Shown: positions 1 to 64,000 of the stretch, one piece after another
Layout: every line of letters begins with the position of its first letter
How positions within the stretch are numbered: position 1 is the first letter of the stretch
The notes under the pieces: model-generated
The model's input: the letters and a program-made list of their open reading frames with translations, nothing else
The model's database searches: none
What the model was told of the DNA's origin: nothing
Made by a program: the position numbers and the translations under genes
NCBI GenBank assembly: GCA_027621555.1
Contig: JAQCBJ010000005.1
Location: 1-64,000, forward strand
Length of the DNA stretch: 64,000 nt
From: Bacteroidota bacterium
Lineage (GTDB): Bacteria; Bacteroidota; Bacteroidia; Flavobacteriales_D; Sanyastnellaceae
Direction of reading: 5' to 3'

Positions 1-17
1 TTGTGATTTTGGCCCGG

Positions 18-575
18 TTAAAATTCGGGCTCGTAGTCGTGTTCAGTTAGTTCGCGGCCAAGAGCCTGGAGTTGGCGCTTCACCGACGCGTCGATCATCT
101 GGTCACCCATTTGCAGGACATACCCGCCTAGGATTTCAGGATCCACCTTTTCAGTCAAATCAACATCGCCCCGGTGCGCCTTCGCCACCTGAGCCAAAAT
201 CTGCGACCGCAACGCCTCGGTCAATGGAACCGCAGTCGTCACAGACACCTCTTGAATGTTCCGAAGAACGCGAAGTTGCGCCTGCCCCTCTTGCACCATG
301 TCCACAACCAAGCCCTCACGACCCTTGTCAACCAAGATTCGCAAGTAATTGGTCACGAGTTCGCCCAAGTGCCCTTTCACCACAGCATTCAACACAGCCT
401 GTTTCTTATCCCCTTTGATGATGGGGCTTTGCAAAAGCAAAACGAGGTCATGCGATCCCGCAAACAGTGCAAGCAGCGTCTCCAAATCGCGTTCAACCAC
501 CTCCAACTCCTTTCTCTCTTGCGCGAGAGAAAGAAGGGCTTTGGCGTACCGTGCGGCGACTCGTGCTGTGGCCAT
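18..575 (-). CDS. atpH: F0F1 ATP synthase delta subunit
   Basis: This 185-residue protein matches the delta/OSCP family in length and overall pattern: a helical N-terminal half beginning with a conserved arginine/alanine-rich ARYAKAL segment, and a C-terminal part with the typical LGGYVLQMGDQMID-type motif. The subunit forms the peripheral stator that links F1 to the b subunits at the cytoplasmic membrane. Its start lies 3 nt after the stop of atpF, so the two are surely co-transcribed. The next genes, expected to be atpA and atpG, would lie beyond the left edge. Identification is from family knowledge and is supported by the flanking F0 genes. Confidence 0.95.
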   Translation of the reverse strand: MATARVAARYAKALLSLAQERKELEVVERDLETLLALFAGSHDLVLLLQSPIIKGDKKQAVLNAVVKGHLGELVTNYLRILVDKGREGLVVDMVQEGQAQLRVLRNIQEVSVTTAVPLTEALRSQILAQVAKAHRGDVDLTEKVDPEILGGYVLQMGDQMIDASVKRQLQALGRELTEHDYEPEF

Positions 576-578
576 GGC

Positions 579-1076
579 TTAGTTCAATGGGCTTTCTTCG
601 ATCAACTTCTGGACCAACGCCTCTTGCTTGTCGTTGGAGGACAATTCCGTCCGGACCAATTGCTCTGCAATGGCCACCGAGAGCTTCGCCACTTCAGCCT
701 TCAATTCCGCAACAGCGGCCTTGCGCTCCGTTGCGATTGCCTGGCGAGCATTTTCTGCTTCGCGATTCGCCTCTTCCTTCGCCTTGCTCTTCGCCTCAGC
801 CACAACCTGATCTGCCAAGTCTCGTGCTTCGCGCAACATGGAGTCGCGTTCCGCCCGGGCTTCTTGCAGCAGACGATTGTTGTCCTCTTGAAGGGCCGTC
901 ATTTCAGAACGGGCCTTGTCGGCTTCATTGAGGGCTGTGGAAATGCTCTCTTCGCGCTCCTTCAGGGCAGCGAGGATCGGTCCCCACGCCATTTTGCGCA
1001 GCAAAAACATGACCACCAAAAAAGCAATGGTGGACCAGACGACTGTCCCGAAAGCGGGTGTCAGCAACGCCTCCAT
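579..1076 (-). CDS. atpF: F0F1 ATP synthase subunit b
   Basis: The 165-residue product has one N-terminal membrane helix (about residues 8-26), followed by a long charged Ala/Glu/Arg coiled coil, the normal architecture of the b subunit. It dimerises to form the peripheral stalk that holds F1 against the a subunit. I chose the ATG at 1076, which gives MEALLTPAFG and places the start 4 nt after atpE. An 11-codon upstream extension is possible but would overlap atpE and adds nothing recognisable. The order E-F-H on this strand is the standard atp order. Confidence 0.94.
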   Translation of the reverse strand: MEALLTPAFGTVVWSTIAFLVVMFLLRKMAWGPILAALKEREESISTALNEADKARSEMTALQEDNNRLLQEARAERDSMLREARDLADQVVAEAKSKAKEEANREAENARQAIATERKAAVAELKAEVAKLSVAIAEQLVRTELSSNDKQEALVQKLIEESPLN

Positions 1077-1080
1077 GGAA

Positions 1081-1320
1081 TTATCCGAGGGCGACGAGCA
1101 AGCAAACAATCACACCGAAGAGGGCAACACCCTCAACCAGTGCAGCAGCAACGATCATGTTGGAGCGGATGTCTCCAGCCACTTCTGGCTGACGAGCCAT
1201 GGCCTCCAGCGCGGAGCCACCAATGCGTCCAACACCGAGACCTGCGCCGATTGCAGCAGCGCCAGCACCGAGGCCTGCGAGGCCCTGTCCAATTTCAAGA
1301 AGGATGGTCAACAATTCCAT
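1081..1320 (-). CDS. atpE: F0F1 ATP synthase subunit c
   Basis: A 79-residue two-helix proteolipid. Helix 1 is Gly/Ala-rich (GLGAGAAAIGAGLGVG). The polar loop contains the conserved ARQPE motif, and helix 2 carries the ion-binding glutamate at residue 63 (ALVEGVAL). The position matching the sodium-binding Gln of Na+-type c subunits is not Gln, and the residue after Glu63 is Gly rather than Ser/Thr. The ring is therefore inferred to translocate protons. A longer frame extends upstream to 1431, but the ATG at 1320 gives the family-typical N-terminus. Confidence 0.96.
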   Translation of the reverse strand: MELLTILLEIGQGLAGLGAGAAAIGAGLGVGRIGGSALEAMARQPEVAGDIRSNMIVAAALVEGVALFGVIVCLLVALG

Positions 1321-1348
1321 TTGGAAAATTTTGAAAGAGTAATAAGAA

Positions 1349-2458
1349 TCAATGATGGGCCTCGTGGGTCGCTTCACCGAAGTAAATCGCCGCCAAGAGG
1401 GTGAATACAAACGCTTGCAAGAAAGCCACAAGCAGTTCCAAGCAATACATGAAAATCATGAACGCCGTGGAGAACAAGCCAATGCCGTATCCCGCTGCCA
1501 TGGCCTCACCGCCCTTTCCGAAGATGAGGATGAGGCTGACAAAAGACAAAATGATGATGTGACCCGCGCTGATGTTCGCCGTCAATCGGATCATCAAAAC
1601 GATGGGCTTCAAGAACATCCCAACGATTTCGATTGGAATGATGATGGGCATCACAAACAACGGCACGCCAGGAGGCCAAAACAAGTGTCCCCAGTAGTGC
1701 TTGTTGCCGTTCAACGTTGTGATGAGGAACACAAACGTCGCCAACACCATGGTGATGCCTAAGGTGCCTGTGACGTTGAATCCACCGATGAAAGGCACAA
1801 GACCCAACAAGTTGGCGAAGAAGATGAAAAAGAACACCGACATCAAGAAGGGCAGGAATCTTTCCGCCTTCTTCTCACCGATGTTGGGGATGGCGATTTC
1901 ATCTCGCAAGAAAATCACCATGGGCTCCAGCGCGTTGGTTAAACCCGTTGGCGCTTGACCTGGACGGGAGCGGTAGCTTTTCGCCATTCGACCAAACATC
2001 ACAATCATCAACGCGAGCATCAACAACATTCCGAAAATGCTCTTCGTGATGCTCAGGTCGTAGACGTGGGGGCCGTGATGCGCGTGATCTCCGTGGTCGT
2101 GATCGTGTCCGTGATCTGCATGTGCCAACGAAATGTGACCGTGACTCAACTCGTAGGTCGCTCCCGAGGGACGAATGGCTGTTCGAACGTCGCCATGCCC
2201 TTCGAACGCGCTGCTCATGAACACGTCCAATCCGTGCTGGTCGGAGTACACAATGATGGGCAGCGGGATGTGAACCGCACTGTGACCCTCACCCCACAAG
2301 TGGATGTCGTGGGCGTCCGCGATGTGGTGAATGATGAATTCACTTGGGTTGAATGCTTCCGTCGACTCCGCGTGTGAGTCGTGAGAATCCGAGGCCCAAG
2401 CCTGAGACCACAAGGTTGTGGTCAACGTCAGAAAAAAGAGTGCAAATCGCGTGTACAT
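1349..2458 (-). CDS. atpB: F0F1 ATP synthase subunit a with long His-rich N-terminal region
   Basis: The 369-residue protein begins with a signal-peptide-like segment (residues 1-22). A soluble region follows that is very rich in His and Asp, densest at residues 106-131, and then the multi-helix channel domain from about residue 137. The essential proton-channel arginine lies in the motif IRLTANISAGH (Arg291). Bacteroidota AtpB proteins commonly carry an N-terminal extension compared with the roughly 270-residue E. coli protein. Here the extension is strikingly histidine-rich. The gene is followed by atpE after 28 nt. A promoter-like element lies 16 nt upstream of the start. Confidence 0.95.
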   Translation of the reverse strand: MYTRFALFFLTLTTTLWSQAWASDSHDSHAESTEAFNPSEFIIHHIADAHDIHLWGEGHSAVHIPLPIIVYSDQHGLDVFMSSAFEGHGDVRTAIRPSGATYELSHGHISLAHADHGHDHDHGDHAHHGPHVYDLSITKSIFGMLLMLALMIVMFGRMAKSYRSRPGQAPTGLTNALEPMVIFLRDEIAIPNIGEKKAERFLPFLMSVFFFIFFANLLGLVPFIGGFNVTGTLGITMVLATFVFLITTLNGNKHYWGHLFWPPGVPLFVMPIIIPIEIVGMFLKPIVLMIRLTANISAGHIIILSFVSLILIFGKGGEAMAAGYGIGLFSTAFMIFMYCLELLVAFLQAFVFTLLAAIYFGEATHEAHH

Positions 2459-2474
2459 GGTCGCAAATCCGCGG

Positions 2475-2507
2475 CAAAAGTACTCACGAAAGCTGTGTTC
2501 TACACAA
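2475..2507 (-). promoter_or_regulatory. Promoter-like element before atpB
   Basis: On the minus strand TACTTTTG (2482 to 2475) matches the Bacteroidota -7 consensus TAnnTTTG. A TTG at 2507-2505 sits 22 nt further upstream as a possible -33 element. It would let the F0 genes be transcribed independently of the upstream porW-bactofilin-atpZ genes. Confidence 0.5.
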
Positions 2508-2512
2508 GGAAA

Positions 2513-2899
2513 TCAGTTCTTTTCGTTTTGGGCAGGTGTGCGCGTGGTGGAGACCACCAAAATCACCGTGTCCAACACGAACACTGCGAAGGTGGAAAAC
2601 ACGAACTCCAACCGCCCCTCTTCGTGGGTCACTAAAAAGGCGGTGAGCCACCCCAGAGCTGCAAAAAGCTTCATCGCTGTCGTCCCGTTCACCGCGGCCA
2701 CAAATTGCATGGGTGACCGATCCGAGGCTCTTTGAATCCAACCGACACCCAACGCAGCAAGCAAGCCCAGCGACAACACCGTTGCAGGCCACCACCACGA
2801 ATCGGAAAGGATGTAAAGAACTGGCCACACCAAAGGCGCCGCCAAGGCAAGCACAGCAATCGCTGCGAGTGCGAGGTAGGTTTGGCTCCGTCCCGTCAT
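2513..2899 (-). CDS. Small integral membrane protein between atpZ and atpB
   Basis: The 128-residue product has about four hydrophobic helices, a Trp-rich segment near residues 25-40, and a short polar tail. It overlaps the end of atpZ by 4 nt (ATGA), so it is translationally coupled to it. It occupies the place between atpZ and atpB where many atp operons encode an AtpI-like or uncharacterised small membrane protein. No motif proves a function. A role in F0 assembly or Mg2+/c-ring handling, as for AtpI, is only inferred from position. An alternative frame (2484-2954) is open but lacks membrane-protein character. Confidence 0.7.
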   Translation of the reverse strand: MTGRSQTYLALAAIAVLALAAPLVWPVLYILSDSWWWPATVLSLGLLAALGVGWIQRASDRSPMQFVAAVNGTTAMKLFAALGWLTAFLVTHEEGRLEFVFSTFAVFVLDTVILVVSTTRTPAQNEKN

Positions 2900-3141
2900 G
2901 ACAACAAGGCGCGAAGAACTTGGTACATCCCTGCCGCAAGCCCAAGCAGCCCAAACAAAGCCGTTCCCAAGGGATGTTCCCATTGAAAGTGCTCGTCCAC
3001 TTTCATGCCCGCGACCACACCGAGTCCAATGGCCACCGCCAATTGAACCCCCATTCCAGCGAAACGCAAGATGGACGTCTGGGGGGTGGGTCGCTTGCCG
3101 TCTGTCCGAGCGGACTCTCCTTCCTTTCGAAGATCCGCCAT
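2896..3141 (-). CDS. atpZ: AtpZ/AtpI family ATP synthase accessory protein
   Basis: The 81-residue protein has a charged N-terminus, then two membrane helices joined by a short loop (GMKVDEHFQWEHPLGTALFG), the family-typical two-helix layout. AtpZ/AtpI proteins sit in the cytoplasmic membrane with F0 and are thought to assist c-ring assembly or Mg2+ supply. It lies directly upstream of the atp genes, 9 nt after the bactofilin stop. The assignment is from family pattern and position. Confidence 0.85.
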   Translation of the reverse strand: MADLRKEGESARTDGKRPTPQTSILRFAGMGVQLAVAIGLGVVAGMKVDEHFQWEHPLGTALFGLLGLAAGMYQVLRALLS

Positions 3142-3150
3142 CCGAACCGG

Positions 3151-3648
3151 TTAGAGCTTGGTCTGCGCCATGGTTGGTCGGGCAACCTCTGGCTTCTTCG
3201 CCTGAGGCGCTCCGGTTTCCACTTCGGCACCCTTGAGTGTATTGACCGCACCAGGTTTGCCCATCATGGGAACATCCTTGCGCTCGCGGCTTCCCATGTG
3301 GAAGGTTCCCACGGGTTGGGCACCGGCTTCCACGCTGAGTTGGCCGTAGTACACCGTGCCAGCCACTTTTGCAGAGGCCTTGAGTGCCATGAGCTCAGCC
3401 ACTTCGATTTGGCCTTCCATGCTGCCCTCCACTTCGCAGTGAGCGCACATGACATTTCCTTTGATCGAACCCTTGGGGCCAACCACCAAACGACCTTTCG
3501 TGGTGATGTCTCCCTCGAAGGTGCCGTCAATCCGCATGTTGCTTTGGCTGCGGATGTTGCCTTCAAACGTGGTTCCTTCCACGATGCGGTTCACCGCATC
3601 CGTGCTGGGGGCGTCCATGCCCATGGGGGATTTCTTGTTGCCAATCAT
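3151..3648 (-). CDS. Bactofilin (polymer-forming cytoskeletal protein)
   Basis: The 165-residue protein has a short disordered N-terminus, then the bactofilin core (about residues 18-115). The core is made of beta-helix rungs with repeating hydrophobic/Gly spacing such as GTFEGDITTKGRLVVG and VEGSMEGQIEVAE. The C-terminal tail is Pro/Lys/Ala-rich. Bactofilins self-assemble without nucleotide into filaments on the inner face of the membrane, where they scaffold cell-wall or envelope machinery. Its start overlaps the stop of the upstream porW-like gene by 4 nt (ATGA), and atpZ follows after 9 nt, so it is part of one transcription unit. Confidence 0.93.
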   Translation of the reverse strand: MIGNKKSPMGMDAPSTDAVNRIVEGTTFEGNIRSQSNMRIDGTFEGDITTKGRLVVGPKGSIKGNVMCAHCEVEGSMEGQIEVAELMALKASAKVAGTVYYGQLSVEAGAQPVGTFHMGSRERKDVPMMGKPGAVNTLKGAEVETGAPQAKKPEVARPTMAQTKL

Positions 3649-6326
3649 TTGGCCGAAAGGTAATGTTGTGCGAAGAACTTCACGTACCCCTGAATGTCCT
3701 TGTTTTTGAACAACGTCACATAGTTTTCGTTGCTAATCAGCACGATGTCGTACCCGGATGAGTTGATGTCAATCAGGTCCTCGCGGTTGCCTGTGAAGAC
3801 GTCGAAATACCCCATGCCTTCCTCGTCATTCCTGAAGGATTTGACCAACACCACCTCGTTGGCTCGGTCGATCAAGTTGCTCGTCACTTTGAGGCGCTTC
3901 GAGCCGTAGAACGCATTGTTGAAATCTGACGTTTGGGCCTTGATTTCATCGCCATTTCCTCGCCCCACTGGAACGAAGACAGCAAAGTAATGTTCCTTGT
4001 TGGGGTCGAAATCAAACGGAGACTCCTCCTTAACCCCCTCTTCCTCGTCGCTCTTGCCTTCTCCCAATTCAGTGCCAAGCGCCACGCCCAGCTTTTGCAT
4101 GACTTCACGCGCATAGGCAGCCTCTTCTGTTTCAGGGCATTCCCCTAGAATTCCTTGAAGCGCCTCAAAATAAGGTGTGCGATCGCCTGTGTAGCTCGTC
4201 AACCCACCCACGCATTGCGCCCGGAGCAAGCGGTACTTGCAGGTGAACATGTTGGCGGTGTCCTGCTCGAGCACTTCGTCGATTTCGAGGAGGACGTTCT
4301 GATAATCCCGTGTGTAGTAGCGGCTCAACAACCCCTCGTACACCTCGCGCTGGGCTTCCCGAATCATTTCTTCTTCGTCGAGGTATTCTGGGTCCTCGAT
4401 CAACCTCGCCCATTCACTGCCTGGATAGATGCGCACGATTTCGTCCGCCCAATATTGGCTGTTGCAATCGTCGCAGAAGGGGTTTTGGTAATTCTCTTCG
4501 ATTTCACGCTCCAAATACGTCCGGAACAATTGGTAGTGGGCGGTCGGGTGAAAGTTGGAGCTGTCCAGCACCTCGATCAGTTCCACCCAGGTTTCAATGG
4601 CCTTTTCGTTGTCGTTCAGTTTCTCGCGGTAGTCCAAACCTGCGTTGTAGTAAGCCTCAGCCATCCGCTCCTCTTGAACCACACGCTCCTCCGCCTCGCA
4701 AGGCAGGGTGGCGAGCAATTCGTCAAACGAAGGAAGGTTGGCGGGGTCCAGCGGGTCGATCACTTCGTCTTCTGAACCGCTCTCCTCGCCTTCTTCGCCC
4801 TCCTCGTTGTCGGAGAACAAGTTGCCCAGTTTGTTCGAGCGCCGCCAATCGTCTTCCAAAGCCCGTTCCCCCCAGTAATTCAAAAACTGCTGGCGTCCCG
4901 ACTGTTTCAGGCTGGCGTTGTAGGGCCAAAACATGCCCGCGCCTGAATTGTCTGACGCCGCGGCAGCAGCAGCAGCCTCCTCCGCGGCTTCGCGCTCCTC
5001 GCGCAGACGCTTCAACTCCAACTCCATGTTCCGCAGCACGCGATCCACCGCCCGCAACCGAAGGTCCTCGTCCATGTCGCAGAGGTCAAGCAGGCTGTCC
5101 ACTTCCGCGATGACGTTGAGGTTGTCCACCAGACTCGACAGATCCGAGGCCAAGGACGTGATCTCGTCCTTCCGCTCGTTGTCCTCTTCGATGTACGCCA
5201 GGGCGCTGTCGTAGTAGGCCTGCGCCGTGGGGTACACGAGGTCTTCCATGTACAAATCGGCGAGCTTGAGGTAGCTTTTTCCAAGCTGGTGGTCGTTGTC
5301 CACGTGGGCCGCCACAGACGACTTGAACAAGTCAAAGGACTCGTCCCGACGACGGTCTTCGAGGGCCACCTCGCCAAGCGCGAAATAAACTTGATCCAGA
5401 AACTCCTCGTTCTTGTCGTCGTCGAGCATGTCTTCCAGCAGCTCGACAATGGCCTCGCTGTTTCCGTTGCGGCGCTCGTAGGTCATGGCTTGCTGGATGT
5501 TTCCCTGAAACACCCATTCGTAGTCCGCCCAACGCATGTCCGCCACGTCTTGGAAGCGCTCAATCGCGCCCTCCTTGTCTCCCATTTCGCGAAGGCATTG
5601 AGCCAACACAAACGTGGCGCGCGTCCTTTCCTTGTCCTTCTTGCCCAAAAGCGGAAGGGCATCTTCCAAGTGGCGCGCTGCCGCCTCGTATTCTTCGTTG
5701 AGGACTTTGTATTGGGCCAACACCATCAAAGTGTGCGCCTTCGCATCGTCTGAAGCGTCGCGAACACTCTCGGCTTTGGCCAAGGCGTTTTTCGCTTTGA
5801 TGTCATCTCCAGTGCGCATGTGGGTTCGGCCCAACCAAGAAAACGCCCAAGCCTCCGCATCCGCACCATCCACCGTGCGAACCAAGTAGGTGAAGATTTC
5901 CTCGGCTTTAGGGTAGTCTCCCTTCAGGTAGTACGACTTGCCAATGACCGTGTAGTTGTCGTCAATCCACTTGTTCATGACCGGCCGCTTCATGGACTTC
6001 ATGAGTTGCTTCGGCGGGGCCATGGTGTGCCGGTCCACCACCCGAGTGCACTTTTCGATGGCGCGCTCCATCAAAGGGAAAATCTGCTGGGCCGTCGATT
6101 CGTCCGCCTCCAAAAAGAGCGGGAGCACTTCGTCCCAACGCTCCTCATGAAGCTCCTCCAGCTTCACCTCGGCCTCTGCGTGGGCCTCGTTGGCGTAGAA
6201 AAAACCGTTGTACTTCGCTGTGGTGTTGTGGTACAACCGATACGCCCTGCCGTCGCGTTTGGTCGTGCAAGACGTCGCGAGCAACATCGCGAAAGTGACA
6301 GCAAAAATCGGGGTGCGGTTCAACAT
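3645..6326 (-). CDS. porW: PorW/SprE-type TPR lipoprotein of the type IX secretion system
   Basis: From the ATG at 6326 the product is 893 residues. It has a lipoprotein signal ending in LLATSC (Cys20), followed by a conserved YHNTTAKYNGFFYANEA segment. A long array of TPR-like helical repeats comes next, then acidic low-complexity stretches near the middle and a C-terminal domain. This arrangement matches PorW/SprE, an outer-membrane-associated lipoprotein needed for type IX secretion and gliding in Bacteroidota. Open sequence continues upstream to 6623, but the lipobox fixes the start. It is the first gene of the porW-bactofilin-atpZ-atpBEFH block. The specific PorW/SprE call is from remembered family features. 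Confidence 0.82.
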   Translation of the reverse strand: MLNRTPIFAVTFAMLLATSCTTKRDGRAYRLYHNTTAKYNGFFYANEAHAEAEVKLEELHEERWDEVLPLFLEADESTAQQIFPLMERAIEKCTRVVDRHTMAPPKQLMKSMKRPVMNKWIDDNYTVIGKSYYLKGDYPKAEEIFTYLVRTVDGADAEAWAFSWLGRTHMRTGDDIKAKNALAKAESVRDASDDAKAHTLMVLAQYKVLNEEYEAAARHLEDALPLLGKKDKERTRATFVLAQCLREMGDKEGAIERFQDVADMRWADYEWVFQGNIQQAMTYERRNGNSEAIVELLEDMLDDDKNEEFLDQVYFALGEVALEDRRRDESFDLFKSSVAAHVDNDHQLGKSYLKLADLYMEDLVYPTAQAYYDSALAYIEEDNERKDEITSLASDLSSLVDNLNVIAEVDSLLDLCDMDEDLRLRAVDRVLRNMELELKRLREEREAAEEAAAAAAASDNSGAGMFWPYNASLKQSGRQQFLNYWGERALEDDWRRSNKLGNLFSDNEEGEEGEESGSEDEVIDPLDPANLPSFDELLATLPCEAEERVVQEERMAEAYYNAGLDYREKLNDNEKAIETWVELIEVLDSSNFHPTAHYQLFRTYLEREIEENYQNPFCDDCNSQYWADEIVRIYPGSEWARLIEDPEYLDEEEMIREAQREVYEGLLSRYYTRDYQNVLLEIDEVLEQDTANMFTCKYRLLRAQCVGGLTSYTGDRTPYFEALQGILGECPETEEAAYAREVMQKLGVALGTELGEGKSDEEEGVKEESPFDFDPNKEHYFAVFVPVGRGNGDEIKAQTSDFNNAFYGSKRLKVTSNLIDRANEVVLVKSFRNDEEGMGYFDVFTGNREDLIDINSSGYDIVLISNENYVTLFKNKDIQGYVKFFAQHYLSAK

Positions 6327-6349
6327 CGGCTCCTTCAACGTAGAAGCGT

Positions 6350-6383
6350 CAAATTTATTGGGTCCACGCCTTCCCTTGACCAA
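6350..6383 (-). promoter_or_regulatory. Promoter-like element for porW and downstream genes
   Basis: TAAATTTG on the minus strand (6357 to 6350) fits TAnnTTTG and lies 23 nt before the porW ATG. A TTG at 6383-6381 is a possible -33 element, with a long 23-nt spacer. It sits in the 87-nt divergent gap shared with the M23 peptidase gene. Confidence 0.45.
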
Positions 6384-6413
6384 AAACTTTGTGCGCGTGG
6401 CGATATTCGCACC

Positions 6414-7307
6414 ATGTCGATGTGGAAGCACCGTTTGCGCGTCACGGTTTTTGACGAAAGTTCGTACTCGGAGATCCGCGTGTTCCGGGGTTCCCCTCGG
6501 CGCTGGGCGGGGTGGTTGTTGGGCCTTTTGGCGGCGCTGGTTCTCGCGACCTACCTGCTGGTGGCCCAAACCCCGTTGCGCGAATGGGTCGTCCCTGGAT
6601 ACGTCGCCGAACAAACGAGGCAAGACATGCGAGAGACACGGTGGTTGGCCGACAGTTTATCCCGTGCACTGGGCCAGCAGGAGCAAGCCTTGCTTGCCTT
6701 GCGGTACGCCTTGGTCGGTGACACAGCTGCGCTCTCCTTTCTCACGCGGTCGGAGTCGCCAACACCACTTGATTCGGCGGAAAGTTGGGGTTTAGATTCG
6801 TTGGTGTTTCAGGCTGGGTCAAGCGAAATGACCCTTCGCGAAACTGTGGAGGAGGAAGACCGCTTTGCCTTGCAGCGGCAAAGCGCAAGCAGCACAAAAG
6901 CGATGACCGGCTTCACCTACCCCCCGGTTGTGGGTGGGGTTTCCGACGGGATGAACGCGGGAATTGGGCATTTGGGTGTGGATTTGGTGGCGGCGGCCGG
7001 CACCGCCATCCAAGCGGTGGACGATGGGTCGGTCTTGTTCAGCTCCTACACCGTCGAAACAGGGTACACCCTTCTCATCCAGCACCGCGGCGAACGTGTT
7101 TCCGTCTACAAACACTGCTCCTCGTTGTTGAAACAGCAAGGCGACCTTGTTGCGGGAGGCGAAGCCATTGGTTTGATGGGCAACACGGGCGAATTGACCA
7201 CTGGTCCTCACTTGCATTTTGAGTGGTGGGTGCGTGGACGCGCTGTGGACCCGACCCCTTGGTTGGGTCGCACCACCATGTGGGAAGAGTTGGTCCCTGG
7301 AAATTAG
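6414..7307 (+). CDS. M23 family (LytM-type) peptidoglycan endopeptidase
   Basis: The 297-residue protein has a short cytoplasmic N-terminus, one membrane helix at about residues 30-50, a coiled/linker region, and a C-terminal LytM domain. The zinc ligands of the M23 family are visible: HLGVD (HxxxD) and GPHLHFEWW (HxH). It is expected to cleave peptide cross-links in the periplasm or to regulate amidases. The ATG at 6414 is preferred because the sequence upstream in this frame belongs to the opposite-strand porW region. The gene ends in a 3-nt convergent overlap with the pfkB-family gene. Confidence 0.92.
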   Translation: MSMWKHRLRVTVFDESSYSEIRVFRGSPRRWAGWLLGLLAALVLATYLLVAQTPLREWVVPGYVAEQTRQDMRETRWLADSLSRALGQQEQALLALRYALVGDTAALSFLTRSESPTPLDSAESWGLDSLVFQAGSSEMTLRETVEEEDRFALQRQSASSTKAMTGFTYPPVVGGVSDGMNAGIGHLGVDLVAAAGTAIQAVDDGSVLFSSYTVETGYTLLIQHRGERVSVYKHCSSLLKQQGDLVAGGEAIGLMGNTGELTTGPHLHFEWWVRGRAVDPTPWLGRTTMWEELVPGN

Positions 7308-8239
7308 GGCCAGACAATGGGGCCACACGCCGTCAAGGCGTTGTACTCTTCCCAGCGGGCGCGGATGTCCGCAACCGCGAGCGCAGCCAATCCAGAGGTG
7401 CCAAACGCTTCGCAAGTGAAACTCGCCATCACGCTGCCCACCGTAACCGCCTGCTTGAGGTCTTCCCAAGTCACTTTTCCGTTGGCGCGGTGACGGGACG
7501 CGAGGTACCCGACAAATCCCCCCGCAAACGTGTCCCCCGCTCCAGTGGGGTCCACCACGTGATCGAGGGGATAAGCTGGTGCGAAAAACGTTTTTCCTTC
7601 TTGGAACATCAACGCCCCGTGCTCGCCCTTTTTGATGACCACCGTGTGAGGACCCATCGCGTGGATGGCGCGGGCCGCTTTAGGCAAGAAGTGCTCGCCC
7701 GTCAACTGCCGTGCTTCTTCATCGTTGACCGTCAACACATCCACGCGTGCGATGATTTTTTTCAAATTGTCCAACGCCACGTCCATCCAAAAATTCATCG
7801 TATCGAGCACGACGAGTTGGGGGGACGTCACTTGATCCAACACCGTCATTTGGACTGCGGGGTCCAAATTTCCAAGCATCACAAAGTCGGCCTTCGCCCC
7901 CTCCGTGCACACTTGAGGCTCCCAACCAATCAACACGTTGAGGTCGGTGGCCAACGTGTCCCGACCCACCATGTCGTCGTGGTAGCTTCCTGCCCAGTGA
8001 AAACTCTCGCCGTCTTCCACACGCGTCAACCCATCAAGGCCCGCGCCTCGCTTCTTCAGCTCTTCCAAAAACTCCTCAGGAAAGTCGTTGCCGATCACAC
8101 TGACCACATGCTGTTCTGGCGAAAAGTGGCTCGTCGCCAGGGCGATGTAACTCGCCGCCCCACCCACCACCTTCCCTGAGCTTCCGAAGGGTGTGTCAAT
8201 GGTGTCAAACGCAACAGTACCGAGGGTAAGGACCGACAT
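7304..8239 (-). CDS. PfkB family carbohydrate (ribokinase-like) kinase
   Basis: The 311-residue protein has the ribokinase-like fold signatures: an N-terminal GGAASYIALA segment, typical of the first PfkB signature, and the C-terminal anion-hole motif DPTGAGDTFAGGF. The Asp of GAGD is the catalytic base. It should phosphorylate a sugar or nucleoside in the cytoplasm. The substrate cannot be read from the sequence. The start at 8239 (MSVLTLGTVAFD) matches family N-termini. It converges on the M23 gene with a short overlap and is transcribed divergently from tRNA-Asn. Confidence 0.9.
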   Translation of the reverse strand: MSVLTLGTVAFDTIDTPFGSSGKVVGGAASYIALATSHFSPEQHVVSVIGNDFPEEFLEELKKRGAGLDGLTRVEDGESFHWAGSYHDDMVGRDTLATDLNVLIGWEPQVCTEGAKADFVMLGNLDPAVQMTVLDQVTSPQLVVLDTMNFWMDVALDNLKKIIARVDVLTVNDEEARQLTGEHFLPKAARAIHAMGPHTVVIKKGEHGALMFQEGKTFFAPAYPLDHVVDPTGAGDTFAGGFVGYLASRHRANGKVTWEDLKQAVTVGSVMASFTCEAFGTSGLAALAVADIRARWEEYNALTACGPIVWP

Positions 8240-8267
8240 GATCAAGAGATTTTCTGTGGATTTCCGC

Positions 8268-8275
8268 CAAAGGTA
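8268..8275 (-). promoter_or_regulatory. -7 element for the pfkB-family gene
   Basis: TACCTTTG on the minus strand (8275 to 8268) is an exact TAnnTTTG match 28 nt before the start at 8239. No well-placed TTG was found upstream. It abuts the tRNA-Asn promoter, which runs the other way. Confidence 0.4.
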
Positions 8276-8306
8276 TTGCTTCAATGTGCACTCTGACGTA
8301 TTTTTG
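8276..8306 (+). promoter_or_regulatory. Promoter of tRNA-Asn
   Basis: TTG at 8276-8278, a 20-nt spacer, then TATTTTTG at 8299-8306 reproduce the Bacteroidota pattern TTG-N17-23-TAnnTTTG. The tRNA begins 12 nt downstream. Confidence 0.6.
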
Positions 8307-8318
8307 CCGTCCTCTAAT

Positions 8319-8392
8319 TCCTCCATAGCTCAGCTGGTTAGAGCATCTGACTGTTAATCAGAGGGTCCTTGGTTCAAGTCCAAGTGGAGGAG
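8319..8392 (+). tRNA. tRNA-Asn (GTT)
   Basis: A 74-nt cloverleaf. The acceptor stem pairs TCCTCCA (8319-8325) with TGGAGGA (8385-8391), and the discriminator is G8392. The D arm is AGCTCAGCTGGTTAGAGC-like, the anticodon loop CTGTTAATC gives GTT, and the T loop is GGTTCAAGTCC. The G discriminator and U34-free GTT anticodon fit tRNA-Asn. CCA is not encoded. A terminator follows within 10 nt. Confidence 0.97.
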
Positions 8393-8400
8393 CCCAAAAG

Positions 8401-8429
8401 AAAAGCCTCGCCTCGTGCGGGGCTTTTTT
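8401..8429 (+). terminator. Rho-independent terminator after tRNA-Asn
   Basis: AAAAGCCTCG (8401-8410) pairs with CGGGGCTTTT (8418-8427) across a 7-nt loop, with one T:G pair, and the stem runs into six T residues (8424-8429). Confidence 0.85.
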
Positions 8430-8491
8430 GTTGAGCCATGTGTTCGACCCAATTGCTTCCGTGTTCTGTCCATCCTCCGTTTCTTTGGGTC

Positions 8492-8674
8492 ATGCACCTC
8501 TCTCGACTCACCCTTACCCTCCTCTTCCTTGGTGGCGCTGCATTGCTTGCTGGTTTAACGTTCAAACTGAACCACCTCATGGGGGCAGAAACCCTGTTCA
8601 ACGTTGGAGCACTCGCTTTGGTTTTGGGCTTGCTGTCCGCCGTGAAAGACGTGTGGAAGCGCTCGAAGCCATGA
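8492..8674 (+). CDS. Small two-helix membrane protein, GldL-like
   Basis: The 60-residue product from the ATG at 8492 has two hydrophobic helices separated by a short FKLNHLMGAETLFNVG-type loop and a basic C-terminus. This resembles the N-terminal membrane hairpin of GldL, the T9SS/gliding motor protein. It lacks the long cytoplasmic part of GldL, so it is not GldL itself. An 18-residue upstream extension in frame is less likely. It overlaps the following SGNH hydrolase by 4 nt (ATGA), so the two are translationally coupled. Function unknown. Confidence 0.6.
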   Translation: MHLSRLTLTLLFLGGAALLAGLTFKLNHLMGAETLFNVGALALVLGLLSAVKDVWKRSKP

Positions 8675-9342
8675 GGGTTTTGGTGGCTCTGATTGGTTGG
8701 GTTGGGTTGACCTTCTGTGCGACGGCTCAGTTGTGTGGGCAGGATTACGAGGCCCAAGTCGTCGCCATTCACGAGAGAGCACAGAAACTCAGGGGTGAAA
8801 ACCCTACACTGGTCCTGGTGGGCAGCAGTTCGTTCCGGCTTTGGCCCCACACCGACACTGTTTTTGCCGGATATGATGTGATCAATGCTGGGTTTGGTGG
8901 GTCGTGCTTCCACGACGCTTGGCTTTTGCGCGACACGTTGATCTACGCCTTTGAACCGTCTGTTGTTCTCCTCTACGAAGGAGACAACGATTTGAACGAT
9001 GGCCTTTTGATGGAAGACATCCTTGCCGACGCGGCGAATTTGCTGGATGACTTGAGTAGGCGCTTGCCCACCTCTGAGGTGGTGGTGGTCGCCCCCAAGG
9101 CGAGCAGAGCGCGCTACCACCTCAAGGACCAGTACCTCGAACTCAACGCAGGTTTGCGTTCAATCGCGATGGACCACGGGGCACATTGGGTGGATTTTTG
9201 GCTGGTCCAACACGACGCCTACGGCAGGCTACGAGACGAACTCTTCATCCAAGACCAACTCCACCTCAACGACGCGGGGTACGCTGTCTGGGTGAACGAA
9301 CTCAGGCGTCAGCTTCCGTGGTTGGATCCCAACGCACAATGA
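8671..9342 (+). CDS. Secreted SGNH/GDSL-family hydrolase
   Basis: The 223-residue protein starts with a cleavable signal peptide ending near TAQL. The four SGNH blocks follow: the nucleophile block LVLVGSSSFRLW (a serine in a variant GDS motif), the Gly block FGGSCFHD, the Asn block YEGDNDLNDG, and the catalytic DQLHLNDAGY (DxxH). It is predicted to be a periplasmic or exported esterase, lipase or carbohydrate deacetylase. The substrate is unknown. Its ATG overlaps the stop of the small GldL-like gene. It converges on the LytTR regulator gene with a 9-nt gap. Confidence 0.88.
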   Translation: MRVLVALIGWVGLTFCATAQLCGQDYEAQVVAIHERAQKLRGENPTLVLVGSSSFRLWPHTDTVFAGYDVINAGFGGSCFHDAWLLRDTLIYAFEPSVVLLYEGDNDLNDGLLMEDILADAANLLDDLSRRLPTSEVVVVAPKASRARYHLKDQYLELNAGLRSIAMDHGAHWVDFWLVQHDAYGRLRDELFIQDQLHLNDAGYAVWVNELRRQLPWLDPNAQ

Positions 9343-9351
9343 GCCAAAGGC

Positions 9352-10101
9352 TCAGAGGAGGTTGATGCGGCTCGCAAGCAAGTCTTTGTAGGAACCTCCC
9401 ACGGGGATTTCCTTCTCAATGCATTCCATCCGGATGTTGGCGTACTTGATGCTTTCGATCGCGTGCAAATTCACGATGAAGCTCCGGTGGACGCGTATGA
9501 ATCGCCGGTCGGACAACTTGCGCTCCACCTCCTTCATGGTGCTGTGAATGGTGTAGGATTCTTCGCGGGTGTGAACCACCACATAATCCTTGAGGGCCTC
9601 CACAAACAACAAATCCTCATGCTTGACGCGCATCAATCGGCTGCGGTTCTTGACAAAAATGACCTCGGCGTCTTCCTTGTGTTCCGCCAAGCTGCGCAAG
9701 AAATCGGCTTCGGTCTTGAGCTCCATTTCCTTGCTGTGCTTGTGGAGCGCCATCTCCACCGCCGTCTGGATGTCCACCTCCTTGAACGGCTTCAAGATGT
9801 AGCCGTGAGGCTCGGCGAGTTTCGCTTGAGACAACGTGTTCTCGTCGGCGTAAGCTGTGAGGAACACGACAGGAATGTCGAGGTTGCGCTTGATTTCTTC
9901 CGCCGCCGCAATGCCGGTCATGTCGCCCTTGATCATGATGTCCATCAACGCCAAATCAGGCTTGTGCTTCAACGCCAACTCGATGGCTTTTTCACCGTTG
10001 TCCGCCGTTGCTACGACGTTGTAACCCAACTTGTCGAGGCAGCGCTCAATGTCTTTGCGGACGATGCTTTCGTCCTCCGTCACCAAAATGTTGATGGCCA
10101 T
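9352..10101 (-). CDS. LytTR-type response regulator
   Basis: The 249-residue protein has an N-terminal receiver domain (residues 1-120) with acidic pocket residues near Glu10/Asp11, phosphoacceptor Asp54 (ALMDIMIKG), and a conserved Lys in LKPFKE. A linker and a C-terminal LytTR DNA-binding domain (about 150-249) follow. It should be phosphorylated by the histidine kinase encoded just upstream and bind DNA as a dimer. The start is uncertain. ATG at 10101 fits the receiver fold, but a GTG at 10149 in frame overlaps the kinase stop (GTGA), which would add 16 residues and suggests translational coupling. Confidence 0.92.
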   Translation of the reverse strand: MAINILVTEDESIVRKDIERCLDKLGYNVVATADNGEKAIELALKHKPDLALMDIMIKGDMTGIAAAEEIKRNLDIPVVFLTAYADENTLSQAKLAEPHGYILKPFKEVDIQTAVEMALHKHSKEMELKTEADFLRSLAEHKEDAEVIFVKNRSRLMRVKHEDLLFVEALKDYVVVHTREESYTIHSTMKEVERKLSDRRFIRVHRSFIVNLHAIESIKYANIRMECIEKEIPVGGSYKDLLASRINLL

Positions 10102-10145
10102 GCGTTTGTCTTGCGGATGTGAATCAAGCAAAGCCCCAATTGGCC

Positions 10146-13073
10146 TCACTCAGATGGGGTAAATCTAACCAAAAAGCTACACCCCTTTCGGCCTTGGTCG
10201 GTGCTTGTTACCACCAACTCCCCGTCGATTTGTTCAGTCAAGGCTTGCACGAGGTACACGCCAAGGGAGTCGTTCTTAGCGAAGTCCATTCCCAGCGGCA
10301 ACCCCACCCCATCGTCTGACACCTCCAACTCCACCGCACCTTCTTCCACGTGTTGGATTCGAAGGGTAATGGTGCCTTGGGAGCGATCGGGGAAGGCATA
10401 CTTGAGGGAGTTGGACACAAGTTCGTTGGTGATGAGGCCGCAGGGGATGGCTTGTTCCAGGCTCAGGTACACCTCGTCGAACACCGTCTGCAAAACCACC
10501 TCACAATCGCTTCTGGAATAGCTCTGGATCAGGTTGGCGCTCAGGCGTTGCAAGTATTCCGCGAAGCTGATGTTGGCGAAGTCCGTGTTCCGATAGAGCG
10601 ACTCGTGGATGAAGCTCATCGTCGCGATGCGGTTGGTGCTCTCCTCGAGGAGGTTCAGGGTCTCCGGGTCTTTGACGAACGATTTCTGCAGATTCAACAT
10701 GCTGCTGATCACCTGCAAGTTGTTCTTCACGCGGTGGTGCACTTCCTGCAGCAGCACCTCCTTCTCCTTCAAAGCGCTTCGAATCGCACGATCGATTTCT
10801 TTGCGTTCGGTGATGTCGTAAGCGATGCAGCTGATCTCACGTTGATCTTCGTCCAGCGTCACGGGATTCAAAAAGACCTGGTACCAACGGCTCTCGCCGT
10901 GAATGGTCTTCAGCGGAAGTTCGAATTGTTGAGGTTTGCCTTCCATCGCCCTCAAGAACAACCGCAGTTGCCCCTGGTAAGGTTCTTCGTCGACAATGCG
11001 AGAGATGTTGTCGATGAACGATTTTTTCGTGTCGAGTTCCAACCCAAAATCGTACTGGAAAATGTTCTTGAAGTTCTTGTTGAACGCGTTGACGCGGTCC
11101 GCGCTGTCCATGGTGAACATGATCATGTTCTCCGTGGAGTCGAAGATGGATTCCAGTTTTGCGCTTTGCGTTTTTGCGCGGCGCTCATGCAAGCGCATGT
11201 TGGTGATGTCCAAATAAATGCCGCGCACCCCCGTCGGTTTTCCGCGTTCGTTGTGCTGCACTGTAGATCCCCCGAGCATGGTCAACACGCTTCCGTCGGC
11301 CGCCACAAATTCCAACTCTTCCCCCGACCCCTCCAACGCTTTGATCCAGGTCCGACCGCGCCTCGGGAGGTTGGTGATGACGTCGTGAACCGTGCGTTTG
11401 GACAACTCGATTTCTGAATACCCTAAAAGCTCGTTGAACGACGGGTTGGTGTACGTGAAGAATCCCTTGTCGTCGAGCGTGAAAATGGCGTCGTTGGCGT
11501 TCTCCAGAATGCTTCGGTAACGCATCTCGCTGGCTTCCAATTCCTCCTGCGCAATCTTGGCTTCGGTGATGTCCCGGCCTACCGCCATGGCCCCAAAGTT
11601 GTTGTCCTTTTCATCTTTCAACACCGCCAAAGTCAGGAACATCGGGAAGGTCTCCCCGTTCAAACGACGGCCGATTGTTTCGCCTGAGAAGTTCATGTTC
11701 TCCAGCAAGGATTTGCGGACGCGTTCGGCTTCGGTTTTGGTCGAGACAAAATCGAAGTAGTGGTACCTCTCCGCCTCGGTCCCAAACTCCAACCCAAACT
11801 CCACCGCAAACGCTTGGTTGTACTGCGACAACGACCCGTCCGGGTTGAACGCCACAATCATGTCGATGGATGACTCAATGATGGAGCGGTTCAGCCGCTC
11901 TGCGTCCGCCAACCTCCGTTGCGTGGCTTTGTGTCGCTCGATTTCTTCCTTGAGCAAGTTGTTCGCTTCTTCCGCCAGCGTGGCCCGCATCTGTTCGCGG
12001 ATCAACGCTACGCGTGTGCGTAAATCCGTCAGAGTCACCTGGACCGCTGGAGAGCGGTCGTGAAAGGACAACGTCATGCGAATGCCAACCTCCACCACAT
12101 CACCCCCGACGCCGTTCATACGAACCTCTCGGTACGGGGGGCGTTCCCCGCGTTCCACCATGTTGATGTCCTCTTGCAGAACCGCTTGATCGTCTTCGTG
12201 AAAAAGGGTGACAAACGATTCGTCGTACACCTCATCTTCCAACCGCACCCCCATCAGATCCAACACTCCCGGATTGGTGTATTTCACCTTGCCTTCCACC
12301 ATCAACAACAACCCCATGGGACTGGTCTCCACCAACATCCTGAATCGCTCTTTGGTTTGCAGCAAGTCCATCTCGGTGCGCTTTCGCTCCGTGATGTCGT
12401 ACACCATGAGGACGGTTTGGTTGGTGGTGGAATCGGTGGATCGGGTGGCTTCGAGGTGGATGGTGCGTCCTTGTTGGGTGATGCCTTGCATCTCCACACG
12501 AGATCGCGAGTATTTGCGGGCGCCGAGACGCTGCCAATCCCGTGGGTTGACCATCGTGAGGATGTCCACACCAATGGGCAATTCCTGCCACCCAAACAGA
12601 ATGGCAAATTGCTCGTTGGCGTCAACGATTTCAGTGTCTTCCAGGAAAGCGATGCCTTCCATGGCGTGACGGGCCAAGGATCGGAAGCGTTGTTCGCTGT
12701 CCCGAATCACCTGCTCGTATACCATGCGTTCGCTGATGTCCCGGATTTGGAGCATCACACTGCCGTCCCCTGAGGGAACCGCTTTCCACTCCGCGTCGAA
12801 TGTGGACCCGGTTTGGCGCATGGCGCGGCACCGCATTTTGGCCGCATCGCCGCGGAGGATCCGTTCCACCTTAGAATCGAACAACCCCATCTCATCTCCC
12901 TCCAACAACCACATCCCCCCTTTCTTCTCCCAAACATGTGAGACGCCCGCCTTTTTCGAGCTCCAATCCAAGGTGCGGCAGGTTTGAGAATTCCAAGCCA
13001 CAGGTACACCCTCCTTCACCCAAATCATGGCTTCAGGACAAGCTTCAAGAAGTTGGAGCTGCGCTTTTGTCAT
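10146..13073 (-). CDS. Multi-PAS sensor histidine kinase (HisKA_2/HWE-like)
   Basis: The 975-residue protein has no membrane segment. It consists of at least five or six PAS/PAC modules in tandem, recognisable by repeated ITERK/DITE-type ends and a short coiled coil near the middle. A HisKA_2-type dimerisation domain follows, with the phosphoacceptor in EVHHRVKNNLQ (around residue 776), and then a HATPase domain with NELVSNSLKYAF (N box) and DDGVGLP (G1 box). It is a cytoplasmic sensor of small ligands, redox or energy state; the ligand is unknown. It lies 3 nt after the YwqK-like gene and directly before the LytTR regulator, its likely partner. Confidence 0.93.
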   Translation of the reverse strand: MTKAQLQLLEACPEAMIWVKEGVPVAWNSQTCRTLDWSSKKAGVSHVWEKKGGMWLLEGDEMGLFDSKVERILRGDAAKMRCRAMRQTGSTFDAEWKAVPSGDGSVMLQIRDISERMVYEQVIRDSEQRFRSLARHAMEGIAFLEDTEIVDANEQFAILFGWQELPIGVDILTMVNPRDWQRLGARKYSRSRVEMQGITQQGRTIHLEATRSTDSTTNQTVLMVYDITERKRTEMDLLQTKERFRMLVETSPMGLLLMVEGKVKYTNPGVLDLMGVRLEDEVYDESFVTLFHEDDQAVLQEDINMVERGERPPYREVRMNGVGGDVVEVGIRMTLSFHDRSPAVQVTLTDLRTRVALIREQMRATLAEEANNLLKEEIERHKATQRRLADAERLNRSIIESSIDMIVAFNPDGSLSQYNQAFAVEFGLEFGTEAERYHYFDFVSTKTEAERVRKSLLENMNFSGETIGRRLNGETFPMFLTLAVLKDEKDNNFGAMAVGRDITEAKIAQEELEASEMRYRSILENANDAIFTLDDKGFFTYTNPSFNELLGYSEIELSKRTVHDVITNLPRRGRTWIKALEGSGEELEFVAADGSVLTMLGGSTVQHNERGKPTGVRGIYLDITNMRLHERRAKTQSAKLESIFDSTENMIMFTMDSADRVNAFNKNFKNIFQYDFGLELDTKKSFIDNISRIVDEEPYQGQLRLFLRAMEGKPQQFELPLKTIHGESRWYQVFLNPVTLDEDQREISCIAYDITERKEIDRAIRSALKEKEVLLQEVHHRVKNNLQVISSMLNLQKSFVKDPETLNLLEESTNRIATMSFIHESLYRNTDFANISFAEYLQRLSANLIQSYSRSDCEVVLQTVFDEVYLSLEQAIPCGLITNELVSNSLKYAFPDRSQGTITLRIQHVEEGAVELEVSDDGVGLPLGMDFAKNDSLGVYLVQALTEQIDGELVVTSTDQGRKGCSFLVRFTPSE

Positions 13074-13076
13074 TGT

Positions 13077-14630
13077 TCAGTTGCCTCGGAGTTTGCCGTC
13101 GCGTCGTTTGTCCACCTTCGAACCATCCACCTTACGCAGCTTGCCGTATCGGTAAATGTACTCGTGCATCAAAGAACCCTCGTTATCGTACAACCGCCAT
13201 TTCTTGTGTTTGGCGCCACTTTCAAACTTCCCTTCGGTTTCCAACACGCCGTTGGGGTGCCAGGTGCGGTGTTTTCCCTCAGGTTGTCCAAAAGAGAATT
13301 CTCCTTGAAATTGCTTTTTCCCGTTGCCGTACGTGTGGGTCCATTCTCCGTCTTTTTGGCCCAAGAGGTAATTCCCCTCTTCGAGGTGATCGTGAATGTG
13401 AATGCGCCAAGGGCCCTCTTTTTGGCCATCCTCATACAAACCTTCCACCAGTGCGTTGCCCGCGGTATCCAGCTCGAGAAACTCCCCACTCAATGTTCCC
13501 CTTGTGTAGCGCTCTTTCCGATGAACCTTCCCGCCCGGGTACCACCACGTCCAAAGCCCGTGCACAGATCCCCGCACATACCGGCCTTGCTGTTCTTTCT
13601 CTCCATCTTCTCGATAAAACACCCAATCGCCGTCCCGTTCGTCCTCCACATACATGCCTTCCGCGCGCAAGGTTCCGTTGGGCCAATATTCCTTCCATGG
13701 GCCATTTCTGCGGCCGTCTTTTTGGGTGATGCCTTCCGCCACCAAAACATCCTGGTCAAACACCGATCCACCCACCACTTCTCCGGCGGCATCGAACCTG
13801 CGACTGACCCCTTGTTTCACCCCATCGACGTAAGTGATGGTCTCAGCCAACGTGCCGTCCTCTCTTCGAACCTCTTGAAGCTCCACCACCGGTGCACGGT
13901 TTTCGTCCGGCAACACTTCTTCACCGTGCCGGTATTCCACCACGCGAACCACCGACCCTCTGGCGTCGAAAAACTGAAACACCCCGTGTCGCAAATCGTC
14001 CAGGTAGAATCCAGATTCCACCACGCGGCCTGACGAATGAAACACCTTCCAGGGTCCAGTTTTCAATCCACGGTCGTCGAACCGATTGAAGGATTCTGAA
14101 GCCACCAACCTGTCGTTTTTGTACCACCGGTACCCGTGCGGTTCTTGTGACAAATTGTACATCGTGGCCTTGCCTTCACGACGGTCGTTCTCGTAAAACA
14201 GTTCCAAACTCAAGGATCCATCCGCCCGAAACGATTTAGCCATCCCGTTCTTCACCCCGTTCTCCCAGAACACCGAGTCTGTCAATGCACCCTCTTCCCA
14301 AAGGGTTTGAACCCCCTGGCGTACGCCTTCCTCAAACGTCGCTGTTTCCTGGAGAACTCCGCCGGCGTAAAAGCGCCAAACCCCATGAGGCTCGTTGTTT
14401 TTTCGTTCCCCTTCGCTTAACGTTTCGCCACGATCCGAATAGCTCGTCCAAATCCCCGTAGGCAACCCAGCCACAAAACACCCTTCGCTGGCAACCGACC
14501 CGTTCTCATGCAAAAATTGCTTCCATTCACACCCCTTCAAATCAGGTTGACACCAACCTCCCAGTGCTTTTCCACACACCAGAACTAAAATGAATTTTTT
14601 TAAAAAAGAAGGAGTTGTAGTTGTAGGCAT
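13077..14630 (-). CDS. Exported YwqK/MORN-like repeat protein
   Basis: From the ATG at 14630 the product is 517 residues, with a signal peptide ending near GGWCQ. About fifteen imperfect repeats of roughly 23 residues follow, each with the pattern NG-x-L-x-x-EG-x(5)-G-x(2)-GxWxxY/F. This pattern is typical of MORN-like or YwqK-family antitoxin-annotated repeats in Bacteroidota. The repeats form an extended beta structure, and the biochemical role is unknown. Open sequence continues to 15056, but the signal peptide fixes the start. The gene is followed after 3 nt by a histidine kinase, so a sensory or envelope link is possible. Confidence 0.85.
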   Translation of the reverse strand: MPTTTTPSFLKKFILVLVCGKALGGWCQPDLKGCEWKQFLHENGSVASEGCFVAGLPTGIWTSYSDRGETLSEGERKNNEPHGVWRFYAGGVLQETATFEEGVRQGVQTLWEEGALTDSVFWENGVKNGMAKSFRADGSLSLELFYENDRREGKATMYNLSQEPHGYRWYKNDRLVASESFNRFDDRGLKTGPWKVFHSSGRVVESGFYLDDLRHGVFQFFDARGSVVRVVEYRHGEEVLPDENRAPVVELQEVRREDGTLAETITYVDGVKQGVSRRFDAAGEVVGGSVFDQDVLVAEGITQKDGRRNGPWKEYWPNGTLRAEGMYVEDERDGDWVFYREDGEKEQQGRYVRGSVHGLWTWWYPGGKVHRKERYTRGTLSGEFLELDTAGNALVEGLYEDGQKEGPWRIHIHDHLEEGNYLLGQKDGEWTHTYGNGKKQFQGEFSFGQPEGKHRTWHPNGVLETEGKFESGAKHKKWRLYDNEGSLMHEYIYRYGKLRKVDGSKVDKRRDGKLRGN

Positions 14631-14973
14631 GTGGATGAGTGGGAAAACTTGAGATAGAGGAGGGTTGCTTTTATCAATGTTCACCACCTGTCCACAAAGG
14701 TCGTTTTGAATTGTGGAAGATAAGAGGTTGAGGATGAGTACTCCGATGGGCTTTTGCACATGTTGTGGATGCGAAACCCCAAGAACAAAAACACGTTTTC
14801 CCAGTCGTTCAAAACCTGGGTTTTTTCGCGCATAACACGTTGGTAAATGACCAGCAAAAGATTTGGAATGGTGGCGCAAGAGATGGCTTAGGGGAATGTG
14901 TGCGAGAATCCAAAAAAAGTTCTTCTTCGCTTCCAACAGGTTGATGAACGGAAGATGTGGGTATTTTCGTGAT
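14631..14973. other. 343-bp divergent intergenic region with clustered TGTGGA/TCCACA motifs
   Basis: No gene is visible here. The stretch is more AT-rich than its surroundings. It contains TGTGGATGA (14630-14638), CTGTCCACA (14688-14696), TGTGGAAGA (14712-14720) and TGTGGATGC (14764-14772), each one or two mismatches from the DnaA box TTATCCACA/TGTGGATAA. A T-rich run lies at 14819-14826, and the rpiB promoter is at its right end. It could be a regulatory region for the two divergent genes or a degenerate origin-like region. Neither is proven. Confidence 0.4.
14941..14969 (+). promoter_or_regulatory. Promoter-like element for rpiB
   Basis: TTG at 14941-14943, an 18-nt spacer, and TATTTTCG at 14962-14969 (one mismatch to TAnnTTTG) lie only 4 nt before the rpiB ATG, implying a leaderless or nearly leaderless transcript. 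Confidence 0.45.
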
Positions 14974-16983
14974 ATGATTGTCAGCATTGGATGCGACCAT
15001 GCAGGACCTGAGTTAAAGGCCCGCATAGCACAACACCTCGAAGCCCAAGGACACACGACGATGAACCGCGGAACGGACGGTCCAGAAAGTGTGGATTACC
15101 CAGATCATGCCCACGCTGTGGCTGAGGATGTGTCATCGGAACACGCGAAACTTGGTATTTTGATTTGCGGATCCGCCAACGGGGTTGCGATGACCGCCAA
15201 CAAACACAGCAACGTACGGGCTGCCATCGCTTGGACTCCGGAGATTGCTGAACTCGCTCGGCAGCACAACAACGCCAACATTCTTTGCATTCCCGCACGC
15301 TTCGTGTCAGAGCAAACGGCCCTCGCGATGGTGGATGCGTTTTTCTCTTCTGAATTCGAAGGGGGACGACATGCACGTCGTGTAGGCAAAATTGCCTGTG
15401 CGATGCTTGCGATGTTTACGTTGGTGATTTCCGGTTGGTCTCAACGGCAAATGACCGACGCGGGATTCACGCAGTCGGTCCGACTGGATGAAAAGCAATT
15501 GAGGGTGCACCTGAGCATTTTGGCCAGCGATGGGTTTGAAGGACGCGAAACAGGTGAGGTGGGACAACGCAAGGCTGCTGCGTATTTGGAAGCGTATTAC
15601 GCCTCGTTGGGTTTTGAGCCGTGCAACGACGGTTCGTTCTTCCAAATGGTGCCCATGGTCAACACGCAAATTCGAGGCGGCCAAGTGGTGTTGTTGTCAG
15701 ACACGTTGCATTTGGCAGAAGGGTTTTTGGTGTACCCAGGTTTGGAGACCACAGAATTGGAAGACCAAAAACTCACTTTCGTAGGCCACGGCATCCAAGC
15801 CGACGGTTGGAATGACTACAAGAAATACAAAGGAGGCGGTGTGGTGGTCATGCGCGACGGGGAACCGTTGAACGCAGAGGGCAGGTCCCTGGTGTCTTCC
15901 GACGGAGAACCGACAGACTGGGCGGATGGACTTTCTAAGAAACGTGAGCTTGCACAATCCCTGGGTGCAGAAGCGTTGGTGGTCATTTTGGAAGACGATG
16001 CATTTGACATGCGGAAGAGCCGCATGAAGCGTTGGATGTTGCGCAAATCCACCACGCTGGACCGCGAAAAGGAGGGTCAGGGCACCAACCTTCCAACGCT
16101 TTTTGTGAATGCCACCACAGCGGATGCTTGGCTAACTGGAAGCAAAGTTGGATCGCTCTCAGGCCACACATCCCAAATTCAATCTGGAAAACCCACCAAG
16201 GCGGCCACGTTGAGCCCGGTTTTTTCCATGAACATCGACCAATTGCGCTACTCGTTTGAGGCCGAAAACGTGCTGGCGTTTTTGGAAGGAAGCGACCCTG
16301 AATTGAAGGACGAGGTGATTGTGGTCACGTCCCATTACGACCACGTCGGAATCATCGATGGTGAAATCCACAACGGAGCGGATGACGACGGATCGGGCAC
16401 CGTGACGGTGATGGAGTTGGCGCGGCAGTTTGTCAAACTTGGTGAAGACAAGAATTTCCGTCCACGTCGAAGCGTGCTGTTCATGAACGTGGTTGGAGAA
16501 GAAAAGGGATTGCTGGGAAGCGAATACTACGCAGACCACCCTGTGTTTCCATTGGAGAAAACGGTCGCTAATTTGAACATTGATATGATCGGTCGAACCG
16601 ACGAAGCGCACACTGAAGACCCACGGTACGTATACTTGATAGGTGCAGACAAACTGAGCTCAAAACTTCATGAGGTGAGCGAATACTGCAACGATACATA
16701 CACCGATTTGGCGCTGGATTACACCTACAATGCGCCAGATGATCCCAACCGTTTTTACTACCGCAGCGATCACTACAACTTCGCCAAGAACAACATTCCT
16801 GTGATTTTCTACTTCACAGGGGTGCACGAAGACTACCACAAACCTGGAGACGACGCGGACAAAATCATGTACCCGAAGATGGCAGAAATCGGCAAACTCG
16901 TCTTTCACACAGCCTGGCATCTCGCCAACATGGACGAGCGCTTGGAGGTGGATCGCGTCAATGATTTCCCAACCGACCGCTGA
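14974..16983 (+). CDS. rpiB: Ribose-5-phosphate isomerase B joined in frame to an M28-family peptidase
   Basis: One uninterrupted 669-codon frame encodes two proteins' worth of sequence. Residues 1-142 are a complete RpiB, with an N-terminal IGCDHAG motif, catalytic Cys65 in LICGSANGVAMTANK, and the usual end FEGGRHARRVGKI. RpiB interconverts ribose-5-P and ribulose-5-P in the cytoplasm. Residues from about 143 look like a signal peptide (hydrophobic run ending GWSQ), followed by a PA-like insert and an M28 zinc aminopeptidase with HYDH, GADDDGSG, GEEKGLLGS and NIDMIGR metal motifs. No stop separates them. Either this is a true fusion, or the peptidase starts internally at 15403. The compartment conflict makes internal initiation likely. 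Confidence 0.85.
   Translation: MIVSIGCDHAGPELKARIAQHLEAQGHTTMNRGTDGPESVDYPDHAHAVAEDVSSEHAKLGILICGSANGVAMTANKHSNVRAAIAWTPEIAELARQHNNANILCIPARFVSEQTALAMVDAFFSSEFEGGRHARRVGKIACAMLAMFTLVISGWSQRQMTDAGFTQSVRLDEKQLRVHLSILASDGFEGRETGEVGQRKAAAYLEAYYASLGFEPCNDGSFFQMVPMVNTQIRGGQVVLLSDTLHLAEGFLVYPGLETTELEDQKLTFVGHGIQADGWNDYKKYKGGGVVVMRDGEPLNAEGRSLVSSDGEPTDWADGLSKKRELAQSLGAEALVVILEDDAFDMRKSRMKRWMLRKSTTLDREKEGQGTNLPTLFVNATTADAWLTGSKVGSLSGHTSQIQSGKPTKAATLSPVFSMNIDQLRYSFEAENVLAFLEGSDPELKDEVIVVTSHYDHVGIIDGEIHNGADDDGSGTVTVMELARQFVKLGEDKNFRPRRSVLFMNVVGEEKGLLGSEYYADHPVFPLEKTVANLNIDMIGRTDEAHTEDPRYVYLIGADKLSSKLHEVSEYCNDTYTDLALDYTYNAPDDPNRFYYRSDHYNFAKNNIPVIFYFTGVHEDYHKPGDDADKIMYPKMAEIGKLVFHTAWHLANMDERLEVDRVNDFPTDR
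15403..16983 (+). other. Possible separate M28 peptidase reading frame (internal start)
   Basis: The ATG at 15403 would give a 526-residue exported M28 metallopeptidase whose first 14 residues are the hydrophobic core of a signal peptide ending WSQ. It lacks basic residues after the Met. The Arg/Lys needed for a normal n-region (RRVGK) lies just upstream, inside the RpiB end, so an alternative start codon slightly upstream is also conceivable. This entry marks the peptidase portion, not an additional gene. Confidence 0.5.
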
Positions 16984-18115
16984 TTCGGTTCAGCTCACTT
17001 CGGAAAAAGGCGCGCTCAACCTCGAACCCCTCTCCTGTTGCAGGTCCATTGAAACCTTGATGGATGGTGGGTGAACCCTTCAGGGGCCAAAAAATCGTCG
17101 TAGGAAAAGACCTCACCGTGTCCACGGCGGAGATCACGCTCGCGGCTTCCGATTTACTCGCTTTGCCTCCCAGCAAGACCTCCCAAGGCAATTCCATCTC
17201 TGTACGGAAAGCCTCTAAGCGTGCCAAAGCATCAGCACCCGTGCCGCGCTCAAAAGCCAAGCTGAGAAACTGAACCTCAGGGTAGTCGCTCGCAAACTCC
17301 CGGAGCAGCCGTGCTTCATCCATGCAATTGGGGCACCACGTGCCCATGATGTCCAAAACCAACCCCCTTTTCCCCTCGTTTTCCAACAAGGAGCTGGTCC
17401 AGCGCAACGTGTCTCCATTCGCCCGAATCCCAGAGAACGTCAACTCCTTGGATGTCGCGGCTTGCGTGGCGCTCTTCCATGCTGTGGGCATGGACGCGAG
17501 GCGTCGGCCTGAGAAGGTTGTGTGATAATGCGTTCCAGATAAGAATTGACCATTCACCAAGGAATCTCCCTTCATTTCGGCCTGGAATCGGAACAAATGT
17601 GCTCCGTCGAAGTTGTTGAAAACAAGTGTGTTATATGTTTTTTTTCCGACGAGGTACCTGTAATCTCCCGTCGGGGTGCTGACAGTCGCCCACACCGAAT
17701 CATCCCGCGTTGCCATCACGAGCAACCCTTCCGTGGTTTCCCAGTAGGAAGTGTCGGTGTTTTCAGAACGGTGGGGCTTCAACACCTCTTCTTTGACCGG
17801 CTTCAAGGTGAGTGGCACCCTGTAATCTCCACTCCTCAGCGAATCGGTCCAGAAGCCGCTCCACTCCCTTCCCTTCCACTCGCCTTTCCAAGACCCCTTA
17901 AACACAGGAACCTCATAGACCTCCTGTCCTTGGGGCCTCAATCGAATGCGCTCCGATCCGTTGCAGACCACCCAGGTGGAGTCGACCCGCTCAAGAAGGA
18001 CCACAGTCGAGGGCTCGGTTCCAAAAACCGCCTCATAAAGCAGGGGTTTAGGCTCATTGTGTGTGCATGAAACCAAAGCAAGGAGGAGGGCCACAAAACA
18101 CCAAGAGCAGCTCAT
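16958..18115 (-). CDS. TlpA-like thioredoxin-fold lipoprotein
   Basis: The 385-residue protein starts with a lipoprotein signal (lipobox ALVSC, Cys17). A beta-rich N-terminal domain of about 200 residues with no recognised motif follows, and then a C-terminal TlpA/AhpC-type thioredoxin domain with the active-site motif WCPNC at about residues 260-264. Such proteins act on the periplasmic side as thiol-disulfide reductases for cytochrome maturation or oxidative repair. The start at 18115 is chosen for the lipobox; an in-frame ATG lies at 18151. The gene converges on the M28 frame with a 26-nt overlap. Confidence 0.88.
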   Translation of the reverse strand: MSCSWCFVALLLALVSCTHNEPKPLLYEAVFGTEPSTVVLLERVDSTWVVCNGSERIRLRPQGQEVYEVPVFKGSWKGEWKGREWSGFWTDSLRSGDYRVPLTLKPVKEEVLKPHRSENTDTSYWETTEGLLVMATRDDSVWATVSTPTGDYRYLVGKKTYNTLVFNNFDGAHLFRFQAEMKGDSLVNGQFLSGTHYHTTFSGRRLASMPTAWKSATQAATSKELTFSGIRANGDTLRWTSSLLENEGKRGLVLDIMGTWCPNCMDEARLLREFASDYPEVQFLSLAFERGTGADALARLEAFRTEMELPWEVLLGGKASKSEAASVISAVDTVRSFPTTIFWPLKGSPTIHQGFNGPATGEGFEVERAFFRSELNRISGRLGNH

Positions 18116-18173
18116 GGCTGCTCTTGGACGTGGATAAGCGCGTGCAATCATGCGCCCAAAGTAACACGGATTA

Positions 18174-19703
18174 TCAGAGGTCGAACTTGATGCCTTGTGC
18201 GAGCGGCAAGTCGGATCCGTAGTTGATTGTGTTGGTCTGACGGCGCATGTATGCCTTCCAGGCATCCGAGCCGGATTCACGGCCCCCACCCGTTTCTTTC
18301 TCGCCCCCAAAGGCTCCGCCAATTTCAGCGCCAGAGGTGCCGATGTTGACGTTGGCGATTCCACAATCCGAGCCGGCACAAGACAGGAACGCTTCAGCCT
18401 CCCGAACGTTGTTGGTCATGATGGCAGAGGACAAACCCTGCACCACGCCATTCTGCATGGCAATGGCCTCGTCGAGCGTGTCGTACTTCATCAAGTACAA
18501 GATGGGCGCGAACGTCTCGTGCTGAACGATTTCCAAGTCGTTGGTGACTTCGGCGATGGCGGGCTTGACGTAGCAACCGCTTTCGTAACCCTCACCTTCC
18601 AGACGTCCTCCAGGAACAAGAATGCTTCCCCCCTGCTCCACCACAGCCTGCAGCGCTCGCTCGTACTGCCCCACGGCATCGGTGTCGATGAGCGGCCCGA
18701 CGTGGTTGTTTTCGTCAAGCGGGTCCCCAATGCGGATTTGCTTGTACGCTTGGGTCAGCTGATCACGCACCTTGTCGTAAATGCTCGTGTGAATGATCAG
18801 GCGGCGCGTCGACGTGCAACGCTGTCCACACGTTCCTACGGCGCCAAACACCGTGGCTGGAATGACCATCTTGAGGTCCGCTTCAGGCGTGATGATGATT
18901 GCGTTGTTGCCACCCAACTCCAGGAGCGATCGCCCGAGGCGAGCGGCTACGGCTTGGGCCACAATCTTGCCCATGCGAATGGATCCTGTGGCAGAAACGA
19001 GAGGCACACGGCGGTCGGCCGTCATCAACTCTCCAACCTTGTAATCTCCATTGACAATGCAGCTCACACCCGCAGGAAGGTTTTTTGCAGACGCGACTTC
19101 GTTCCAAATATGTTGGCAAGCCAACGAGCACAGGGGCGATTTTTCTGAAGGCTTCCAAACGCAAACGTCACCCGCGATCCATGCGAGCGCCGTGTTCCAA
19201 CACCACACAGCCACAGGGAAGTTGAAGGCACTGATGATGCCAACAACCCCAAGGGGGTGGTATTGTTCGTACATGCGGTGGTTGGGGCGCTCAGAGTGCA
19301 TGGTCAAGCCGTACAACTGACGGCTTTGGCCCACAGCGAAGTCGCAGATGTCGATCATCTCTTGCACCTCACCAAGACCCTCTTGGTAGCTCTTGCCCAT
19401 TTCATAAGAAACAAGGGCGCCGAGGCTCTCTTTTTTGGCCCGGAGAGCGTCTCCGTATTGACGCACCACTTCTCCACGTTGTGGAGCGGTCCACTTGCGC
19501 CATTCTACAAAAGCATCGGAGGCCGCGGTCATCACGCGCTCGTAATCGTCCGACGTGGCGGTGCTCAACGACGCAATGCGTTTTCCGTCCACAGGGGAGT
19601 TGCTGTCAATGCTTGCCCCAGAGCCAAAGGCTTCCGCGCCAATCATGACGCCTGGGTTTTGGTCTTGAATGCCGAGGTCGGCAAGGATGTTTTGAATGTT
19701 CAT
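18174..19703 (-). CDS. ALDH7-type aldehyde dehydrogenase (alpha-aminoadipic semialdehyde / piperidine-6-carboxylate dehydrogenase)
   Basis: The 509-residue protein has the aldehyde dehydrogenase fold, with the NAD-site FNFPVAVW segment, catalytic base Glu262 in LELGGNN, and catalytic Cys296 in GTCGQRCTSTRR. The GQRCTSTRR context and the C-terminal GGEKETGGGRESGSDAWK stretch are typical of family 7 enzymes. These oxidise 2-aminoadipate semialdehyde in lysine breakdown, so that substrate is inferred from family. It lies 19 nt after mnmG on the same strand but has its own -7 element. Confidence 0.9.
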   Translation of the reverse strand: MNIQNILADLGIQDQNPGVMIGAEAFGSGASIDSNSPVDGKRIASLSTATSDDYERVMTAASDAFVEWRKWTAPQRGEVVRQYGDALRAKKESLGALVSYEMGKSYQEGLGEVQEMIDICDFAVGQSRQLYGLTMHSERPNHRMYEQYHPLGVVGIISAFNFPVAVWCWNTALAWIAGDVCVWKPSEKSPLCSLACQHIWNEVASAKNLPAGVSCIVNGDYKVGELMTADRRVPLVSATGSIRMGKIVAQAVAARLGRSLLELGGNNAIIITPEADLKMVIPATVFGAVGTCGQRCTSTRRLIIHTSIYDKVRDQLTQAYKQIRIGDPLDENNHVGPLIDTDAVGQYERALQAVVEQGGSILVPGGRLEGEGYESGCYVKPAIAEVTNDLEIVQHETFAPILYLMKYDTLDEAIAMQNGVVQGLSSAIMTNNVREAEAFLSCAGSDCGIANVNIGTSGAEIGGAFGGEKETGGGRESGSDAWKAYMRRQTNTINYGSDLPLAQGIKFDL

Positions 19704-19710
19704 GCGACGG

Positions 19711-19718
19711 CAAAGGTA
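19711..19718 (-). promoter_or_regulatory. -7 element for the ALDH7 gene
   Basis: TACCTTTG on the minus strand (19718 to 19711) matches TAnnTTTG exactly and lies 7 nt before the ATG at 19703, overlapping the mnmG/ALDH junction. Confidence 0.45.
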
Positions 19719-19722
19719 GTCC

Positions 19723-21585
19723 TTAGCGGCCGAGGTAGACCATGAGCACACTCAGGTCGGAAGGGCTCACACCCGAGATGCGGGAAGCTTCACCCAAGGT
19801 GCGAGGACGACGGTCTGTGAGTTTTTGGCGCCCCTCGAAACTCAAGGAAGTGAGGCGTTGAAAATCGAGGTCGTCCGGGATCTTCAAATGATCTAGCTTG
19901 CCCAGTCGATCGGCCATGTCTTGCTCTTTGGCAATGTATCCCTCGTATTTGACCTGTATCTCCACTTGTTCGAGGACTTCATCCGCGTGACTTGAGCAAC
20001 AGGCTTGGACAGAAGCCATTTGAGAGGCCATGGAGGCCAAATAAACATGTGGCCGAGCCAAGATGTCGTTGGCACGAACAGCGTGTTTTAACGGGGCGGA
20101 TTGGGCGTCCTCCAAGACCGGAGCGGCTTCCTCTGGCGTGACGCTCAATTGTTGCAAGTCCTTGCGGAGCGTCTTGACTCCCGCGAGCTTGTTCTCTAAA
20201 GCATCCATTCGCTCGTCGCTTGCGAGGCCCAGTTCGTGCGCGAGAGGGGTAAGGCGTTCGTCGGCGTTGTCTTGGCGCAACAGGATGCGGTACTCGGCGC
20301 GGGACGTGAACATGCGGTACGGTTCTTCCGTGCCTTTGGTGACCAAGTCGTCAATCAACACACCGATGTAGGCTTGGCTTCGGCTGAATGTAATGGGCTC
20401 GTTGTTCCACGTGGAACGTGCAGCGTTGATGCCCGCCATGAGACCCTGGCAGGCGGCTTCTTCGTAGCCCGTGGTGCCGTTGATTTGGCCTGCGAAGTAG
20501 AGGCCTTGAACGAGTCGCGTTTCGAGGCTGTGTTGAAGCTGGGTAGGGGGGAAGTAGTCGTATTCGACCGCGTAACCGGGGCGAAACATCTTGGCGTGTT
20601 CGAAGCCGGGGATTTTGCGCATGGCTCGAAGCTGGACGTCCTCAGGGAGGCTTGTGCTGAACCCGTTGACGTAGATCTCACACGTGTTCCAACCCTCGGG
20701 CTCCACAAACACTTGGTGGCGGTCTTTGTCGGCGAAGCGATCGATTTTGTCTTCAATGCTGGGGCAATAGCGCGGACCGAGACCCCGTATTCTGCCGTTG
20801 AACATGGGGGATCGATCAAAACCCTCCCGGAGCAGGTCGTGCACCTCTTCAGAGGTGTACGTGATGTGGCACGGAATCTGGCGGGTGATGGGGTGGTGGG
20901 GGAGGTAGCTGAATCTCCCCGGATTCTCGTCACCCGGCTGTTCGACCATTTTGGAGTAATCCAAGGAACGGCCATCGACGCGTGGGGGTGTGCCGGTTTT
21001 CATTCGCCCACTCTCGAAGCCCAGCTCGACGAGCTGCTCGGTGATGCCTTGGGAGGCACGTTCGCCAGCCCTGCCCCCGCCAAATTGCTTTTCGCCAATG
21101 TGGAGCAAACCGTTGAGAAAAGTGCCGTTGGTAAGGACCACAGATTTTGCTCGGATCTCCATCCCGAGGCCCGTCCGTACACCTACGCATCGACCACCCT
21201 CCACCAGAATGCCCACCACGCTGTCTTGCCAAAAATCGAGGTTTGGTGTCGCTTCGAGCATTTCTCGCCACGATTGGGCGAAGAGGTTGCGGTCGTTTTG
21301 AGTTCGGGGGCTCCACATGGCCGGGCCTTTGGACTTGTTGAGCATCCGAAACTGGATGGCGCTGCGGTCGGAAACGAGGCCGGAATAGCCACCAAGGGCG
21401 TCAACTTCGCGAACGATTTGGCCTTTGGCGATGCCCCCCATGGCGGGGTTGCACGACATCTGACCGATGACGCCCATGTTCATGGTCACCAAAAGGGTAG
21501 AGGCCCCCAGGTTGGCTGCCGCGGCTGCCGCTTCGTTTCCGGCGTGGCCTGCGCCGACCACGATGACGTCGTAGGTCTGGATCAT
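19723..21585 (-). CDS. mnmG: tRNA uridine-5-carboxymethylaminomethyl modification enzyme MnmG
   Basis: The 620-residue protein is full length for MnmG/GidA. It has an N-terminal FAD-binding [10 protein letters not shown] motif, the conserved [11 protein letters not shown] stretch, a C-terminal helical MnmE-binding domain, and the final [14 protein letters not shown] segment typical of the family. With MnmE it installs the cmnm5 group on U34 of several tRNAs in the cytoplasm. It follows ybeY after 26 nt and belongs to the DUF4175-ATPase-ybeY-mnmG block. The near-consensus element GACCTTTG lies 5 nt before the start. Confidence 0.97.
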
Positions 21586-21590
21586 GGCCG

Positions 21591-21598
21591 CAAAGGTC
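21591..21598 (-). promoter_or_regulatory. Near-consensus -7 element before mnmG
   Basis: GACCTTTG on the minus strand (21598 to 21591) differs from TAnnTTTG at the first base only. It lies 5 nt before the mnmG start. The same octamer occurs at the same distance before hemW. Confidence 0.3.
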
Positions 21599-21611
21599 GT
21601 GAGGATGGACG

Positions 21612-22040
21612 TCAGCCCCGCTGTTCCACGTGGAACAATGCCAAAGCGTGGTCTTCGGCAGCGCGCATGTTGCTTGCGTCGTCGGGTGATTTGTCCTTGA
21701 ATCCAACGAGGTGGAGAAGGCCGTGGACCATGACGCGTCGAAGTTCTTCTTGAAACAGAACACCTTGATTTTCAGCGTTTTCTGAAACTCTTTCGAACGA
21801 AATCAGAAGGTCTCCTGACAAGCGCTTCCCCTCGCTTTGGTCAAAGGTGATGATGTCAGTGTAGGTGTCGTGGTCGAGGTACGTGCGGTTGTACTTCAGG
21901 AGCTCTTCGTCAGAGCAAGCCACGATGCTGAGATCGCCCAACGCGCAATCGTGGTGCAAGGCCACCGCCTTCAACCAAGTTTTGACATCTCGTCGACGCT
22001 CGACGCGGCAAGGCACGTCGCCGTCCACAAATACAACCAT
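21612..22040 (-). CDS. ybeY: Endoribonuclease YbeY (rRNA maturation)
   Basis: The 142-residue protein carries the UPF0054 core: [13 protein letters not shown], the SGDLLIS strand, and the metal-binding HGLLHLVGF segment. The usual motif is HGxLHLxGYDH, with three His ligands. Here the third His is replaced within FKDKSPDD, as is common in Bacteroidota YbeY proteins. It functions in 16S rRNA 3' end processing and ribosome quality control. It sits 4 nt after the ATPase gene and 26 nt before mnmG. Confidence 0.93.
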
Positions 22041-22044
22041 GGGA

Positions 22045-22458
22045 TCAAGCGAGGACGTCCGTGAACGTCAACTCCACGATGCGGCCATCGTCTTCGAAGG
22101 CGCACTCATCGGCGAGGTGACGCATGAGGAAAACCCCGCGTCCGTGAGGCTTCTCGATGTTTTCCGGAGCCGTCGGGTCGGGAAGGTTGTCGTAGTCGAA
22201 TCCAGGGCCCTCGTCTGCGATGCGGAACACCAGGCTTTTTCCGTCAATGGCACACGTCACGGAAACGGACTTTTCTGGGTCGAGCTTGTTGCCGTGGACG
22301 ATGGCGTTGTTGACACCTTCCGTCATCGCGATCAACACGTTGCCATAGTGCTCAGGGATGATGCTGTGTTCTTCGCTCAGTTGATCGATGAGGCGCTCCA
22401 CGACCGCAATGTTCTCGGGTTTGGAGTCGAATCGCATTTCTGGGAACGTGGTGGTCAT
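22045..22458 (-). CDS. Anti-sigma-factor-like ATP-binding protein (RsbW-type HATPase)
   Basis: The 137-residue protein is a single GHKL ATPase domain, with an N box in TEGVNNAIVHGN, a G1 box DEGPGFDY, and a G2-like HGRGVFLMRH. This matches RsbW/SpoIIAB serine kinases, which phosphorylate an anti-anti-sigma factor or bind a sigma factor. No partner STAS protein or sigma factor is nearby. Its start overlaps the end of the DUF4175 gene by 4 nt (ATGA), and ybeY follows after 4 nt, so it is embedded in a conserved-looking operon. Confidence 0.88.
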   Translation of the reverse strand: MTTTFPEMRFDSKPENIAVVERLIDQLSEEHSIIPEHYGNVLIAMTEGVNNAIVHGNKLDPEKSVSVTCAIDGKSLVFRIADEGPGFDYDNLPDPTAPENIEKPHGRGVFLMRHLADECAFEDDGRIVELTFTDVLA

Positions 22459-25400
22459 GGCTTCAAGTCGGGTTGTGGGCTTCCGGAATCGAGGTCCAAA
22501 GTATTGAAATAATCGTTGACGCGCTCCCGGTAATAGGGGAGAAGTTCCGCGGGCACGGTCCTCATCAACTCGAGTTCGTTCATCTTTTTGCGCAGGTATT
22601 CAGATGCTTGAGGCGGGGTGGCCTTCAGCGCATCGTCCCCTGTTTGCGAAGTTCGTTCTTCTTTTTCACCGCGAATGCGTTCAGCGTTCTCAGCTTCCAA
22701 CAATCGAGTGATTAAATCTTGCTGCCGTTTGAGCGTGGCTTCGTCAACCTGTTTGTTGACCAAATCGCGTTCCATCTCCTCCATTTCCTTGGCAATGTCC
22801 CCCATTTCCTTGCCGTTGCCAGAGCCGTCCTCGTTGAGTTCTTTGGCCTTTTCCTGCGCCATTTTGCGCAAGGCGGCTTGTTGGGCTGCCATTTGGGCGA
22901 GTTCCTTGGACATGCCTCCGGGCTTTTGTTGGCCGGTTTGTCCTTGGTTCGCCCCTTTGCCCATCTGCTCCTTCATTTGCTCCAGCTTCTTGCCCAGGGC
23001 CTGCTGCATCTTCTTCATGTCACCCGCCTTGGGGGAGGAGGAGGGTTTGCCTGATCCACCGGGCTTTTCGCAATTGCCGGAACCGGGCTGCTTTTCGGCT
23101 TCTTGCTGCTGCATCTGCTGCAAGGCCTCATCGAGCAGCAAAGCGAGGTTGTTGAACGACGTCATGACGTACTGCTGGTTCATCGCGATGTCCGCCGTCA
23201 ACCGATCCCCAAACCCATCGAGGGCCTTCGTCATGTGGCGATTCACCAACCCAATCTCACGGTTCACCGCCGACGCAAGTTGCGGAATGCGCATGCTGAG
23301 CTCGAAGAGGCTGTCTTCGACCATCACCGCATCGTCTTTGAGTTTGCGTTGAGCCTGTCCGTGTGCCACGTACCGAGGGTCTTGTTCGTCGGTCAGCTTC
23401 AACTCAGCCATCAGCCCCTCTTCTTCGAAAGACAAGGTCAAGATGTTTTCAAGAAGGGCACGAAGGGCGTCCATGTCTTCGCTCGCGGATTCAGACTCGG
23501 AATCCATTTGCATCTGCTCCATTTGCTGGGCGAGTTGCTCCATTTTCTCGGCGGCCTTTTGCTGGCTTTCGGACGCCTTTTTGTCCTTGCCCTTTTCCAG
23601 CTGCTCTGATCCCTTTTGCATCTCCTCCTGGATGGCCTGCTCTTCCTGCGAGCTGTCCATCATCGGGTTGGGGTTTTCGAGCTGCTTGTTGTCTTTTTCG
23701 AGTTGATCCAGCTCTTTTCGAAGCTCGTCAAACGCTTGGTTGAGGCTGTCTTGCTTCGCCTTGATGTCTTCAGGATCCATGAGGCCCAAATCCGTTTCCT
23801 CCGCCAAACGCTCTTGCTCCTCCGCCAGTTTTTTCAGGTCCTCGATGGCTTCGTCCATCTTCGTTTCCCACTCAAGTTGACGGAATTGCTCGAGCGCCCG
23901 ATCCAGCTCCTTTTCCATCGCGTCATGGTTGAGCTCCATCTCGTTGAGTTGCTCCTGGATTTTTTCCGGATCCATCTCCTGCATGAGCTCTTCCATCTTC
24001 TCGTAGATCTGGCGGAGTTCCTCGCTCATGATGTTGTCCATGAGTTTTTGGAGTTGCTCCTGCTTGTCGAGAATCCGTTCCTCCTGCTTGCTGAATTCGT
24101 TCGCACGCTCGTCCTTCCGGTCGTTTTCCTCGCGCATCTTTTCCAGCTTGTCCTGCAAGGCTTTTTGTTGTTCCAAAAGGTCTTCCATGGCCTGGCGGTC
24201 TTGCCACGTCATCTCTCCCTGCTCGCGCATGCGCTCCTGCATGGCTTCCATGGCTTCGCGCAATTCGGCCGCCTCCCGCGAGGCTTCTTCGAGGCTTTCT
24301 TCAATGCTGTCTGAGGCTTCTTCGCGCTCTTCACGGATTTCTTCCTGGCTGGGGGCGGCGATGCGGGTGGTTCCGGAGCGGGTCATTTTGGCCCCATGCA
24401 CGCCGTCGTTGTCCCAAACCTCAAACCAACACTCCAACACGTCGCCCTCGCGCCAGTCCAAGTCCGCCATGTCCCACGTGTGGAAGAAGGCACCCTGTCG
24501 ACCCGACGGAACCTCCATCTCCACGCGCCCACCCTCTCCGTCCGTCGCGGGCTGTGTGGAGGCGAGTCCGTCCGTCGCACCTTGAGGTGTGCGCGCACCG
24601 CGTTCGGAGTACGCCCAAACAAAGCTCAAGCGGCTAAACCCGTAGTCGTCTTGCACGTTCCCGGTGAAATGCTGCCGTTTCCGGGACGAGCTGTCGGCGG
24701 CCTCGCTCACCCGGATGGCGGGCTTGCCGTCCTTGATGACGCGAATCCGATGCCGCAACGAGTCGCCCACAACTTCCTCTCCCGTTGGCGTCAGCCAATA
24801 GACGACGTTGTTCGACGCGACCCAATTGGCGTGAAACACACCTGCGGCGCCTTGACGCACTTCTGCAGGCACTTCTCCGAGACGCATGCGCAACCCGGTG
24901 CCCTCCTTCACCTTGACCGACCATTGAATGGGTGTGCCTTCAGGCACGGTCAAATCTCCCTGGTTTCGTTGGTCGATGGCTGGGAGTGATGTGTACGAAG
25001 GGGGGGTCGCCACCACGCGCAGGTCGGCGAGGTTGGGCATGGCGTAGGGGCTCGCGACGTGCTCCTCCGACCGCCAACCGTTGGCCAAAAACTGAAACGG
25101 GGTGGAGGTTCGGACCGATGGAAACGTGTACCGGAAGACGTGGCCGCGGGCGCGCTCCATGCGGAACCGCCCTCCCATGGTCTCCACGAGTACGGCGCTG
25201 GGCAATTCCTCTCCAACGACTTCGACCTCCACGGTCAACGCGTCGCCTGCGGCCACGCGGAGGTCTTGGTTTTGGAGCTTGAATTCAAAAGGGGCGGGCT
25301 CCACGAACTCGGTGCGGTGCTGCACAATGCGCGTGGCGGGTTCGGTCACCCACGTCGGCCGCAACCACAAGACCGCAACGACGAGAAGTGCCACCGGGAT

Positions 25401-25883
25401 CGCTACGCGCAGCGCCCGAACCGATGCCGTCACATCGACGGCTTGGGCAAAGGGAAGGGGTCGGAGGGAGGCGGTGCGCTGGTCAATGCTCGCCGCAAGC
25501 AGGGTGATGTCCGAGCCTTGCGCGTGGTCCACCTGTTGCTGGAGCTGGAGGGTGTTCAGGAGTTTGTCCTTCACCTCGGGGAAGTGATCCCCCACGATGC
25601 GCGCGGCCTCGTCGTAGCTCAAACCGCGACTCAGCCGAAACCATTGCGCAACAGGCCACAACACCTGGGTGACGAGCACCCCTAGCGCGGTGGCTGCGAA
25701 CAAGTAGAAAATCACCGTTCGCCCAGCCACCCCAAACCGCCCCACGTTCTCCAACAGGGCGAGAACAAACCCCCCAAGGGTCAACGTGGCAAACGACAAC
25801 AAAAGCCCACGAAGGGCTTTGTTCCGGTGGTATCGTCGGATGAATTCATCCAACTTTTCAATCAAGGATATGCTCCGCTTCAT
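22455..25883 (-). CDS. Large DUF4175-type membrane-anchored coiled-coil protein
   Basis: The 1142-residue protein has two membrane helices near the N-terminus (about residues 25-45 and 55-75) and a third near 150-170. A beta-rich extracytoplasmic region follows (about 180-500), then some 450 residues of Glu/Lys/Gln/Met-rich coiled coil, a Gly/Pro/Lys/Gln low-complexity stretch, and a helical tail. This matches the DUF4175 family, whose function is not known. The start at 25883 yields a basic N-terminus before the first helix. It heads a four-gene run with the RsbW-like ATPase, ybeY and mnmG. An envelope-stress or structural role is speculation. Confidence 0.82.
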   Translation of the reverse strand: MKRSISLIEKLDEFIRRYHRNKALRGLLLSFATLTLGGFVLALLENVGRFGVAGRTVIFYLFAATALGVLVTQVLWPVAQWFRLSRGLSYDEAARIVGDHFPEVKDKLLNTLQLQQQVDHAQGSDITLLAASIDQRTASLRPLPFAQAVDVTASVRALRVAIPVALLVVAVLWLRPTWVTEPATRIVQHRTEFVEPAPFEFKLQNQDLRVAAGDALTVEVEVVGEELPSAVLVETMGGRFRMERARGHVFRYTFPSVRTSTPFQFLANGWRSEEHVASPYAMPNLADLRVVATPPSYTSLPAIDQRNQGDLTVPEGTPIQWSVKVKEGTGLRMRLGEVPAEVRQGAAGVFHANWVASNNVVYWLTPTGEEVVGDSLRHRIRVIKDGKPAIRVSEAADSSSRKRQHFTGNVQDDYGFSRLSFVWAYSERGARTPQGATDGLASTQPATDGEGGRVEMEVPSGRQGAFFHTWDMADLDWREGDVLECWFEVWDNDGVHGAKMTRSGTTRIAAPSQEEIREEREEASDSIEESLEEASREAAELREAMEAMQERMREQGEMTWQDRQAMEDLLEQQKALQDKLEKMREENDRKDERANEFSKQEERILDKQEQLQKLMDNIMSEELRQIYEKMEELMQEMDPEKIQEQLNEMELNHDAMEKELDRALEQFRQLEWETKMDEAIEDLKKLAEEQERLAEETDLGLMDPEDIKAKQDSLNQAFDELRKELDQLEKDNKQLENPNPMMDSSQEEQAIQEEMQKGSEQLEKGKDKKASESQQKAAEKMEQLAQQMEQMQMDSESESASEDMDALRALLENILTLSFEEEGLMAELKLTDEQDPRYVAHGQAQRKLKDDAVMVEDSLFELSMRIPQLASAVNREIGLVNRHMTKALDGFGDRLTADIAMNQQYVMTSFNNLALLLDEALQQMQQQEAEKQPGSGNCEKPGGSGKPSSSPKAGDMKKMQQALGKKLEQMKEQMGKGANQGQTGQQKPGGMSKELAQMAAQQAALRKMAQEKAKELNEDGSGNGKEMGDIAKEMEEMERDLVNKQVDEATLKRQQDLITRLLEAENAERIRGEKEERTSQTGDDALKATPPQASEYLRKKMNELELMRTVPAELLPYYRERVNDYFNTLDLDSGSPQPDLKP

Positions 25884-25893
25884 CTCTGCACAA

Positions 25894-25912
25894 GAAAGGT
25901 ACGCTACCTTCG
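25894..25912. promoter_or_regulatory. Paired divergent -7-like elements
   Basis: On the minus strand TACCTTTC (25901 to 25894) lies 10 nt before the DUF4175 gene. On the plus strand TACCTTCG (25905-25912) lies 22 nt before the secreted-protein gene at 25935. Each is one mismatch from TAnnTTTG. The gap between the genes is only 51 nt. Confidence 0.35.
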
Positions 25913-25934
25913 GCGTCCATTCACAACCTACGCC

Positions 25935-28900
25935 ATGAAAGGAATTTTGGTTCCCTCAATCGCAGCCTTCAGTATCTTTTGGCTTTCAGCTTTCGGAATC
26001 CCAAACACCGCCTCGGCCCAGGCCGACGTGGTGTTGAATGAAATCAACAAGGTTACTGGCCCGGAATACGGAAAGTTTGTAGAGCTCTTTGGGGCGCCCA
26101 ACACCTCACTTGATGACCACTGTCTTGTCATCGTTAAATCGTCTCCCCAAGGAGCAGGTTTCGTCGCAGTTTCTGAAGTAGTGGTGGACCTCCAGGGTGA
26201 AACCTTGGACGACCAAGGCTTCCACCTTGTGGACGTCAGTGCGTGGCAAAGCAATTTGGCGGGGGTGGTGTTGGCCAGTTCGCCGGCCTCGGAATTTGAG
26301 GTGGGCGCAACTCCGACGTTTGACGGCATTGCGGACGCGGTGCTTTACGGCAGCAATTTTGTGACGAGCCCCCAGTGGCAACCCATCGTGGCGTTGGTGA
26401 ATCCCGGGACGACGGAAGGAGTGACGGAGACGGGCATTGGAACGAACGCAGGTTCAGACGGGCTCTCCCGCGTGCCGGACGGAGGCGTCGGTTTGGATCA
26501 AGAGTTTGTCATTCAAGCCCTGAGTCCTGGCGCGAGCAACGTGTTGTCGTGCGAAGGGGGTCACCTCGAATTGAACAACCCCTCGAACACGACGTTTTGC
26601 ACCGATTTGGGCCCCGCCATCGTGGGCTTCACACACACGTCGGACGCGGAAAACAGCTTGACGAGTTTGGCGGTTGTCAACGCAGAGACTGGGGAGGTAG
26701 AAAGCGTGTTTTTTGGAACGGCTCTGAACATGGAGGGCTTAGGGGACGGCATGTTCGAGGTGTATGCCATCTCGCACAACTTGTTGTTGGCGGACGGATT
26801 GACCTCTCTCGATTCGATCGAAACAACGCCCGAAGGGGGGTGCGTTAGCGTGTCTGCGGACCCCGTGTTGGTGGTGGGAGAAACATGTGAAATTCCTTCG
26901 TGTGACGGGGGAACTCTGTTGACCGCGGGCGGTGAAGTGGATGCCGAAGCATGTTTGACGGAAGAAGGGGCGTTGGTGCCGTTTGGGTATTACAGCGACG
27001 CGGTCGAGGGGGATTACGTGTTCCTCATTTGCGACCAAAACGACGCCGTTCTCGCGACCACAGACGAACCGTACTACGACTTCGCGTCGTTTGGCGAGGC
27101 GGGGACGTACCATGTTTGGGGGTTGAGCTACCAAGACGGCCTCGATTCAACCACGGTGGAGGCTGGAGACGCGGTGTCGGGCGCAGCGGCGTTTGGCTGC
27201 GACAGCCTGTCTTCCAACGCCTTGCTCGTGAACATTTTGCAGTGCGGCACCGCCGGTCTTTGCGACGACTTGATCATCAGCGAATACGTGGAGGGAACGA
27301 GCAACAACAAGGCGTTGGAGATCCACAACCCAACCCCGTTCGACGTCGATTTGACGCCGTACGTCATGGAGGTGTACAACAACGGCTCCGAGGTGCCCAT
27401 CCAAACCCTCGACCTCGAAGGCATTTTGCCCTCGGGTGGCGTTCACGTGATGGGCAACCCTCAAGCGTCGGGTGAAATTGTGAACGTGAGCCAGGTGTTG
27501 AGCACGGTGACGTGGTTCAACGGCAACGACCCCATTGTGCTTCGCAAAAACGGAGAGATCATTGACATGATGGGCGTGATTGGAGAGGACCCGCAAGGAG
27601 CTTGGCCAGTCGGGGATGGCGCGATGGCGGAATACACCCTCGTGCGGAAGCCCAACATTGGCCAAGGCTCCACGAACTGGAACGAAGGCCAAACCCAATG
27701 GGACGTCTATCCCCAAGACACGTTCAACTTCCTCGGAGAACACAGCGCGGCTTGTGGAGGACTGGGCACCATGGTGGTGGGATTTGCCGCTCCCGAACTG
27801 TACGTGGCGGAAGGCGGAGGGGTGACGGTGGAAATGCTTGTCGGTTACCCGCTCGACGACGTGCAGGTGCAGGTGTCGGTCACGGGAGGAGATGCGACGG
27901 CAGGAAACGATTACCCCGCGGTGTTCCCCCTGAACTTTGACTTCTCTGCGGGCCTTCTGAACAGCCAATCGTTCACGTTTGCGGCAATCGACGAAGATGA
28001 CCCGGAGTTGCAAGAAGATGTGGAGTTGACCTTGACCATTTTGTCTGGCGAAGCGGTGATTGGAATCGAAACGGTGGTGATTCACATTTTGCCTTCGGAT
28101 TTGACCTACCCCGTCTACGACGTGATCCAAGTGCGGGGAACGAACAACCAAGGCGTTCTGGACAGCATCGACACCGCGTGCGAATTGCGTGGCATCGTGC
28201 ACGGGTGGAACGATTACCCACAGGGACTGCGATTCACCTTGATTGACCCCACTCACGGCATCAACGTGTTCAGCGCGATCAACAACTTTGGGTACGAGGT
28301 CCAGGAAGGCGACAGCGTGCGAGTGCGAGGTGTGGTAGGTCAGTTTGCGGGCTTGGCCACCCTGTGCGCGGACACGTTGATCTACGAAGGAAGTGGGTTT
28401 GCGACCCAAGACCCCATTCAGGTTCAAGAGATGGGGGAGGAGACGGAATCGCGCGTGGTGAAGTTGAAGTGCGTGAAGCTCATTGACCCGGCTGAATGGA
28501 CCAACCAATGGCCGTACTTCGACGTGATGGTGGATTACGGCGTCGGCGATGTCCAAATCCGCATTGACGGCAACACAGACATTTGGGGAACCGATGCACC
28601 CATAGGGACGTTTGGGGTGACGGGCATTGGTGGGCAGTCGGACGGTTCGCTTCCGCTTTTGGACGGCTACACCTTGCTTCCACGAGGCCTGAGCGATTTG
28701 ACGGACCCGGTGTTCTCATCTTTTGAAATTCCAGACGTCATCGTGCTTGGCGGAACCCCGGTGTTTGCCACCAACGAGAGCGAAAATGCGGACTACTACC
28801 AATGGTCGTTTGGCAACGGGACCTTCAGCAACGAGGAGGAACCCGAATTGGTGTACACCGAAGCAGGGACCTACAACATTTACCTGACGGCCACCGACGC

Positions 28901-29201
28901 AGAGACCCAATGCTCCGACCAATCGAGCGCCACCTTGGTGGTGGAAGAGGGCGATGCGGTTGCGGAAGCGGCCTCCCTCGAGCTGGAATTGTTCCCCAAC
29001 CCCGCGTTTGGCGACGTGCGTGTTCGGGTGTCAGAAGGATGTGAGTACGAGGCACGTGATGCTGCTGGACGCGTTGTGACGCAAGGCAAATGGGCGCCAG
29101 GAGCACACACCCTTGCGGCGTCCGATTGGTCTCAAGGCGTGTACACCTTGATCGTCACCGGTTCGACCCGCGAAGTGGTTCGGTTCACGCTGCAGCGCTG
29201 A
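25935..29201 (+). CDS. Secreted multidomain T9SS protein with lamin-tail, Calx-beta-like and PKD domains
   Basis: The 1088-residue protein starts with a signal peptide (residues 1-28, ending SAQA). An N-terminal lamin-tail-like domain (VVLNEINKVTGPEYGKFVELF) and a second one near residues 450-600 (LIISEYVEGTSNNKALEI) follow. A Calx-beta-like region lies around 620-720, then an OB-like DUF5689-type region, a PKD domain near 930-1010, and a type A sorting domain at the end (LFPNPAFGDVRV...GVYTLIV). It should cross the outer membrane by type IX secretion and remain attached to the surface or be released. The lamin-tail pairing with an OB-like region recalls extracellular nuclease accessory modules, but no nuclease motif was seen. 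Confidence 0.85.
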   Translation: MKGILVPSIAAFSIFWLSAFGIPNTASAQADVVLNEINKVTGPEYGKFVELFGAPNTSLDDHCLVIVKSSPQGAGFVAVSEVVVDLQGETLDDQGFHLVDVSAWQSNLAGVVLASSPASEFEVGATPTFDGIADAVLYGSNFVTSPQWQPIVALVNPGTTEGVTETGIGTNAGSDGLSRVPDGGVGLDQEFVIQALSPGASNVLSCEGGHLELNNPSNTTFCTDLGPAIVGFTHTSDAENSLTSLAVVNAETGEVESVFFGTALNMEGLGDGMFEVYAISHNLLLADGLTSLDSIETTPEGGCVSVSADPVLVVGETCEIPSCDGGTLLTAGGEVDAEACLTEEGALVPFGYYSDAVEGDYVFLICDQNDAVLATTDEPYYDFASFGEAGTYHVWGLSYQDGLDSTTVEAGDAVSGAAAFGCDSLSSNALLVNILQCGTAGLCDDLIISEYVEGTSNNKALEIHNPTPFDVDLTPYVMEVYNNGSEVPIQTLDLEGILPSGGVHVMGNPQASGEIVNVSQVLSTVTWFNGNDPIVLRKNGEIIDMMGVIGEDPQGAWPVGDGAMAEYTLVRKPNIGQGSTNWNEGQTQWDVYPQDTFNFLGEHSAACGGLGTMVVGFAAPELYVAEGGGVTVEMLVGYPLDDVQVQVSVTGGDATAGNDYPAVFPLNFDFSAGLLNSQSFTFAAIDEDDPELQEDVELTLTILSGEAVIGIETVVIHILPSDLTYPVYDVIQVRGTNNQGVLDSIDTACELRGIVHGWNDYPQGLRFTLIDPTHGINVFSAINNFGYEVQEGDSVRVRGVVGQFAGLATLCADTLIYEGSGFATQDPIQVQEMGEETESRVVKLKCVKLIDPAEWTNQWPYFDVMVDYGVGDVQIRIDGNTDIWGTDAPIGTFGVTGIGGQSDGSLPLLDGYTLLPRGLSDLTDPVFSSFEIPDVIVLGGTPVFATNESENADYYQWSFGNGTFSNEEEPELVYTEAGTYNIYLTATDAETQCSDQSSATLVVEEGDAVAEAASLELELFPNPAFGDVRVRVSEGCEYEARDAAGRVVTQGKWAPGAHTLAASDWSQGVYTLIVTGSTREVVRFTLQR

Positions 29202-30097
29202 TGTCCCCGCGCACCCGAAGCCTGCTGCTGCTCCATGGGGTTGTGGTGATTTTTGGCTTCACAGGCATCCTGGGCAAGCTCATTTCGATTGAAGCGGAGC
29301 CGCTGGTGTTTTGGAGGGTTACCCTTGGGGGATTGACCACGGCGTTGTACCTGTTGCTTCGAAGAAAATGGGTGGCTTGGGACCTTTTATCCGCCCTAAA
29401 AGCCGGGGGCATTGGGTGGATTGTGGCGGCGCATTGGGTGACGTTTTTCGCATCCATCAAGGTGAGTTCTGTGGGTCTGGCCTTGACCATGTTGGCCACG
29501 GCTCCGTTGTTTGTGGGTTTGATCGAGCCGTTGGTATACAGGCGCAAGTTGGCGTGGCGTGAGCTTGCGGTGGCGGCCTTGGTGTTTGTGGGCATTGCGT
29601 TGGTGTTTCAAGCGGAACAAGACCAAACCCTGGGCATCCTGCTCGGACTCACGAGCTCCCTGCTCGCGGCCGTGTTCAGCACCCTCAACGGCGTCATGGT
29701 GCGTCAACACGACCCCATCAACCTCAGTGCGGTGGAACTGTTGTCGGCGAGCCTCGGAATGGGTGTGTGGCTCGCGGTACAGCATCAATTCGACGGAGCC
29801 TTGTTTTCGCTTTCGTCTGCGGATTGGTTGTGGATCGGTCTGCTTGCTGTGGTGGCGACGTCGTTTGCCTTCATGGTTTCCATTCAGGTCCTGAAGGATT
29901 TAACGCCTTTCGAATCGGCAATGGCCATCAACCTTGAACCCATTTACGCGATTGTACTTGCGTACTTCTTGTTTGGCGAGCGGTTTTCTCCCGGGTTTTA
30001 TCTGGGCGCGGTGCTCGTCATTGGCGCTGTGTTTTGGGACACGCTCCTTCGGGCTAGGAAACCAAAAACAGCGATGACGCCACCCGATCACCCGTGA
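29201..30097 (+). CDS. EamA/DMT-family transporter
   Basis: The 298-residue protein has about ten membrane helices arranged as two EamA repeats. The family landmarks are FWRVTLGG near residue 33 in the first half and FESAMAINLEPIYAIVLAYFLFGE in the second, cut here in two by its hydrophobic core. It is a cytoplasmic membrane drug/metabolite exporter or permease with unknown substrate. Its ATG shares one base with the stop codon of the preceding secreted-protein gene. Its 3' end overlaps the convergent hemW gene by 44 nt. Confidence 0.92.
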   Translation: MSPRTRSLLLLHGVVVIFGFTGILGKLISIEAEPLVFWRVTLGGLTTALYLLLRRKWVAWDLLSALKAGGIGWIVAAHWVTFFASIKVSSVGLALTMLATAPLFVGLIEPLVYRRKLAWRELAVAALVFVGIALVFQAEQDQTLGILLGLTSSLLAAVFSTLNGVMVRQHDPINLSAVELLSASLGMGVWLAVQHQFDGALFSLSSADWLWIGLLAVVATSFAFMVSIQVLKDLTPFESAMAINLEPIYAIVLAYFLFGERFSPGFYLGAVLVIGAVFWDTLLRARKPKTAMTPPDHP

Positions 30098-31211
30098 TCC
30101 AACGGTCTTCCGGGACCCGAAAACGCCCGTCTTCGATCGGAATCAAGTCGCCTGACTCCAGGGCGCTACGCCATGCCCGGGGGTCGACCTCGTCAGGGCG
30201 GTGCCCGGTGGTTTGGGCCAAGTCTTCAGGGGAAATGCCAAGTGCGGTGCGCAAGCCAGTCATGACTCGCTCGTTGTATCGGTCGACGTTGCTGAGCGTT
30301 TCCTTGGTTTGTTGAAGCCGGTGTTGTCTCAGGGACTGGAGGTAAATGGGATTGTTGGAAACGTTGGCGTACCGCAGGCCATCAAGAAATCCGTGAGCCC
30401 CAGGCCCCAACCCGAGGTACGCCTCCCCAGACCAGTACGAGCTGTTGTGAAGGGCCTTGCCAAATTCACCTTCACCAAGGGGCGCGGCCCAGTTGCTTGT
30501 CTCGTAGTGGAGCCAGCCGCGTTGGGCTGCGACGGAACACAAATGCTGGTATTCGTATGCGGCCCTGGAATCCGAAGGCTCCGGCTCGTCGCCTCGAGAC
30601 ACGCGAGTGCCAAGAACCGTGCGCGGCTCCACGGTCAAGGCGTACGCGCTCAGGTGCCTGACCGGCAATTCCAGCGCGCGTTGGACGTCCTCCTCCCAGC
30701 TCCGTTCTGTGGGCACGCCGTAGATGAGGTCCACCGTGATGGAATCAAACCCCGCTCGGTTCGCGCGCAGAAGGCCTTCTTCAGCCTGGCGACCGGTGTG
30801 GGCGCGGTTCATCCACGCCAAGGTGTTGTCGTCGAAGCTTTGGATGCCAACACTCAACCGCGTCACTCCAGCGTCTTTCCACGCGTCCAAATTGGCCGCC
30901 GTCAAATCTTCCGGATTGGCTTCCAACGTCACTTCTTGGAGGTCCTTGAGTTGGATGTGACACGCTTCCGCGACGCCAGAAAGAAGTGCCTTGGAAAGGG
31001 CAGGTGAGAGGAGGGAGGGGGTGCCACCTCCAAGGTACAGGGTGCGAAAAGCTTCAACTTGCCACGCGGGATTTTGCGCCCACCTCATTTGGGCCTCTTG
31101 CACGATGGCGTGCACCATGCCTTCGGCATTGGAGGTCTTTGTCGAAAAGTGAAAATCACAATAGTGGCACGCCTGTCGACAAAAGGGTACGTGGACGTAA
31201 ATCCCAGCCAT
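30054..31211 (-). CDS. hemW: Radical SAM protein HemW
   Basis: The 385-residue protein carries the radical SAM cluster motif CRQACHYCDF (CxxxCxxC) at residues 11-18, the GGGTPSLL segment, and a C-terminal HemN-like domain. Its start directly before VHVPFC is typical of HemW. HemW proteins were long annotated as oxygen-independent coproporphyrinogen oxidase, but are now considered heme chaperones. The cysteine spacing and short N-terminus favour HemW over HemN. It is divergent from the biotin-carrier gene across a 37-nt gap. Confidence 0.92.
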   Translation of the reverse strand: MAGIYVHVPFCRQACHYCDFHFSTKTSNAEGMVHAIVQEAQMRWAQNPAWQVEAFRTLYLGGGTPSLLSPALSKALLSGVAEACHIQLKDLQEVTLEANPEDLTAANLDAWKDAGVTRLSVGIQSFDDNTLAWMNRAHTGRQAEEGLLRANRAGFDSITVDLIYGVPTERSWEEDVQRALELPVRHLSAYALTVEPRTVLGTRVSRGDEPEPSDSRAAYEYQHLCSVAAQRGWLHYETSNWAAPLGEGEFGKALHNSSYWSGEAYLGLGPGAHGFLDGLRYANVSNNPIYLQSLRQHRLQQTKETLSNVDRYNERVMTGLRTALGISPEDLAQTTGHRPDEVDPRAWRSALESGDLIPIEDGRFRVPEDRWITGDRVASSLFLVS

Positions 31212-31215
31212 GCAT

Positions 31216-31244
31216 CAAAGGTCGGGGCTCCGGTGCTACCTTCG
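31216..31244. promoter_or_regulatory. Divergent -7-like elements between hemW and the biotin-carrier gene
   Basis: On the minus strand GACCTTTG (31223 to 31216) is 4 nt before the hemW start. On the plus strand TACCTTCG (31237-31244) is 4 nt before the carrier ATG. Both differ from TAnnTTTG at one base. The 37-nt gap leaves no room for 5' leaders. Confidence 0.35.
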
Positions 31245-31248
31245 CGTC

Positions 31249-31737
31249 ATGGCCCGAGAAATCCAATGGGACGACGTGCGCGTGGAGCGCGACAACGCAC
31301 CTGACTTGACGTCGGGTGGCGCGCAGTGGACGACGCTTGGCCCTCGAACGTGGTCGGTGCTCCGAGACGGTCAGCGCTTCAAAGTGGAATGCGAGGAGGG
31401 ACCTGACGCCGAAGGGAATGCTGTGATTCGCATCAACGGGGTGCGACGCGCGGTGAGGGTGCTCGACGAGCGGACCAAGTTGCTCGAGAAAATGGGCATG
31501 TCGGTGAAAGAGGGTGCGGCCTCTGGGGACGTCAAGGCACCCATGCCAGGCAAAGTCCTTCAGGTTTTGGTCAAGCCGGGAGACGCTGTTGAAGAAGGAC
31601 AATCTTTGCTCGTGTTGGAGGCGATGAAGATGGAAAACGTGATCAAATCCGTCATGAACGGCCAAGTCACCGAGGTTCCAATTCACGAAGGTCAAGCCGT
31701 GGAAAAAGGCGCTTTGTTGGTCGGGTTTGACGCCTGA
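31249..31737 (+). CDS. Biotin carboxyl carrier protein (acyl-CoA or pyruvate carboxylase type)
   Basis: The 162-residue protein has a short N-terminal beta-rich part and a C-terminal biotinyl/lipoyl domain (about residues 92-162) with the biotin acceptor Lys127 in EAMKMEN. It carries carboxyl-biotin between a biotin carboxylase and a carboxyltransferase, as in acetyl/propionyl-CoA carboxylases. No carboxylase or transferase gene is adjacent, so the partner enzyme is encoded elsewhere. The ATG at 31249 is chosen; an in-frame extension reaches into the divergent hemW start. Confidence 0.9.
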   Translation: MAREIQWDDVRVERDNAPDLTSGGAQWTTLGPRTWSVLRDGQRFKVECEEGPDAEGNAVIRINGVRRAVRVLDERTKLLEKMGMSVKEGAASGDVKAPMPGKVLQVLVKPGDAVEEGQSLLVLEAMKMENVIKSVMNGQVTEVPIHEGQAVEKGALLVGFDA

Positions 31738-31812
31738 CTTTCCCCGAAGGGGTGTTGATGACATGTCGAATCCGAAGATTTCTGCGTTCGAAGCAGAAGT
31801 ACTTTTCGAAAC

Positions 31813-32811
31813 ATGAGCATACGTGACGTTCAACGGAGGTCATGGTGGTTGTTGGGGCTGGGGGTTTGGGCGGTTTCTGCTCAAGCCCAAAGCACGGCCT
31901 GCGACAACGTGATGGACATCTGCGGCCAAGCCGACACCACCCTCACCACCGCTTCGCCAATGGATTTGCCCGGCGCAGACGCCCTGAATGGGGTGTTTGA
32001 CGCGAACCGGGTTCAAGTCGTGAAGTTCCACACCACGTTTTTCCAGCAATTCGCGGAACCGACGGAACCCGTGCAGGTGGTCTTCTCCAACGTGAACTGC
32101 CCCAACCCCCTGAAGGCCCAGGTTTTCCAACCTAACCCGTTCGACCTTTGCAACGCTGCCGAATACGCGGCACTGTCCGACACTTGGGAGATCAGTTCGG
32201 ACACCGCGCTCTTTTCGTTCCCGTTGTACCAAAACAGCGACTACGTATTGCTCGTGGGCTCCTCAGGCGGGTCCTGTGCGACGGACGTACGCCTCGAAGG
32301 GTTGGCGGTGAGCATTGATGCGTGTTGCGCGTCGACGTTGGATTACGGCGAAACGGCAAGTGTGGAAGTTCTTGGGTCGGATCCCGATTTGGGTTTTGAG
32401 TGGAATCCCGCAGAGCTGGCCACGATGGTGGACAATCAATTGGCGGAACTGAACCCTTTCGAAACGACCACGTTCGAGGTGACGGGCTATGTAGAAGGCT
32501 GCGCGTACACCGATGCGGTGTTGATCGCCGTCGGCTCGCCCATTGACGTGCCCAATGCCTTTTCGCCCAACAACGACGCCTTCAACGACACGTGGGACAT
32601 TTACGGGCTTTCACAGTTCCCCACCTCGACCATTGAGGTGTTCGACCGGTGGGGCCAAAGCGTGTACAGGTCGGTGTCTTACCCCAACCCCTGGGCAGGT
32701 AAAAACCGAGGCGTGGATGTTCCTGCAGGGACGTATTACTACGTCATCCACCTCAACGAACCGAATGCCAACCTCGCTCCAATCACGGGGCACGTAGCTG
32801 TGATCCGATGA
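31813..32811 (+). CDS. Secreted protein with CHU_C / type B T9SS sorting domain
   Basis: The 332-residue protein has a signal peptide (ending SAQAQ near residue 24) and a Cys-containing beta-rich middle. The C-terminal gliding-motility-associated domain runs from about residue 245: VPNAFSPNNDAFNDTW, IEVFDRWGQSVY, and a final beta strand. Such type B domains are exported by T9SS and often require a paired PorP/SprF-like protein, which is encoded next and overlaps by 4 nt (ATGA). The mature function is unknown; adhesion is a common role. Confidence 0.88.
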   Translation: MSIRDVQRRSWWLLGLGVWAVSAQAQSTACDNVMDICGQADTTLTTASPMDLPGADALNGVFDANRVQVVKFHTTFFQQFAEPTEPVQVVFSNVNCPNPLKAQVFQPNPFDLCNAAEYAALSDTWEISSDTALFSFPLYQNSDYVLLVGSSGGSCATDVRLEGLAVSIDACCASTLDYGETASVEVLGSDPDLGFEWNPAELATMVDNQLAELNPFETTTFEVTGYVEGCAYTDAVLIAVGSPIDVPNAFSPNNDAFNDTWDIYGLSQFPTSTIEVFDRWGQSVYRSVSYPNPWAGKNRGVDVPAGTYYYVIHLNEPNANLAPITGHVAVIR

Positions 32812-33767
32812 AGAAGATGCAAGGCTTTTCGGCAGGATGGCTCGTGACGATGCTGCTGTTGACTTCGAGCGCGCATGCCCAATTTGGCGGGGTGCGCTCG
32901 TTGTTTTTGATGTCCAACTTGTTGGACAACCCGGCGGCGGCAGGCAACACCCCATGCTTGGACATGCGGATGGGGGTTCGTTCTCAGTGGGCGGGTTTTG
33001 AAGGCGCGCCAATCAGCAGCTTCGCTTCGCTTTCAGGTCGGTTGGGCCAAGGCACGACGTTCGCACACGGGATGGGGGGCTACGTGTTGACGGACGACAT
33101 TGGTCCGTGGTCGAACACGCGCTTCAGCATGGCGTATTCCACCAAGGTTCGGTTGACCAACGGCGCGCGGTTGAGCGCGGGCCTTGCCGCCGGCGTGGCG
33201 CAATACCGACTGGACATTGGAAGCCTGCAGTTCCCGGAATACGCCGCGACGGACGACCCGGCCCTGTTCGGAAGCTCCACCACGCAAACGGTGTTTCCGA
33301 CGATGGACTTTGGGCTCTGGTACGAGGACGACTTGAATTTTGCCGCATTGAGCCTGCAAAACGTGATGTCCGCACCCTTGACTGACCTCGCGGGCCAGAC
33401 CGAGTCGGGCCGCATTTTTGTGTTGACGGGGGGCAGATTCATCAAGCTTGACCGCCGCTTCGCATTCCGCCCTGCGGCTCAGATGCGTTTGGCCTCAGGG
33501 CTTCCGGCATCCATTGATTTTCAGGGGACATTCAGCATGGACGACCGCATCTCTATGGGCCTGGGGTACCGCACGGGCTCGGCGCTCGTGGGCGTGATGA
33601 ACGTTCGCCTCTTCGAATCCATGACCGTGGGGTACGCGTACGATTTTGGCGTGTCGGCGCTGAACGTGGCGAGCAGGAGCTCACATGAAATCGTCATCTC
33701 GCTGACGGCCTGCGACAAGAACGACCCCTACATCGGCCCCAATGGCCGGTGCCCCGCGTACGACTGA
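32808..33767 (+). CDS. PorP/SprF-family type IX secretion membrane protein
   Basis: The 319-residue protein has a signal peptide ending SAHAQ. A beta-barrel-like outer-membrane domain follows, with the family's N-terminal motif of a Gly-rich LLDNPAAAGNTPCLDMRMG segment and closing strands. PorP/SprF proteins help secrete or anchor partner adhesins with type B sorting domains. The immediate upstream gene encodes such a partner, and the two overlap by ATGA. The stop of this gene in turn shares a base with the ATG of a histidine kinase gene, suggesting a three-gene unit. Confidence 0.88.
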   Translation: MKKMQGFSAGWLVTMLLLTSSAHAQFGGVRSLFLMSNLLDNPAAAGNTPCLDMRMGVRSQWAGFEGAPISSFASLSGRLGQGTTFAHGMGGYVLTDDIGPWSNTRFSMAYSTKVRLTNGARLSAGLAAGVAQYRLDIGSLQFPEYAATDDPALFGSSTTQTVFPTMDFGLWYEDDLNFAALSLQNVMSAPLTDLAGQTESGRIFVLTGGRFIKLDRRFAFRPAAQMRLASGLPASIDFQGTFSMDDRISMGLGYRTGSALVGVMNVRLFESMTVGYAYDFGVSALNVASRSSHEIVISLTACDKNDPYIGPNGRCPAYD

Positions 33768-35263
33768 TGCAAGACACCCTGTCCAAACGGTTTTTGTTTC
33801 TCGCCGCCGCTGCCATCGTGGTGGTGACGCTGGGCTACACCCAGCATTTGGCCTCCATCATTCGGGAGGAGGAGCAGCGCAAGGTGGATTTGTGGGTGGA
33901 GGCGGTGAAACAGCGTGCGGAGTTGGTGGCGTACACTCAAACCTTGTTCGAGGACCTCGGCGCCGAAGAGAAGAAGCGGGCGGACCGCTTGGCCTCAGCC
34001 TATCGCCTCATTCAAGAGGCTCCGGACGGCACGGATTTGACGTTTGTGGGGGATTTTTTGGTCAACAACAAGACGGTCCCGGTGATCATCACCAACCGCA
34101 AGGGGGAGGTGGTGTACAAGGTGAACGTGGATCCGCCGCCGAGCGGCATGGCCGAGCAGGCGTATTACGACAGCATCCGGCGCACGCACATGAGCAAAAA
34201 CCCCCCGATTCGCTTCGAAGAGGTGGGCCAAACCATTTATTACGCCGAGAGCGTGCGTCTACGAAGCCTGCGAGAGGCGATGGACGAATTGATCGAGTCG
34301 TTCATCTCGGAAACGGTGATCAACAGCGCGTCGGTTCCCGTCTTGCTCATCGACTCGACCGCCACGCGCATCGTCAAGTCCCAAGGGATTGACGTCAGCG
34401 AGTTGGACACGCAGGAAAAACTCCAAGCGCGCTACGTGGCGATGGCCAACGACAACCCGCCCATCCCCGTGTACTTGCCCGGAGAAGGCTGGCACGTGGT
34501 GTTTTACGAGGAGAGCCCCGTATTGACCCAACTGCGCTATTTCCCGGCGGTGCAATTGTTGTTGATTGCGGCGTTTTTGTTGGTCGCTTACTTGGTGTTC
34601 AGCGCTTCACGTAGGGCGGAGCAGAACCGGGTTTGGGTAGGGATGGCCAAGGAGACGGCCCACCAACTTGGGACGCCCTTGAGCTCTCTCATGGCGTGGT
34701 CAGGCCTGCTGTCGGCACGTGGCGTGGACCCCGAGGCGCTTCGCGAGATGGACAAGGACATCTCGCGGCTTCAGGTGGTGGCCGAACGCTTTTCCAAAAT
34801 CGGTTCGCAAACCACCCTTGAATCGGACAACCCTCTGGAGGTCTTGCGCGAAACGGCGGATTACATGCGCCCGAGGGTGAGCAAGCACGTGGAGTTGACG
34901 GTCAATTTGGGTCCCGATGCGGGGCGCTTGGCCCTGAGTCGTCCTTTGCTCAGCTGGGTGCTTGAAAACCTCATTCGGAACGCTGTGGACGCCATGGACG
35001 GCGAAGGCACCCTCGATTTGCGCGCGCATTGGGTGGAAGACGAGTTTCACATTGAAGTGGAAGACAACGGCAAGGGCATGACCAAGGCGGTGGTCAGAAA
35101 GGTGTTTGACCCCGGTTTTACCACCAAGTCGAGGGGATGGGGCTTGGGCCTTTCCCTGGCCAAGCGAATTGTGGAGGAAGTTCACGGAGGCCAAATCGCC
35201 GTCGCCTGGAGCGAGCCTGGAAAAGGCACGTGTTTCCGGATGGTATTCCGGGCGATCGCCTAA
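33767..35263 (+). CDS. Membrane sensor histidine kinase
   Basis: The 498-residue protein has an N-terminal helix (about 8-24), an extracytoplasmic sensor region of some 230 residues, and a second helix (about 260-280). The HisKA-like dimerisation domain carries phosphoacceptor His299 in KETAHQLGTPLSSLMAW. The HATPase domain shows NLIRNAVDAM (N), DNGKGM (G1) and GWGLGLSLAKRI (G2). The H-box form is common in Bacteroidota kinases. Its ATG overlaps the stop of the PorP/SprF-like gene by one base. No response regulator follows; the next gene is convergent. It may sense surface or secretion state, which is inferred from context alone. Confidence 0.92.
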   Translation: MQDTLSKRFLFLAAAAIVVVTLGYTQHLASIIREEEQRKVDLWVEAVKQRAELVAYTQTLFEDLGAEEKKRADRLASAYRLIQEAPDGTDLTFVGDFLVNNKTVPVIITNRKGEVVYKVNVDPPPSGMAEQAYYDSIRRTHMSKNPPIRFEEVGQTIYYAESVRLRSLREAMDELIESFISETVINSASVPVLLIDSTATRIVKSQGIDVSELDTQEKLQARYVAMANDNPPIPVYLPGEGWHVVFYEESPVLTQLRYFPAVQLLLIAAFLLVAYLVFSASRRAEQNRVWVGMAKETAHQLGTPLSSLMAWSGLLSARGVDPEALREMDKDISRLQVVAERFSKIGSQTTLESDNPLEVLRETADYMRPRVSKHVELTVNLGPDAGRLALSRPLLSWVLENLIRNAVDAMDGEGTLDLRAHWVEDEFHIEVEDNGKGMTKAVVRKVFDPGFTTKSRGWGLGLSLAKRIVEEVHGGQIAVAWSEPGKGTCFRMVFRAIA

Positions 35264-35273
35264 CTCCCTAGGC

Positions 35274-37664
35274 TTACCTGACAATCAGGACGCGCCCCGA
35301 TTTTTGTTCTCGGTAGAAAATGCCGTTCTCACGGTATTCCCAAGCGACCACGTACGGGTACCACCCGTCGGGCAAGTAGTGGTCGCCTCCGCCGAGGTCG
35401 TACGCCCCCCCGTCCCAAGGGCGGTCCGGGTCGTTGGTGGACCACACCTGCTCGCCCCAGCGGTTGAAGATTTGGAAGGAAAAGGCGTCCCAATCGCAGC
35501 TGCTGACGATGCGGAACCCTTCGTTGAGTCCGTCGTCGTCTGGCGTGAAGGCGGTTGGAATCCAAACGTTGCACCCGCAGTATTCTTCTTCCACCTCCGC
35601 CATGGCGACGTCGGTGCCGCAAGCGTTGGTCGCCACCACGAAGTGCTCCCCTCCAACAACGTTGCTGGACCATCCCGACGCACCCTCCGTGTCCCAAGAC
35701 AGCGTGAAGGGGATCTCGTAAGGGTCGGTTTCGAGGACAGGCACGAGCTCGACCCGAACTTCGGTGGAATCTCCGATGCAGATCAACGGGTCGACCGCGG
35801 TGGCGATGACGTTGAGGTTGGGCCACACTTCCACGTGCAGCTCATGGGTGTCGGAGCATCCCGTGGCGTTGTCACGGACCTCCACGACGTAGTTGCCCTC
35901 TGCCGAAGCGCTGTATCCCGCGGTGGCCGGCTCGTTGTTGACGCTCCACACCCAGGATCCGATGGGGTCGTTGGTTTGGGTGGGCCAGTTGAACGCGTAT
36001 CCGGGGTCCAAAACGCACCGCGTCACGCTATCTGGAAGGGTGCCCACCGAGGGAGTGGGCCACCAGGTCACCCATGCGGTGTCAGATTGGGCGCAATTGC
36101 CAAGGGTGACGTTGGCGACGTAGGGCCCACCCCCCATGGACGCCACCACGTTGAGTTGGCTTGAATTTCCACCGACGTTCCACGAGATGTTGTCGACGTT
36201 GCCTGTCACGTTGAGGACGGCGACCGATTCGTCGCACAAGGGGTCCGGATCCACCAGTCCTGTGGCAATCGGAGGGAGCATGGTGTATTGAAACGATTCG
36301 GAAGCTTCGCACCCGTTGTCGCCAATGAGGTGGACTTGGTACGTCCCTGGTCCGGCCTGATTCAACGCGAAGGTCCCGGACGGCAGCGTCCAATTGACCA
36401 CGTTGGATTCGGCACTCAGGGCCGCTTGAACAATACCTGACTCGTCCCAGCACAGCGTGGGTGGGAGGGCGGAAAGGCTTGCCGTGGGGTTCGCAAGAAG
36501 GTCGACGTGGAGGTAGTCGGGTTCGGCATCGCAGCCGTTGATGCTGGCGGACGCCCAATAATCCCCTGAAGAGTTGATGTTGATGGAGGAGGAGCCGTTC
36601 AAATCCCAGGAGGCTGAGGCTCCAGCCGTGGCCACGACCTGCATCCCAAGGGATTCCCCAAAACACACCTCCACCGACCCGCTGACGGGTTCGTTGTCGA
36701 TTTGAAATTGGATTTCAGGGACCTCTTGCAAGACCACGTTGACGGTGGTGGTTTCCACGCACCCGTCGAGCTCCGCCAAAACCTCGTAAACGCCTGTTTC
36801 GTTGACCGTCAACGCGGCGCCAGGCTGGCCTTCCCACGAAATCGCTGCCCCTGGGTTGGCAGCCGCGCTCAATTCCACCTCTCCTTCTCCGCAGAGCGAG
36901 ACCTCCTCGTCGACGAGGAGGTTCAAGCCCGGTCCCGACGAAGAAAACCCGGCGTCCGTCATGCAGAACGATTGGGTGTTGGTTTCTCCCCCCGTGGACG
37001 ACACGAATCCCCAATTGACGGAGGGGTTGCCGGCAAAAATCCCACCGATCAAATCGACGTTGATGCTTTGCCGCAAGGATCCTGCGAAGTAGACCTCGAA
37101 TTGCGTGGTCGCGGGATCCCACGTCATGCGAAACGGGTAGTCCTGCCCGGTTTCGATGTTGGTGAAGTTGGGGTGGGCTTGCACCGGCGCGGCAAGGTTG
37201 TGGTTCACTTGGCCGTTGCTCTGGATGCCGATGTGGTCCTCGCTGGGGTCTCCTGGCCCACCGTTTTGATAAGTGTCAATTTCCACGCAAAGCGAAGGGT
37301 CAAACGGGCCGTTTTCGTAGCCCAAACTTCCGCCGCTGTCTCCAAACGTCCCGTTTCCTGTGCCAGACTGATGCAGCACAAAGCACATGCCATCGGCCCC
37401 ACCGTTGTCGTTGCCAAGGTTGACCTCAAAATTCAAGTCGAACGGCAAGTTGAGGTTCATGGTGCAATCGTGCCATGCGGCGCTGACTTGAGCAGGTGAG
37501 TTGGAGGTCAATTGAACGCAATCGTCGCTAGTCAAAGCAGGAAGCCCGTTGTTTGTTGCGTTGGGGTTGCCCACCAAACTCCATTGCCCCTGACAAATGC
37601 AGGAAAGCCCGCCGACCAGGAGGGTGAGGGCGAGGTGCGAAAGGGGGAGGCGAGGGGGGTTCAC
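35274..37664 (-). CDS. Surface protein with L-type lectin domain and CHU_C sorting domain
   Basis: The 796-residue protein starts at a GTG (37664), with a signal peptide ending near CQGQ. Residues about 28-240 form a bacterial L-type (legume-like) lectin domain, including the GGADGMCFVLHQ and EIDTYQNGG signatures that hold the metal-binding Asp/Asn residues. Several Ig/PKD-like modules follow, and then a type B C-terminal sorting domain (about 700-796: IPTAFTPDDDGLNEGF, FQIFNRWGEQVW). It is predicted to be exported by T9SS and to bind surface or environmental glycans. It is encoded next to, but convergent with, the PorP/histidine-kinase run. Confidence 0.88.
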   Translation of the reverse strand: MNPPRLPLSHLALTLLVGGLSCICQGQWSLVGNPNATNNGLPALTSDDCVQLTSNSPAQVSAAWHDCTMNLNLPFDLNFEVNLGNDNGGADGMCFVLHQSGTGNGTFGDSGGSLGYENGPFDPSLCVEIDTYQNGGPGDPSEDHIGIQSNGQVNHNLAAPVQAHPNFTNIETGQDYPFRMTWDPATTQFEVYFAGSLRQSINVDLIGGIFAGNPSVNWGFVSSTGGETNTQSFCMTDAGFSSSGPGLNLLVDEEVSLCGEGEVELSAAANPGAAISWEGQPGAALTVNETGVYEVLAELDGCVETTTVNVVLQEVPEIQFQIDNEPVSGSVEVCFGESLGMQVVATAGASASWDLNGSSSININSSGDYWASASINGCDAEPDYLHVDLLANPTASLSALPPTLCWDESGIVQAALSAESNVVNWTLPSGTFALNQAGPGTYQVHLIGDNGCEASESFQYTMLPPIATGLVDPDPLCDESVAVLNVTGNVDNISWNVGGNSSQLNVVASMGGGPYVANVTLGNCAQSDTAWVTWWPTPSVGTLPDSVTRCVLDPGYAFNWPTQTNDPIGSWVWSVNNEPATAGYSASAEGNYVVEVRDNATGCSDTHELHVEVWPNLNVIATAVDPLICIGDSTEVRVELVPVLETDPYEIPFTLSWDTEGASGWSSNVVGGEHFVVATNACGTDVAMAEVEEEYCGCNVWIPTAFTPDDDGLNEGFRIVSSCDWDAFSFQIFNRWGEQVWSTNDPDRPWDGGAYDLGGGDHYLPDGWYPYVVAWEYRENGIFYREQKSGRVLIVR

Positions 37665-37686
37665 GATGTGAGTTGAGAAAGGGAAT

Positions 37687-38763
37687 TCAGAAAGTGCGAA
37701 TCACCTCGAGGATGCGTTCGGTGGCGTGGCCGTCCCAAAAGGGTGGGATCACGCCTTCCTTGGGGTTTTCGATGGCCTGAAGGACGTTTTCAACGTTGAG
37801 CTCGGTCAGCATTTGGTTGGTTCCGAGGGTCGTCGTGCTGGGACGCTCCGTGTTGGGCCGAAGCGTGATGCACGGCACCTGGCGGTACGTGGTTTCTTCC
37901 TGGATGCCTCCGGAGTCGGTCACCACGGTTTGGGCCTTGGAAATCAAATGCTGGAAGGCGAAGTAGTCTAACGGCGGCGTCTTTTTCAACGCGGGATGCT
38001 TCAACACCTCACCCAAACCGAAGGACTCGAGGTTCTTCTGGGTTCTTGGGTGAATGGGGAACACGACGGGCGCGGAGGAGCACAGGTTTTGGAGCAAGTC
38101 CACAATGAACTGGCAGCCCTCGCGGTTGTCCACGGTGGCTGGCCTGTGCATGGTCAGAAGGTGGAACTTCTCACCGGCGCTCAATCCGAGGTCGGACAGG
38201 ATGGGGCTGCGCTCGATTTGGGGTGAAAAGTGGACGAGCGTGTCGATCATGGTGTTTCCCACGAAGTGCACGTTGTTTCCCTGATCCAGGCCCTCGCTTT
38301 TCAAATGGGTCAACCCCGAGTCTTCCGTGACAAAGTGATGTGCACTCAGCTGGTCGACCAAAATGCGGTTGATTTCCTCCGGCATGGATCGGTCGAAGCT
38401 GCGCAAGCCCGCTTCCAAGTGACCCAAGGGGATCCCCAAGCGCTGCGCCGCGAGTGCGCCAGCAAGCGTGCTGTTGACGTCCCCAGGGACGAGCACGAAG
38501 TCCGGCTTGACCCGCTCCATGACTTCGACCAACTGGGTGGTCATGTGTGCAAACTGCATGCCCACGGAGCCGGAATGAAGCTGCAACACGTGGTCCGGCC
38601 GCAACTCAAATTGATCGAAGAACACCTGCGACATTGCCTTGTCGTAGTGCTGTCCTGTGTGGACCAAGGTGAGCTTGGCGCCTGGAATGGTGTCCATGAC
38701 CTTACGGAACCGCGTGACCTTGATGAAGTTAGGGCGCGTGCCGATGACAATGAGAAGGTGCAT
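37687..38763 (-). CDS. wecB: Non-hydrolysing UDP-N-acetylglucosamine 2-epimerase
   Basis: The 358-residue protein has the family's N-terminal GTRPNFIK segment, the DVNSTLAGALAA stretch, a conserved HRPATVDN-type His region and the C-terminal TDSGGIQEE motif. It interconverts UDP-GlcNAc and UDP-ManNAc in the cytoplasm for surface polysaccharide synthesis. A UDP-ManNAc dehydrogenase (wecC) is not seen in the window. It follows a glycosyltransferase gene on the same strand after 31 nt, and marks the left side of the polysaccharide cluster. Confidence 0.94.
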   Translation of the reverse strand: MHLLIVIGTRPNFIKVTRFRKVMDTIPGAKLTLVHTGQHYDKAMSQVFFDQFELRPDHVLQLHSGSVGMQFAHMTTQLVEVMERVKPDFVLVPGDVNSTLAGALAAQRLGIPLGHLEAGLRSFDRSMPEEINRILVDQLSAHHFVTEDSGLTHLKSEGLDQGNNVHFVGNTMIDTLVHFSPQIERSPILSDLGLSAGEKFHLLTMHRPATVDNREGCQFIVDLLQNLCSSAPVVFPIHPRTQKNLESFGLGEVLKHPALKKTPPLDYFAFQHLISKAQTVVTDSGGIQEETTYRQVPCITLRPNTERPSTTTLGTNQMLTELNVENVLQAIENPKEGVIPPFWDGHATERILEVIRTF

Positions 38764-38794
38764 GTGCGTGACTAAGGTCGGAGAGTGCCGTAAA

Positions 38795-40141
38795 CTAAGC
38801 CCCCAATTTATGAAGCAGTTCCGAGTAATCGACGGCTAGCGCGTCGCGCTGAAACCTTTCCGGGGAAATGCTACTGACCCTTCCTGCAATGGCTCGCTCG
38901 ATTTGATCCGCAAAGCCGGCGTCGTCTTCCATGCCGCACATGTCGAACCCCCACGATTGCAACAACCTTTCGAGGTCGCTGTCCAACGCGCCCCCTGCAA
39001 TGAGAGGACGTCCGGTCGCGAGGTATTCAAAGGCCTTTCCAGGAATGGTTCGTCGACCCGTGTCGTTGTTGTTTTGGAGGATGACAAGGGCGTGGCACTC
39101 CGACATGGCTTGGGGCACCTGTTCGTGCGCCACGCTGCCCCTGAACTCCCACGATTCTGGTGTGAGGATGCCATCCAATTCGCTCCGAATGGATGGGTCA
39201 AGCGCCCCGTACAAGACCAATTGGATGCGACGTTTTGTGGGGTCGGCGTTGTGGTTCCGGATGGCCCGCCAGAAACCCGGCGCATTCCGGCTTCCGTAGA
39301 GCGACCCAAAAAACCCGATCACCAAGGGCCCTTCAGCGCTGGCGGGCGCGAGGTCAAACCCGTCGTCGACGTCAAACCCGTTGGGGATCCAAACCCCTTT
39401 GGGGTCGTTGGGTTCAAGGGGTCGACCGAGGAGGGATGTCGCGGCAGATGGAGCCGTCACAACGACCCGGTCCGCGACCGAGACAACTTCTTGTTCCAAG
39501 GCTTTGTGGCGGGCCCGACTCCGTGCCGTCAGGTTGAAGTCTTCCAAGTAGTCCATGTCGGACCACGGGTCGCGGAAGTCCGCCACCCAAGGAACGTGGG
39601 GAAAAGCTTTTTTCAACCCCAGCGCGATGAGGTGGGTGGAGTGGGGAGGCCCTGTCGAGACGATGGCGTCGACGGGGTGTTCCTTCAACCGCTTCTTCAA
39701 TCGGCGCACGGAGGGTCGAATCCAAAACATGCGCGCATCAGGAATGAACACGTTGCCCCGAATCCATTGAACCAAGCCGCCGGACTTCTTGGAGCCGGAC
39801 GATTTGGACGAACTGCCAAAGCGGTTTTGCTGGCGCACCAATTTCAAGGCATCCAACCACGAGGCGGGCTCTACAATGGACCCCTTCCAGATCTCTACGG
39901 AGGGGGGCACGTCCGACTCGAGCTTGGGGTCGAGCGCAGGGTAGTTGGCTCCTTCTGGCACAAACACGACAGGCTGCCACCCATGTTGGGGCAGGTATTT
40001 GGCAAATTTCAGCCACCGCTGCACGCCGGCGCCTCCCGAAGGAGGCCAGTAGTAGGTGAGGATCAACACGCGCTTGGACGCGGAGCTGGAGGGCGCGGGT
40101 TTTGAGGAACCGGGATTCGAAGGGGCCACCAAACTTGGCAT
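38795..40141 (-). CDS. Glycosyltransferase, GT4-like
   Basis: The 448-residue protein has a Ser/Pro-rich N-terminal tail of about 22 residues. It then has a GT-B fold with the YYWPPSGGAGVQRW segment typical of family 4 enzymes at its nucleotide-sugar/acceptor cleft and a C-terminal Rossmann-like half (GFFGSLYGSRN, PGKAFEYLATGRP). It should transfer a sugar from a nucleotide donor to a growing surface glycan on the cytoplasmic face. The substrate is unknown. It precedes wecB on the minus strand and is divergent from the sulfotransferase-led block across 54 nt. Confidence 0.88.
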   Translation of the reverse strand: MPSLVAPSNPGSSKPAPSSSASKRVLILTYYWPPSGGAGVQRWLKFAKYLPQHGWQPVVFVPEGANYPALDPKLESDVPPSVEIWKGSIVEPASWLDALKLVRQQNRFGSSSKSSGSKKSGGLVQWIRGNVFIPDARMFWIRPSVRRLKKRLKEHPVDAIVSTGPPHSTHLIALGLKKAFPHVPWVADFRDPWSDMDYLEDFNLTARSRARHKALEQEVVSVADRVVVTAPSAATSLLGRPLEPNDPKGVWIPNGFDVDDGFDLAPASAEGPLVIGFFGSLYGSRNAPGFWRAIRNHNADPTKRRIQLVLYGALDPSIRSELDGILTPESWEFRGSVAHEQVPQAMSECHALVILQNNNDTGRRTIPGKAFEYLATGRPLIAGGALDSDLERLLQSWGFDMCGMEDDAGFADQIERAIAGRVSSISPERFQRDALAVDYSELLHKLGA

Positions 40142-40162
40142 TTTGTAAAAATAGGGGAGCCC

Positions 40163-40189
40163 TTGGATTCGTAGGGTGCGTTAGATTTG
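40163..40189 (+). promoter_or_regulatory. Promoter-like element for the sulfotransferase/amino-sugar operon
   Basis: TTG at 40163-40165, a 16-nt spacer, and TAGATTTG at 40182-40189 (exact TAnnTTTG) lie 6 nt before the ATG at 40196. The five following plus-strand genes are closely packed and probably depend on it. Confidence 0.5.
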
Positions 40190-40195
40190 TTGAAG

Positions 40196-41089
40196 ATGGC
40201 CTTGAGGAATTACGACATCATCTTGCACTTGGGACTACCCAAAACAGGGACAACGGCACTTCAGCAGCACTTGTTTCCAGGGCTGGATTCAGTTCAGTAC
40301 CTCGGAGTCCAACAACCCCGAAATCAAGCCCAAAACGAGCTCTTCTTGCTGCTGCGCGCTTACGCCATTTTTGGAAAGGGAGATTTGAATGTGGTTCGCA
40401 AGGCGCTGAATGATGCGGTGTGCACGGGGCGGCCCCTGTTGTTCAGCGAAGAAGAGGTGTTGATTGGCCAACTCGATGGCTCAGAGAAGCACTCCGCCAT
40501 GGGCACGTCTTGGAAAACAAAACTCAAGCGACTGAAAGACGCTGTGAGTGGATTGGAGACCCGGGTTGTCGTGACGCTTCGTGACTTCCGTCAGGGCGTG
40601 TTCTCGTACTATTCCGAGCTCATCCCTTCCATTGGCCCCAACCTCAACCCCGTGACGCTTGTTCAGCAGTCCGATTTGTTTGGGATCTGGCGTTTTAGGG
40701 AGCTGGAACAAGAGCTTGAGGCTCATTTTGGGATGGAAAACGTCTTGTGGAGTCACTTTCCAGAGAGTGTTGCTCCCACCGGAATCCGTCAAGTCTGGGA
40801 GGTGGAAAGGCCAGAGGGATTGCCGCGCGTCAACACCAAGACCAAGCTCAAGGATCGCACGGTTCATCTTGAAAACACTGGATTTCTTCGAGAAGCAGCG
40901 AAGAGGGTGTCATGGCTGCCTCTGAAAAAAGCACTTCGAAGGTTGCACCAAGAGGGCTTGGACATCACATGGAAAAAGGCTCATCCTGTGGAGCAATGGA
41001 GCCCAAACATGTGGGCGGAACTGTCGCACCTGGAACAAGAAGCCCAGGAGGTCATGTCCCGCCACGCCACTCGAAACGAGACGCCATGA
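40196..41089 (+). CDS. Sulfotransferase-like protein
   Basis: The 297-residue protein has an N-terminal 5'-PAPS phosphosulfate loop HLGLPKTGTT (residues 11-20) and, further in, a 3'-phosphate-type strand TLRDFRQGVFSYYSE. These are the two nucleotide-binding signatures of carbohydrate sulfotransferases. It probably transfers sulfate from PAPS to a surface polysaccharide or lipid. The acceptor is unknown. Its stop overlaps the ATG of the first FdtA-like gene (ATGA), placing it in the amino-sugar operon. A kinase reading of the P-loop is less likely. Confidence 0.78.
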   Translation: MALRNYDIILHLGLPKTGTTALQQHLFPGLDSVQYLGVQQPRNQAQNELFLLLRAYAIFGKGDLNVVRKALNDAVCTGRPLLFSEEEVLIGQLDGSEKHSAMGTSWKTKLKRLKDAVSGLETRVVVTLRDFRQGVFSYYSELIPSIGPNLNPVTLVQQSDLFGIWRFRELEQELEAHFGMENVLWSHFPESVAPTGIRQVWEVERPEGLPRVNTKTKLKDRTVHLENTGFLREAAKRVSWLPLKKALRRLHQEGLDITWKKAHPVEQWSPNMWAELSHLEQEAQEVMSRHATRNETP

Positions 41090-41502
41090 CCAAGGCACAA
41101 CAACTCATTGGCAACTGCCATGTGATTCACCTTCCCGTCGTCAATGACGCACGCGGAAAGCTCTCATTTCTCCAGAGTACCCAGGGGTTGGGTTTTGAGA
41201 TTGAACGGGTTTTTTGGTGCTACAACGTGCCAGCGGGTGACACACGTGGTGGGCATGCCTACAGAAAGCAGCACGAGGCGATTTTGGCCGTGAGCGGTTC
41301 GTTTGACGTGGAGATCAAAACCGCAGATTCCACACAGAGAATTCATTTAAACAGGCCCAATCAAGTGTTGGTGGTTCCCCCAGGAGTCTGGAGGACCATG
41401 GACAACTTTTCGTCCAACGCCCTTTCCGCACATTTGTCTTCCTCTGTCTTTGACGAGGGAGACTACATCCGGGACTGGAAGGAGTTCTTGAACCATGTTT
41501 GA
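41086..41502 (+). CDS. FdtA/WxcM-like sugar 3,4-ketoisomerase, variant copy
   Basis: The 138-residue cupin protein resembles FdtA/QdtA dTDP-4-oxo-6-deoxyglucose 3,4-ketoisomerases: DARGKLSFLQ, FWCYNVP, RGGHAYRKQHE, and VVPPGVWRTM. In family members the active-site stretch is usually HAH. Here it is His57-Ala-Tyr59, so the second His is replaced by Tyr. The other conserved features remain. It is immediately followed by a second FdtA-like gene, and the two overlap by 8 nt. It could be a divergent isomerase, an epimerase with another product, or a partner subunit. Confidence 0.8.
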   Translation: MTKAQQLIGNCHVIHLPVVNDARGKLSFLQSTQGLGFEIERVFWCYNVPAGDTRGGHAYRKQHEAILAVSGSFDVEIKTADSTQRIHLNRPNQVLVVPPGVWRTMDNFSSNALSAHLSSSVFDEGDYIRDWKEFLNHV

Positions 41503-41920
41503 AAACACAACCATCGAAGACTGTCGGCTCCTCCAACTCCCCAACGTGGAGATGGAACGAGGCAACGTGACGGCCATCAACAACGGCTTGGATGTGCCTT
41601 TTGAAACCAAACGCATCTATTTTCTCTTTGATGTACCGCATAAGTCCATCCGCGGAGGACACGCACACAAGAACCTGCATCAACTTGTCGTGGCAATGGG
41701 AGGGGCCTTCAGCATCGAATTGTTTGACGGGGTGAACAGAAAGGTGGTGCGGCTGGATCAACCGGATCAGGGATTGCTCATCGTGCCCGGGATTTGGAGA
41801 GTCCTCAACCAATTCTCTTCGTGCAGCACGTGCTTTGTCCTTGCTTCCGAAGAATATGAGGAAGACGATTACATTCGTGACGAAAGCGTCTTTGCATCGT
41901 TGAAAGGGCAGACCAAATGA
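41495..41920 (+). CDS. fdtA: FdtA/WxcM-like dTDP-sugar 3,4-ketoisomerase
   Basis: The 141-residue cupin protein keeps the canonical His56-Ala-His58 pair in RGGHAHKNLHQ, plus the FLFDVP and IVPGIWRVL segments. It should convert dTDP-4-oxo-6-deoxy-D-glucose to the 3-oxo isomer used for Fuc3NAc or Qui3NAc synthesis; which epimer cannot be read from the sequence. It lies between a variant paralogue and an acyltransferase, and its stop overlaps the next ATG by 4 nt. The dTDP-glucose synthesis genes rmlA/rmlB are not in the window. Confidence 0.85.
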   Translation: MFENTTIEDCRLLQLPNVEMERGNVTAINNGLDVPFETKRIYFLFDVPHKSIRGGHAHKNLHQLVVAMGGAFSIELFDGVNRKVVRLDQPDQGLLIVPGIWRVLNQFSSCSTCFVLASEEYEEDDYIRDESVFASLKGQTK

Positions 41921-42378
41921 GTGTTCAAATTCATCCAACCGCAGAAGTGCAGACCCCCAACCTCGGCGAAGGAACGGTGGTTTGGCAACACACCGTGGTG
42001 CTCGAAGGGGCTCACGTGGGAAAGAATTGCAACCTGAATTGTTTCTGCTTTGTCGAGAATGACGTCCGAATTGGAGACCGGGTCACCGTAAAAGCCGGCG
42101 TCCAGCTTTGGGATGGAATCACCGTGGAAGATGATGTCTTCGTTGGCCCCAACGCAACGTTCACCAACCACCGGGACCCCAAATCCCAAAAACCCCCAGC
42201 GGAATTTGACAGAATCGTTTTGCAAAAGGGGTGCTCTGTCGGCGCAAATGCAACCGTGATTGGCCCTTGTGTCGTTGGGAGCAATTCACTTGTTGCCGCT
42301 GGAGCCGTGGTGACCAAAGACGTTCCACCTAACGTTGTGGTGGCAGGCAACCCCGCTCGAATTCTTCGCGAAAGATGA
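41917..42378 (+). CDS. Hexapeptide-repeat acyltransferase, amino-sugar N-acetyltransferase type
   Basis: The 153-residue protein is a left-handed beta-helix acyltransferase with repeated hexapeptide rungs (IGDRVTVKAGV, VGPNATFTNH) and a VVAGNPARI end. The active-site His lies in FTNHRDP. It resembles FdtC/WbpD-type enzymes that N-acetylate a 3-amino-3,6-dideoxyhexose or 2,3-diamino sugar nucleotide. Its position between the ketoisomerases and the aminotransferase supports acetylation of the 3-amino sugar. It overlaps the genes on both sides by 4 nt, so the set is tightly coupled. Confidence 0.88.
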   Translation: MSVQIHPTAEVQTPNLGEGTVVWQHTVVLEGAHVGKNCNLNCFCFVENDVRIGDRVTVKAGVQLWDGITVEDDVFVGPNATFTNHRDPKSQKPPAEFDRIVLQKGCSVGANATVIGPCVVGSNSLVAAGAVVTKDVPPNVVVAGNPARILRER

Positions 42379-43487
42379 ACGTTCCCTTTTTGAATTTGGG
42401 GTTGTTGCATTCGGAGATGCGAAGCGAATTGTCCGACGCGTTTGAAAGAGTGCTTGACAACCAACATTTCGTGCTCGGTTCCGAGGTGGGGGCCTTTGAG
42501 AGGGAGTTTGCGCAGTGGACCACCACCAACTACGCGGTGGGGACGAGCAACGGTCTCGATGCGTTGGCGATGTCCTTGAAGGCTCTTGGTGTAGGACATG
42601 GGGACGAGGTTGTGATGCCCGCAAACACCTACATCGCAACGGCCTTGGCCGCCAGCCAAATCGGGGCCAAACCCGTGCTTGTGGATGTGGATGAGAAGAC
42701 GGCCCTGATGGATTCCAACCTTTTGGGGGAAGCCGTGCGTCAAGAAACCAAGGTTATCATACCAGTGCACCTTTATGGACAAGCCTGTCAGATGACAGAA
42801 ATCACCAGGGTGGCTCGAGAAAACGGCTCGTACGTGCTGGAAGACAACGCCCAAGCTCAAGGCGCGACGTGGGAGGGAAAACACACGGGCTCCATGGGAG
42901 ATGTGGCGGCCACAAGTTTCTATCCAGGAAAGAACTTGGGTGCCCTCGGCGATGCTGGTGCGGTGACGACGAACGATGCGATGATCGACACGAAGGTGAG
43001 GGAATTCGGGAACTACGGCAGCAAAAGAAAATACGAGCACGACGTGAAAGGAGCGAACATGAGGTTGGACGAGCTTCAAGCAGCGTTTCTTCGGGTGAAA
43101 TTGCCCAAACTCCATGGGTGGAATGACCAGAGAAGGGCGTCTGCGTCCCGCTACGACGAGCTCCTTGGTGGTCTAGGAGACATTCAGATTCCGACCATTG
43201 CACTCGGAGCCACGCACGTCTATCACCTTTACGTCATCCAAACGTCTCGCCGGGATGACTTGGCAGCTTGGCTGCACAAAAAGGGCGTCGTCACGCTTGT
43301 GCATTACCCACGGTGCATTCACGAGCACAAAGCGTATTCGGAATTGGAAGGCCTCAAAGGGGCTTTTCCCGTGGCTGAACGCTTGGCCCAAACGTCACTT
43401 AGCTTGCCGATGCACCCGCATTTGACGGAGTCTGAGCAAGCCTATGTGGCGGAATGCATCGCTGCGTTTTTCAGCGGCCAAGCCTGA
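42375..43487 (+). CDS. fdtB: DegT/DnrJ/EryC1/StrS-family sugar aminotransferase
   Basis: The 370-residue PLP enzyme carries the PLP-lysine Lys186 in SFYPGKNLG, the substrate loop GTSNGLDAL, and the DNAQAQGA segment whose Asp contacts the cofactor. FdtB/QdtB enzymes transfer an amino group from glutamate to the 3-oxo sugar made by FdtA. Adjacent to two ketoisomerases and an acetyltransferase, this completes a route to dTDP-3-acetamido-3,6-dideoxyhexose. It overlaps the convergent glycosyltransferase gene by 17 nt. The exact sugar is inferred. Confidence 0.92.
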   Translation: MNVPFLNLGLLHSEMRSELSDAFERVLDNQHFVLGSEVGAFEREFAQWTTTNYAVGTSNGLDALAMSLKALGVGHGDEVVMPANTYIATALAASQIGAKPVLVDVDEKTALMDSNLLGEAVRQETKVIIPVHLYGQACQMTEITRVARENGSYVLEDNAQAQGATWEGKHTGSMGDVAATSFYPGKNLGALGDAGAVTTNDAMIDTKVREFGNYGSKRKYEHDVKGANMRLDELQAAFLRVKLPKLHGWNDQRRASASRYDELLGGLGDIQIPTIALGATHVYHLYVIQTSRRDDLAAWLHKKGVVTLVHYPRCIHEHKAYSELEGLKGAFPVAERLAQTSLSLPMHPHLTESEQAYVAECIAAFFSGQA

Positions 43488-44400
43488 GGTGCTTTTGGAC
43501 AAACCGAACCAAGTATAAGCCCAATCCCTGGAAGGCATAGCGCCATGTGGATTGAGTCTTAACAAGCAATGCGCGTGCTTCTTTTCTGTGGTTACGGCCG
43601 AAGACAAGTTGCTTGCTCCAAAACCACTTCCAGAGTTGGCGCTGGACGTCATTGCCGTCCAAGTACGGGCTGTCCAACAGCATGGCCTTGGCGCGAAGCG
43701 CATCGAGCGCAACCCGCGAACTTCGCGTTTTTTGAACGGAGATTTGGGAATCGCGGTAGCGTGTTGTGACGACGGAGCGATGCCCGAATTGGCAGCCGAG
43801 ATTGGCCAGGTGCACCCAATGAGGGTAATCTTCGATGAAGAAATCGTCGAGGTTGGGCAGCGTTTTGGCCCAACGGGTTCGCATGGTCATCGAGACCGCC
43901 GGAATGGGGTTTCGTTCGAGAAGCATCCTTGAGAAGCGCGCGGCATCAAAGACGCACTCTGTCGTTTCCACGTTCAGCACACCGTAGGTCGTTGACTGTG
44001 ATGAATGGCCTGGGACAAAGGATTTTGCCAACCCAAACACACCACAAACGTCGTAGGGCTGTTGTTCCAAAAACGCGACATCCTGCTCCAAGCGGCTTGG
44101 CTCGAGCAGATCATCCGAGAGGGTGGCAATGTATTCGCCGCGTGCGAGTGAGACGATTTCCCGTCGCGTTGCCGCGATGCCTTGATTCACTTCGTGCTTG
44201 ATGAGGGTGCAGGGGTAGTTCGTTTCGCTGCAATACGATTCAATGATGGCAACGCTGTTGTCAGTAGAGGCGTCGTCAATCAAAATGTGCTCCCAATTTG
44301 GGTACGACGAGGCACGAACCGACTCCATGGCTTCAACAACCTCCTTTCCAGTGTTGTAGACCTGGGTTACGATGGAGACAAGAGGGAGGCCGCGACTCAT
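43471..44400 (-). CDS. Glycosyltransferase family 2
   Basis: The 309-residue protein starts with the GT-A/GT2 signature: VSIVTQVYNTG, then ILIDDASTDNS, and later the DXD-like LSDDLLEP that binds metal and nucleotide sugar. No membrane segment is obvious. It should add a sugar to a lipid-linked glycan on the cytoplasmic side. The start at 44400 is chosen because the upstream extension to 44523 reads through the end of the neighbouring gene. The two minus-strand GT genes overlap by 4 nt and are likely coupled. Confidence 0.9.
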   Translation of the reverse strand: MSRGLPLVSIVTQVYNTGKEVVEAMESVRASSYPNWEHILIDDASTDNSVAIIESYCSETNYPCTLIKHEVNQGIAATRREIVSLARGEYIATLSDDLLEPSRLEQDVAFLEQQPYDVCGVFGLAKSFVPGHSSQSTTYGVLNVETTECVFDAARFSRMLLERNPIPAVSMTMRTRWAKTLPNLDDFFIEDYPHWVHLANLGCQFGHRSVVTTRYRDSQISVQKTRSSRVALDALRAKAMLLDSPYLDGNDVQRQLWKWFWSKQLVFGRNHRKEARALLVKTQSTWRYAFQGLGLYLVRFVQKHLRLGR

Positions 44401-45278
44401 TTTTTGGAAAGGTTCAACTGGCGAACGGCCCAGCGCCCTCCCTTGAAATAGGAAACTCCCCAAGAGAAGCTGGAATGGCGCCGAACAAGATGCTTGAAGG
44501 TGAGCCAAGCGCCTAAAGCCCAATAGATCGCCTTTGGAAAGACCACCGCGTTGGTGGACCCTTGAACGAAAGCGTTGGTGGAGTTGATGCTGGACCCAGA
44601 ACTGTCGTCCGGGTGGATTCTCACACCAACTTCGATCCGACGCAACTCAAGACCGTGACCCAAAAAGTCATTCAAAAGGAGGACTTCTTCACCCCCTGGA
44701 GCAGGCTGGGTCCCCAAGCCCCACTCGTGCCGAAAGGCAATCTTGTGCTCCTTCATGTTGGCTGCATGAAGCACAAGCTCCATGCTGTTGATGCGCTGGA
44801 TTTGAAGCTTTGCCCAAATGGACGTGCCTTGAACCACTTCGGGGCGATTGGAATAGTCGCGCCAACCAATACCCACATCCTTCAGCAACTGGGTCACGAC
44901 AGCCCCCACGTGGCGGGTGTCGTGTTGGGGAAGGGACTGAGTGAGTTGAAGAAGCCCGTCAAGATTGAACCAAACGTCGTCATCGCAAAGAAGGGCCCAC
45001 GTCGTGGTCGTCAGGCGGATGGCCTCGTTTCGGCTTCGGCTCAACCCACGAGAACTTGTCTCGAGGAGTTCGATGTGCGAAAGGTCAAGTTTTGTGGCGA
45101 GTTCTTGGGTCTTGGGGTTGTTTTGGGTGACTTGATTGACCACCACCACGGGAATGGGGAGGGCTACGAGCTGATTCACAAGCGCATCATTCTCGATCAG
45201 CGTTCCATTCATCGTGCTGATGCAAATCGTCAAATCCACATCGGGACGGAATTCACCAACACAACTTGATTCCAGCAT
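44397..45278 (-). CDS. Glycosyltransferase family 2-like protein
   Basis: The 293-residue protein has a GT2-like N-terminal half with ICISTMNG, ETSSRGLSRSRNEAI and the acidic LCDDDVWF motif in the place of DXD. The C-terminal half is poorly conserved, with a Trp-rich, basic end. It resembles atypical glycosyltransferases of O-antigen clusters. It is preceded by a consensus -7 element only 4 nt before its ATG, and overlaps the next GT2 gene by 4 nt. The donor and acceptor sugars are unknown. Confidence 0.75.
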   Translation of the reverse strand: MLESSCVGEFRPDVDLTICISTMNGTLIENDALVNQLVALPIPVVVVNQVTQNNPKTQELATKLDLSHIELLETSSRGLSRSRNEAIRLTTTTWALLCDDDVWFNLDGLLQLTQSLPQHDTRHVGAVVTQLLKDVGIGWRDYSNRPEVVQGTSIWAKLQIQRINSMELVLHAANMKEHKIAFRHEWGLGTQPAPGGEEVLLLNDFLGHGLELRRIEVGVRIHPDDSSGSSINSTNAFVQGSTNAVVFPKAIYWALGAWLTFKHLVRRHSSFSWGVSYFKGGRWAVRQLNLSKK

Positions 45279-45282
45279 GTCT

Positions 45283-45290
45283 CAAAAGTA
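45283..45290 (-). promoter_or_regulatory. -7 element for the GT2 pair
   Basis: TACTTTTG on the minus strand (45290 to 45283) is an exact TAnnTTTG match 4 nt before the ATG at 45278. This spacing predicts a leaderless transcript. Confidence 0.5.
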
Positions 45291-45326
45291 GGGGCTAAAT
45301 TGGGTGGAGATGCCGAATTTTGGGTC

Positions 45327-45980
45327 ATGATGACATTTGAGCAAAAGTGGAGGTACAAATGGTTGAAGTGGACCAACGTCGAGCGAAGCATGAGCTTGGC
45401 GACCATTTCCGACGCTCACCGTTTGATTTGGTACAGAAACCCCAAGGTGGCCTCCCGAACCATCTCTGCGGCGCTCTGGGACATCGACCCCAATTTGACA
45501 GAGTTTCCTGGGCCTACGCGCCTGCCGCTCGCGATGCGAAGGGACTATTTCTCCTTCGCGATTGTGCGCAATCCCGTGGACCGAGCGGTGAGTTTGTGGC
45601 GCCAAAAAGTTTTGTCGACGCCAGAGCATGGCTCTCGAATTTGGAAGTTGTCTTCGGCTCAAATCGCCAAGCTCCGGGATTTCGATGCCTTTTTAGACTG
45701 GCTTGAAAGGCAGGACTTGAATCGGGGTGAGGCGCACGTCAGGAAGCAAGATGCCTTTGTGCCATCCGAGGTGAACTACGTTGGGAAGATGGAAAACCTT
45801 GCAGAGGATTGGGCCAATGTGCTTGCTAAAAGCGGCATTGCCGCATCGTCCCAGCTTCAGCACAAGAACGCGACCAAGGGAAACCGTGCCGAGGCGCTTA
45901 CGGAGGTGCAACGCGCTCGAATCATCCGACTTTACCGCGCAGACGTTCTTCGTTTTTACCCTGAATTGCTTGTAGAGTGA
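45327..45980 (+). CDS. Sulfotransferase family 2-type protein
   Basis: The 217-residue protein has the PAPS-binding loop YRNPKVASRT (near residues 36-45) and the 3'-phosphate motif FAIVRNPVDRAVSLW (near 80). Both are typical of carbohydrate sulfotransferases of the Sulfotransfer_2 type. Bacterial members lie in polysaccharide clusters and modify extracellular glycans or lipids. The start is at one of two adjacent ATGs (45327 or 45330). It is transcribed toward tRNA-Leu and is divergent from the GT2 pair. Together with 40196-41089 it suggests a sulfated surface polymer. Confidence 0.82.
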   Translation: MMTFEQKWRYKWLKWTNVERSMSLATISDAHRLIWYRNPKVASRTISAALWDIDPNLTEFPGPTRLPLAMRRDYFSFAIVRNPVDRAVSLWRQKVLSTPEHGSRIWKLSSAQIAKLRDFDAFLDWLERQDLNRGEAHVRKQDAFVPSEVNYVGKMENLAEDWANVLAKSGIAASSQLQHKNATKGNRAEALTEVQRARIIRLYRADVLRFYPELLVE

Positions 45981-46009
45981 TTCCAAAAACCAGGGGATGA
46001 ACGAAAGTT

Positions 46010-46040
46010 TTGTTCTTGACGCTTCCTTGCGCTACTTTTG
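46010..46040 (+). promoter_or_regulatory. Promoter of tRNA-Leu
   Basis: TTG at 46010-46012, a 20-nt spacer, and TACTTTTG at 46033-46040 match the Bacteroidota TTG/TAnnTTTG promoter pattern. The tRNA starts 19 nt downstream. Confidence 0.6.
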
Positions 46041-46059
46041 CCGTCCTCCTTACCGAGAT

Positions 46060-46141
46060 GCCCGGGTGGCGGAATTGGTAGACGCGCGCGACTCAAACTC
46101 GCGTTCCGCAAGGAGTGTGGGTTCGATTCCCACCCCGGGTA
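46060..46141 (+). tRNA. tRNA-Leu (CAA)
   Basis: An 82-nt class II tRNA. The acceptor stem pairs GCCCGGG (46060-46066) with CCCGGGT (46134-46140), with a G:T closing pair and discriminator A46141. The anticodon stem CGCGA/TCGCG encloses loop CTCAAAC, giving anticodon CAA for UUG codons. A variable arm TTCCGCAAGGA and the T arm GTGGG/CCCAC with loop TTCGATT follow. CCA is not encoded. Confidence 0.97.
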
Positions 46142-46146
46142 CAGAG

Positions 46147-46174
46147 AAAGCCTCGCATGAAGCGAGGCTTTTTT
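46147..46174 (+). terminator. Rho-independent terminator after tRNA-Leu
   Basis: AAAGCCTCGC (46147-46156) pairs perfectly with GCGAGGCTTT (46162-46171) across a 5-nt loop and ends in a run of T (46169-46174). Confidence 0.88.
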
Positions 46175-46201
46175 CTTGTCCAAATGGGGCCACAGGTGGG
46201 C

Positions 46202-46357
46202 TCAGTCGTTCTTGTTGAGAATGACCAACGCACCGATGACGCCGGGCACCCAGCCGCAGCACGTCAGCAAGGCAACGATGAGGATGGAGCCGCATCCGCG
46301 GTCATACACCGCCAGCGGGGGCAACAAAAGGCTCAAAATCACTCGTCCTAGGCTCAT
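46202..46357 (-). CDS. YqaE/Pmp3-family small membrane protein
   Basis: The 51-residue protein consists of two hydrophobic helices separated by a short loop. It has the family pattern ILSLLLPPLAVYDRGCG, then a Gly/Pro turn in CCGWVPGVIGA. Pmp3/YqaE proteins sit in the cytoplasmic membrane and are linked to membrane potential or stress in other organisms. Their molecular role is not settled. The ATG at 46357 gives the family length, and an exact-spacing -7-like box lies 4 nt upstream. It is divergent from the secreted-protein gene at 46395. Confidence 0.88.
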   Translation of the reverse strand: MSLGRVILSLLLPPLAVYDRGCGSILIVALLTCCGWVPGVIGALVILNKND

Positions 46358-46361
46358 GCAA

Positions 46362-46369
46362 CGAAAGTA
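46362..46369 (-). promoter_or_regulatory. -7-like element for the Pmp3 gene
   Basis: TACTTTCG on the minus strand (46369 to 46362) is one mismatch from TAnnTTTG and lies 4 nt before the ATG at 46357. Confidence 0.35.
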
Positions 46370-46394
46370 GCGCAGAGGCGCGTACCTTGAGGGG

Positions 46395-47462
46395 ATGAAA
46401 AACTCAGCACCTTGGGTGGCTTGTTTGGCGGCAATGGTCGCCATGTGCACCTCGAATGGAGAGGCTTTTGGTCAAATCACGGTCAACGAAGGAGACCTTC
46501 CACAAGGAGGAACGGCGCACATGTTTCAGAACCTCCCGCTCGACCTCCTGTCCGATTTTGGGGCTTCAGGACCCGGGTGGGTTTGGGATTTTTCGGAGCT
46601 GGTGCCCACGGATTCGTCGGTGCAAGAGGTGGCGGACATCGACGAGGCGAGTTTCACGACCGCTTTGGTCTTCAACAGCCCCTGGGACCCCGACCACCAA
46701 GCGGACCACTTTTACGCGTTCTTGGCGCTTCCAGACTTGGGCGACATGGGGTTGCCAGTCGACATTGAATCGATCACCGGCTACCACCAGATTGCCAACG
46801 GCAATTACACCCAGGTGGGCTTGAGTTTGACGTTGTCGGGGTTCGAGGTGCCCATCACGTTTGCGGACGTCGACGAAGTGCATCCCGTGCCGCTGACGGC
46901 GGACGCGACGATGGAGTCTACAGCGGCTTACGCGGTGGACATTCCTGAAAACCTGCACTATTCGGTGGACCAAACCCGAGAATCCGTGGTGGACGGCTAC
47001 GGCACGTTGTTGCTTCCCGACGGCACTTCCCACGAAGTCCTTCGCCTCCGCTCGACGGTCCTCAGCGACGACAGCGTTTACGTCTCGGCGTTGGGACAGG
47101 GAACGGCCTTTCAGCGCGAGACAGTCACGTACTCTTGGCTGAGTGACGGGGGCCTGCCTTGGATGGAAGTGTCCACCACATTTGGGGTTCCGACGACGGT
47201 TCGGTACCAAGGGTCGGCACCGCCCGTAGCGGGCGTGATGGCTGCAGCGTCAAACGCAACATTGTACCCCAACCCCGTCCAGCGCGGAGCGACGGTGCGC
47301 TTGGGTGAAAACGTCTCCGCCACGTGGGCCGTTCACGCGTTGAGCGGCGAGCGCGTTCGCACGTTCCGAGGCCGCACCTTGTCGACCGACGGCTTGGCGC
47401 CAGGAATGTACCTGGTACGAAACGAGGCGACCGGAATGACCCGCCGCCTCGTTGTGCAGTAA
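46395..47462 (+). CDS. Secreted protein with type A T9SS sorting domain
   Basis: The 355-residue protein has a signal peptide (about 1-26, ending EAFGQ) and an unclassified beta-rich body of some 250 residues rich in Trp-Asp motifs (WVWDFSEL near residue 57). The type A sorting domain is at the C-terminus: LYPNPVQRGATV, then GMYLVRNEATGMTRRLVV. It is expected to be exported by T9SS. Its body shares length and a GW/WDFS-like start with the protein encoded at 48930, so the two look like paralogues flanking the YeeE genes. Function unknown. Confidence 0.8.
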   Translation: MKNSAPWVACLAAMVAMCTSNGEAFGQITVNEGDLPQGGTAHMFQNLPLDLLSDFGASGPGWVWDFSELVPTDSSVQEVADIDEASFTTALVFNSPWDPDHQADHFYAFLALPDLGDMGLPVDIESITGYHQIANGNYTQVGLSLTLSGFEVPITFADVDEVHPVPLTADATMESTAAYAVDIPENLHYSVDQTRESVVDGYGTLLLPDGTSHEVLRLRSTVLSDDSVYVSALGQGTAFQRETVTYSWLSDGGLPWMEVSTTFGVPTTVRYQGSAPPVAGVMAAASNATLYPNPVQRGATVRLGENVSATWAVHALSGERVRTFRGRTLSTDGLAPGMYLVRNEATGMTRRLVVQ

Positions 47463-47506
47463 GCGCTGAAATCAGCGCCGGAGAGGAAACCCCCGATCAG
47501 TGGGGG
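47463..47506. terminator. Hairpins between converging genes
   Basis: GCGCTGA (47463-47469) pairs with TCAGCGC (47472-47478) just after the secreted-protein stop. A second stem, CCCCC (47490-47494) with GGGGG (47502-47506), overlaps the stop of the convergent YeeE gene and, read on the minus strand, is followed by TTT. Neither has a long U tract, so these are weak terminator candidates. Confidence 0.4.
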
Positions 47507-47910
47507 AGTTTGTCGCGAAGCGCGGCGTACGTGAGCACACCGAGCACCCCTGCGACGACAGCCAAGACCATGATGGTCGTCCCGCTGCCAATGAGGGCGT
47601 ACATGGGGCCTGGGCATGCGCCCGTCATGGCCCACCCCAACCCAAACACCGTCCCGCCCACGTAGGCGGAGGTGTAGCGAGGGGCTTTGTCATTCAATTC
47701 AATGAGGTTGCCTTCGAGGCTCTTCACTTTGAAGGTGCGGATGAGCCACACACTCAGGGCACCCACAGCGATGGCGCTGCCAATGATGCCGTACATGTGA
47801 AAGCTCTGAAAGGCGAACATTTCCTGGATTCGGAACCAGGACAGGACTTCGGCTTTGACCAAGATGAGGCCAAACAACGAGCCCAAAATCAATGCAATGG
47901 TGTTCTTCAT
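47497..47910 (-). CDS. YeeE/YedE-type sulfur transport membrane protein (small partner)
   Basis: The 137-residue membrane protein has four helices, including the Cys-bearing GWAMTGACPGPMYALIG motif near residue 95 that is characteristic of the YeeE/YedE superfamily. Half-size members of this kind occur as pairs (PmpA/PmpB-like) and are linked to transport of thiosulfate or related sulfur compounds; the substrate here is inferred. It lies 10 nt after the larger partner gene on the same strand and is the last gene of the unit. Confidence 0.87.
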   Translation of the reverse strand: MKNTIALILGSLFGLILVKAEVLSWFRIQEMFAFQSFHMYGIIGSAIAVGALSVWLIRTFKVKSLEGNLIELNDKAPRYTSAYVGGTVFGLGWAMTGACPGPMYALIGSGTTIMVLAVVAGVLGVLTYAALRDKLPH

Positions 47911-47920
47911 GGTTCTGGAA

Positions 47921-48490
47921 TCAAGAAAGGATCAGGGGAAGGATGAGCCAGCTCATGATGAGCCCGCCCGTGAAGAAGCCGAGCACGGCCACAAAAGAAG
48001 GGAGCTGGAAGTGGCTCAGGCCCATGATGGCGTGACCCGAGGTGCACCCGCCGGCGTACCGCGTTCCGAAGCCCACAAGGAACCCGCCCAGAATGACGAA
48101 CAACAACGTGCGCCATTCGCCGATGTGGTCCCAGCTGAAAATGTCCGCGGGGTGTTGGCCTGACATGTCCTGTATGCCAAACTCCTGCATCCGAGCCACC
48201 GCAGCTTCGCTCAAAGCGATGGGCTCACCCGTGCTGAAGTAGGCGGCGGCCAAGAACGACCCGATCAGGATGCCGACGGCAAACACGAGGTTCCACGATT
48301 CGGCCTTCCAATCGTAGTTGAGGAAGTCCAGCTTGCTGGGGATGCACGCCGCGCAAACGTGGCGGAACGTGGAGCTGATTCCGAAGGTTCGGTTCAGCAA
48401 GATCAGGTGCAACGGCACCATCAGCCCGATGATGGGCCCGGCAACGTACCAGGGCCAAGGTTGGCTGATCCATTCGACGAGTGAATTCAT
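47921..48490 (-). CDS. YeeE/YedE-type sulfur transport membrane protein (large partner)
   Basis: The 189-residue membrane protein has about five helices. It carries the second Cys motif of the superfamily, FGTRYAGGCTSGHAIMG near residue 145. An additional Cys pair near residues 43-47 (ACIPSK region) may participate in sulfur handling. With the 137-residue partner it makes up one full-length YeeE-like transporter split over two genes. No sulfurtransferase, rhodanese or sulfide oxidase was seen beside it. A DCC-family gene lies upstream on the same strand. Confidence 0.87.
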   Translation of the reverse strand: MNSLVEWISQPWPWYVAGPIIGLMVPLHLILLNRTFGISSTFRHVCAACIPSKLDFLNYDWKAESWNLVFAVGILIGSFLAAAYFSTGEPIALSEAAVARMQEFGIQDMSGQHPADIFSWDHIGEWRTLLFVILGGFLVGFGTRYAGGCTSGHAIMGLSHFQLPSFVAVLGFFTGGLIMSWLILPLILS

Positions 48491-48546
48491 GCGCCAAAAT
48501 TACTTGACGGACGTCAGTTCAAGAGGCGACTTGAGTCACACAAAGT

Positions 48547-48894
48547 TCATCCGACTTCGCACGACTCGTCTCGTCCCCACCACGTTCGGGTCCGCGCAAC
48601 GAGCCGGTATCCCCACGCGGGAGCCCATCGAAACACCCACCTCCAAGGGCGCGACACATGCTGACTCAGAGCTTGGATGGCGAGGTGTCCGACGTGCGTT
48701 TTGCCCTTCTCATCCACGAGCACTACACCTTGCAAAGGCGGCGTCGTGAGGCCGACGGGGAGCATGTGACGGGCATGCTCTCCCTGCAGCGGAGAGCAGT
48801 GGACGTGTGGAGCGTGCGCGTGAAGCCACTTCACGGACCGCTGGCAAAGCCGACATGGACCGTCGTAGAACACATGAGGAGTTGGATGGCTCAC
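48547..48894 (-). CDS. DCC family thiol-disulfide oxidoreductase-like protein (DUF393)
   Basis: The 115-residue protein starts at a GTG (48894) and carries the DUF393 N-terminal motif FYDGPCRLCQRSVKWL, with the Cys-x-x-Cys pair at about residues 14-17. The C-terminus holds a Trp-rich helix (RPWRWVFRWAPAW). DCC proteins are predicted to have a thioredoxin-like fold, but their substrates are mostly unknown. An in-frame stop lies directly upstream, so the GTG start is forced. It may be co-transcribed with the YeeE/YedE pair 56 nt downstream. Confidence 0.85.
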   Translation of the reverse strand: MSHPTPHVFYDGPCRLCQRSVKWLHAHAPHVHCSPLQGEHARHMLPVGLTTPPLQGVVLVDEKGKTHVGHLAIQALSQHVSRPWRWVFRWAPAWGYRLVARTRTWWGRDESCEVG

Positions 48895-48917
48895 TCAGGC
48901 AAGTTCGGGCGGAAGTG

Positions 48918-48925
48918 TAGATTTG
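48918..48925 (+). promoter_or_regulatory. -7 element for the secreted-protein gene at 48930
   Basis: TAGATTTG (48918-48925) matches TAnnTTTG exactly and lies 4 nt before the ATG at 48930. It sits in the 35-nt divergent gap with the DCC gene. Confidence 0.5.
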
Positions 48926-48929
48926 GAGC

Positions 48930-49922
48930 ATGCACACGTTCCCAACCCTTTTGCGGACGTTCACGGTTTGCGTTTGCGCCTTGACGTCCCTTTCTACGAA
49001 GGCCCAAACCCTCAACGCCCCCGAACTCCCCGTCGGTTTTTCGCTGCAATACGGAGCCTCCGCGGTCGTACCCGGCGCCGAAGCGGGGCAGGACACGACG
49101 TGGGATTGGAGCGCGCTTCCCGTGGCGCAGGTCGTGGCGCTGGAATTTGCACGGCGGGACAGCACGGTGTTTGGGTCGATGTTCCCCAACGCCACCCACG
49201 CCCAAATCGTTCAGGGCCAAACCGCGACCAATTACAGCTACCTCGGATACGACGACGTGGCCATGACGTACCACGGTTTCATCGAGGGGCCGACCACCCT
49301 CAACTACGGCGAGCCCCAAATCATGATGCCGTACCCGTTTTCCGACGGCGACGTTCACACCAGCGCGGTCGAATTTCAATGGTCTACAGGCGGCATTTTC
49401 GTGCAACGCTACGACAGCCTCTCGATGAAGGCCAACGGCTACGGCACCCTGCTCGACCCGTACGAAGGAAGCTACGAGGTCGTTCGCATCGAGATGCACC
49501 GGACGATTCGCGACAGCGCGGTGACGGGCGACGGGTGGATTTTGGTGGACGGAGTGGGCTTTTGGCAAGACGGCATGCCCCTGCCTGTGGCCCAAACCTA
49601 CACCTACCACCAAGTACTCGAGGGGGACACGACGTTCTGGTTCTCCGGAGCAGAATGCTTGGTTGACGTCGTGGTGGGCATGGAAGACGAGTCGCTGTCG
49701 ACTTCTGCGCCATCTCTGGAGATGTACCCCAACCCGGCTTCAGATGTTCTGTTCGTGAACGGGCCTGCAGAAGCGCCGGTGGAGGTGTGGAACGCGGCAG
49801 GCGAAAAGGTCATCACACGGATTCTGGATGGCTCGCAAGCGTCTGTGGACGTGTCAGGTTGGCCCGCCGGCATGTACGTGGTGCGCCTCGGCCGGGAGGT
49901 GCGTCGACTGATTGTTCAGTAA
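48930..49922 (+). CDS. Secreted protein with type A T9SS sorting domain
   Basis: The 330-residue protein has a signal peptide (about 1-25, ending STKAQ). A beta-rich body with the motif TTWDWSALPVAQ follows near residue 55, and a type A sorting domain from about residue 255 (MYPNPASDVLFV, then GMYVVRLGREVRRLIV). Its size, domain order and an early Trp-Asp motif match the protein at 46395, suggesting paralogy. It is exported to the surface by T9SS. The gene ends in a 7-nt convergent overlap with purF. Confidence 0.8.
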   Translation: MHTFPTLLRTFTVCVCALTSLSTKAQTLNAPELPVGFSLQYGASAVVPGAEAGQDTTWDWSALPVAQVVALEFARRDSTVFGSMFPNATHAQIVQGQTATNYSYLGYDDVAMTYHGFIEGPTTLNYGEPQIMMPYPFSDGDVHTSAVEFQWSTGGIFVQRYDSLSMKANGYGTLLDPYEGSYEVVRIEMHRTIRDSAVTGDGWILVDGVGFWQDGMPLPVAQTYTYHQVLEGDTTFWFSGAECLVDVVVGMEDESLSTSAPSLEMYPNPASDVLFVNGPAEAPVEVWNAAGEKVITRILDGSQASVDVSGWPAGMYVVRLGREVRRLIVQ

Positions 49923-51808
49923 GCCCGGTCGGAGTTGCCCTCCATGTAGTAGACGAACGCCTTGTTCACCACGCGGTGGCCACCGGGTGTGGGGAAATCG
50001 CCGGTGAAGTACCAGTCCCCTTGGTGGTTTGGGCAGGCTTCGTGCAAGCCTTCGATGCTCTGGAAGATGATTTTTACTTCCGCTTGCATGTCAGCAGGCG
50101 TCAGCAATTGGCTGATCCGGTCGCTGATTTCGTCGGCGGTGAAGGGCGCGTAAATGGCCTTGACCTGGTTGACGTTTTCCGCGAGCGGCAGGGAGAGCTG
50201 GTGTTTGCAGGCCTCGTACGTTTTCTGAAGCACGTGCTCCATGCCACGCTCTTTCAGCAGCGAGACGGCTGCTTGGAAGGCGATGAAGTCACCCATGCGC
50301 GCCATGTCAATCCCGTAGCAATCCGGGTAGCGGATTTGGGGAGCGCTCGAGGCGACGACGATGCGCTTGGGGCCGAGACGATCGAGGATGCGAAGGATGC
50401 TTTTCTTCAGGGTCGTGCCGCGCACAATGCTGTCGTCGATCACCACGAGGTTGTCGACCCCGCGCTCCACGGTGCCGTAGGTGATGTCGTAGACGTGGGC
50501 CACGAGGTCGTCGCGCGAACTGTCTTCGGTGATGAAGGTCCGAAGCTTGGCGTCCTTGATGGCGATTTTGTCGACGCGAGGGCGCTCGTTGAGGATGGAC
50601 TCAATCTCCGCGTGATCGGGGTTGGCGCCCAGGCCTTTGATGCGCGCAATCTTGCTCGCGTTCAGGTGTTCCTCGAGGCCTTTGATCAACCCGTAGAACG
50701 ACGACTCGGCTGTGTTGGGGATGAAGCTCGACACCGTGTGGTCGAGGTCGTGTTCGACCGCCTCGAGCACTTTGGGGACGATGCCGCGGCCAAGGGCCTT
50801 GCGTTCTCGGTAGATGTCGGAGTCGTTGCCACGTGAAAAGTAGATGCGCTCGAAGCTGCATGCCTTGCGCTCGCCCGCAGGACGAATTTCTTCGAGGTGG
50901 GCTTGTCCGTTGCGTCTCACCACCAGTGCCGCTCCTGGCGTGACTTCCTGAATGGCATCCGCAGAGACGTTGAAAGCGGTCTGGATGACGGGGCGCTCGG
51001 AGGCGGCCACCACCACTTCGTCGTCTTCGTACCAGTAGGCCGGGCGGATGCCGTTGGGGTCGCGCATCACAAAAGCGTCGCCGTGGCCGAGGAGACCGCA
51101 CATGACGTAACCGCCGTCGAAGTCGGCGGAAGCGCGACGAAGCACTGGCCCCACCTCGAGGGTGTCGGCAATGCGCTCCGAAATGCTCTGGTTGTCCAAG
51201 CCAGCGCCCTTCAGTTCATCAAAGAGCTCTTGGTTGGCTTCGTCGAGGAAGTGACCGATTTTTTCGAGGACCGTGACCGTGTCGGACTTCTGCTTGGGGT
51301 GCTGTCCGATTTGGACCAACACGTCGAACAGCTCGTCGACGTTGGTGAGGTTGAAGTTGCCGGCCACCACGAGGTTGCGGGTGCGCCAGTTGTTTTGGCG
51401 CAAAAACGGGTGGCAATTTTCAATCTCGTTCTTGCCAAACGTGCCGTAGCGCAAGTGACCGAGGAACAGTTCGCCGGTAAAGGCGTGGTCGTTTTGCAAG
51501 GCGACGGTGTCCAAAAGCTGCTCGGCCGAGAGGTCGGTGAAGCGGCTCATGATTTTTTGGAACAGGTCCTGAATCGGGCGAGGGTCCACCGAGCGCATCC
51601 GGCTGATGTAGCGTTTGCCGGGATTGACGTCGAGTTTGATGTTGGCCAAGCCCGCACCGTCCTGCCCTCGGTTGTGCTGCTTCTCCATCAGCAAGTACAT
51701 TTTGTTGAGCCCGTAGAAGGGCGTGCCGTATTTCTCGGCGTAGTACTGGAGAGGTTTCTTGAGGCGGAGCAATGCAATGCCGCACTCGTGCTGAAGGAAG
51801 TCGCTCAT
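49916..51808 (-). CDS. purF: Amidophosphoribosyltransferase, long Bacteroidota form
   Basis: The 630-residue protein begins MSDFLQHECGIALLRL, so a short propeptide must be removed to expose the N-terminal nucleophile Cys9. The class II glutamine amidotransferase motifs HNRGQDGAG, GHLRYGTFG and GNFNLTN follow. The phosphoribosyltransferase domain has the PRPP loop VVIDDSIVRGTT. The enzyme makes 5-phosphoribosylamine in purine synthesis. The length exceeds the classic 500-residue PurF. The extra segment of roughly 100 residues falls in the first half and is usual for this Bacteroidota type. The start at 51808 is chosen over a far upstream extension. Confidence 0.88.
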   Translation of the reverse strand: MSDFLQHECGIALLRLKKPLQYYAEKYGTPFYGLNKMYLLMEKQHNRGQDGAGLANIKLDVNPGKRYISRMRSVDPRPIQDLFQKIMSRFTDLSAEQLLDTVALQNDHAFTGELFLGHLRYGTFGKNEIENCHPFLRQNNWRTRNLVVAGNFNLTNVDELFDVLVQIGQHPKQKSDTVTVLEKIGHFLDEANQELFDELKGAGLDNQSISERIADTLEVGPVLRRASADFDGGYVMCGLLGHGDAFVMRDPNGIRPAYWYEDDEVVVAASERPVIQTAFNVSADAIQEVTPGAALVVRRNGQAHLEEIRPAGERKACSFERIYFSRGNDSDIYRERKALGRGIVPKVLEAVEHDLDHTVSSFIPNTAESSFYGLIKGLEEHLNASKIARIKGLGANPDHAEIESILNERPRVDKIAIKDAKLRTFITEDSSRDDLVAHVYDITYGTVERGVDNLVVIDDSIVRGTTLKKSILRILDRLGPKRIVVASSAPQIRYPDCYGIDMARMGDFIAFQAAVSLLKERGMEHVLQKTYEACKHQLSLPLAENVNQVKAIYAPFTADEISDRISQLLTPADMQAEVKIIFQSIEGLHEACPNHQGDWYFTGDFPTPGGHRVVNKAFVYYMEGNSDRAY

Positions 51809-51817
51809 GGACGGCGG

Positions 51818-51858
51818 CAAAGTTAGGCATTGTGAGGCAGGCCTCCGCGCTACTTTTG
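51818..51858. promoter_or_regulatory. Divergent promoters between purF and the thioredoxin-like gene
   Basis: On the minus strand TAACTTTG (51825 to 51818) is 9 nt before the purF ATG. On the plus strand TTG (51830-51832), an 18-nt spacer and TACTTTTG (51851-51858) lie 4 nt before the ATG at 51863. Both are exact TAnnTTTG matches in a 54-nt gap. Confidence 0.55.
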
Positions 51859-51862
51859 GGTC

Positions 51863-52492
51863 ATGAATCACCCCCCCCTTTCCGACGCAGATTCCGCCCT
51901 GGTGATCCAGGGATGGGCGCGCGCCGTGACCGTGACCCAACACCTTGACGGGTTGCTCGACGCCGAGCCCAACCCCAACGAAGACGAGGCGCCATACGAC
52001 AAGTACATTCCGATCAACAAGCAACGCGTGAAGCGCATTCGAAAGGCGCTTGCGAAGGATGGCTTGCGCGGCGATTTGAAAGCCGCGGCGGCGGGGTTGA
52101 AGGCGGGTTCGCGGATGCTGGTGTTGAACGAATTTTGGTGTGGAGACGGAGCCCAAATCCTCCCCGTGCACGAGGCCCTCGAGTCGGAAGCTTCGGGCAA
52201 GCTCGAAGTGCGTGTGCTGTTGCGTGACGAAAACGTCGACGTGATGGACTTGTTTCTCACCAACGGGGGCCGGTCCATTCCCAAGACGGTGCTGCTCGAT
52301 GCGGACATGAACGTGCTGGGAACGTGGGGGCCAAGGCCGGAGGAGGCCATGACGCTCGTTCGGCGAATCAAAGCGGACCCGGTCCTCGCGCACACCTACA
52401 GCCAAGAAGTCCACAAGTGGTACACTGCGGACAAGCAACAGAACATTCAGGCCGAGTTGGCGGTACTTTTGGGGCATGCCCAAGGAGCTTGA
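51863..52492 (+). CDS. Thioredoxin-family protein with degenerate active site
   Basis: The 209-residue cytoplasmic protein has a charged helical N-terminal region (1-80) and a thioredoxin-like core. Where classic thioredoxin has WCGPC, this protein has FWCGDGAQ, so only the first Cys is retained. The conserved cis-Pro is present in RSIPKTVLL. Such WCGDxAQ proteins form a known Bacteroidota thioredoxin subgroup of unclear role, perhaps single-Cys disulfide exchange or glutathione/bacillithiol-type chemistry. The gene overlaps the next short gene by 17 nt. Confidence 0.87.
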   Translation: MNHPPLSDADSALVIQGWARAVTVTQHLDGLLDAEPNPNEDEAPYDKYIPINKQRVKRIRKALAKDGLRGDLKAAAAGLKAGSRMLVLNEFWCGDGAQILPVHEALESEASGKLEVRVLLRDENVDVMDLFLTNGGRSIPKTVLLDADMNVLGTWGPRPEEAMTLVRRIKADPVLAHTYSQEVHKWYTADKQQNIQAELAVLLGHAQGA

Positions 52493-52649
52493 CCCCGAGG
52501 ACTACTACACCACACCGGAAGGCTTCATTGTCTTCACGGAGGCCTACCACCTGAAGCGCGGACATTGTTGCCAAAGCGGGTGCAAGCATTGCCCCTACGG
52601 CTTTGACAAGAGCACCGGCCGCTTCACCAAGAAACCCACCACCCCATGA
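52476..52649 (+). CDS. Short Cys-rich DUF5522-type protein
   Basis: The 57-residue protein has an acidic N-terminus (MPKELDPEDYYTTPEG), a Phe/Tyr-rich middle, and a tight cysteine cluster HCCQSGCKHCPYGF followed by a Lys/Thr-rich tail. The Cys arrangement and length match DUF5522, a small family of unknown function. The cluster could bind zinc or an iron-sulfur centre; this is inference. It starts inside the thioredoxin-like gene and its stop overlaps the hutU ATG by 4 nt (ATGA), so it is a coupled link between the two. Confidence 0.8.
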   Translation: MPKELDPEDYYTTPEGFIVFTEAYHLKRGHCCQSGCKHCPYGFDKSTGRFTKKPTTP

Positions 52650-54676
52650 CCGCAGCCCAACTCCAAGCCGCCATCCAAGAAGGCCTTCCCACCGTGTTGC
52701 CTCCTGCTGTCGAGCGCAATCCCGATTGGAGCCACGCCCCCGTCCGCAAGGACATTTTGACGGACAAGGAAAAGGCGTTGGCCCTGAAGAATGCGCTGCG
52801 TTATTTCCCCGCCGACCAACACGCGGAGTTGGCGCCCGAATTTGCCTCGGAGTTGCGCGCGTACGGACGCATCTACATGTACCGCTTGCGTCCGACCCAC
52901 GCCATGAAGGCCTACCCCATCGAGTGGTACCCAGCCAAGTGCCAGCAGGCAGCGTCCATCATGTTGATGATCCAAAACAACCTGGATCCAGCGGTGGCGC
53001 AGCACCCTGAGGAGCTCATCACGTACGGCGGAAACGGGGCTGTGTTCCAGAACTGGGCGCAGTACCGTCTCGCCATGAAGTACCTGAGCGAGATGGAGGA
53101 AGACCAAACCCTCGTCATGTACTCCGGCCACCCGCTCGGCTTGTTCCCCTCGCATCGGGAAGCGCCGCGCGTCGTGGTCACCAACGGCATGGTCATCCCC
53201 AACTACAGCCAGCCCGATGATTGGGAGCGCATGAACGCGCTCGGGGTGAGCCAGTACGGACAAATGACCGCCGGCTCGTACATGTACATCGGCCCGCAGG
53301 GCATCGTTCACGGCACGACGATCACGGTGCTCAATGCAGGACGGATGATTGACCGCAAGCGCGGCATCACCGACACGACGGACGGGCTCGCGGGCAAGCT
53401 CTTCGTCACGGCCGGCCTCGGCGGCATGAGCGGCGCGCAACCCAAGGCCGCGAACATCGCAGGCTGCGTGTCGGTGACGGCGGAAGTCAACCAGGCGGCA
53501 GCCTACAAGCGGCACGAGCAGGGTTGGGTCGACCACGTGGTCACAGACCTCGACGAACTGTCGTCCCGCGTCAAGGAGGCGGTGGCGGCCAAGCGCGCCG
53601 AGTCGTTCGCCTACCTCGGCAACGTCGTGGAGGTTTGGGAGAAATTCGACGAAGACGGCGTGCTGGTGGACATGGGCTCAGACCAAACCTCGCTCCACAA
53701 CCCCTGGGCGGGTGGATACTACCCCGTGGGACTGGACTTCGACGCGGCGAACGCGATGATGGCCGAAGATCCCGACACGTTCAAGACCCACGTGCAGGCG
53801 TCGCTCAAGCGGCACGCGGCTGCCGTGAACAAGCACACGGCGCGCGGCACGTATTTCTTCGATTACGGCAACGCGTTTTTGCTCGAGGCAAGTCGGGCGG
53901 GGGCCGACATTTTGGCCGAAGACGGCGACGGATTCAGGTACCCCTCTTACGTTCAGGACATCATGGGGCCGATGTGCTTCGATTACGGATTTGGGCCGTT
54001 CCGGTGGGTGTGCTGCAGCGGCGACCCTTCCGACCTCGACGTGACGGACAACCTCGCGGCCGAGGTGCTCGAGCGACTCATGGCGGAGGCGCCGGCGGAC
54101 ATCCAGCAGCAAATGCAGGACAACGTTCGGTGGATTCGGGAAGCCAAGGCCAACAAGCTCGTCGTGGGTTCGCAGGCGCGCATCCTGTATGCGGACGCTC
54201 AAGGTCGTGCCAAGATCGCGTCGGCGTTCAACGACGCCATCAAGGACGGTCGCCTGAAGGGTCCGGTCGTGCTCGGCCGCGATCACCACGACGTCAGTGG
54301 CACGGACAGCCCGTACCGCGAGACGTCCAACATTTACGACGGGTCGGCGTTCACGGCGGACATGGCCGTCCACAACTTCGTCGGTGACGGGTTCCGGGGC
54401 GCGACGTGGATCAGCCTCCACAACGGTGGCGGCGTCGGGTGGGGCGAGGTGATGAACGGCGGGTTTGGGATGTTGATTGACGGAAGCGAAGACAGCGAAC
54501 GCCGCCTTCGGTCCATGCTGCACTGGGACGTCAACAACGGCATCGCGCGCCGAAGCTGGGCGAGAAACGAAGGCGCCCAATGGGCCATCGACCGCGCCAT
54601 GGAGATGGAGCCTCGCCTGAAAGTCACGCGCGCCAACCACGCGGACGACGACCTCGTTTCGAAAGCCCTTTCCTGA
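52646..54676 (+). CDS. hutU: Urocanate hydratase
   Basis: The 676-residue protein has the urocanase landmarks: YGGNGAVFQNW, YSGHPLGLFPSH, the NAD-binding AGLGGMSGAQPKAANIAG, and the active-site region WVCCSGDPSDL with its reactive Cys. It converts urocanate to imidazolonepropionate in histidine degradation in the cytoplasm. The length is longer than the roughly 560-residue Pseudomonas enzyme but agrees with the larger Bacteroidota form. The other hut genes (hutH, hutI, hutG) are not in the window. The ATG overlaps the stop of the DUF5522 gene. Confidence 0.95.
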   Translation: MTAAQLQAAIQEGLPTVLPPAVERNPDWSHAPVRKDILTDKEKALALKNALRYFPADQHAELAPEFASELRAYGRIYMYRLRPTHAMKAYPIEWYPAKCQQAASIMLMIQNNLDPAVAQHPEELITYGGNGAVFQNWAQYRLAMKYLSEMEEDQTLVMYSGHPLGLFPSHREAPRVVVTNGMVIPNYSQPDDWERMNALGVSQYGQMTAGSYMYIGPQGIVHGTTITVLNAGRMIDRKRGITDTTDGLAGKLFVTAGLGGMSGAQPKAANIAGCVSVTAEVNQAAAYKRHEQGWVDHVVTDLDELSSRVKEAVAAKRAESFAYLGNVVEVWEKFDEDGVLVDMGSDQTSLHNPWAGGYYPVGLDFDAANAMMAEDPDTFKTHVQASLKRHAAAVNKHTARGTYFFDYGNAFLLEASRAGADILAEDGDGFRYPSYVQDIMGPMCFDYGFGPFRWVCCSGDPSDLDVTDNLAAEVLERLMAEAPADIQQQMQDNVRWIREAKANKLVVGSQARILYADAQGRAKIASAFNDAIKDGRLKGPVVLGRDHHDVSGTDSPYRETSNIYDGSAFTADMAVHNFVGDGFRGATWISLHNGGGVGWGEVMNGGFGMLIDGSEDSERRLRSMLHWDVNNGIARRSWARNEGAQWAIDRAMEMEPRLKVTRANHADDDLVSKALS

Positions 54677-54682
54677 ACGGCC

Positions 54683-55243
54683 ATGGACGCGTACGACCAG
54701 CGGTTCACCCGCGAGACGGAATGGGGCGATTTGCGGAACGCCAGATTTGAGGCCTGCACGTTTCAGGGCGCGGACTGGTCAGGGAAGGACCTGCGAAGCG
54801 CCCGGTTTGAGGAGTGCACCTTCGTGGAATGCGACTTGAGCAACGTCCGAACCTTGGGACTCGGGCTCCAAGACGTCACGTTCCGGGGCTGCAAGTTGGT
54901 GGGGTTGGATTTTGCGTCGTGCAACACGCTGGGGTTGGAGGTGCGGTTGGAGGAGTGCGTCGCAGACAGCGCGAACTTTGAAGGGATGGACGCGAAGGGC
55001 GTGGCCTGGAAAGGGGGCCGAGCGCACGGCGCGGATTTCACGGGCGCCAACTTGGAAGGAGTGGTGTTCGATGAGGTGGACTTGACGGATGCGGTGTTTG
55101 AGCGCACGCGGCTGGAAGGCACCGATTTTCGGACCGCGACCGGCTGGCGCATTCGGCCGGACGAGAACCGCGTTCGCGGGGCAAAGTTTCGCCGCGACGA
55201 CCTCGAAGGTTTGGTGTCCGGGTGGCACCTCGATTTGACCTGA
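54683..55243 (+). CDS. Pentapeptide-repeat protein, Qnr-like
   Basis: The 186-residue protein is almost entirely pentapeptide repeats of the form A(D/N)LxX: ARFEACTFQGADW, ARFEECTFVECDL and later ADFTGANLEGVVFDEVDL. These repeats build a right-handed quadrilateral beta-helix. Proteins of this size and repeat pattern include the Qnr family, which protect DNA gyrase, but many pentapeptide proteins do not. A gyrase role is therefore only a possibility. It follows hutU after 6 nt on the same strand and may be co-transcribed with it. Confidence 0.88.
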   Translation: MDAYDQRFTRETEWGDLRNARFEACTFQGADWSGKDLRSARFEECTFVECDLSNVRTLGLGLQDVTFRGCKLVGLDFASCNTLGLEVRLEECVADSANFEGMDAKGVAWKGGRAHGADFTGANLEGVVFDEVDLTDAVFERTRLEGTDFRTATGWRIRPDENRVRGAKFRRDDLEGLVSGWHLDLT

Positions 55244-55309
55244 AGCGCGGAAAAGCACCCGAAGGAAACGATTTGCGTTTTTTTCGTTTCCTGTGCGCGC
55301 ATCGCGTTG

Positions 55310-55317
55310 TAGTTTTG
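55310..55317 (+). promoter_or_regulatory. -7 element for the tetR-led efflux operon
   Basis: TAGTTTTG (55310-55317) matches TAnnTTTG and lies 7 nt before the tetR ATG. No obvious palindromic operator was identified in the 81-nt gap after the pentapeptide gene. Confidence 0.45.
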
Positions 55318-55324
55318 CGGCCGC

Positions 55325-55975
55325 ATGTCGCAGACCTCCCTGTCCAACCCCCCTGCCAAAAACCTCGACGAACGAGGCACAGAGCTCCGTTCGCGGTGCA
55401 CCCAACTGTTTGGTCGGTTTGGCATCAAGGCGCTCAGCATGGACGATTTGGCGGGCCATTTGGCTTGTTCCAAGAAGACGCTGTACAAATACTTCAAGGA
55501 CAAGCGGGACCTCGTTTCCCAAGCGCTTCACAGCCACATTGACGGGTTGGAAGCTCAGATGACCGAGCTGATGACGGGGGAGGGGAACGCCATTGACTTG
55601 GCGCTGGCGGAAATGGAGAAGAAGCACAAGATGTTGTCGGCCATCAGCTCAACGGTGCTGTTCGACTTGAAGAAGTATTACCCCAAGGTGTTTGAGGCGA
55701 CGCACGCCCGACGCCGCGACATGATTCGCCGGGTGGTGGTGCACAACGTCACGCGGGGGATGGAGCAGGACATGTACCGCGGCGACTTGAACGTGGATGC
55801 CGTGGCGGACTTGCATTTGGCCTTGGTTGAGGACATGGTGCGCCAGGCAGAGAACGGGACGCTGGAACGCCCGCTCGCTGAACATTTCAAAGAACTTTTC
55901 ACTTACCACATCCGCGGGATCGCCAGCCCTCAAGGCCTGGATTACCTCGAATCGAAACTTGCGACGAACCGATGA
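55325..55975 (+). CDS. TetR/AcrR family transcriptional regulator
   Basis: The 216-residue protein has an N-terminal helix-turn-helix (about residues 35-70), with the family signature SMDDLAGHLACSKKTLYKYF, and a helical ligand-binding/dimerisation domain. It precedes and overlaps the tolC-like gene, so it is the first gene of a tetR-tolC-adaptor-RND operon and probably represses it, with derepression by a pump substrate. The ligand is unknown. The stop overlaps the ATG of the next gene (ATGATGA region at 55972-55978). Confidence 0.93.
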   Translation: MSQTSLSNPPAKNLDERGTELRSRCTQLFGRFGIKALSMDDLAGHLACSKKTLYKYFKDKRDLVSQALHSHIDGLEAQMTELMTGEGNAIDLALAEMEKKHKMLSAISSTVLFDLKKYYPKVFEATHARRRDMIRRVVVHNVTRGMEQDMYRGDLNVDAVADLHLALVEDMVRQAENGTLERPLAEHFKELFTYHIRGIASPQGLDYLESKLATNR

Positions 55976-57324
55976 TGAATTCAAACCTGGGCCGCCGTTT
56001 GGCCCTCACGCTTGCCGCCGTGAGCTTGACGTTGGGCAGCGTTGCGCAGCGCGAGTTGAGCCTGGTCAAAGCCCAAACCCTCGGCGTCGAAAACGCCTAC
56101 GCCATGCAGCGCGCGCGCATTGAGGTGCAGGTGGCTAAGCGCGACGTCAAGGAACTCCTCGCGACCGGACTTCCCCAAGTAAGTGCGTCCTTTGACATGA
56201 ATCAGTTCTTGGACATTCCGACGCAGGTGGCTCCAGCATCGGCGTTCAACCCGAATGCGCCAGAGGACGAGGTGGCTGAGTTTGCCTTTGGGACAACGCA
56301 GTCCGCGACGTTGGGCGTGAATGCGACGCAACTGATTTTCAGCGGAAGCTACCTCGTTGGCCTGAAGGCGGCCAAGGTGTTCGCGGAAGCGAAAGACTTG
56401 GCTTTGGATGCCTCCGAGTTGGAAACGCGTCGCCTGGTGGCTGAAGCATACGCCACGGCGCTTGCGGCAGAGGCCAACGTCGCGACCTTGGATCAAGCCT
56501 TGACGTTGGTGAAAACTTCGGAGTCGGAATTGCGCGCCCTGGCTGCGGAAGGATTCGCCCAGTCGGTCGATGCCGATCAACTGCAATTGACGCGCCAAGC
56601 CCTGGAGCAGCAATTGGCGTCCGCTCGACTTCAAGCGGAATTGACCCTGAAACTGGTGCTGTTTCAATGCGGCCTTGACGTGACGGAAGAGGTGACTTTG
56701 ACGGACAACTTGGAAGCGTTGACTGCCCTCCATGTGCCAGAGGCCGCGCCCGCCGCCCTCAACGTTCACGCCCTTCCTTCCTTGGAAGAGCAACGACGCT
56801 ACTTGGCCCTGGCGCAGCTCGACGTCCAAAACCGCCGCGCCGAAGGCCTCCCGCAGGTGGCGGCTTTTTACACCAACAGCGCCCAAACTTTCCGAGACCC
56901 GGACTTTCCTGCGCTTGCGGAACAAAACAAGTGGTACCCCGCGCAGATTGTGGGGTTGTCGATGAGCATGCCGATTTGGACGAGCGGAGGAGGCAAGCAG
57001 CGCGTTGAGAAGGCGAAGCTTCAAGTGCTCACGGCCGAGTCGGGCCTCGCGCAATTGGAGTCGGCCGCAAGGTTGGAGTTTGAAGGGGCCAAGGCGGCTT
57101 TTTTGGACGCCCAGAGCGCCTTGAAAAACGCCAAAGAACAGCGTGCCTTGGCTTCCCGCATCCTCACCCAAATTGAGTCCGGACACAAGGAAGGCGTCCG
57201 GAGCAGCTTTGAACTCAACACCGCCCAAAATCAGCTCATCGAAGCTGAAGGAAACCTCATTGGCGCACAGTGGACCTGGATTTCAGCCCGGGAACGCCTG
57301 ATCGCCTCCAACCCCCTCCCATGA
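55972..57324 (+). CDS. TolC-family outer membrane efflux protein
   Basis: The 450-residue protein has a signal peptide (about 1-26, ending GSVAQ). It then has two long alternating coiled-coil/strand halves typical of TolC, with repeated Leu/Ala heptads such as AEAYATALAAEANVATLDQAL. It forms the outer membrane exit duct that docks with the adaptor and RND pump encoded next. Two ATGs (55972 and 55975) are possible starts. It overlaps both neighbours by about 4 nt, indicating translational coupling across the operon. Confidence 0.93.
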   Translation: MMNSNLGRRLALTLAAVSLTLGSVAQRELSLVKAQTLGVENAYAMQRARIEVQVAKRDVKELLATGLPQVSASFDMNQFLDIPTQVAPASAFNPNAPEDEVAEFAFGTTQSATLGVNATQLIFSGSYLVGLKAAKVFAEAKDLALDASELETRRLVAEAYATALAAEANVATLDQALTLVKTSESELRALAAEGFAQSVDADQLQLTRQALEQQLASARLQAELTLKLVLFQCGLDVTEEVTLTDNLEALTALHVPEAAPAALNVHALPSLEEQRRYLALAQLDVQNRRAEGLPQVAAFYTNSAQTFRDPDFPALAEQNKWYPAQIVGLSMSMPIWTSGGGKQRVEKAKLQVLTAESGLAQLESAARLEFEGAKAAFLDAQSALKNAKEQRALASRILTQIESGHKEGVRSSFELNTAQNQLIEAEGNLIGAQWTWISARERLIASNPLP

Positions 57325-58376
57325 ACATGACATTGAACACCCTCGGCTTCGCAGGAGCCCTGACCACGTTGGCCGTGTTGCTGACGCAGTGTGGATCGCC
57401 GGCTGAGGCCGGAGCTGTGGAACGTGAGGATGCCTCGTCGCGCTTGACCCGCGTAGGCGTTCGCACCCTCAGCGCCCAACCCTTCGCCCACTCTTTCGCG
57501 GTGCAAGGCAACGTGGAAACGGATCGCATTGCCAGCGTGCTCGCGGAATTCCCGGGTGTCGTCGCCGAGGTGCTGACGGAAGAAGGCGCGCAGGTGACTC
57601 CGGGTCAAGCCTTGGTGCGGATCAACACTGACGTTTTGACCAAGCAGCGTGAGGAGTTGGTGACGCAACTTGAATTGGCCCAAACCCTGTTTGATCGTCA
57701 AGAGCGCCTTTGGAACAAGGACATTGGCTCGGAAGTGGAGTACTTGCAAGCTCGCACAGGCGTGGAAGCCTTGAATCGCAGCTTGGCCACGTTGGACCAA
57801 CAAATCGACAAAGCCGTGATTCGCGCCCCTTTTGCTGGCGTGTTGGATCGCGTGTTTGTCAATGTAGGAGAGATGGCTGCGCCACCCATGCCGGTGGTTC
57901 GCGTTGTCGACCTGAAAGACCTGTACGTCCGCGCTGCGGTGAGTGACCACTATGCCGGTGTGGTTCGCGAAGGACAGCCCGTCAAGGTGGAGGCGCGTGG
58001 GCTGGAACCTGTCGAAAGCCAAATCCGCCGAGTCGGCCAATTCATCGAAGCGGCCAACCGAACGATTGACCTGACTGTGGATTTGCCGGCCGGTTCACGC
58101 GCGCTGCCCAACATGGTGGCGACCGTTCACATCACGGATTTGTCCTTGGACAGCGCCTTGGTGCTTCCTTCCGCCACAGTGCTTCAAGACGCGAATGGAA
58201 AGGAGTACGTCTACGTGCTGCGCGGCGACGTGGCCACGAAGCAACCCATCACGACGGGCATGGTGTCCGAAGGCATGATGTTGATCGAATCGGGATTGGT
58301 TCCTGGCGACCGCGTCATTGAGCGTGGGGCCACTCGCGTGGTGGACGGCGAACGTGTGACTTTGATTGAATCCTGA
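57321..58376 (+). CDS. RND efflux periplasmic adaptor (membrane fusion) lipoprotein
   Basis: The 351-residue protein starts with a lipoprotein signal with a lipobox at LLTQC. The adaptor fold follows: a barrel-sandwich/lipoyl half (AEFPGVVAEVLTEEGAQVTPGQALVRI), a coiled-coil hairpin, the matching lipoyl half (IRAPFAGVLDRVFVNVGEMA) and a C-terminal membrane-proximal domain. It bridges the inner membrane RND pump and the TolC duct. It overlaps the tolC-like gene by 4 nt and is separated from the pump gene by 10 nt. Confidence 0.94.
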   Translation: MNMTLNTLGFAGALTTLAVLLTQCGSPAEAGAVEREDASSRLTRVGVRTLSAQPFAHSFAVQGNVETDRIASVLAEFPGVVAEVLTEEGAQVTPGQALVRINTDVLTKQREELVTQLELAQTLFDRQERLWNKDIGSEVEYLQARTGVEALNRSLATLDQQIDKAVIRAPFAGVLDRVFVNVGEMAAPPMPVVRVVDLKDLYVRAAVSDHYAGVVREGQPVKVEARGLEPVESQIRRVGQFIEAANRTIDLTVDLPAGSRALPNMVATVHITDLSLDSALVLPSATVLQDANGKEYVYVLRGDVATKQPITTGMVSEGMMLIESGLVPGDRVIERGATRVVDGERVTLIES

Positions 58377-58386
58377 GCGGCACACC

Positions 58387-61300
58387 ATGAGCGAAACGAC
58401 CCCCAACACGACGCCCCAGAAGGGCGGAGGGAAGCTGCGTGAGTTTGGGCTGACGACGCTGAGCATCCAAAACAAGACCACGGTCTTCGTGCTCATCGCC
58501 ATCATCACCCTGTCCGGCATCAGCAGCTACTTGACGGTGCCCAAGGAGGCCTTCCCGGAGATTGTGGTGCCCGAAATTTTTGTCAGCACGGCCTACCCTG
58601 GGAACAGCCCGGCCAACATGGAGAAGCTGATCACGCGTCCGTTGGAGAAGGAGATCAACACGATTTCCGGCATCGACGAGATCACGTCGACCAGCGTGCA
58701 AGGCTTCAGCGCCATTGACATCAAGTTCAATTTTGACGTGACGCCGACCGAGGCGCTGCGCAAGGTGAAAGACGCCGTGGACAAGGCCAAGGCCGACCCG
58801 GACTTTCCGACCGACCTGCCGGCCGACCCCAGCATCATGGAGCTCAACTTCAGCGAGCTCATGCCGGTCATGAACATCAACCTGAGCGGCGATTACCGCC
58901 TTCAGGACTTGAAGAAGTACGCCGAGTACCTCGAGGACAAGGTCGAAGCCCTGCCCCAAATCAGCAAGGTCGACATCCAAGGGATCAGCGACCTCGAGGT
59001 CGAGATTGAAGTGGACTACCTCCGCGCCGAGGCGATGCAAGTCAGCTTCAACGACATCGCCGGAGCCATTGCCGCCGAGAACATGACGGTGTCGGGCGGG
59101 GATCTGCTCGTGGACGGCGTGCGCCGCAGCGTGCAAGTGGAAGGTGACTTCACGAGCATCTCAGAGCTCGAGAACGTCATCATCAAGGCAGAGAACGGAT
59201 TCATCGTGCACCTCCGCGACGTGGCGCGCGTGGCGTTTGTCGAGAAGGAAAAGGAGAGCTACGCCCGCGAATACTCGCGGCCGGTGGTGTCCCTCGACGT
59301 GGTGAAGCGCGCCGGCGAAAACCTCCTCGAGGCGTCGTCCGCGATCAACGCCATCATCGAGGAGGCGAAGCGCGACGTGCTGCCCCGCAACCTCAACGTG
59401 TCGATCACCAACGACCAGAGCGACATGACCCAAACCCAAGTGGAGGAGCTTCAGAACTCCATCATTTTTGGGGTCTTGCTCGTGGTTGGGGTGCTCCTGT
59501 TCTTCCTCGGGTTGCGCAACGCCCTCTTTGTGGGGGTGGCCATCCCGCTGTCGATGTTCATGAGCTTCCTCATCCTGAATTCGCTCGGCGTGACGTTCAA
59601 CACGATGGTGTTGTTCTCGCTCGTGTTGGCGCTGGGCATGCTCGTGGACAACGGGATTGTGGTCGTGGAGAACGTGTACCGCCTCATGGACGAGGGGTAC
59701 AGTCCGTTTGATGCGGCCAAATATGGGGTCGGCGAGGTGGCGTGGCCGATTGTGGCTTCGACGGCGACGACCCTCGCCGCCTTCCTGCCCCTGGCCATGT
59801 GGCCCGGCCTGATTGGCGAATTCATGAGCTACCTGCCGCTCACGCTGATCATCGTGCTCGGCTCGTCGCTCTTTGTGGCGCTCGTGATCAACCCGGTGCT
59901 GACGGCCGTCCTGATGAAAGTCGGCGAGGAAAACGTCAACCGTCGCCGGACCCACATCGCCACGGCGGTGCTTGTGAGTGTCGGAGCGTTGTTCCTGGCC
60001 CTGGGCGTGACGGCGTTTGGCAACATGCTCGTCCTGGCCGGGTTGTTGGGCTTGCTGAACACGTACGTGCTGTACCCCACCACGCGGGTGTTCCAAAACA
60101 GCTTGCTGCCTCGACTCGAAGAGGCGTACGAACGCTTTTTGAAGTACGCGCTGACGGGACGACGCCCATGGGCCTTCTTCTTTGGGACGGTGGGATTGTT
60201 GTTTGGCTCCATCGTGTTGATGGGCATCTTCCCGCCCAAGGTGTTGTTCTTCCCCGACAACCAGCCGCAGTACCTCAACATCTTCATCTCGAAGCCCATT
60301 GGCACCGACCTCGAAGAGACCAACGAGGTGGCGAAGGAGGTGGAGCACATCGTGCTTGACGTGTTGGCTCGCGACGAGTGGAAGCGCCCCAATCCCGAGA
60401 CGGGCGAACTCGAGAGCTACATGGTCAACTCGGTGATCGGCACCGTGGGCAACGGCACAAGCGACCCCAACGAGGGTCCGCAGCTCGGACCGACGCCGCA
60501 CAAAGCGCGCATCGTGGTGAACTTCGTGAAGTTCCAGGACCGCCGCGGGTTGGAAACAGCGGACGTCCTGTCAGCCATTCGGGAGGAGTTGCGCGGTTAC
60601 CCCGATGCGGAGGTGGTCGTGACGAAGAACTCGGACGGCCCGCCCCAAGGCGCCCCCATCAACCTCGAGCTCGTGGGCGACGACTACGACGAGTTGCTCA
60701 CGGCGAGCGAAGAAGTTCTGCTCTACTTGCGTGGCAAGGATTACGCCGGGGTGGAGGAGTTGAAAATCGACGTCGACAAGCGCAAACCCCAAATGCCCGT
60801 CGCCATCGATCGCGAGAAAGCCCGCACCTACGGGTTGAGCACCCGGGACATCGGTTACGCGTTGCGTACGGCGCTGTTTGGGCGCGAGGTGGGCACCTTC
60901 AAGGACGGCGAAGACGACTACCCCATCAACGTTCGCTTCGCGGAGGAATACCGCCACAGCAGCGACGCGCTCATGAACCAAAAGGTCATTTTCCGCAGCC
61001 AGAGCGACGGGCAAATCAAAGAGGTGCCCATCAGCGCGGTCGCCACGGCCAGCCGCGCCACCACGTTCAGCGCGGTGAAGCGGAAGGACCTCAAGCGCGT
61101 GATCACGTTGACGTCCAACGTCCTCGAGGGCGCCAACCCCACCGAGATCATCTCCAACATGGAGGCGGACATGGCTGCGGAACTCACCCTGCCTTCGTCG
61201 GTGCGCTGGGCCTTCACGGGCCAGCAAGAAGAGCAGCAGAAGGAAATGGCATTCCTGTCGAAGGCCTTGCTCATCGCCCTGTTCCTGATTTTCCTCATCA

Positions 61301-61878
61301 TCGTCAGCCAGTTCAACAGCGTGACGACGCCATTCATCATTGGCTTCAGCGTGCTGTTTTCGCTGATTGGCGTGTTGCTCGGCTTGGTCATCTTCCAAAT
61401 GGAGTTTGTGATCATCATGACCATGATTGGCATCATTTCGCTCGCCGGCGTCGTGGTGAACAACGCGATCGTGTTGATTGACTACACGAATTTGCTGCGT
61501 GCGCGGCGTCGCGAAGAGCTCGGGTTGGAAGACGGCGATTCTCGGGATGCGGTGACCAAGCTTCCTTTTGAGGAGGTGAATGAGGCCATTGTTCGCGGCG
61601 GACGAACGCGCTTGCGCCCCGTGTTGCTCACGGCCATCACCACGATTTTGGGCTTGCTTCCGCTGGCCATTGGATTGAACATCGATTTTGTGAGCCTGCT
61701 CACGGAGTACAACGCCAACATCTACGTGGGTGGCGACAACAACGTGTTCTGGAAACCCATGAGTTGGGCGATCATCTTTGGATTGACGTTCGCGACGTTC
61801 CTGACCTTGATCATTGTCCCGGTCATGTATTGGTGGATCGAGCGCACGACCTACAAACTCGCTGGTCGGCTGGTGTAA
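58387..61878 (+). CDS. RND family efflux transporter (AcrB-like)
   Basis: The 1163-residue protein has twelve predicted membrane helices and two large periplasmic loops. The proton-relay region LALGMLVDNGIVVVENVYR in helix 4 contains the conserved Asp. The second half holds the matching AGVVVNNAIVLIDYTN segment. It is longer than AcrB (about 1050) because of an extra segment around residues 515-600 and an extended tail in the middle loop, as in other Bacteroidota pumps. The substrate class is unknown; drug, lipid or metal export are all possible. It closes the efflux operon. Confidence 0.94.
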   Translation: MSETTPNTTPQKGGGKLREFGLTTLSIQNKTTVFVLIAIITLSGISSYLTVPKEAFPEIVVPEIFVSTAYPGNSPANMEKLITRPLEKEINTISGIDEITSTSVQGFSAIDIKFNFDVTPTEALRKVKDAVDKAKADPDFPTDLPADPSIMELNFSELMPVMNINLSGDYRLQDLKKYAEYLEDKVEALPQISKVDIQGISDLEVEIEVDYLRAEAMQVSFNDIAGAIAAENMTVSGGDLLVDGVRRSVQVEGDFTSISELENVIIKAENGFIVHLRDVARVAFVEKEKESYAREYSRPVVSLDVVKRAGENLLEASSAINAIIEEAKRDVLPRNLNVSITNDQSDMTQTQVEELQNSIIFGVLLVVGVLLFFLGLRNALFVGVAIPLSMFMSFLILNSLGVTFNTMVLFSLVLALGMLVDNGIVVVENVYRLMDEGYSPFDAAKYGVGEVAWPIVASTATTLAAFLPLAMWPGLIGEFMSYLPLTLIIVLGSSLFVALVINPVLTAVLMKVGEENVNRRRTHIATAVLVSVGALFLALGVTAFGNMLVLAGLLGLLNTYVLYPTTRVFQNSLLPRLEEAYERFLKYALTGRRPWAFFFGTVGLLFGSIVLMGIFPPKVLFFPDNQPQYLNIFISKPIGTDLEETNEVAKEVEHIVLDVLARDEWKRPNPETGELESYMVNSVIGTVGNGTSDPNEGPQLGPTPHKARIVVNFVKFQDRRGLETADVLSAIREELRGYPDAEVVVTKNSDGPPQGAPINLELVGDDYDELLTASEEVLLYLRGKDYAGVEELKIDVDKRKPQMPVAIDREKARTYGLSTRDIGYALRTALFGREVGTFKDGEDDYPINVRFAEEYRHSSDALMNQKVIFRSQSDGQIKEVPISAVATASRATTFSAVKRKDLKRVITLTSNVLEGANPTEIISNMEADMAAELTLPSSVRWAFTGQQEEQQKEMAFLSKALLIALFLIFLIIVSQFNSVTTPFIIGFSVLFSLIGVLLGLVIFQMEFVIIMTMIGIISLAGVVVNNAIVLIDYTNLLRARRREELGLEDGDSRDAVTKLPFEEVNEAIVRGGRTRLRPVLLTAITTILGLLPLAIGLNIDFVSLLTEYNANIYVGGDNNVFWKPMSWAIIFGLTFATFLTLIIVPVMYWWIERTTYKLAGRLV

Positions 61879-61901
61879 CCCTGCGGGCAAAAAGGCATGA
61901 A

Positions 61902-61931
61902 AAAGGGAGGCTCCACATCGGGCCTCCCTTT
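61902..61931. terminator. Bidirectional terminator between the RND pump and the lipoprotein gene
   Basis: AAAGGGAGGC (61902-61911) pairs perfectly with GCCTCCCTTT (61922-61931). On the plus strand it ends in TTT. Read on the minus strand it runs into TTTTT, so it can serve both converging transcripts. Confidence 0.82.
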
Positions 61932-61956
61932 CGTTTGTTGGTGTTGTGCCAGGCCA

Positions 61957-62790
61957 TCACCCCTCCACCTCGTGGGTGTCGAGGTTGAGGATGTACGTGT
62001 TGCCGTTTCGCGTGATGGTGGCAAGGTTGTCGCATTCCCCGTCCCCAAAATCAATCACGACGTCATGCTGCGGGCGATCCACGGTGACGGTTCCTGAAAT
62101 CGGATAGCCGCAGGGACGGCTGTGCACGACGGCGTCCAGGGTGCGGGTGGAGCTGCCCCAGCCGTTCGTGGTTCCGTGGGTGGCCACGCCGTTGCGCTCC
62201 ACGATGTCGTCTTCGCAATCTTCGGTGTCAAAGCCTTCAATCCACGCGAGGGTGCCGACGTACGTTCGCGTGATGGTGTGGTTGTTTCGGGTGAGGGTCA
62301 TCTCGTGGTCTTGCCCAAACATGGCTTGGTTCTCCTCGTCGATGGGCCCCACGTTGGTGACCACGCGTGTGCCGGTTAGGGTCATGCTGTTGACTTGGAA
62401 ATTGTCAAACGTCGTGGTGCGAACCGAACCGAGTTCCGACATGTCTCCGGTGAGCACAACCTCAATGACCCCGCTCCGGGTCGCACCACCAGGTCCTGTG
62501 CACCCCTCTCCAAAGTCCAAGGTGAGGGTCCGTGGGTAGATGTCTTCCCCTGTGTCGGTCACCGTGACGCATTCAGGCAAATAGGGGCTGTCTAGGCCAC
62601 ATGGACCGTTGGCGTTTTGGCGCATGGTTAAGGCATCGACTGGGCCTCTGAGGTGGCGGTCAGCGAAATCAACCACAGATTCGTCCGCGGCCAGTGCTCG
62701 CGTTTCAGGACCTTGGGCGTCCTCTCGGTTGCACGAGGTCAGGACAGTTGCCACCATGGCGGTGGCGAGGAACAGGTGTTGGATCTTCAT
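61957..62790 (-). CDS. Lipoprotein of unknown function with duplicated DFG-type motif
   Basis: The 277-residue protein starts with a lipoprotein signal (lipobox LTSC near residue 20). The rest is beta-rich, Asp/Thr/Gly-rich and secreted-looking. Two stretches repeat a similar pattern: LTLDFGEGCTGPGGATRSG (near 95-115) and VVIDFGDGECDNLATITRNG (near the C-terminus). This suggests an internal duplication of a small domain. No catalytic motif was recognised. It is transcribed toward the terminator shared with the RND operon. A long upstream extension is not supported. Confidence 0.75.
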   Translation of the reverse strand: MKIQHLFLATAMVATVLTSCNREDAQGPETRALAADESVVDFADRHLRGPVDALTMRQNANGPCGLDSPYLPECVTVTDTGEDIYPRTLTLDFGEGCTGPGGATRSGVIEVVLTGDMSELGSVRTTTFDNFQVNSMTLTGTRVVTNVGPIDEENQAMFGQDHEMTLTRNNHTITRTYVGTLAWIEGFDTEDCEDDIVERNGVATHGTTNGWGSSTRTLDAVVHSRPCGYPISGTVTVDRPQHDVVIDFGDGECDNLATITRNGNTYILNLDTHEVEG

Positions 62791-62871
62791 GAAATTGAAA
62801 GATTGGTTTGGGGGTGGGACGAGGGAGCGTGCAGAAAGTTGAGACTCCCGCGACGACTTTAACACCCGTTG

Positions 62872-63993
62872 TCAGCGTTCGATGACGCGCTGGACGCGGG
62901 GACCGATGCGCGTAAGCAGCTCGTACGAGATGGTCTTGGCTTGCGCTGCGACCTCGTCCAAACGCGGATTCGCCCCCCACAACGTCACCCGGTCGCCGGG
63001 ATGGACATCGAGTCCGGTGACGTCCACGGTGGTCATGTCCATGCACACCCGGCCCACCGTCGGAAGCAACCGACCTTTCCAAAACACCTGGCCTCGTCCG
63101 TTTCCAAGGTTGCGGGGGTAACCGTCGGCGTACCCCACGGACAGCACTGCGAGTACTCGGTCGTGGGTGGCGGCGTCCGTCCACCCGTAGCCCGCACCCT
63201 GCCCAGCCGGAACGTGGACGAGTTTGGCGACGCCGGTTTCCAACGACAACATGGGCTGGAGTCCCAATTCGAGCGCTCCCGCACCAAGGCCATACATGGC
63301 CAGGCCAACGCGGATGTGCGTGGTCAGGCTTGCCCAGCTTTCCCTGTGAGATTCTGGGATGAGTTCGTGAACGCGTGCGGCACCCGCGGAATTGAGGATG
63401 TGCACCGGAACGTCGCGGTAGTGCGTCTGGGTTCGGCGTTGGAATTGTTCGAGCTGGGCGCGGGTTTTGTCGTCGAGGGAAGGGTCGTCGGCTCCCGCCA
63501 AATGCGACATGACCGTGGCCAATTCCAGTTCTGTTTCAGCCAGCACCGCGGCCACCTGCGCGTCCTCCTCTTCCGCCAACCCGAGGCGATGCATGCCGGT
63601 GTCGAGTTTCAGGTGCACGGGCCACGCTGTTAGGCCCTTTGCCGCGGCCCATTGCTGTGCAAGTTGAACGTGTTCAAAGGAGACCAACTGGGGCTCGAGC
63701 TTATGCGTAGCCAACACGTCAAACGTGCCGGGGTCAGGGTTCAGCACCAAGATGCGCGCCTTGATCCCGGCTTCTCGAAGCGCCACACCTTCGTCGGCGT
63801 ACGCAACGGCCAGCCAGTCCACGCCCTGCGATTCCAACAAACGGCCCAACACCACCGGGTCCGTGCCGTACCCCAGCCCTTTGATGACGGCAAGGACGCC
63901 ACAGGCGCCCACATGGGCTTTGAGGATGCGCACGTTGTCGATCAAGGCGGAGGCGTCCAGGGTCAAGGCCGTTACGTGCCGTCGCGGCGCCAA
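62872..63993 (-). CDS. alr: Alanine racemase, possibly the C-terminal part of a MurF-Alr fusion
   Basis: The visible 373 residues contain the PLP-lysine region AVIKGLGYG near the N-terminus, the LAVAYADEGVALREAG segment, a GAGYGW stretch with the likely catalytic Tyr, GYADGYPRNL and CMDMTTVDV. It interconverts L- and D-alanine for peptidoglycan. The frame starts at a TTG (63993) but stays open without a stop to the window end. The AVAYADEGVxLR form is typical of Bacteroidota MurF-Alr fusions, so the true gene may begin beyond the right edge. The boundary is therefore uncertain. Confidence 0.88.
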   Translation of the reverse strand: MAPRRHVTALTLDASALIDNVRILKAHVGACGVLAVIKGLGYGTDPVVLGRLLESQGVDWLAVAYADEGVALREAGIKARILVLNPDPGTFDVLATHKLEPQLVSFEHVQLAQQWAAAKGLTAWPVHLKLDTGMHRLGLAEEEDAQVAAVLAETELELATVMSHLAGADDPSLDDKTRAQLEQFQRRTQTHYRDVPVHILNSAGAARVHELIPESHRESWASLTTHIRVGLAMYGLGAGALELGLQPMLSLETGVAKLVHVPAGQGAGYGWTDAATHDRVLAVLSVGYADGYPRNLGNGRGQVFWKGRLLPTVGRVCMDMTTVDVTGLDVHPGDRVTLWGANPRLDEVAAQAKTISYELLTRIGPRVQRVIER

Positions 63994-64000
63994 GGCGTTT

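Follow-up and report, generated by a model that had tools for sequence, protein, structure and literature searches.

The window, a stretch of 64,000 nucleotides at the start of contig JAQCBJ010000005.1 in a draft genome of 129 contigs, contains on its forward strand a reading frame of 669 codons plus stop (14974-16983), here called rpiB-M28. The frame starts with an ATG at 14974, ends with a TGA at 16981-16983 and has no in-frame stops in between. The original prediction, namely that RpiB, a signal-peptide-like segment and a full M28 peptidase share one uninterrupted frame, was confirmed by matches of the 2 parts to the Pfam families PF02502 and PF04389, and the single frame was found to be kept in 43 genomes. 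All features described below are located on the forward strand. The RpiB domain covers residues 3 to 140 (14980-15393; E 1.3e-53, the sole PF02502 match in the genome), and the RpiB part extends to FEGGRHARRVGKI. Its C-terminus, RHARRVGK (15367-15390), is by its sequence the proposed n-region of an internal signal peptide, and is followed by ACAMLAMFTLVISGWS (residues 141-156, 15394-15441), which comprises the hydrophobic core and the c-region. Directly behind RpiB, residues 140 to 153 make up the 14-residue window with the highest hydrophobicity in the whole protein. Within this segment, the ATG codon of Met144 (15403-15405), which starts 15 nucleotides past the K codon of the KI pair at the RpiB end, sits where the M28 gene formerly had its start codon. 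Cleavage between S156 and Q157 would leave Gln157 (15442-15444) as the N-terminal residue of the released peptidase. The proposed mature M28 aminopeptidase (15442-16980) is supported by profile, sequence and fold matches, and contains the PF04389 match at 16267-16908 and a weak PA-like match at 15805-16131. The long frames on either side in the mechanical list of open reading frames (13077-15056 and 16958-18379) are both on the reverse strand, and the rpiB-M28 gene may therefore stand alone.

The front part matched the Pfam model LacAB_rpiB (PF02502) over its entire length (model positions 1-138 of 138, E 2e-52), with a score of 177 bits against a cut-off of 24.7. Among the NCBIfam models, TIGR00689 scored above its cut-off, as did NF004051 for the RpiB/LacA/LacB family (165 bits against 135). 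The score for the RpiB equivalog TIGR01120 was just under the cut-off (136.7 against 138.65 bits), and the scores for the LacA and LacB equivalogs were far under theirs. The match in sequence to the PDB was to RpiB structures (1o1x, E 8.5e-35). Residues Cys65, Ser67, His98, Arg132, and Arg136, which we take to form the RpiB active site, were invariant across 17 aligned fusions. A search for rpiA (PF06026) gave no match in any of the 114 genomes of the family to which the window belongs; run as a control on 14 known genomes, the search was positive in 8. The family thus probably has no ribose-5-phosphate isomerase of known type other than RpiB, bearing in mind that draft genomes may hide genes, and this RpiB is probably needed, since rpiA was found in none of the 114 genomes. 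A second RpiB match was present in 2 of the 43 genomes with the fusion, G104 and G113. In G104, a 387-residue frame on the reverse strand (L218, G104:C39:4800-7600) has the second RpiB-like domain at its C-terminal end, and its front by eye resembles a sugar nucleotidyltransferase.

The back part matched Peptidase_M28 (PF04389) at residues 432 to 645 (E 2.7e-42, 145 bits against a cut-off of 21.3), and weak matches below the Pfam cut-offs were obtained for PA, Nicastrin, and M20. We take His454, Asp471, Glu510, Asp537, and His622 to be the metal ligands of the M28 domain, and all 5 were invariant across the 17 aligned fusions. The best PDB matches in sequence were to the zinc aminopeptidases 6hc6 (E 8.8e-11) and 2ek8 (E 1.4e-10), and a fold search with the peptidase ranked 2ek8, BSAP (6hc6/6hc7), and PaAP first, and also gave GCPII and the transferrin receptor as matches. 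The 3 top-ranking proteins thus resemble the peptidase part in fold, 2 of them (2ek8, 6hc6) also in sequence; they are listed as aminopeptidases of about 377 to 455 residues and, unlike the fusion, lack a preceding RpiB domain. The structure model had a mean pLDDT of 77.9, with values below 50 at residues 132-150 and 152-163, such that the junction is modeled with uncertainty. Both enzymes are predicted to be active.

PF02502 matches were identified in 102 of the 114 genomes of the family. The comparison of the junction in close relatives that had been suggested as a check showed the fusion in 43 of these genomes, and 2 separate, adjacent genes in the same order in the other 59. The fused loci were 44 in total, with 2 in G113, and were distributed over 6 genera (10 in g1, 1 in g7, 2 in g14, 19 in g18, 2 in g20, and 10 in g21). 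Separate genes were found at every RpiB-bearing locus in 15 other genera and at 14 of the 16 loci in g20. The count excludes 3 loci (in G001, G017, and G092) in which M28 was present and RpiB was not in view. In the genus of the window, 10 of 11 genomes had a full-length match free of stop codons; the eleventh, G001, had the C-terminal part only, at the extreme end of a contig. Relatives over a range of 81% to about 51% identity shared the open frame. It was noted that the second fused copy in G113, a member of g21, clustered with g18 in the tree (L043, G113:C23:4400-8400), which could reflect contamination of the draft or transfer.

A survey of 399 genomes of the order placed all full-length, stop-free matches, among the 150 or so matches listed, within the family of the window. 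None of 20 loci examined in the same order outside the family was fused; rpiB was a separate gene upstream of M28 in 19 of them, and RpiB was absent from the stretch examined in the remaining locus. One candidate in the survey, a 744-residue open frame in G179, was rejected upon direct reading, which revealed 2 genes with a stop in between. The best 80 named loci comprised 4 fusions, all of which are part of the family count (G004, G063, G064, G075), 34 loci with a separate rpiB gene upstream on the same strand at a gap of at most about 1 kb, from Flavobacteriales, Sphingobacteriales, Chitinophagales, and Saprospirales, and 42 loci with no rpiB gene within 1.5 kb. The location of rpiB upstream of M28 is thus common far outside the family, as seen in 19 of the 20 loci from the order and 34 of the best 80 named loci. 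The separate pairs of other Bacteroidota encode the same 2 proteins in the same order and on the same strand, mostly overlapping or only a few bases apart, and those within the family share the cleavage motif of the fusions. They differ in having 2 reading frames, and in that the peptidase has a start and a basic n-region to itself. In several relatives from family f3 (L118, L121, L128, L129, L130, L132, and L137), the front of the M28 protein by eye resembles a lipoprotein signal with a terminal Cys rather than a Q-rule signal peptide.

The junction in the fusions retained most features of an exported protein. A small residue followed by Gln, [AGST]Q, was present in all 44 fusions, as located with a pattern that requires the Q, and [AGSTC]Q occurred 11 to 21 residues after KI in 44 of 44, compared with 0.078 per 11-residue window in the protein body. 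In 43 of the 44 fusions, moreover, no other 14-residue window of the protein was as hydrophobic as the junction; since these fusions form only 2 clades, statistics by row overstate their independence. The stretch from KI to the motif was 12 to 20 residues long in the fusions (median 17) and 14 to 24 residues in the separate, cleavable signal peptides (median 19). The sequence of the segment differed widely among genera, but the core and the cleavage motif were retained. A Gln residue directly after the signal peptide is described as the Q-rule of Bacteroidetes in excerpts from 2 studies (PMC5837995, PMC10653852), and the features of a Q-rule substrate for signal peptidase I were all found here: basic residues, at the end of RpiB, a core, and a small residue followed by Gln.

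The feature that had changed was the location of the basic residues. Of the 59 separate peptidases, 56 had a Lys or Arg among their first 8 residues, and in the other 3 (G012, G042, and G044) our rule had chosen a later Met, with a Lys or Arg present when counted from the first Met. In the fusions, a basic residue between KI and the cleavage motif was observed in 1 of 44 only, near the motif (Fisher p 3e-24 for 1/44 against 56/59, with relatedness ignored and slightly different stretches compared). The RpiB end, RHxRRVxK, provided 3 to 4 basic residues between RH and KI in all 44 fusions. Because the core and the motif persist, the basic residues are gone from the peptidase side and RHxRRVxK is basic, the fusions have kept the export features except the basic n-region, which RpiB can supply. 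The proposal that the Arg and Lys residues of the RpiB end serve as n-region is therefore well supported. A lipoprotein signal at KIAC was considered and rejected, as the Cys precedes the hydrophobic core. Elsewhere in the window, a scan for comparable junctions picked out a 517-codon frame on the forward strand at 6507, which has a hydrophobic segment about 250 codons in, followed by AQTPLREW, and probably encodes an ordinary anchored protein.

The separate pairs suggest how the fusion could have arisen. In 37 of the 59, the rpiB stop shares bases with an ATG in frame with M28, and 29 of these overlaps have the form ATGA; the first candidate ATG lies at most 60 nucleotides from the rpiB stop in all 59. 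In the typical ATGA overlap of the separate relatives, the ATG starts 14 nucleotides past the K codon of KI, whereas in 8 of 10 loci in the genus of the window it starts 15 nucleotides past this codon and is in frame. In this genus, the fusion would therefore be explained if the stretch upstream of the old start had gained a net single nucleotide. A quick tree of 103 rows, inferred from RpiB and the mature M28 protein with the junction omitted, required 2 changes between the fused and the separate state. A careful tree of 43 rows chosen from these 103, for which the outgroup was picked by hand with the quick tree already known, recovered the main fused clade with 98/96 support and placed the fused pair G091 and G094 within g20 with 100/100 support; a single clade of all fusions was rejected (p-AU 2.3e-6). 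The ATGA overlap was present in all 14 separate g20 genes and in 15 of the 45 other separate genes. Since the separate genes in g20 and elsewhere share this overlap, a single fusion that was later exactly reversed is less likely than 2 independent fusions. The tree is compatible with one fusion and a later fission, but such a fission would need to restore both the ATGA overlap and the basic n-region. The data support an evolutionary loss of the gene boundary between rpiB and M28, and the fusion probably arose twice from an adjacent, often overlapping gene pair.

We consider it probable that the gene encodes a single precursor, in which signal peptidase I cleaves an internal signal peptide, with export and cleavage predicted from conserved sequence features. 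RpiB would be translated first and remain in the cytoplasm. The hydrophobic segment would, together with the RHxRRVxK n-region, act as an internal Sec signal peptide in an N-in/C-out orientation and carry the M28 domain into the periplasm, where signal peptidase I would cut between S156 and Q157 according to the Q-rule of Bacteroidota. The released peptidase would begin with Gln, probably cyclized to pyroglutamate. RpiB would retain about 16 residues as a hydrophobic tail, which may anchor the isomerase to the inner membrane or might be trimmed later by an intramembrane protease. The genome encodes a signal peptidase I as well as an M50 membrane protease. A later release of RpiB is conceivable by analogy, since in Escherichia coli leftover signal peptides are cleared by RseP, and most substrates of S2P proteases span the membrane once in type II orientation (PMC10470546). 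The original prediction had called a cytoplasmic isomerase in front of a secretion signal biologically awkward; this arrangement is indeed what the gene encodes, but the adjective seems too strong, in that an N-in/C-out orientation would place both domains properly.

An alternative with 2 products from one frame is unlikely: initiation at 15403 would yield a separate peptidase, and the full-length protein would supply RpiB. It draws on the codon at the old start position, which is start-capable in all 10 complete loci of the genus (8 ATG, 1 TTG, and 1 GTG), such that a second product is possible in this genus. However, no start-codon column was conserved across the 44 fusions. In a stretch that began 20 codons ahead of KI and ended 12 residues short of the motif, some in-frame ATG was found in 27 of the 44; the other 17 had no ATG, and 4 had no ATG, GTG, or TTG. 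A product from 15403 would moreover carry a signal peptide with no basic residue ahead of the motif, in contrast to the 56 of 59 separate signal peptides that have one. Of the idea that the rpiB stop was lost with internal initiation at 15403, the loss of the boundary was supported, whereas such initiation found no support when all fusions were considered. Internal initiation from a GTG codon at the RRV valine was also rejected, with GTG at the codon background in the fusions (19 of 42, 17.1 expected). In the separate genes, GTG at the RRVxKI valine was rarer than expected (6 of 55 against 19.8, a post hoc comparison that ignores relatedness), which perhaps spares the M28 start from competition by a nearby start codon. 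This contrast, likewise post hoc, points toward loss of the old start in the fusions.

We judge it similarly improbable that the segment is an uncleaved signal anchor that leaves the peptidase linked to RpiB across the inner membrane. The N-in/C-out orientation expected from a basic flank on the inside would suit such a tether, as would the appearance in the fold search of GCPII and the transferrin receptor, both type II membrane proteins that carry this fold on the outside. Yet a released product fits the [AGST]Q motif of all 44 fusions better, and the length of the stretch is like that of the separate cleavable signal peptides; the tethered protein first envisaged is possible, with the weight on cleavage. 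That the peptidase is not exported any more and the hydrophobic segment is a relic is very unlikely, considering that core and motif were retained despite the wide variation in sequence between genera. A sequencing or assembly error, which the draft state of the genome might suggest, is next to impossible in view of 44 fused loci across 43 assemblies, and the frame stays open in relatives over the whole range of identities, which dispenses with that proposal. Programmed frameshifting or read-through was dismissed as unneeded in an open frame.

Returning to the cleaved precursor, a broader reading, for which we see arguments of about equal weight for and against, is that the gene pair twice became a polyprotein: what looks like the sole isomerase would serve as n-region and carrier, signal peptidase I would split the chain, RpiB would be tethered to the membrane, and the products would be made 1:1. 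A single conserved frame over both proteins, as in a polyprotein, was observed at 44 loci in 43 genomes. In Bradyrhizobium, the cytochrome b/c1 precursor FbcH contains an internal signal peptide and is cleaved into 2 mature proteins, the first of which is a membrane protein, unlike RpiB, a soluble metabolic enzyme. According to an excerpt from PMC5402940, signal peptidase cleaves the core-E1 junction of hepatitis C virus (HCV), and signal-peptide peptidase then frees the first protein. On that account, core-E1 is a close parallel to the fusion in that the chain of a cytosolic protein continues into the signal peptide of an exported one, and differs in that it belongs to a virus and the ER membrane, with cleavage shown in HCV and predicted for rpiB-M28. 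Among the open-licence PMC papers listed, we found no direct precedent for internal signal peptides in bacteria, and no report of an RpiB-peptidase fusion, judging by titles and the beginnings of abstracts.

If the proposed processing is correct, free-living bacteria synthesize a cytosolic enzyme that they probably need and an exported one in a single chain, and a signal peptide functions about 140 residues from the N-terminus. Programs that search for signal peptides at the N-terminus only would overlook such exported proteins. With separate genes and 2 fused clades, the family provides a natural series in which to ask what an internal signal peptide requires, whether a folded domain can lend it a basic n-region, and what happens to a cytosolic enzyme that carries a signal-peptide tail.
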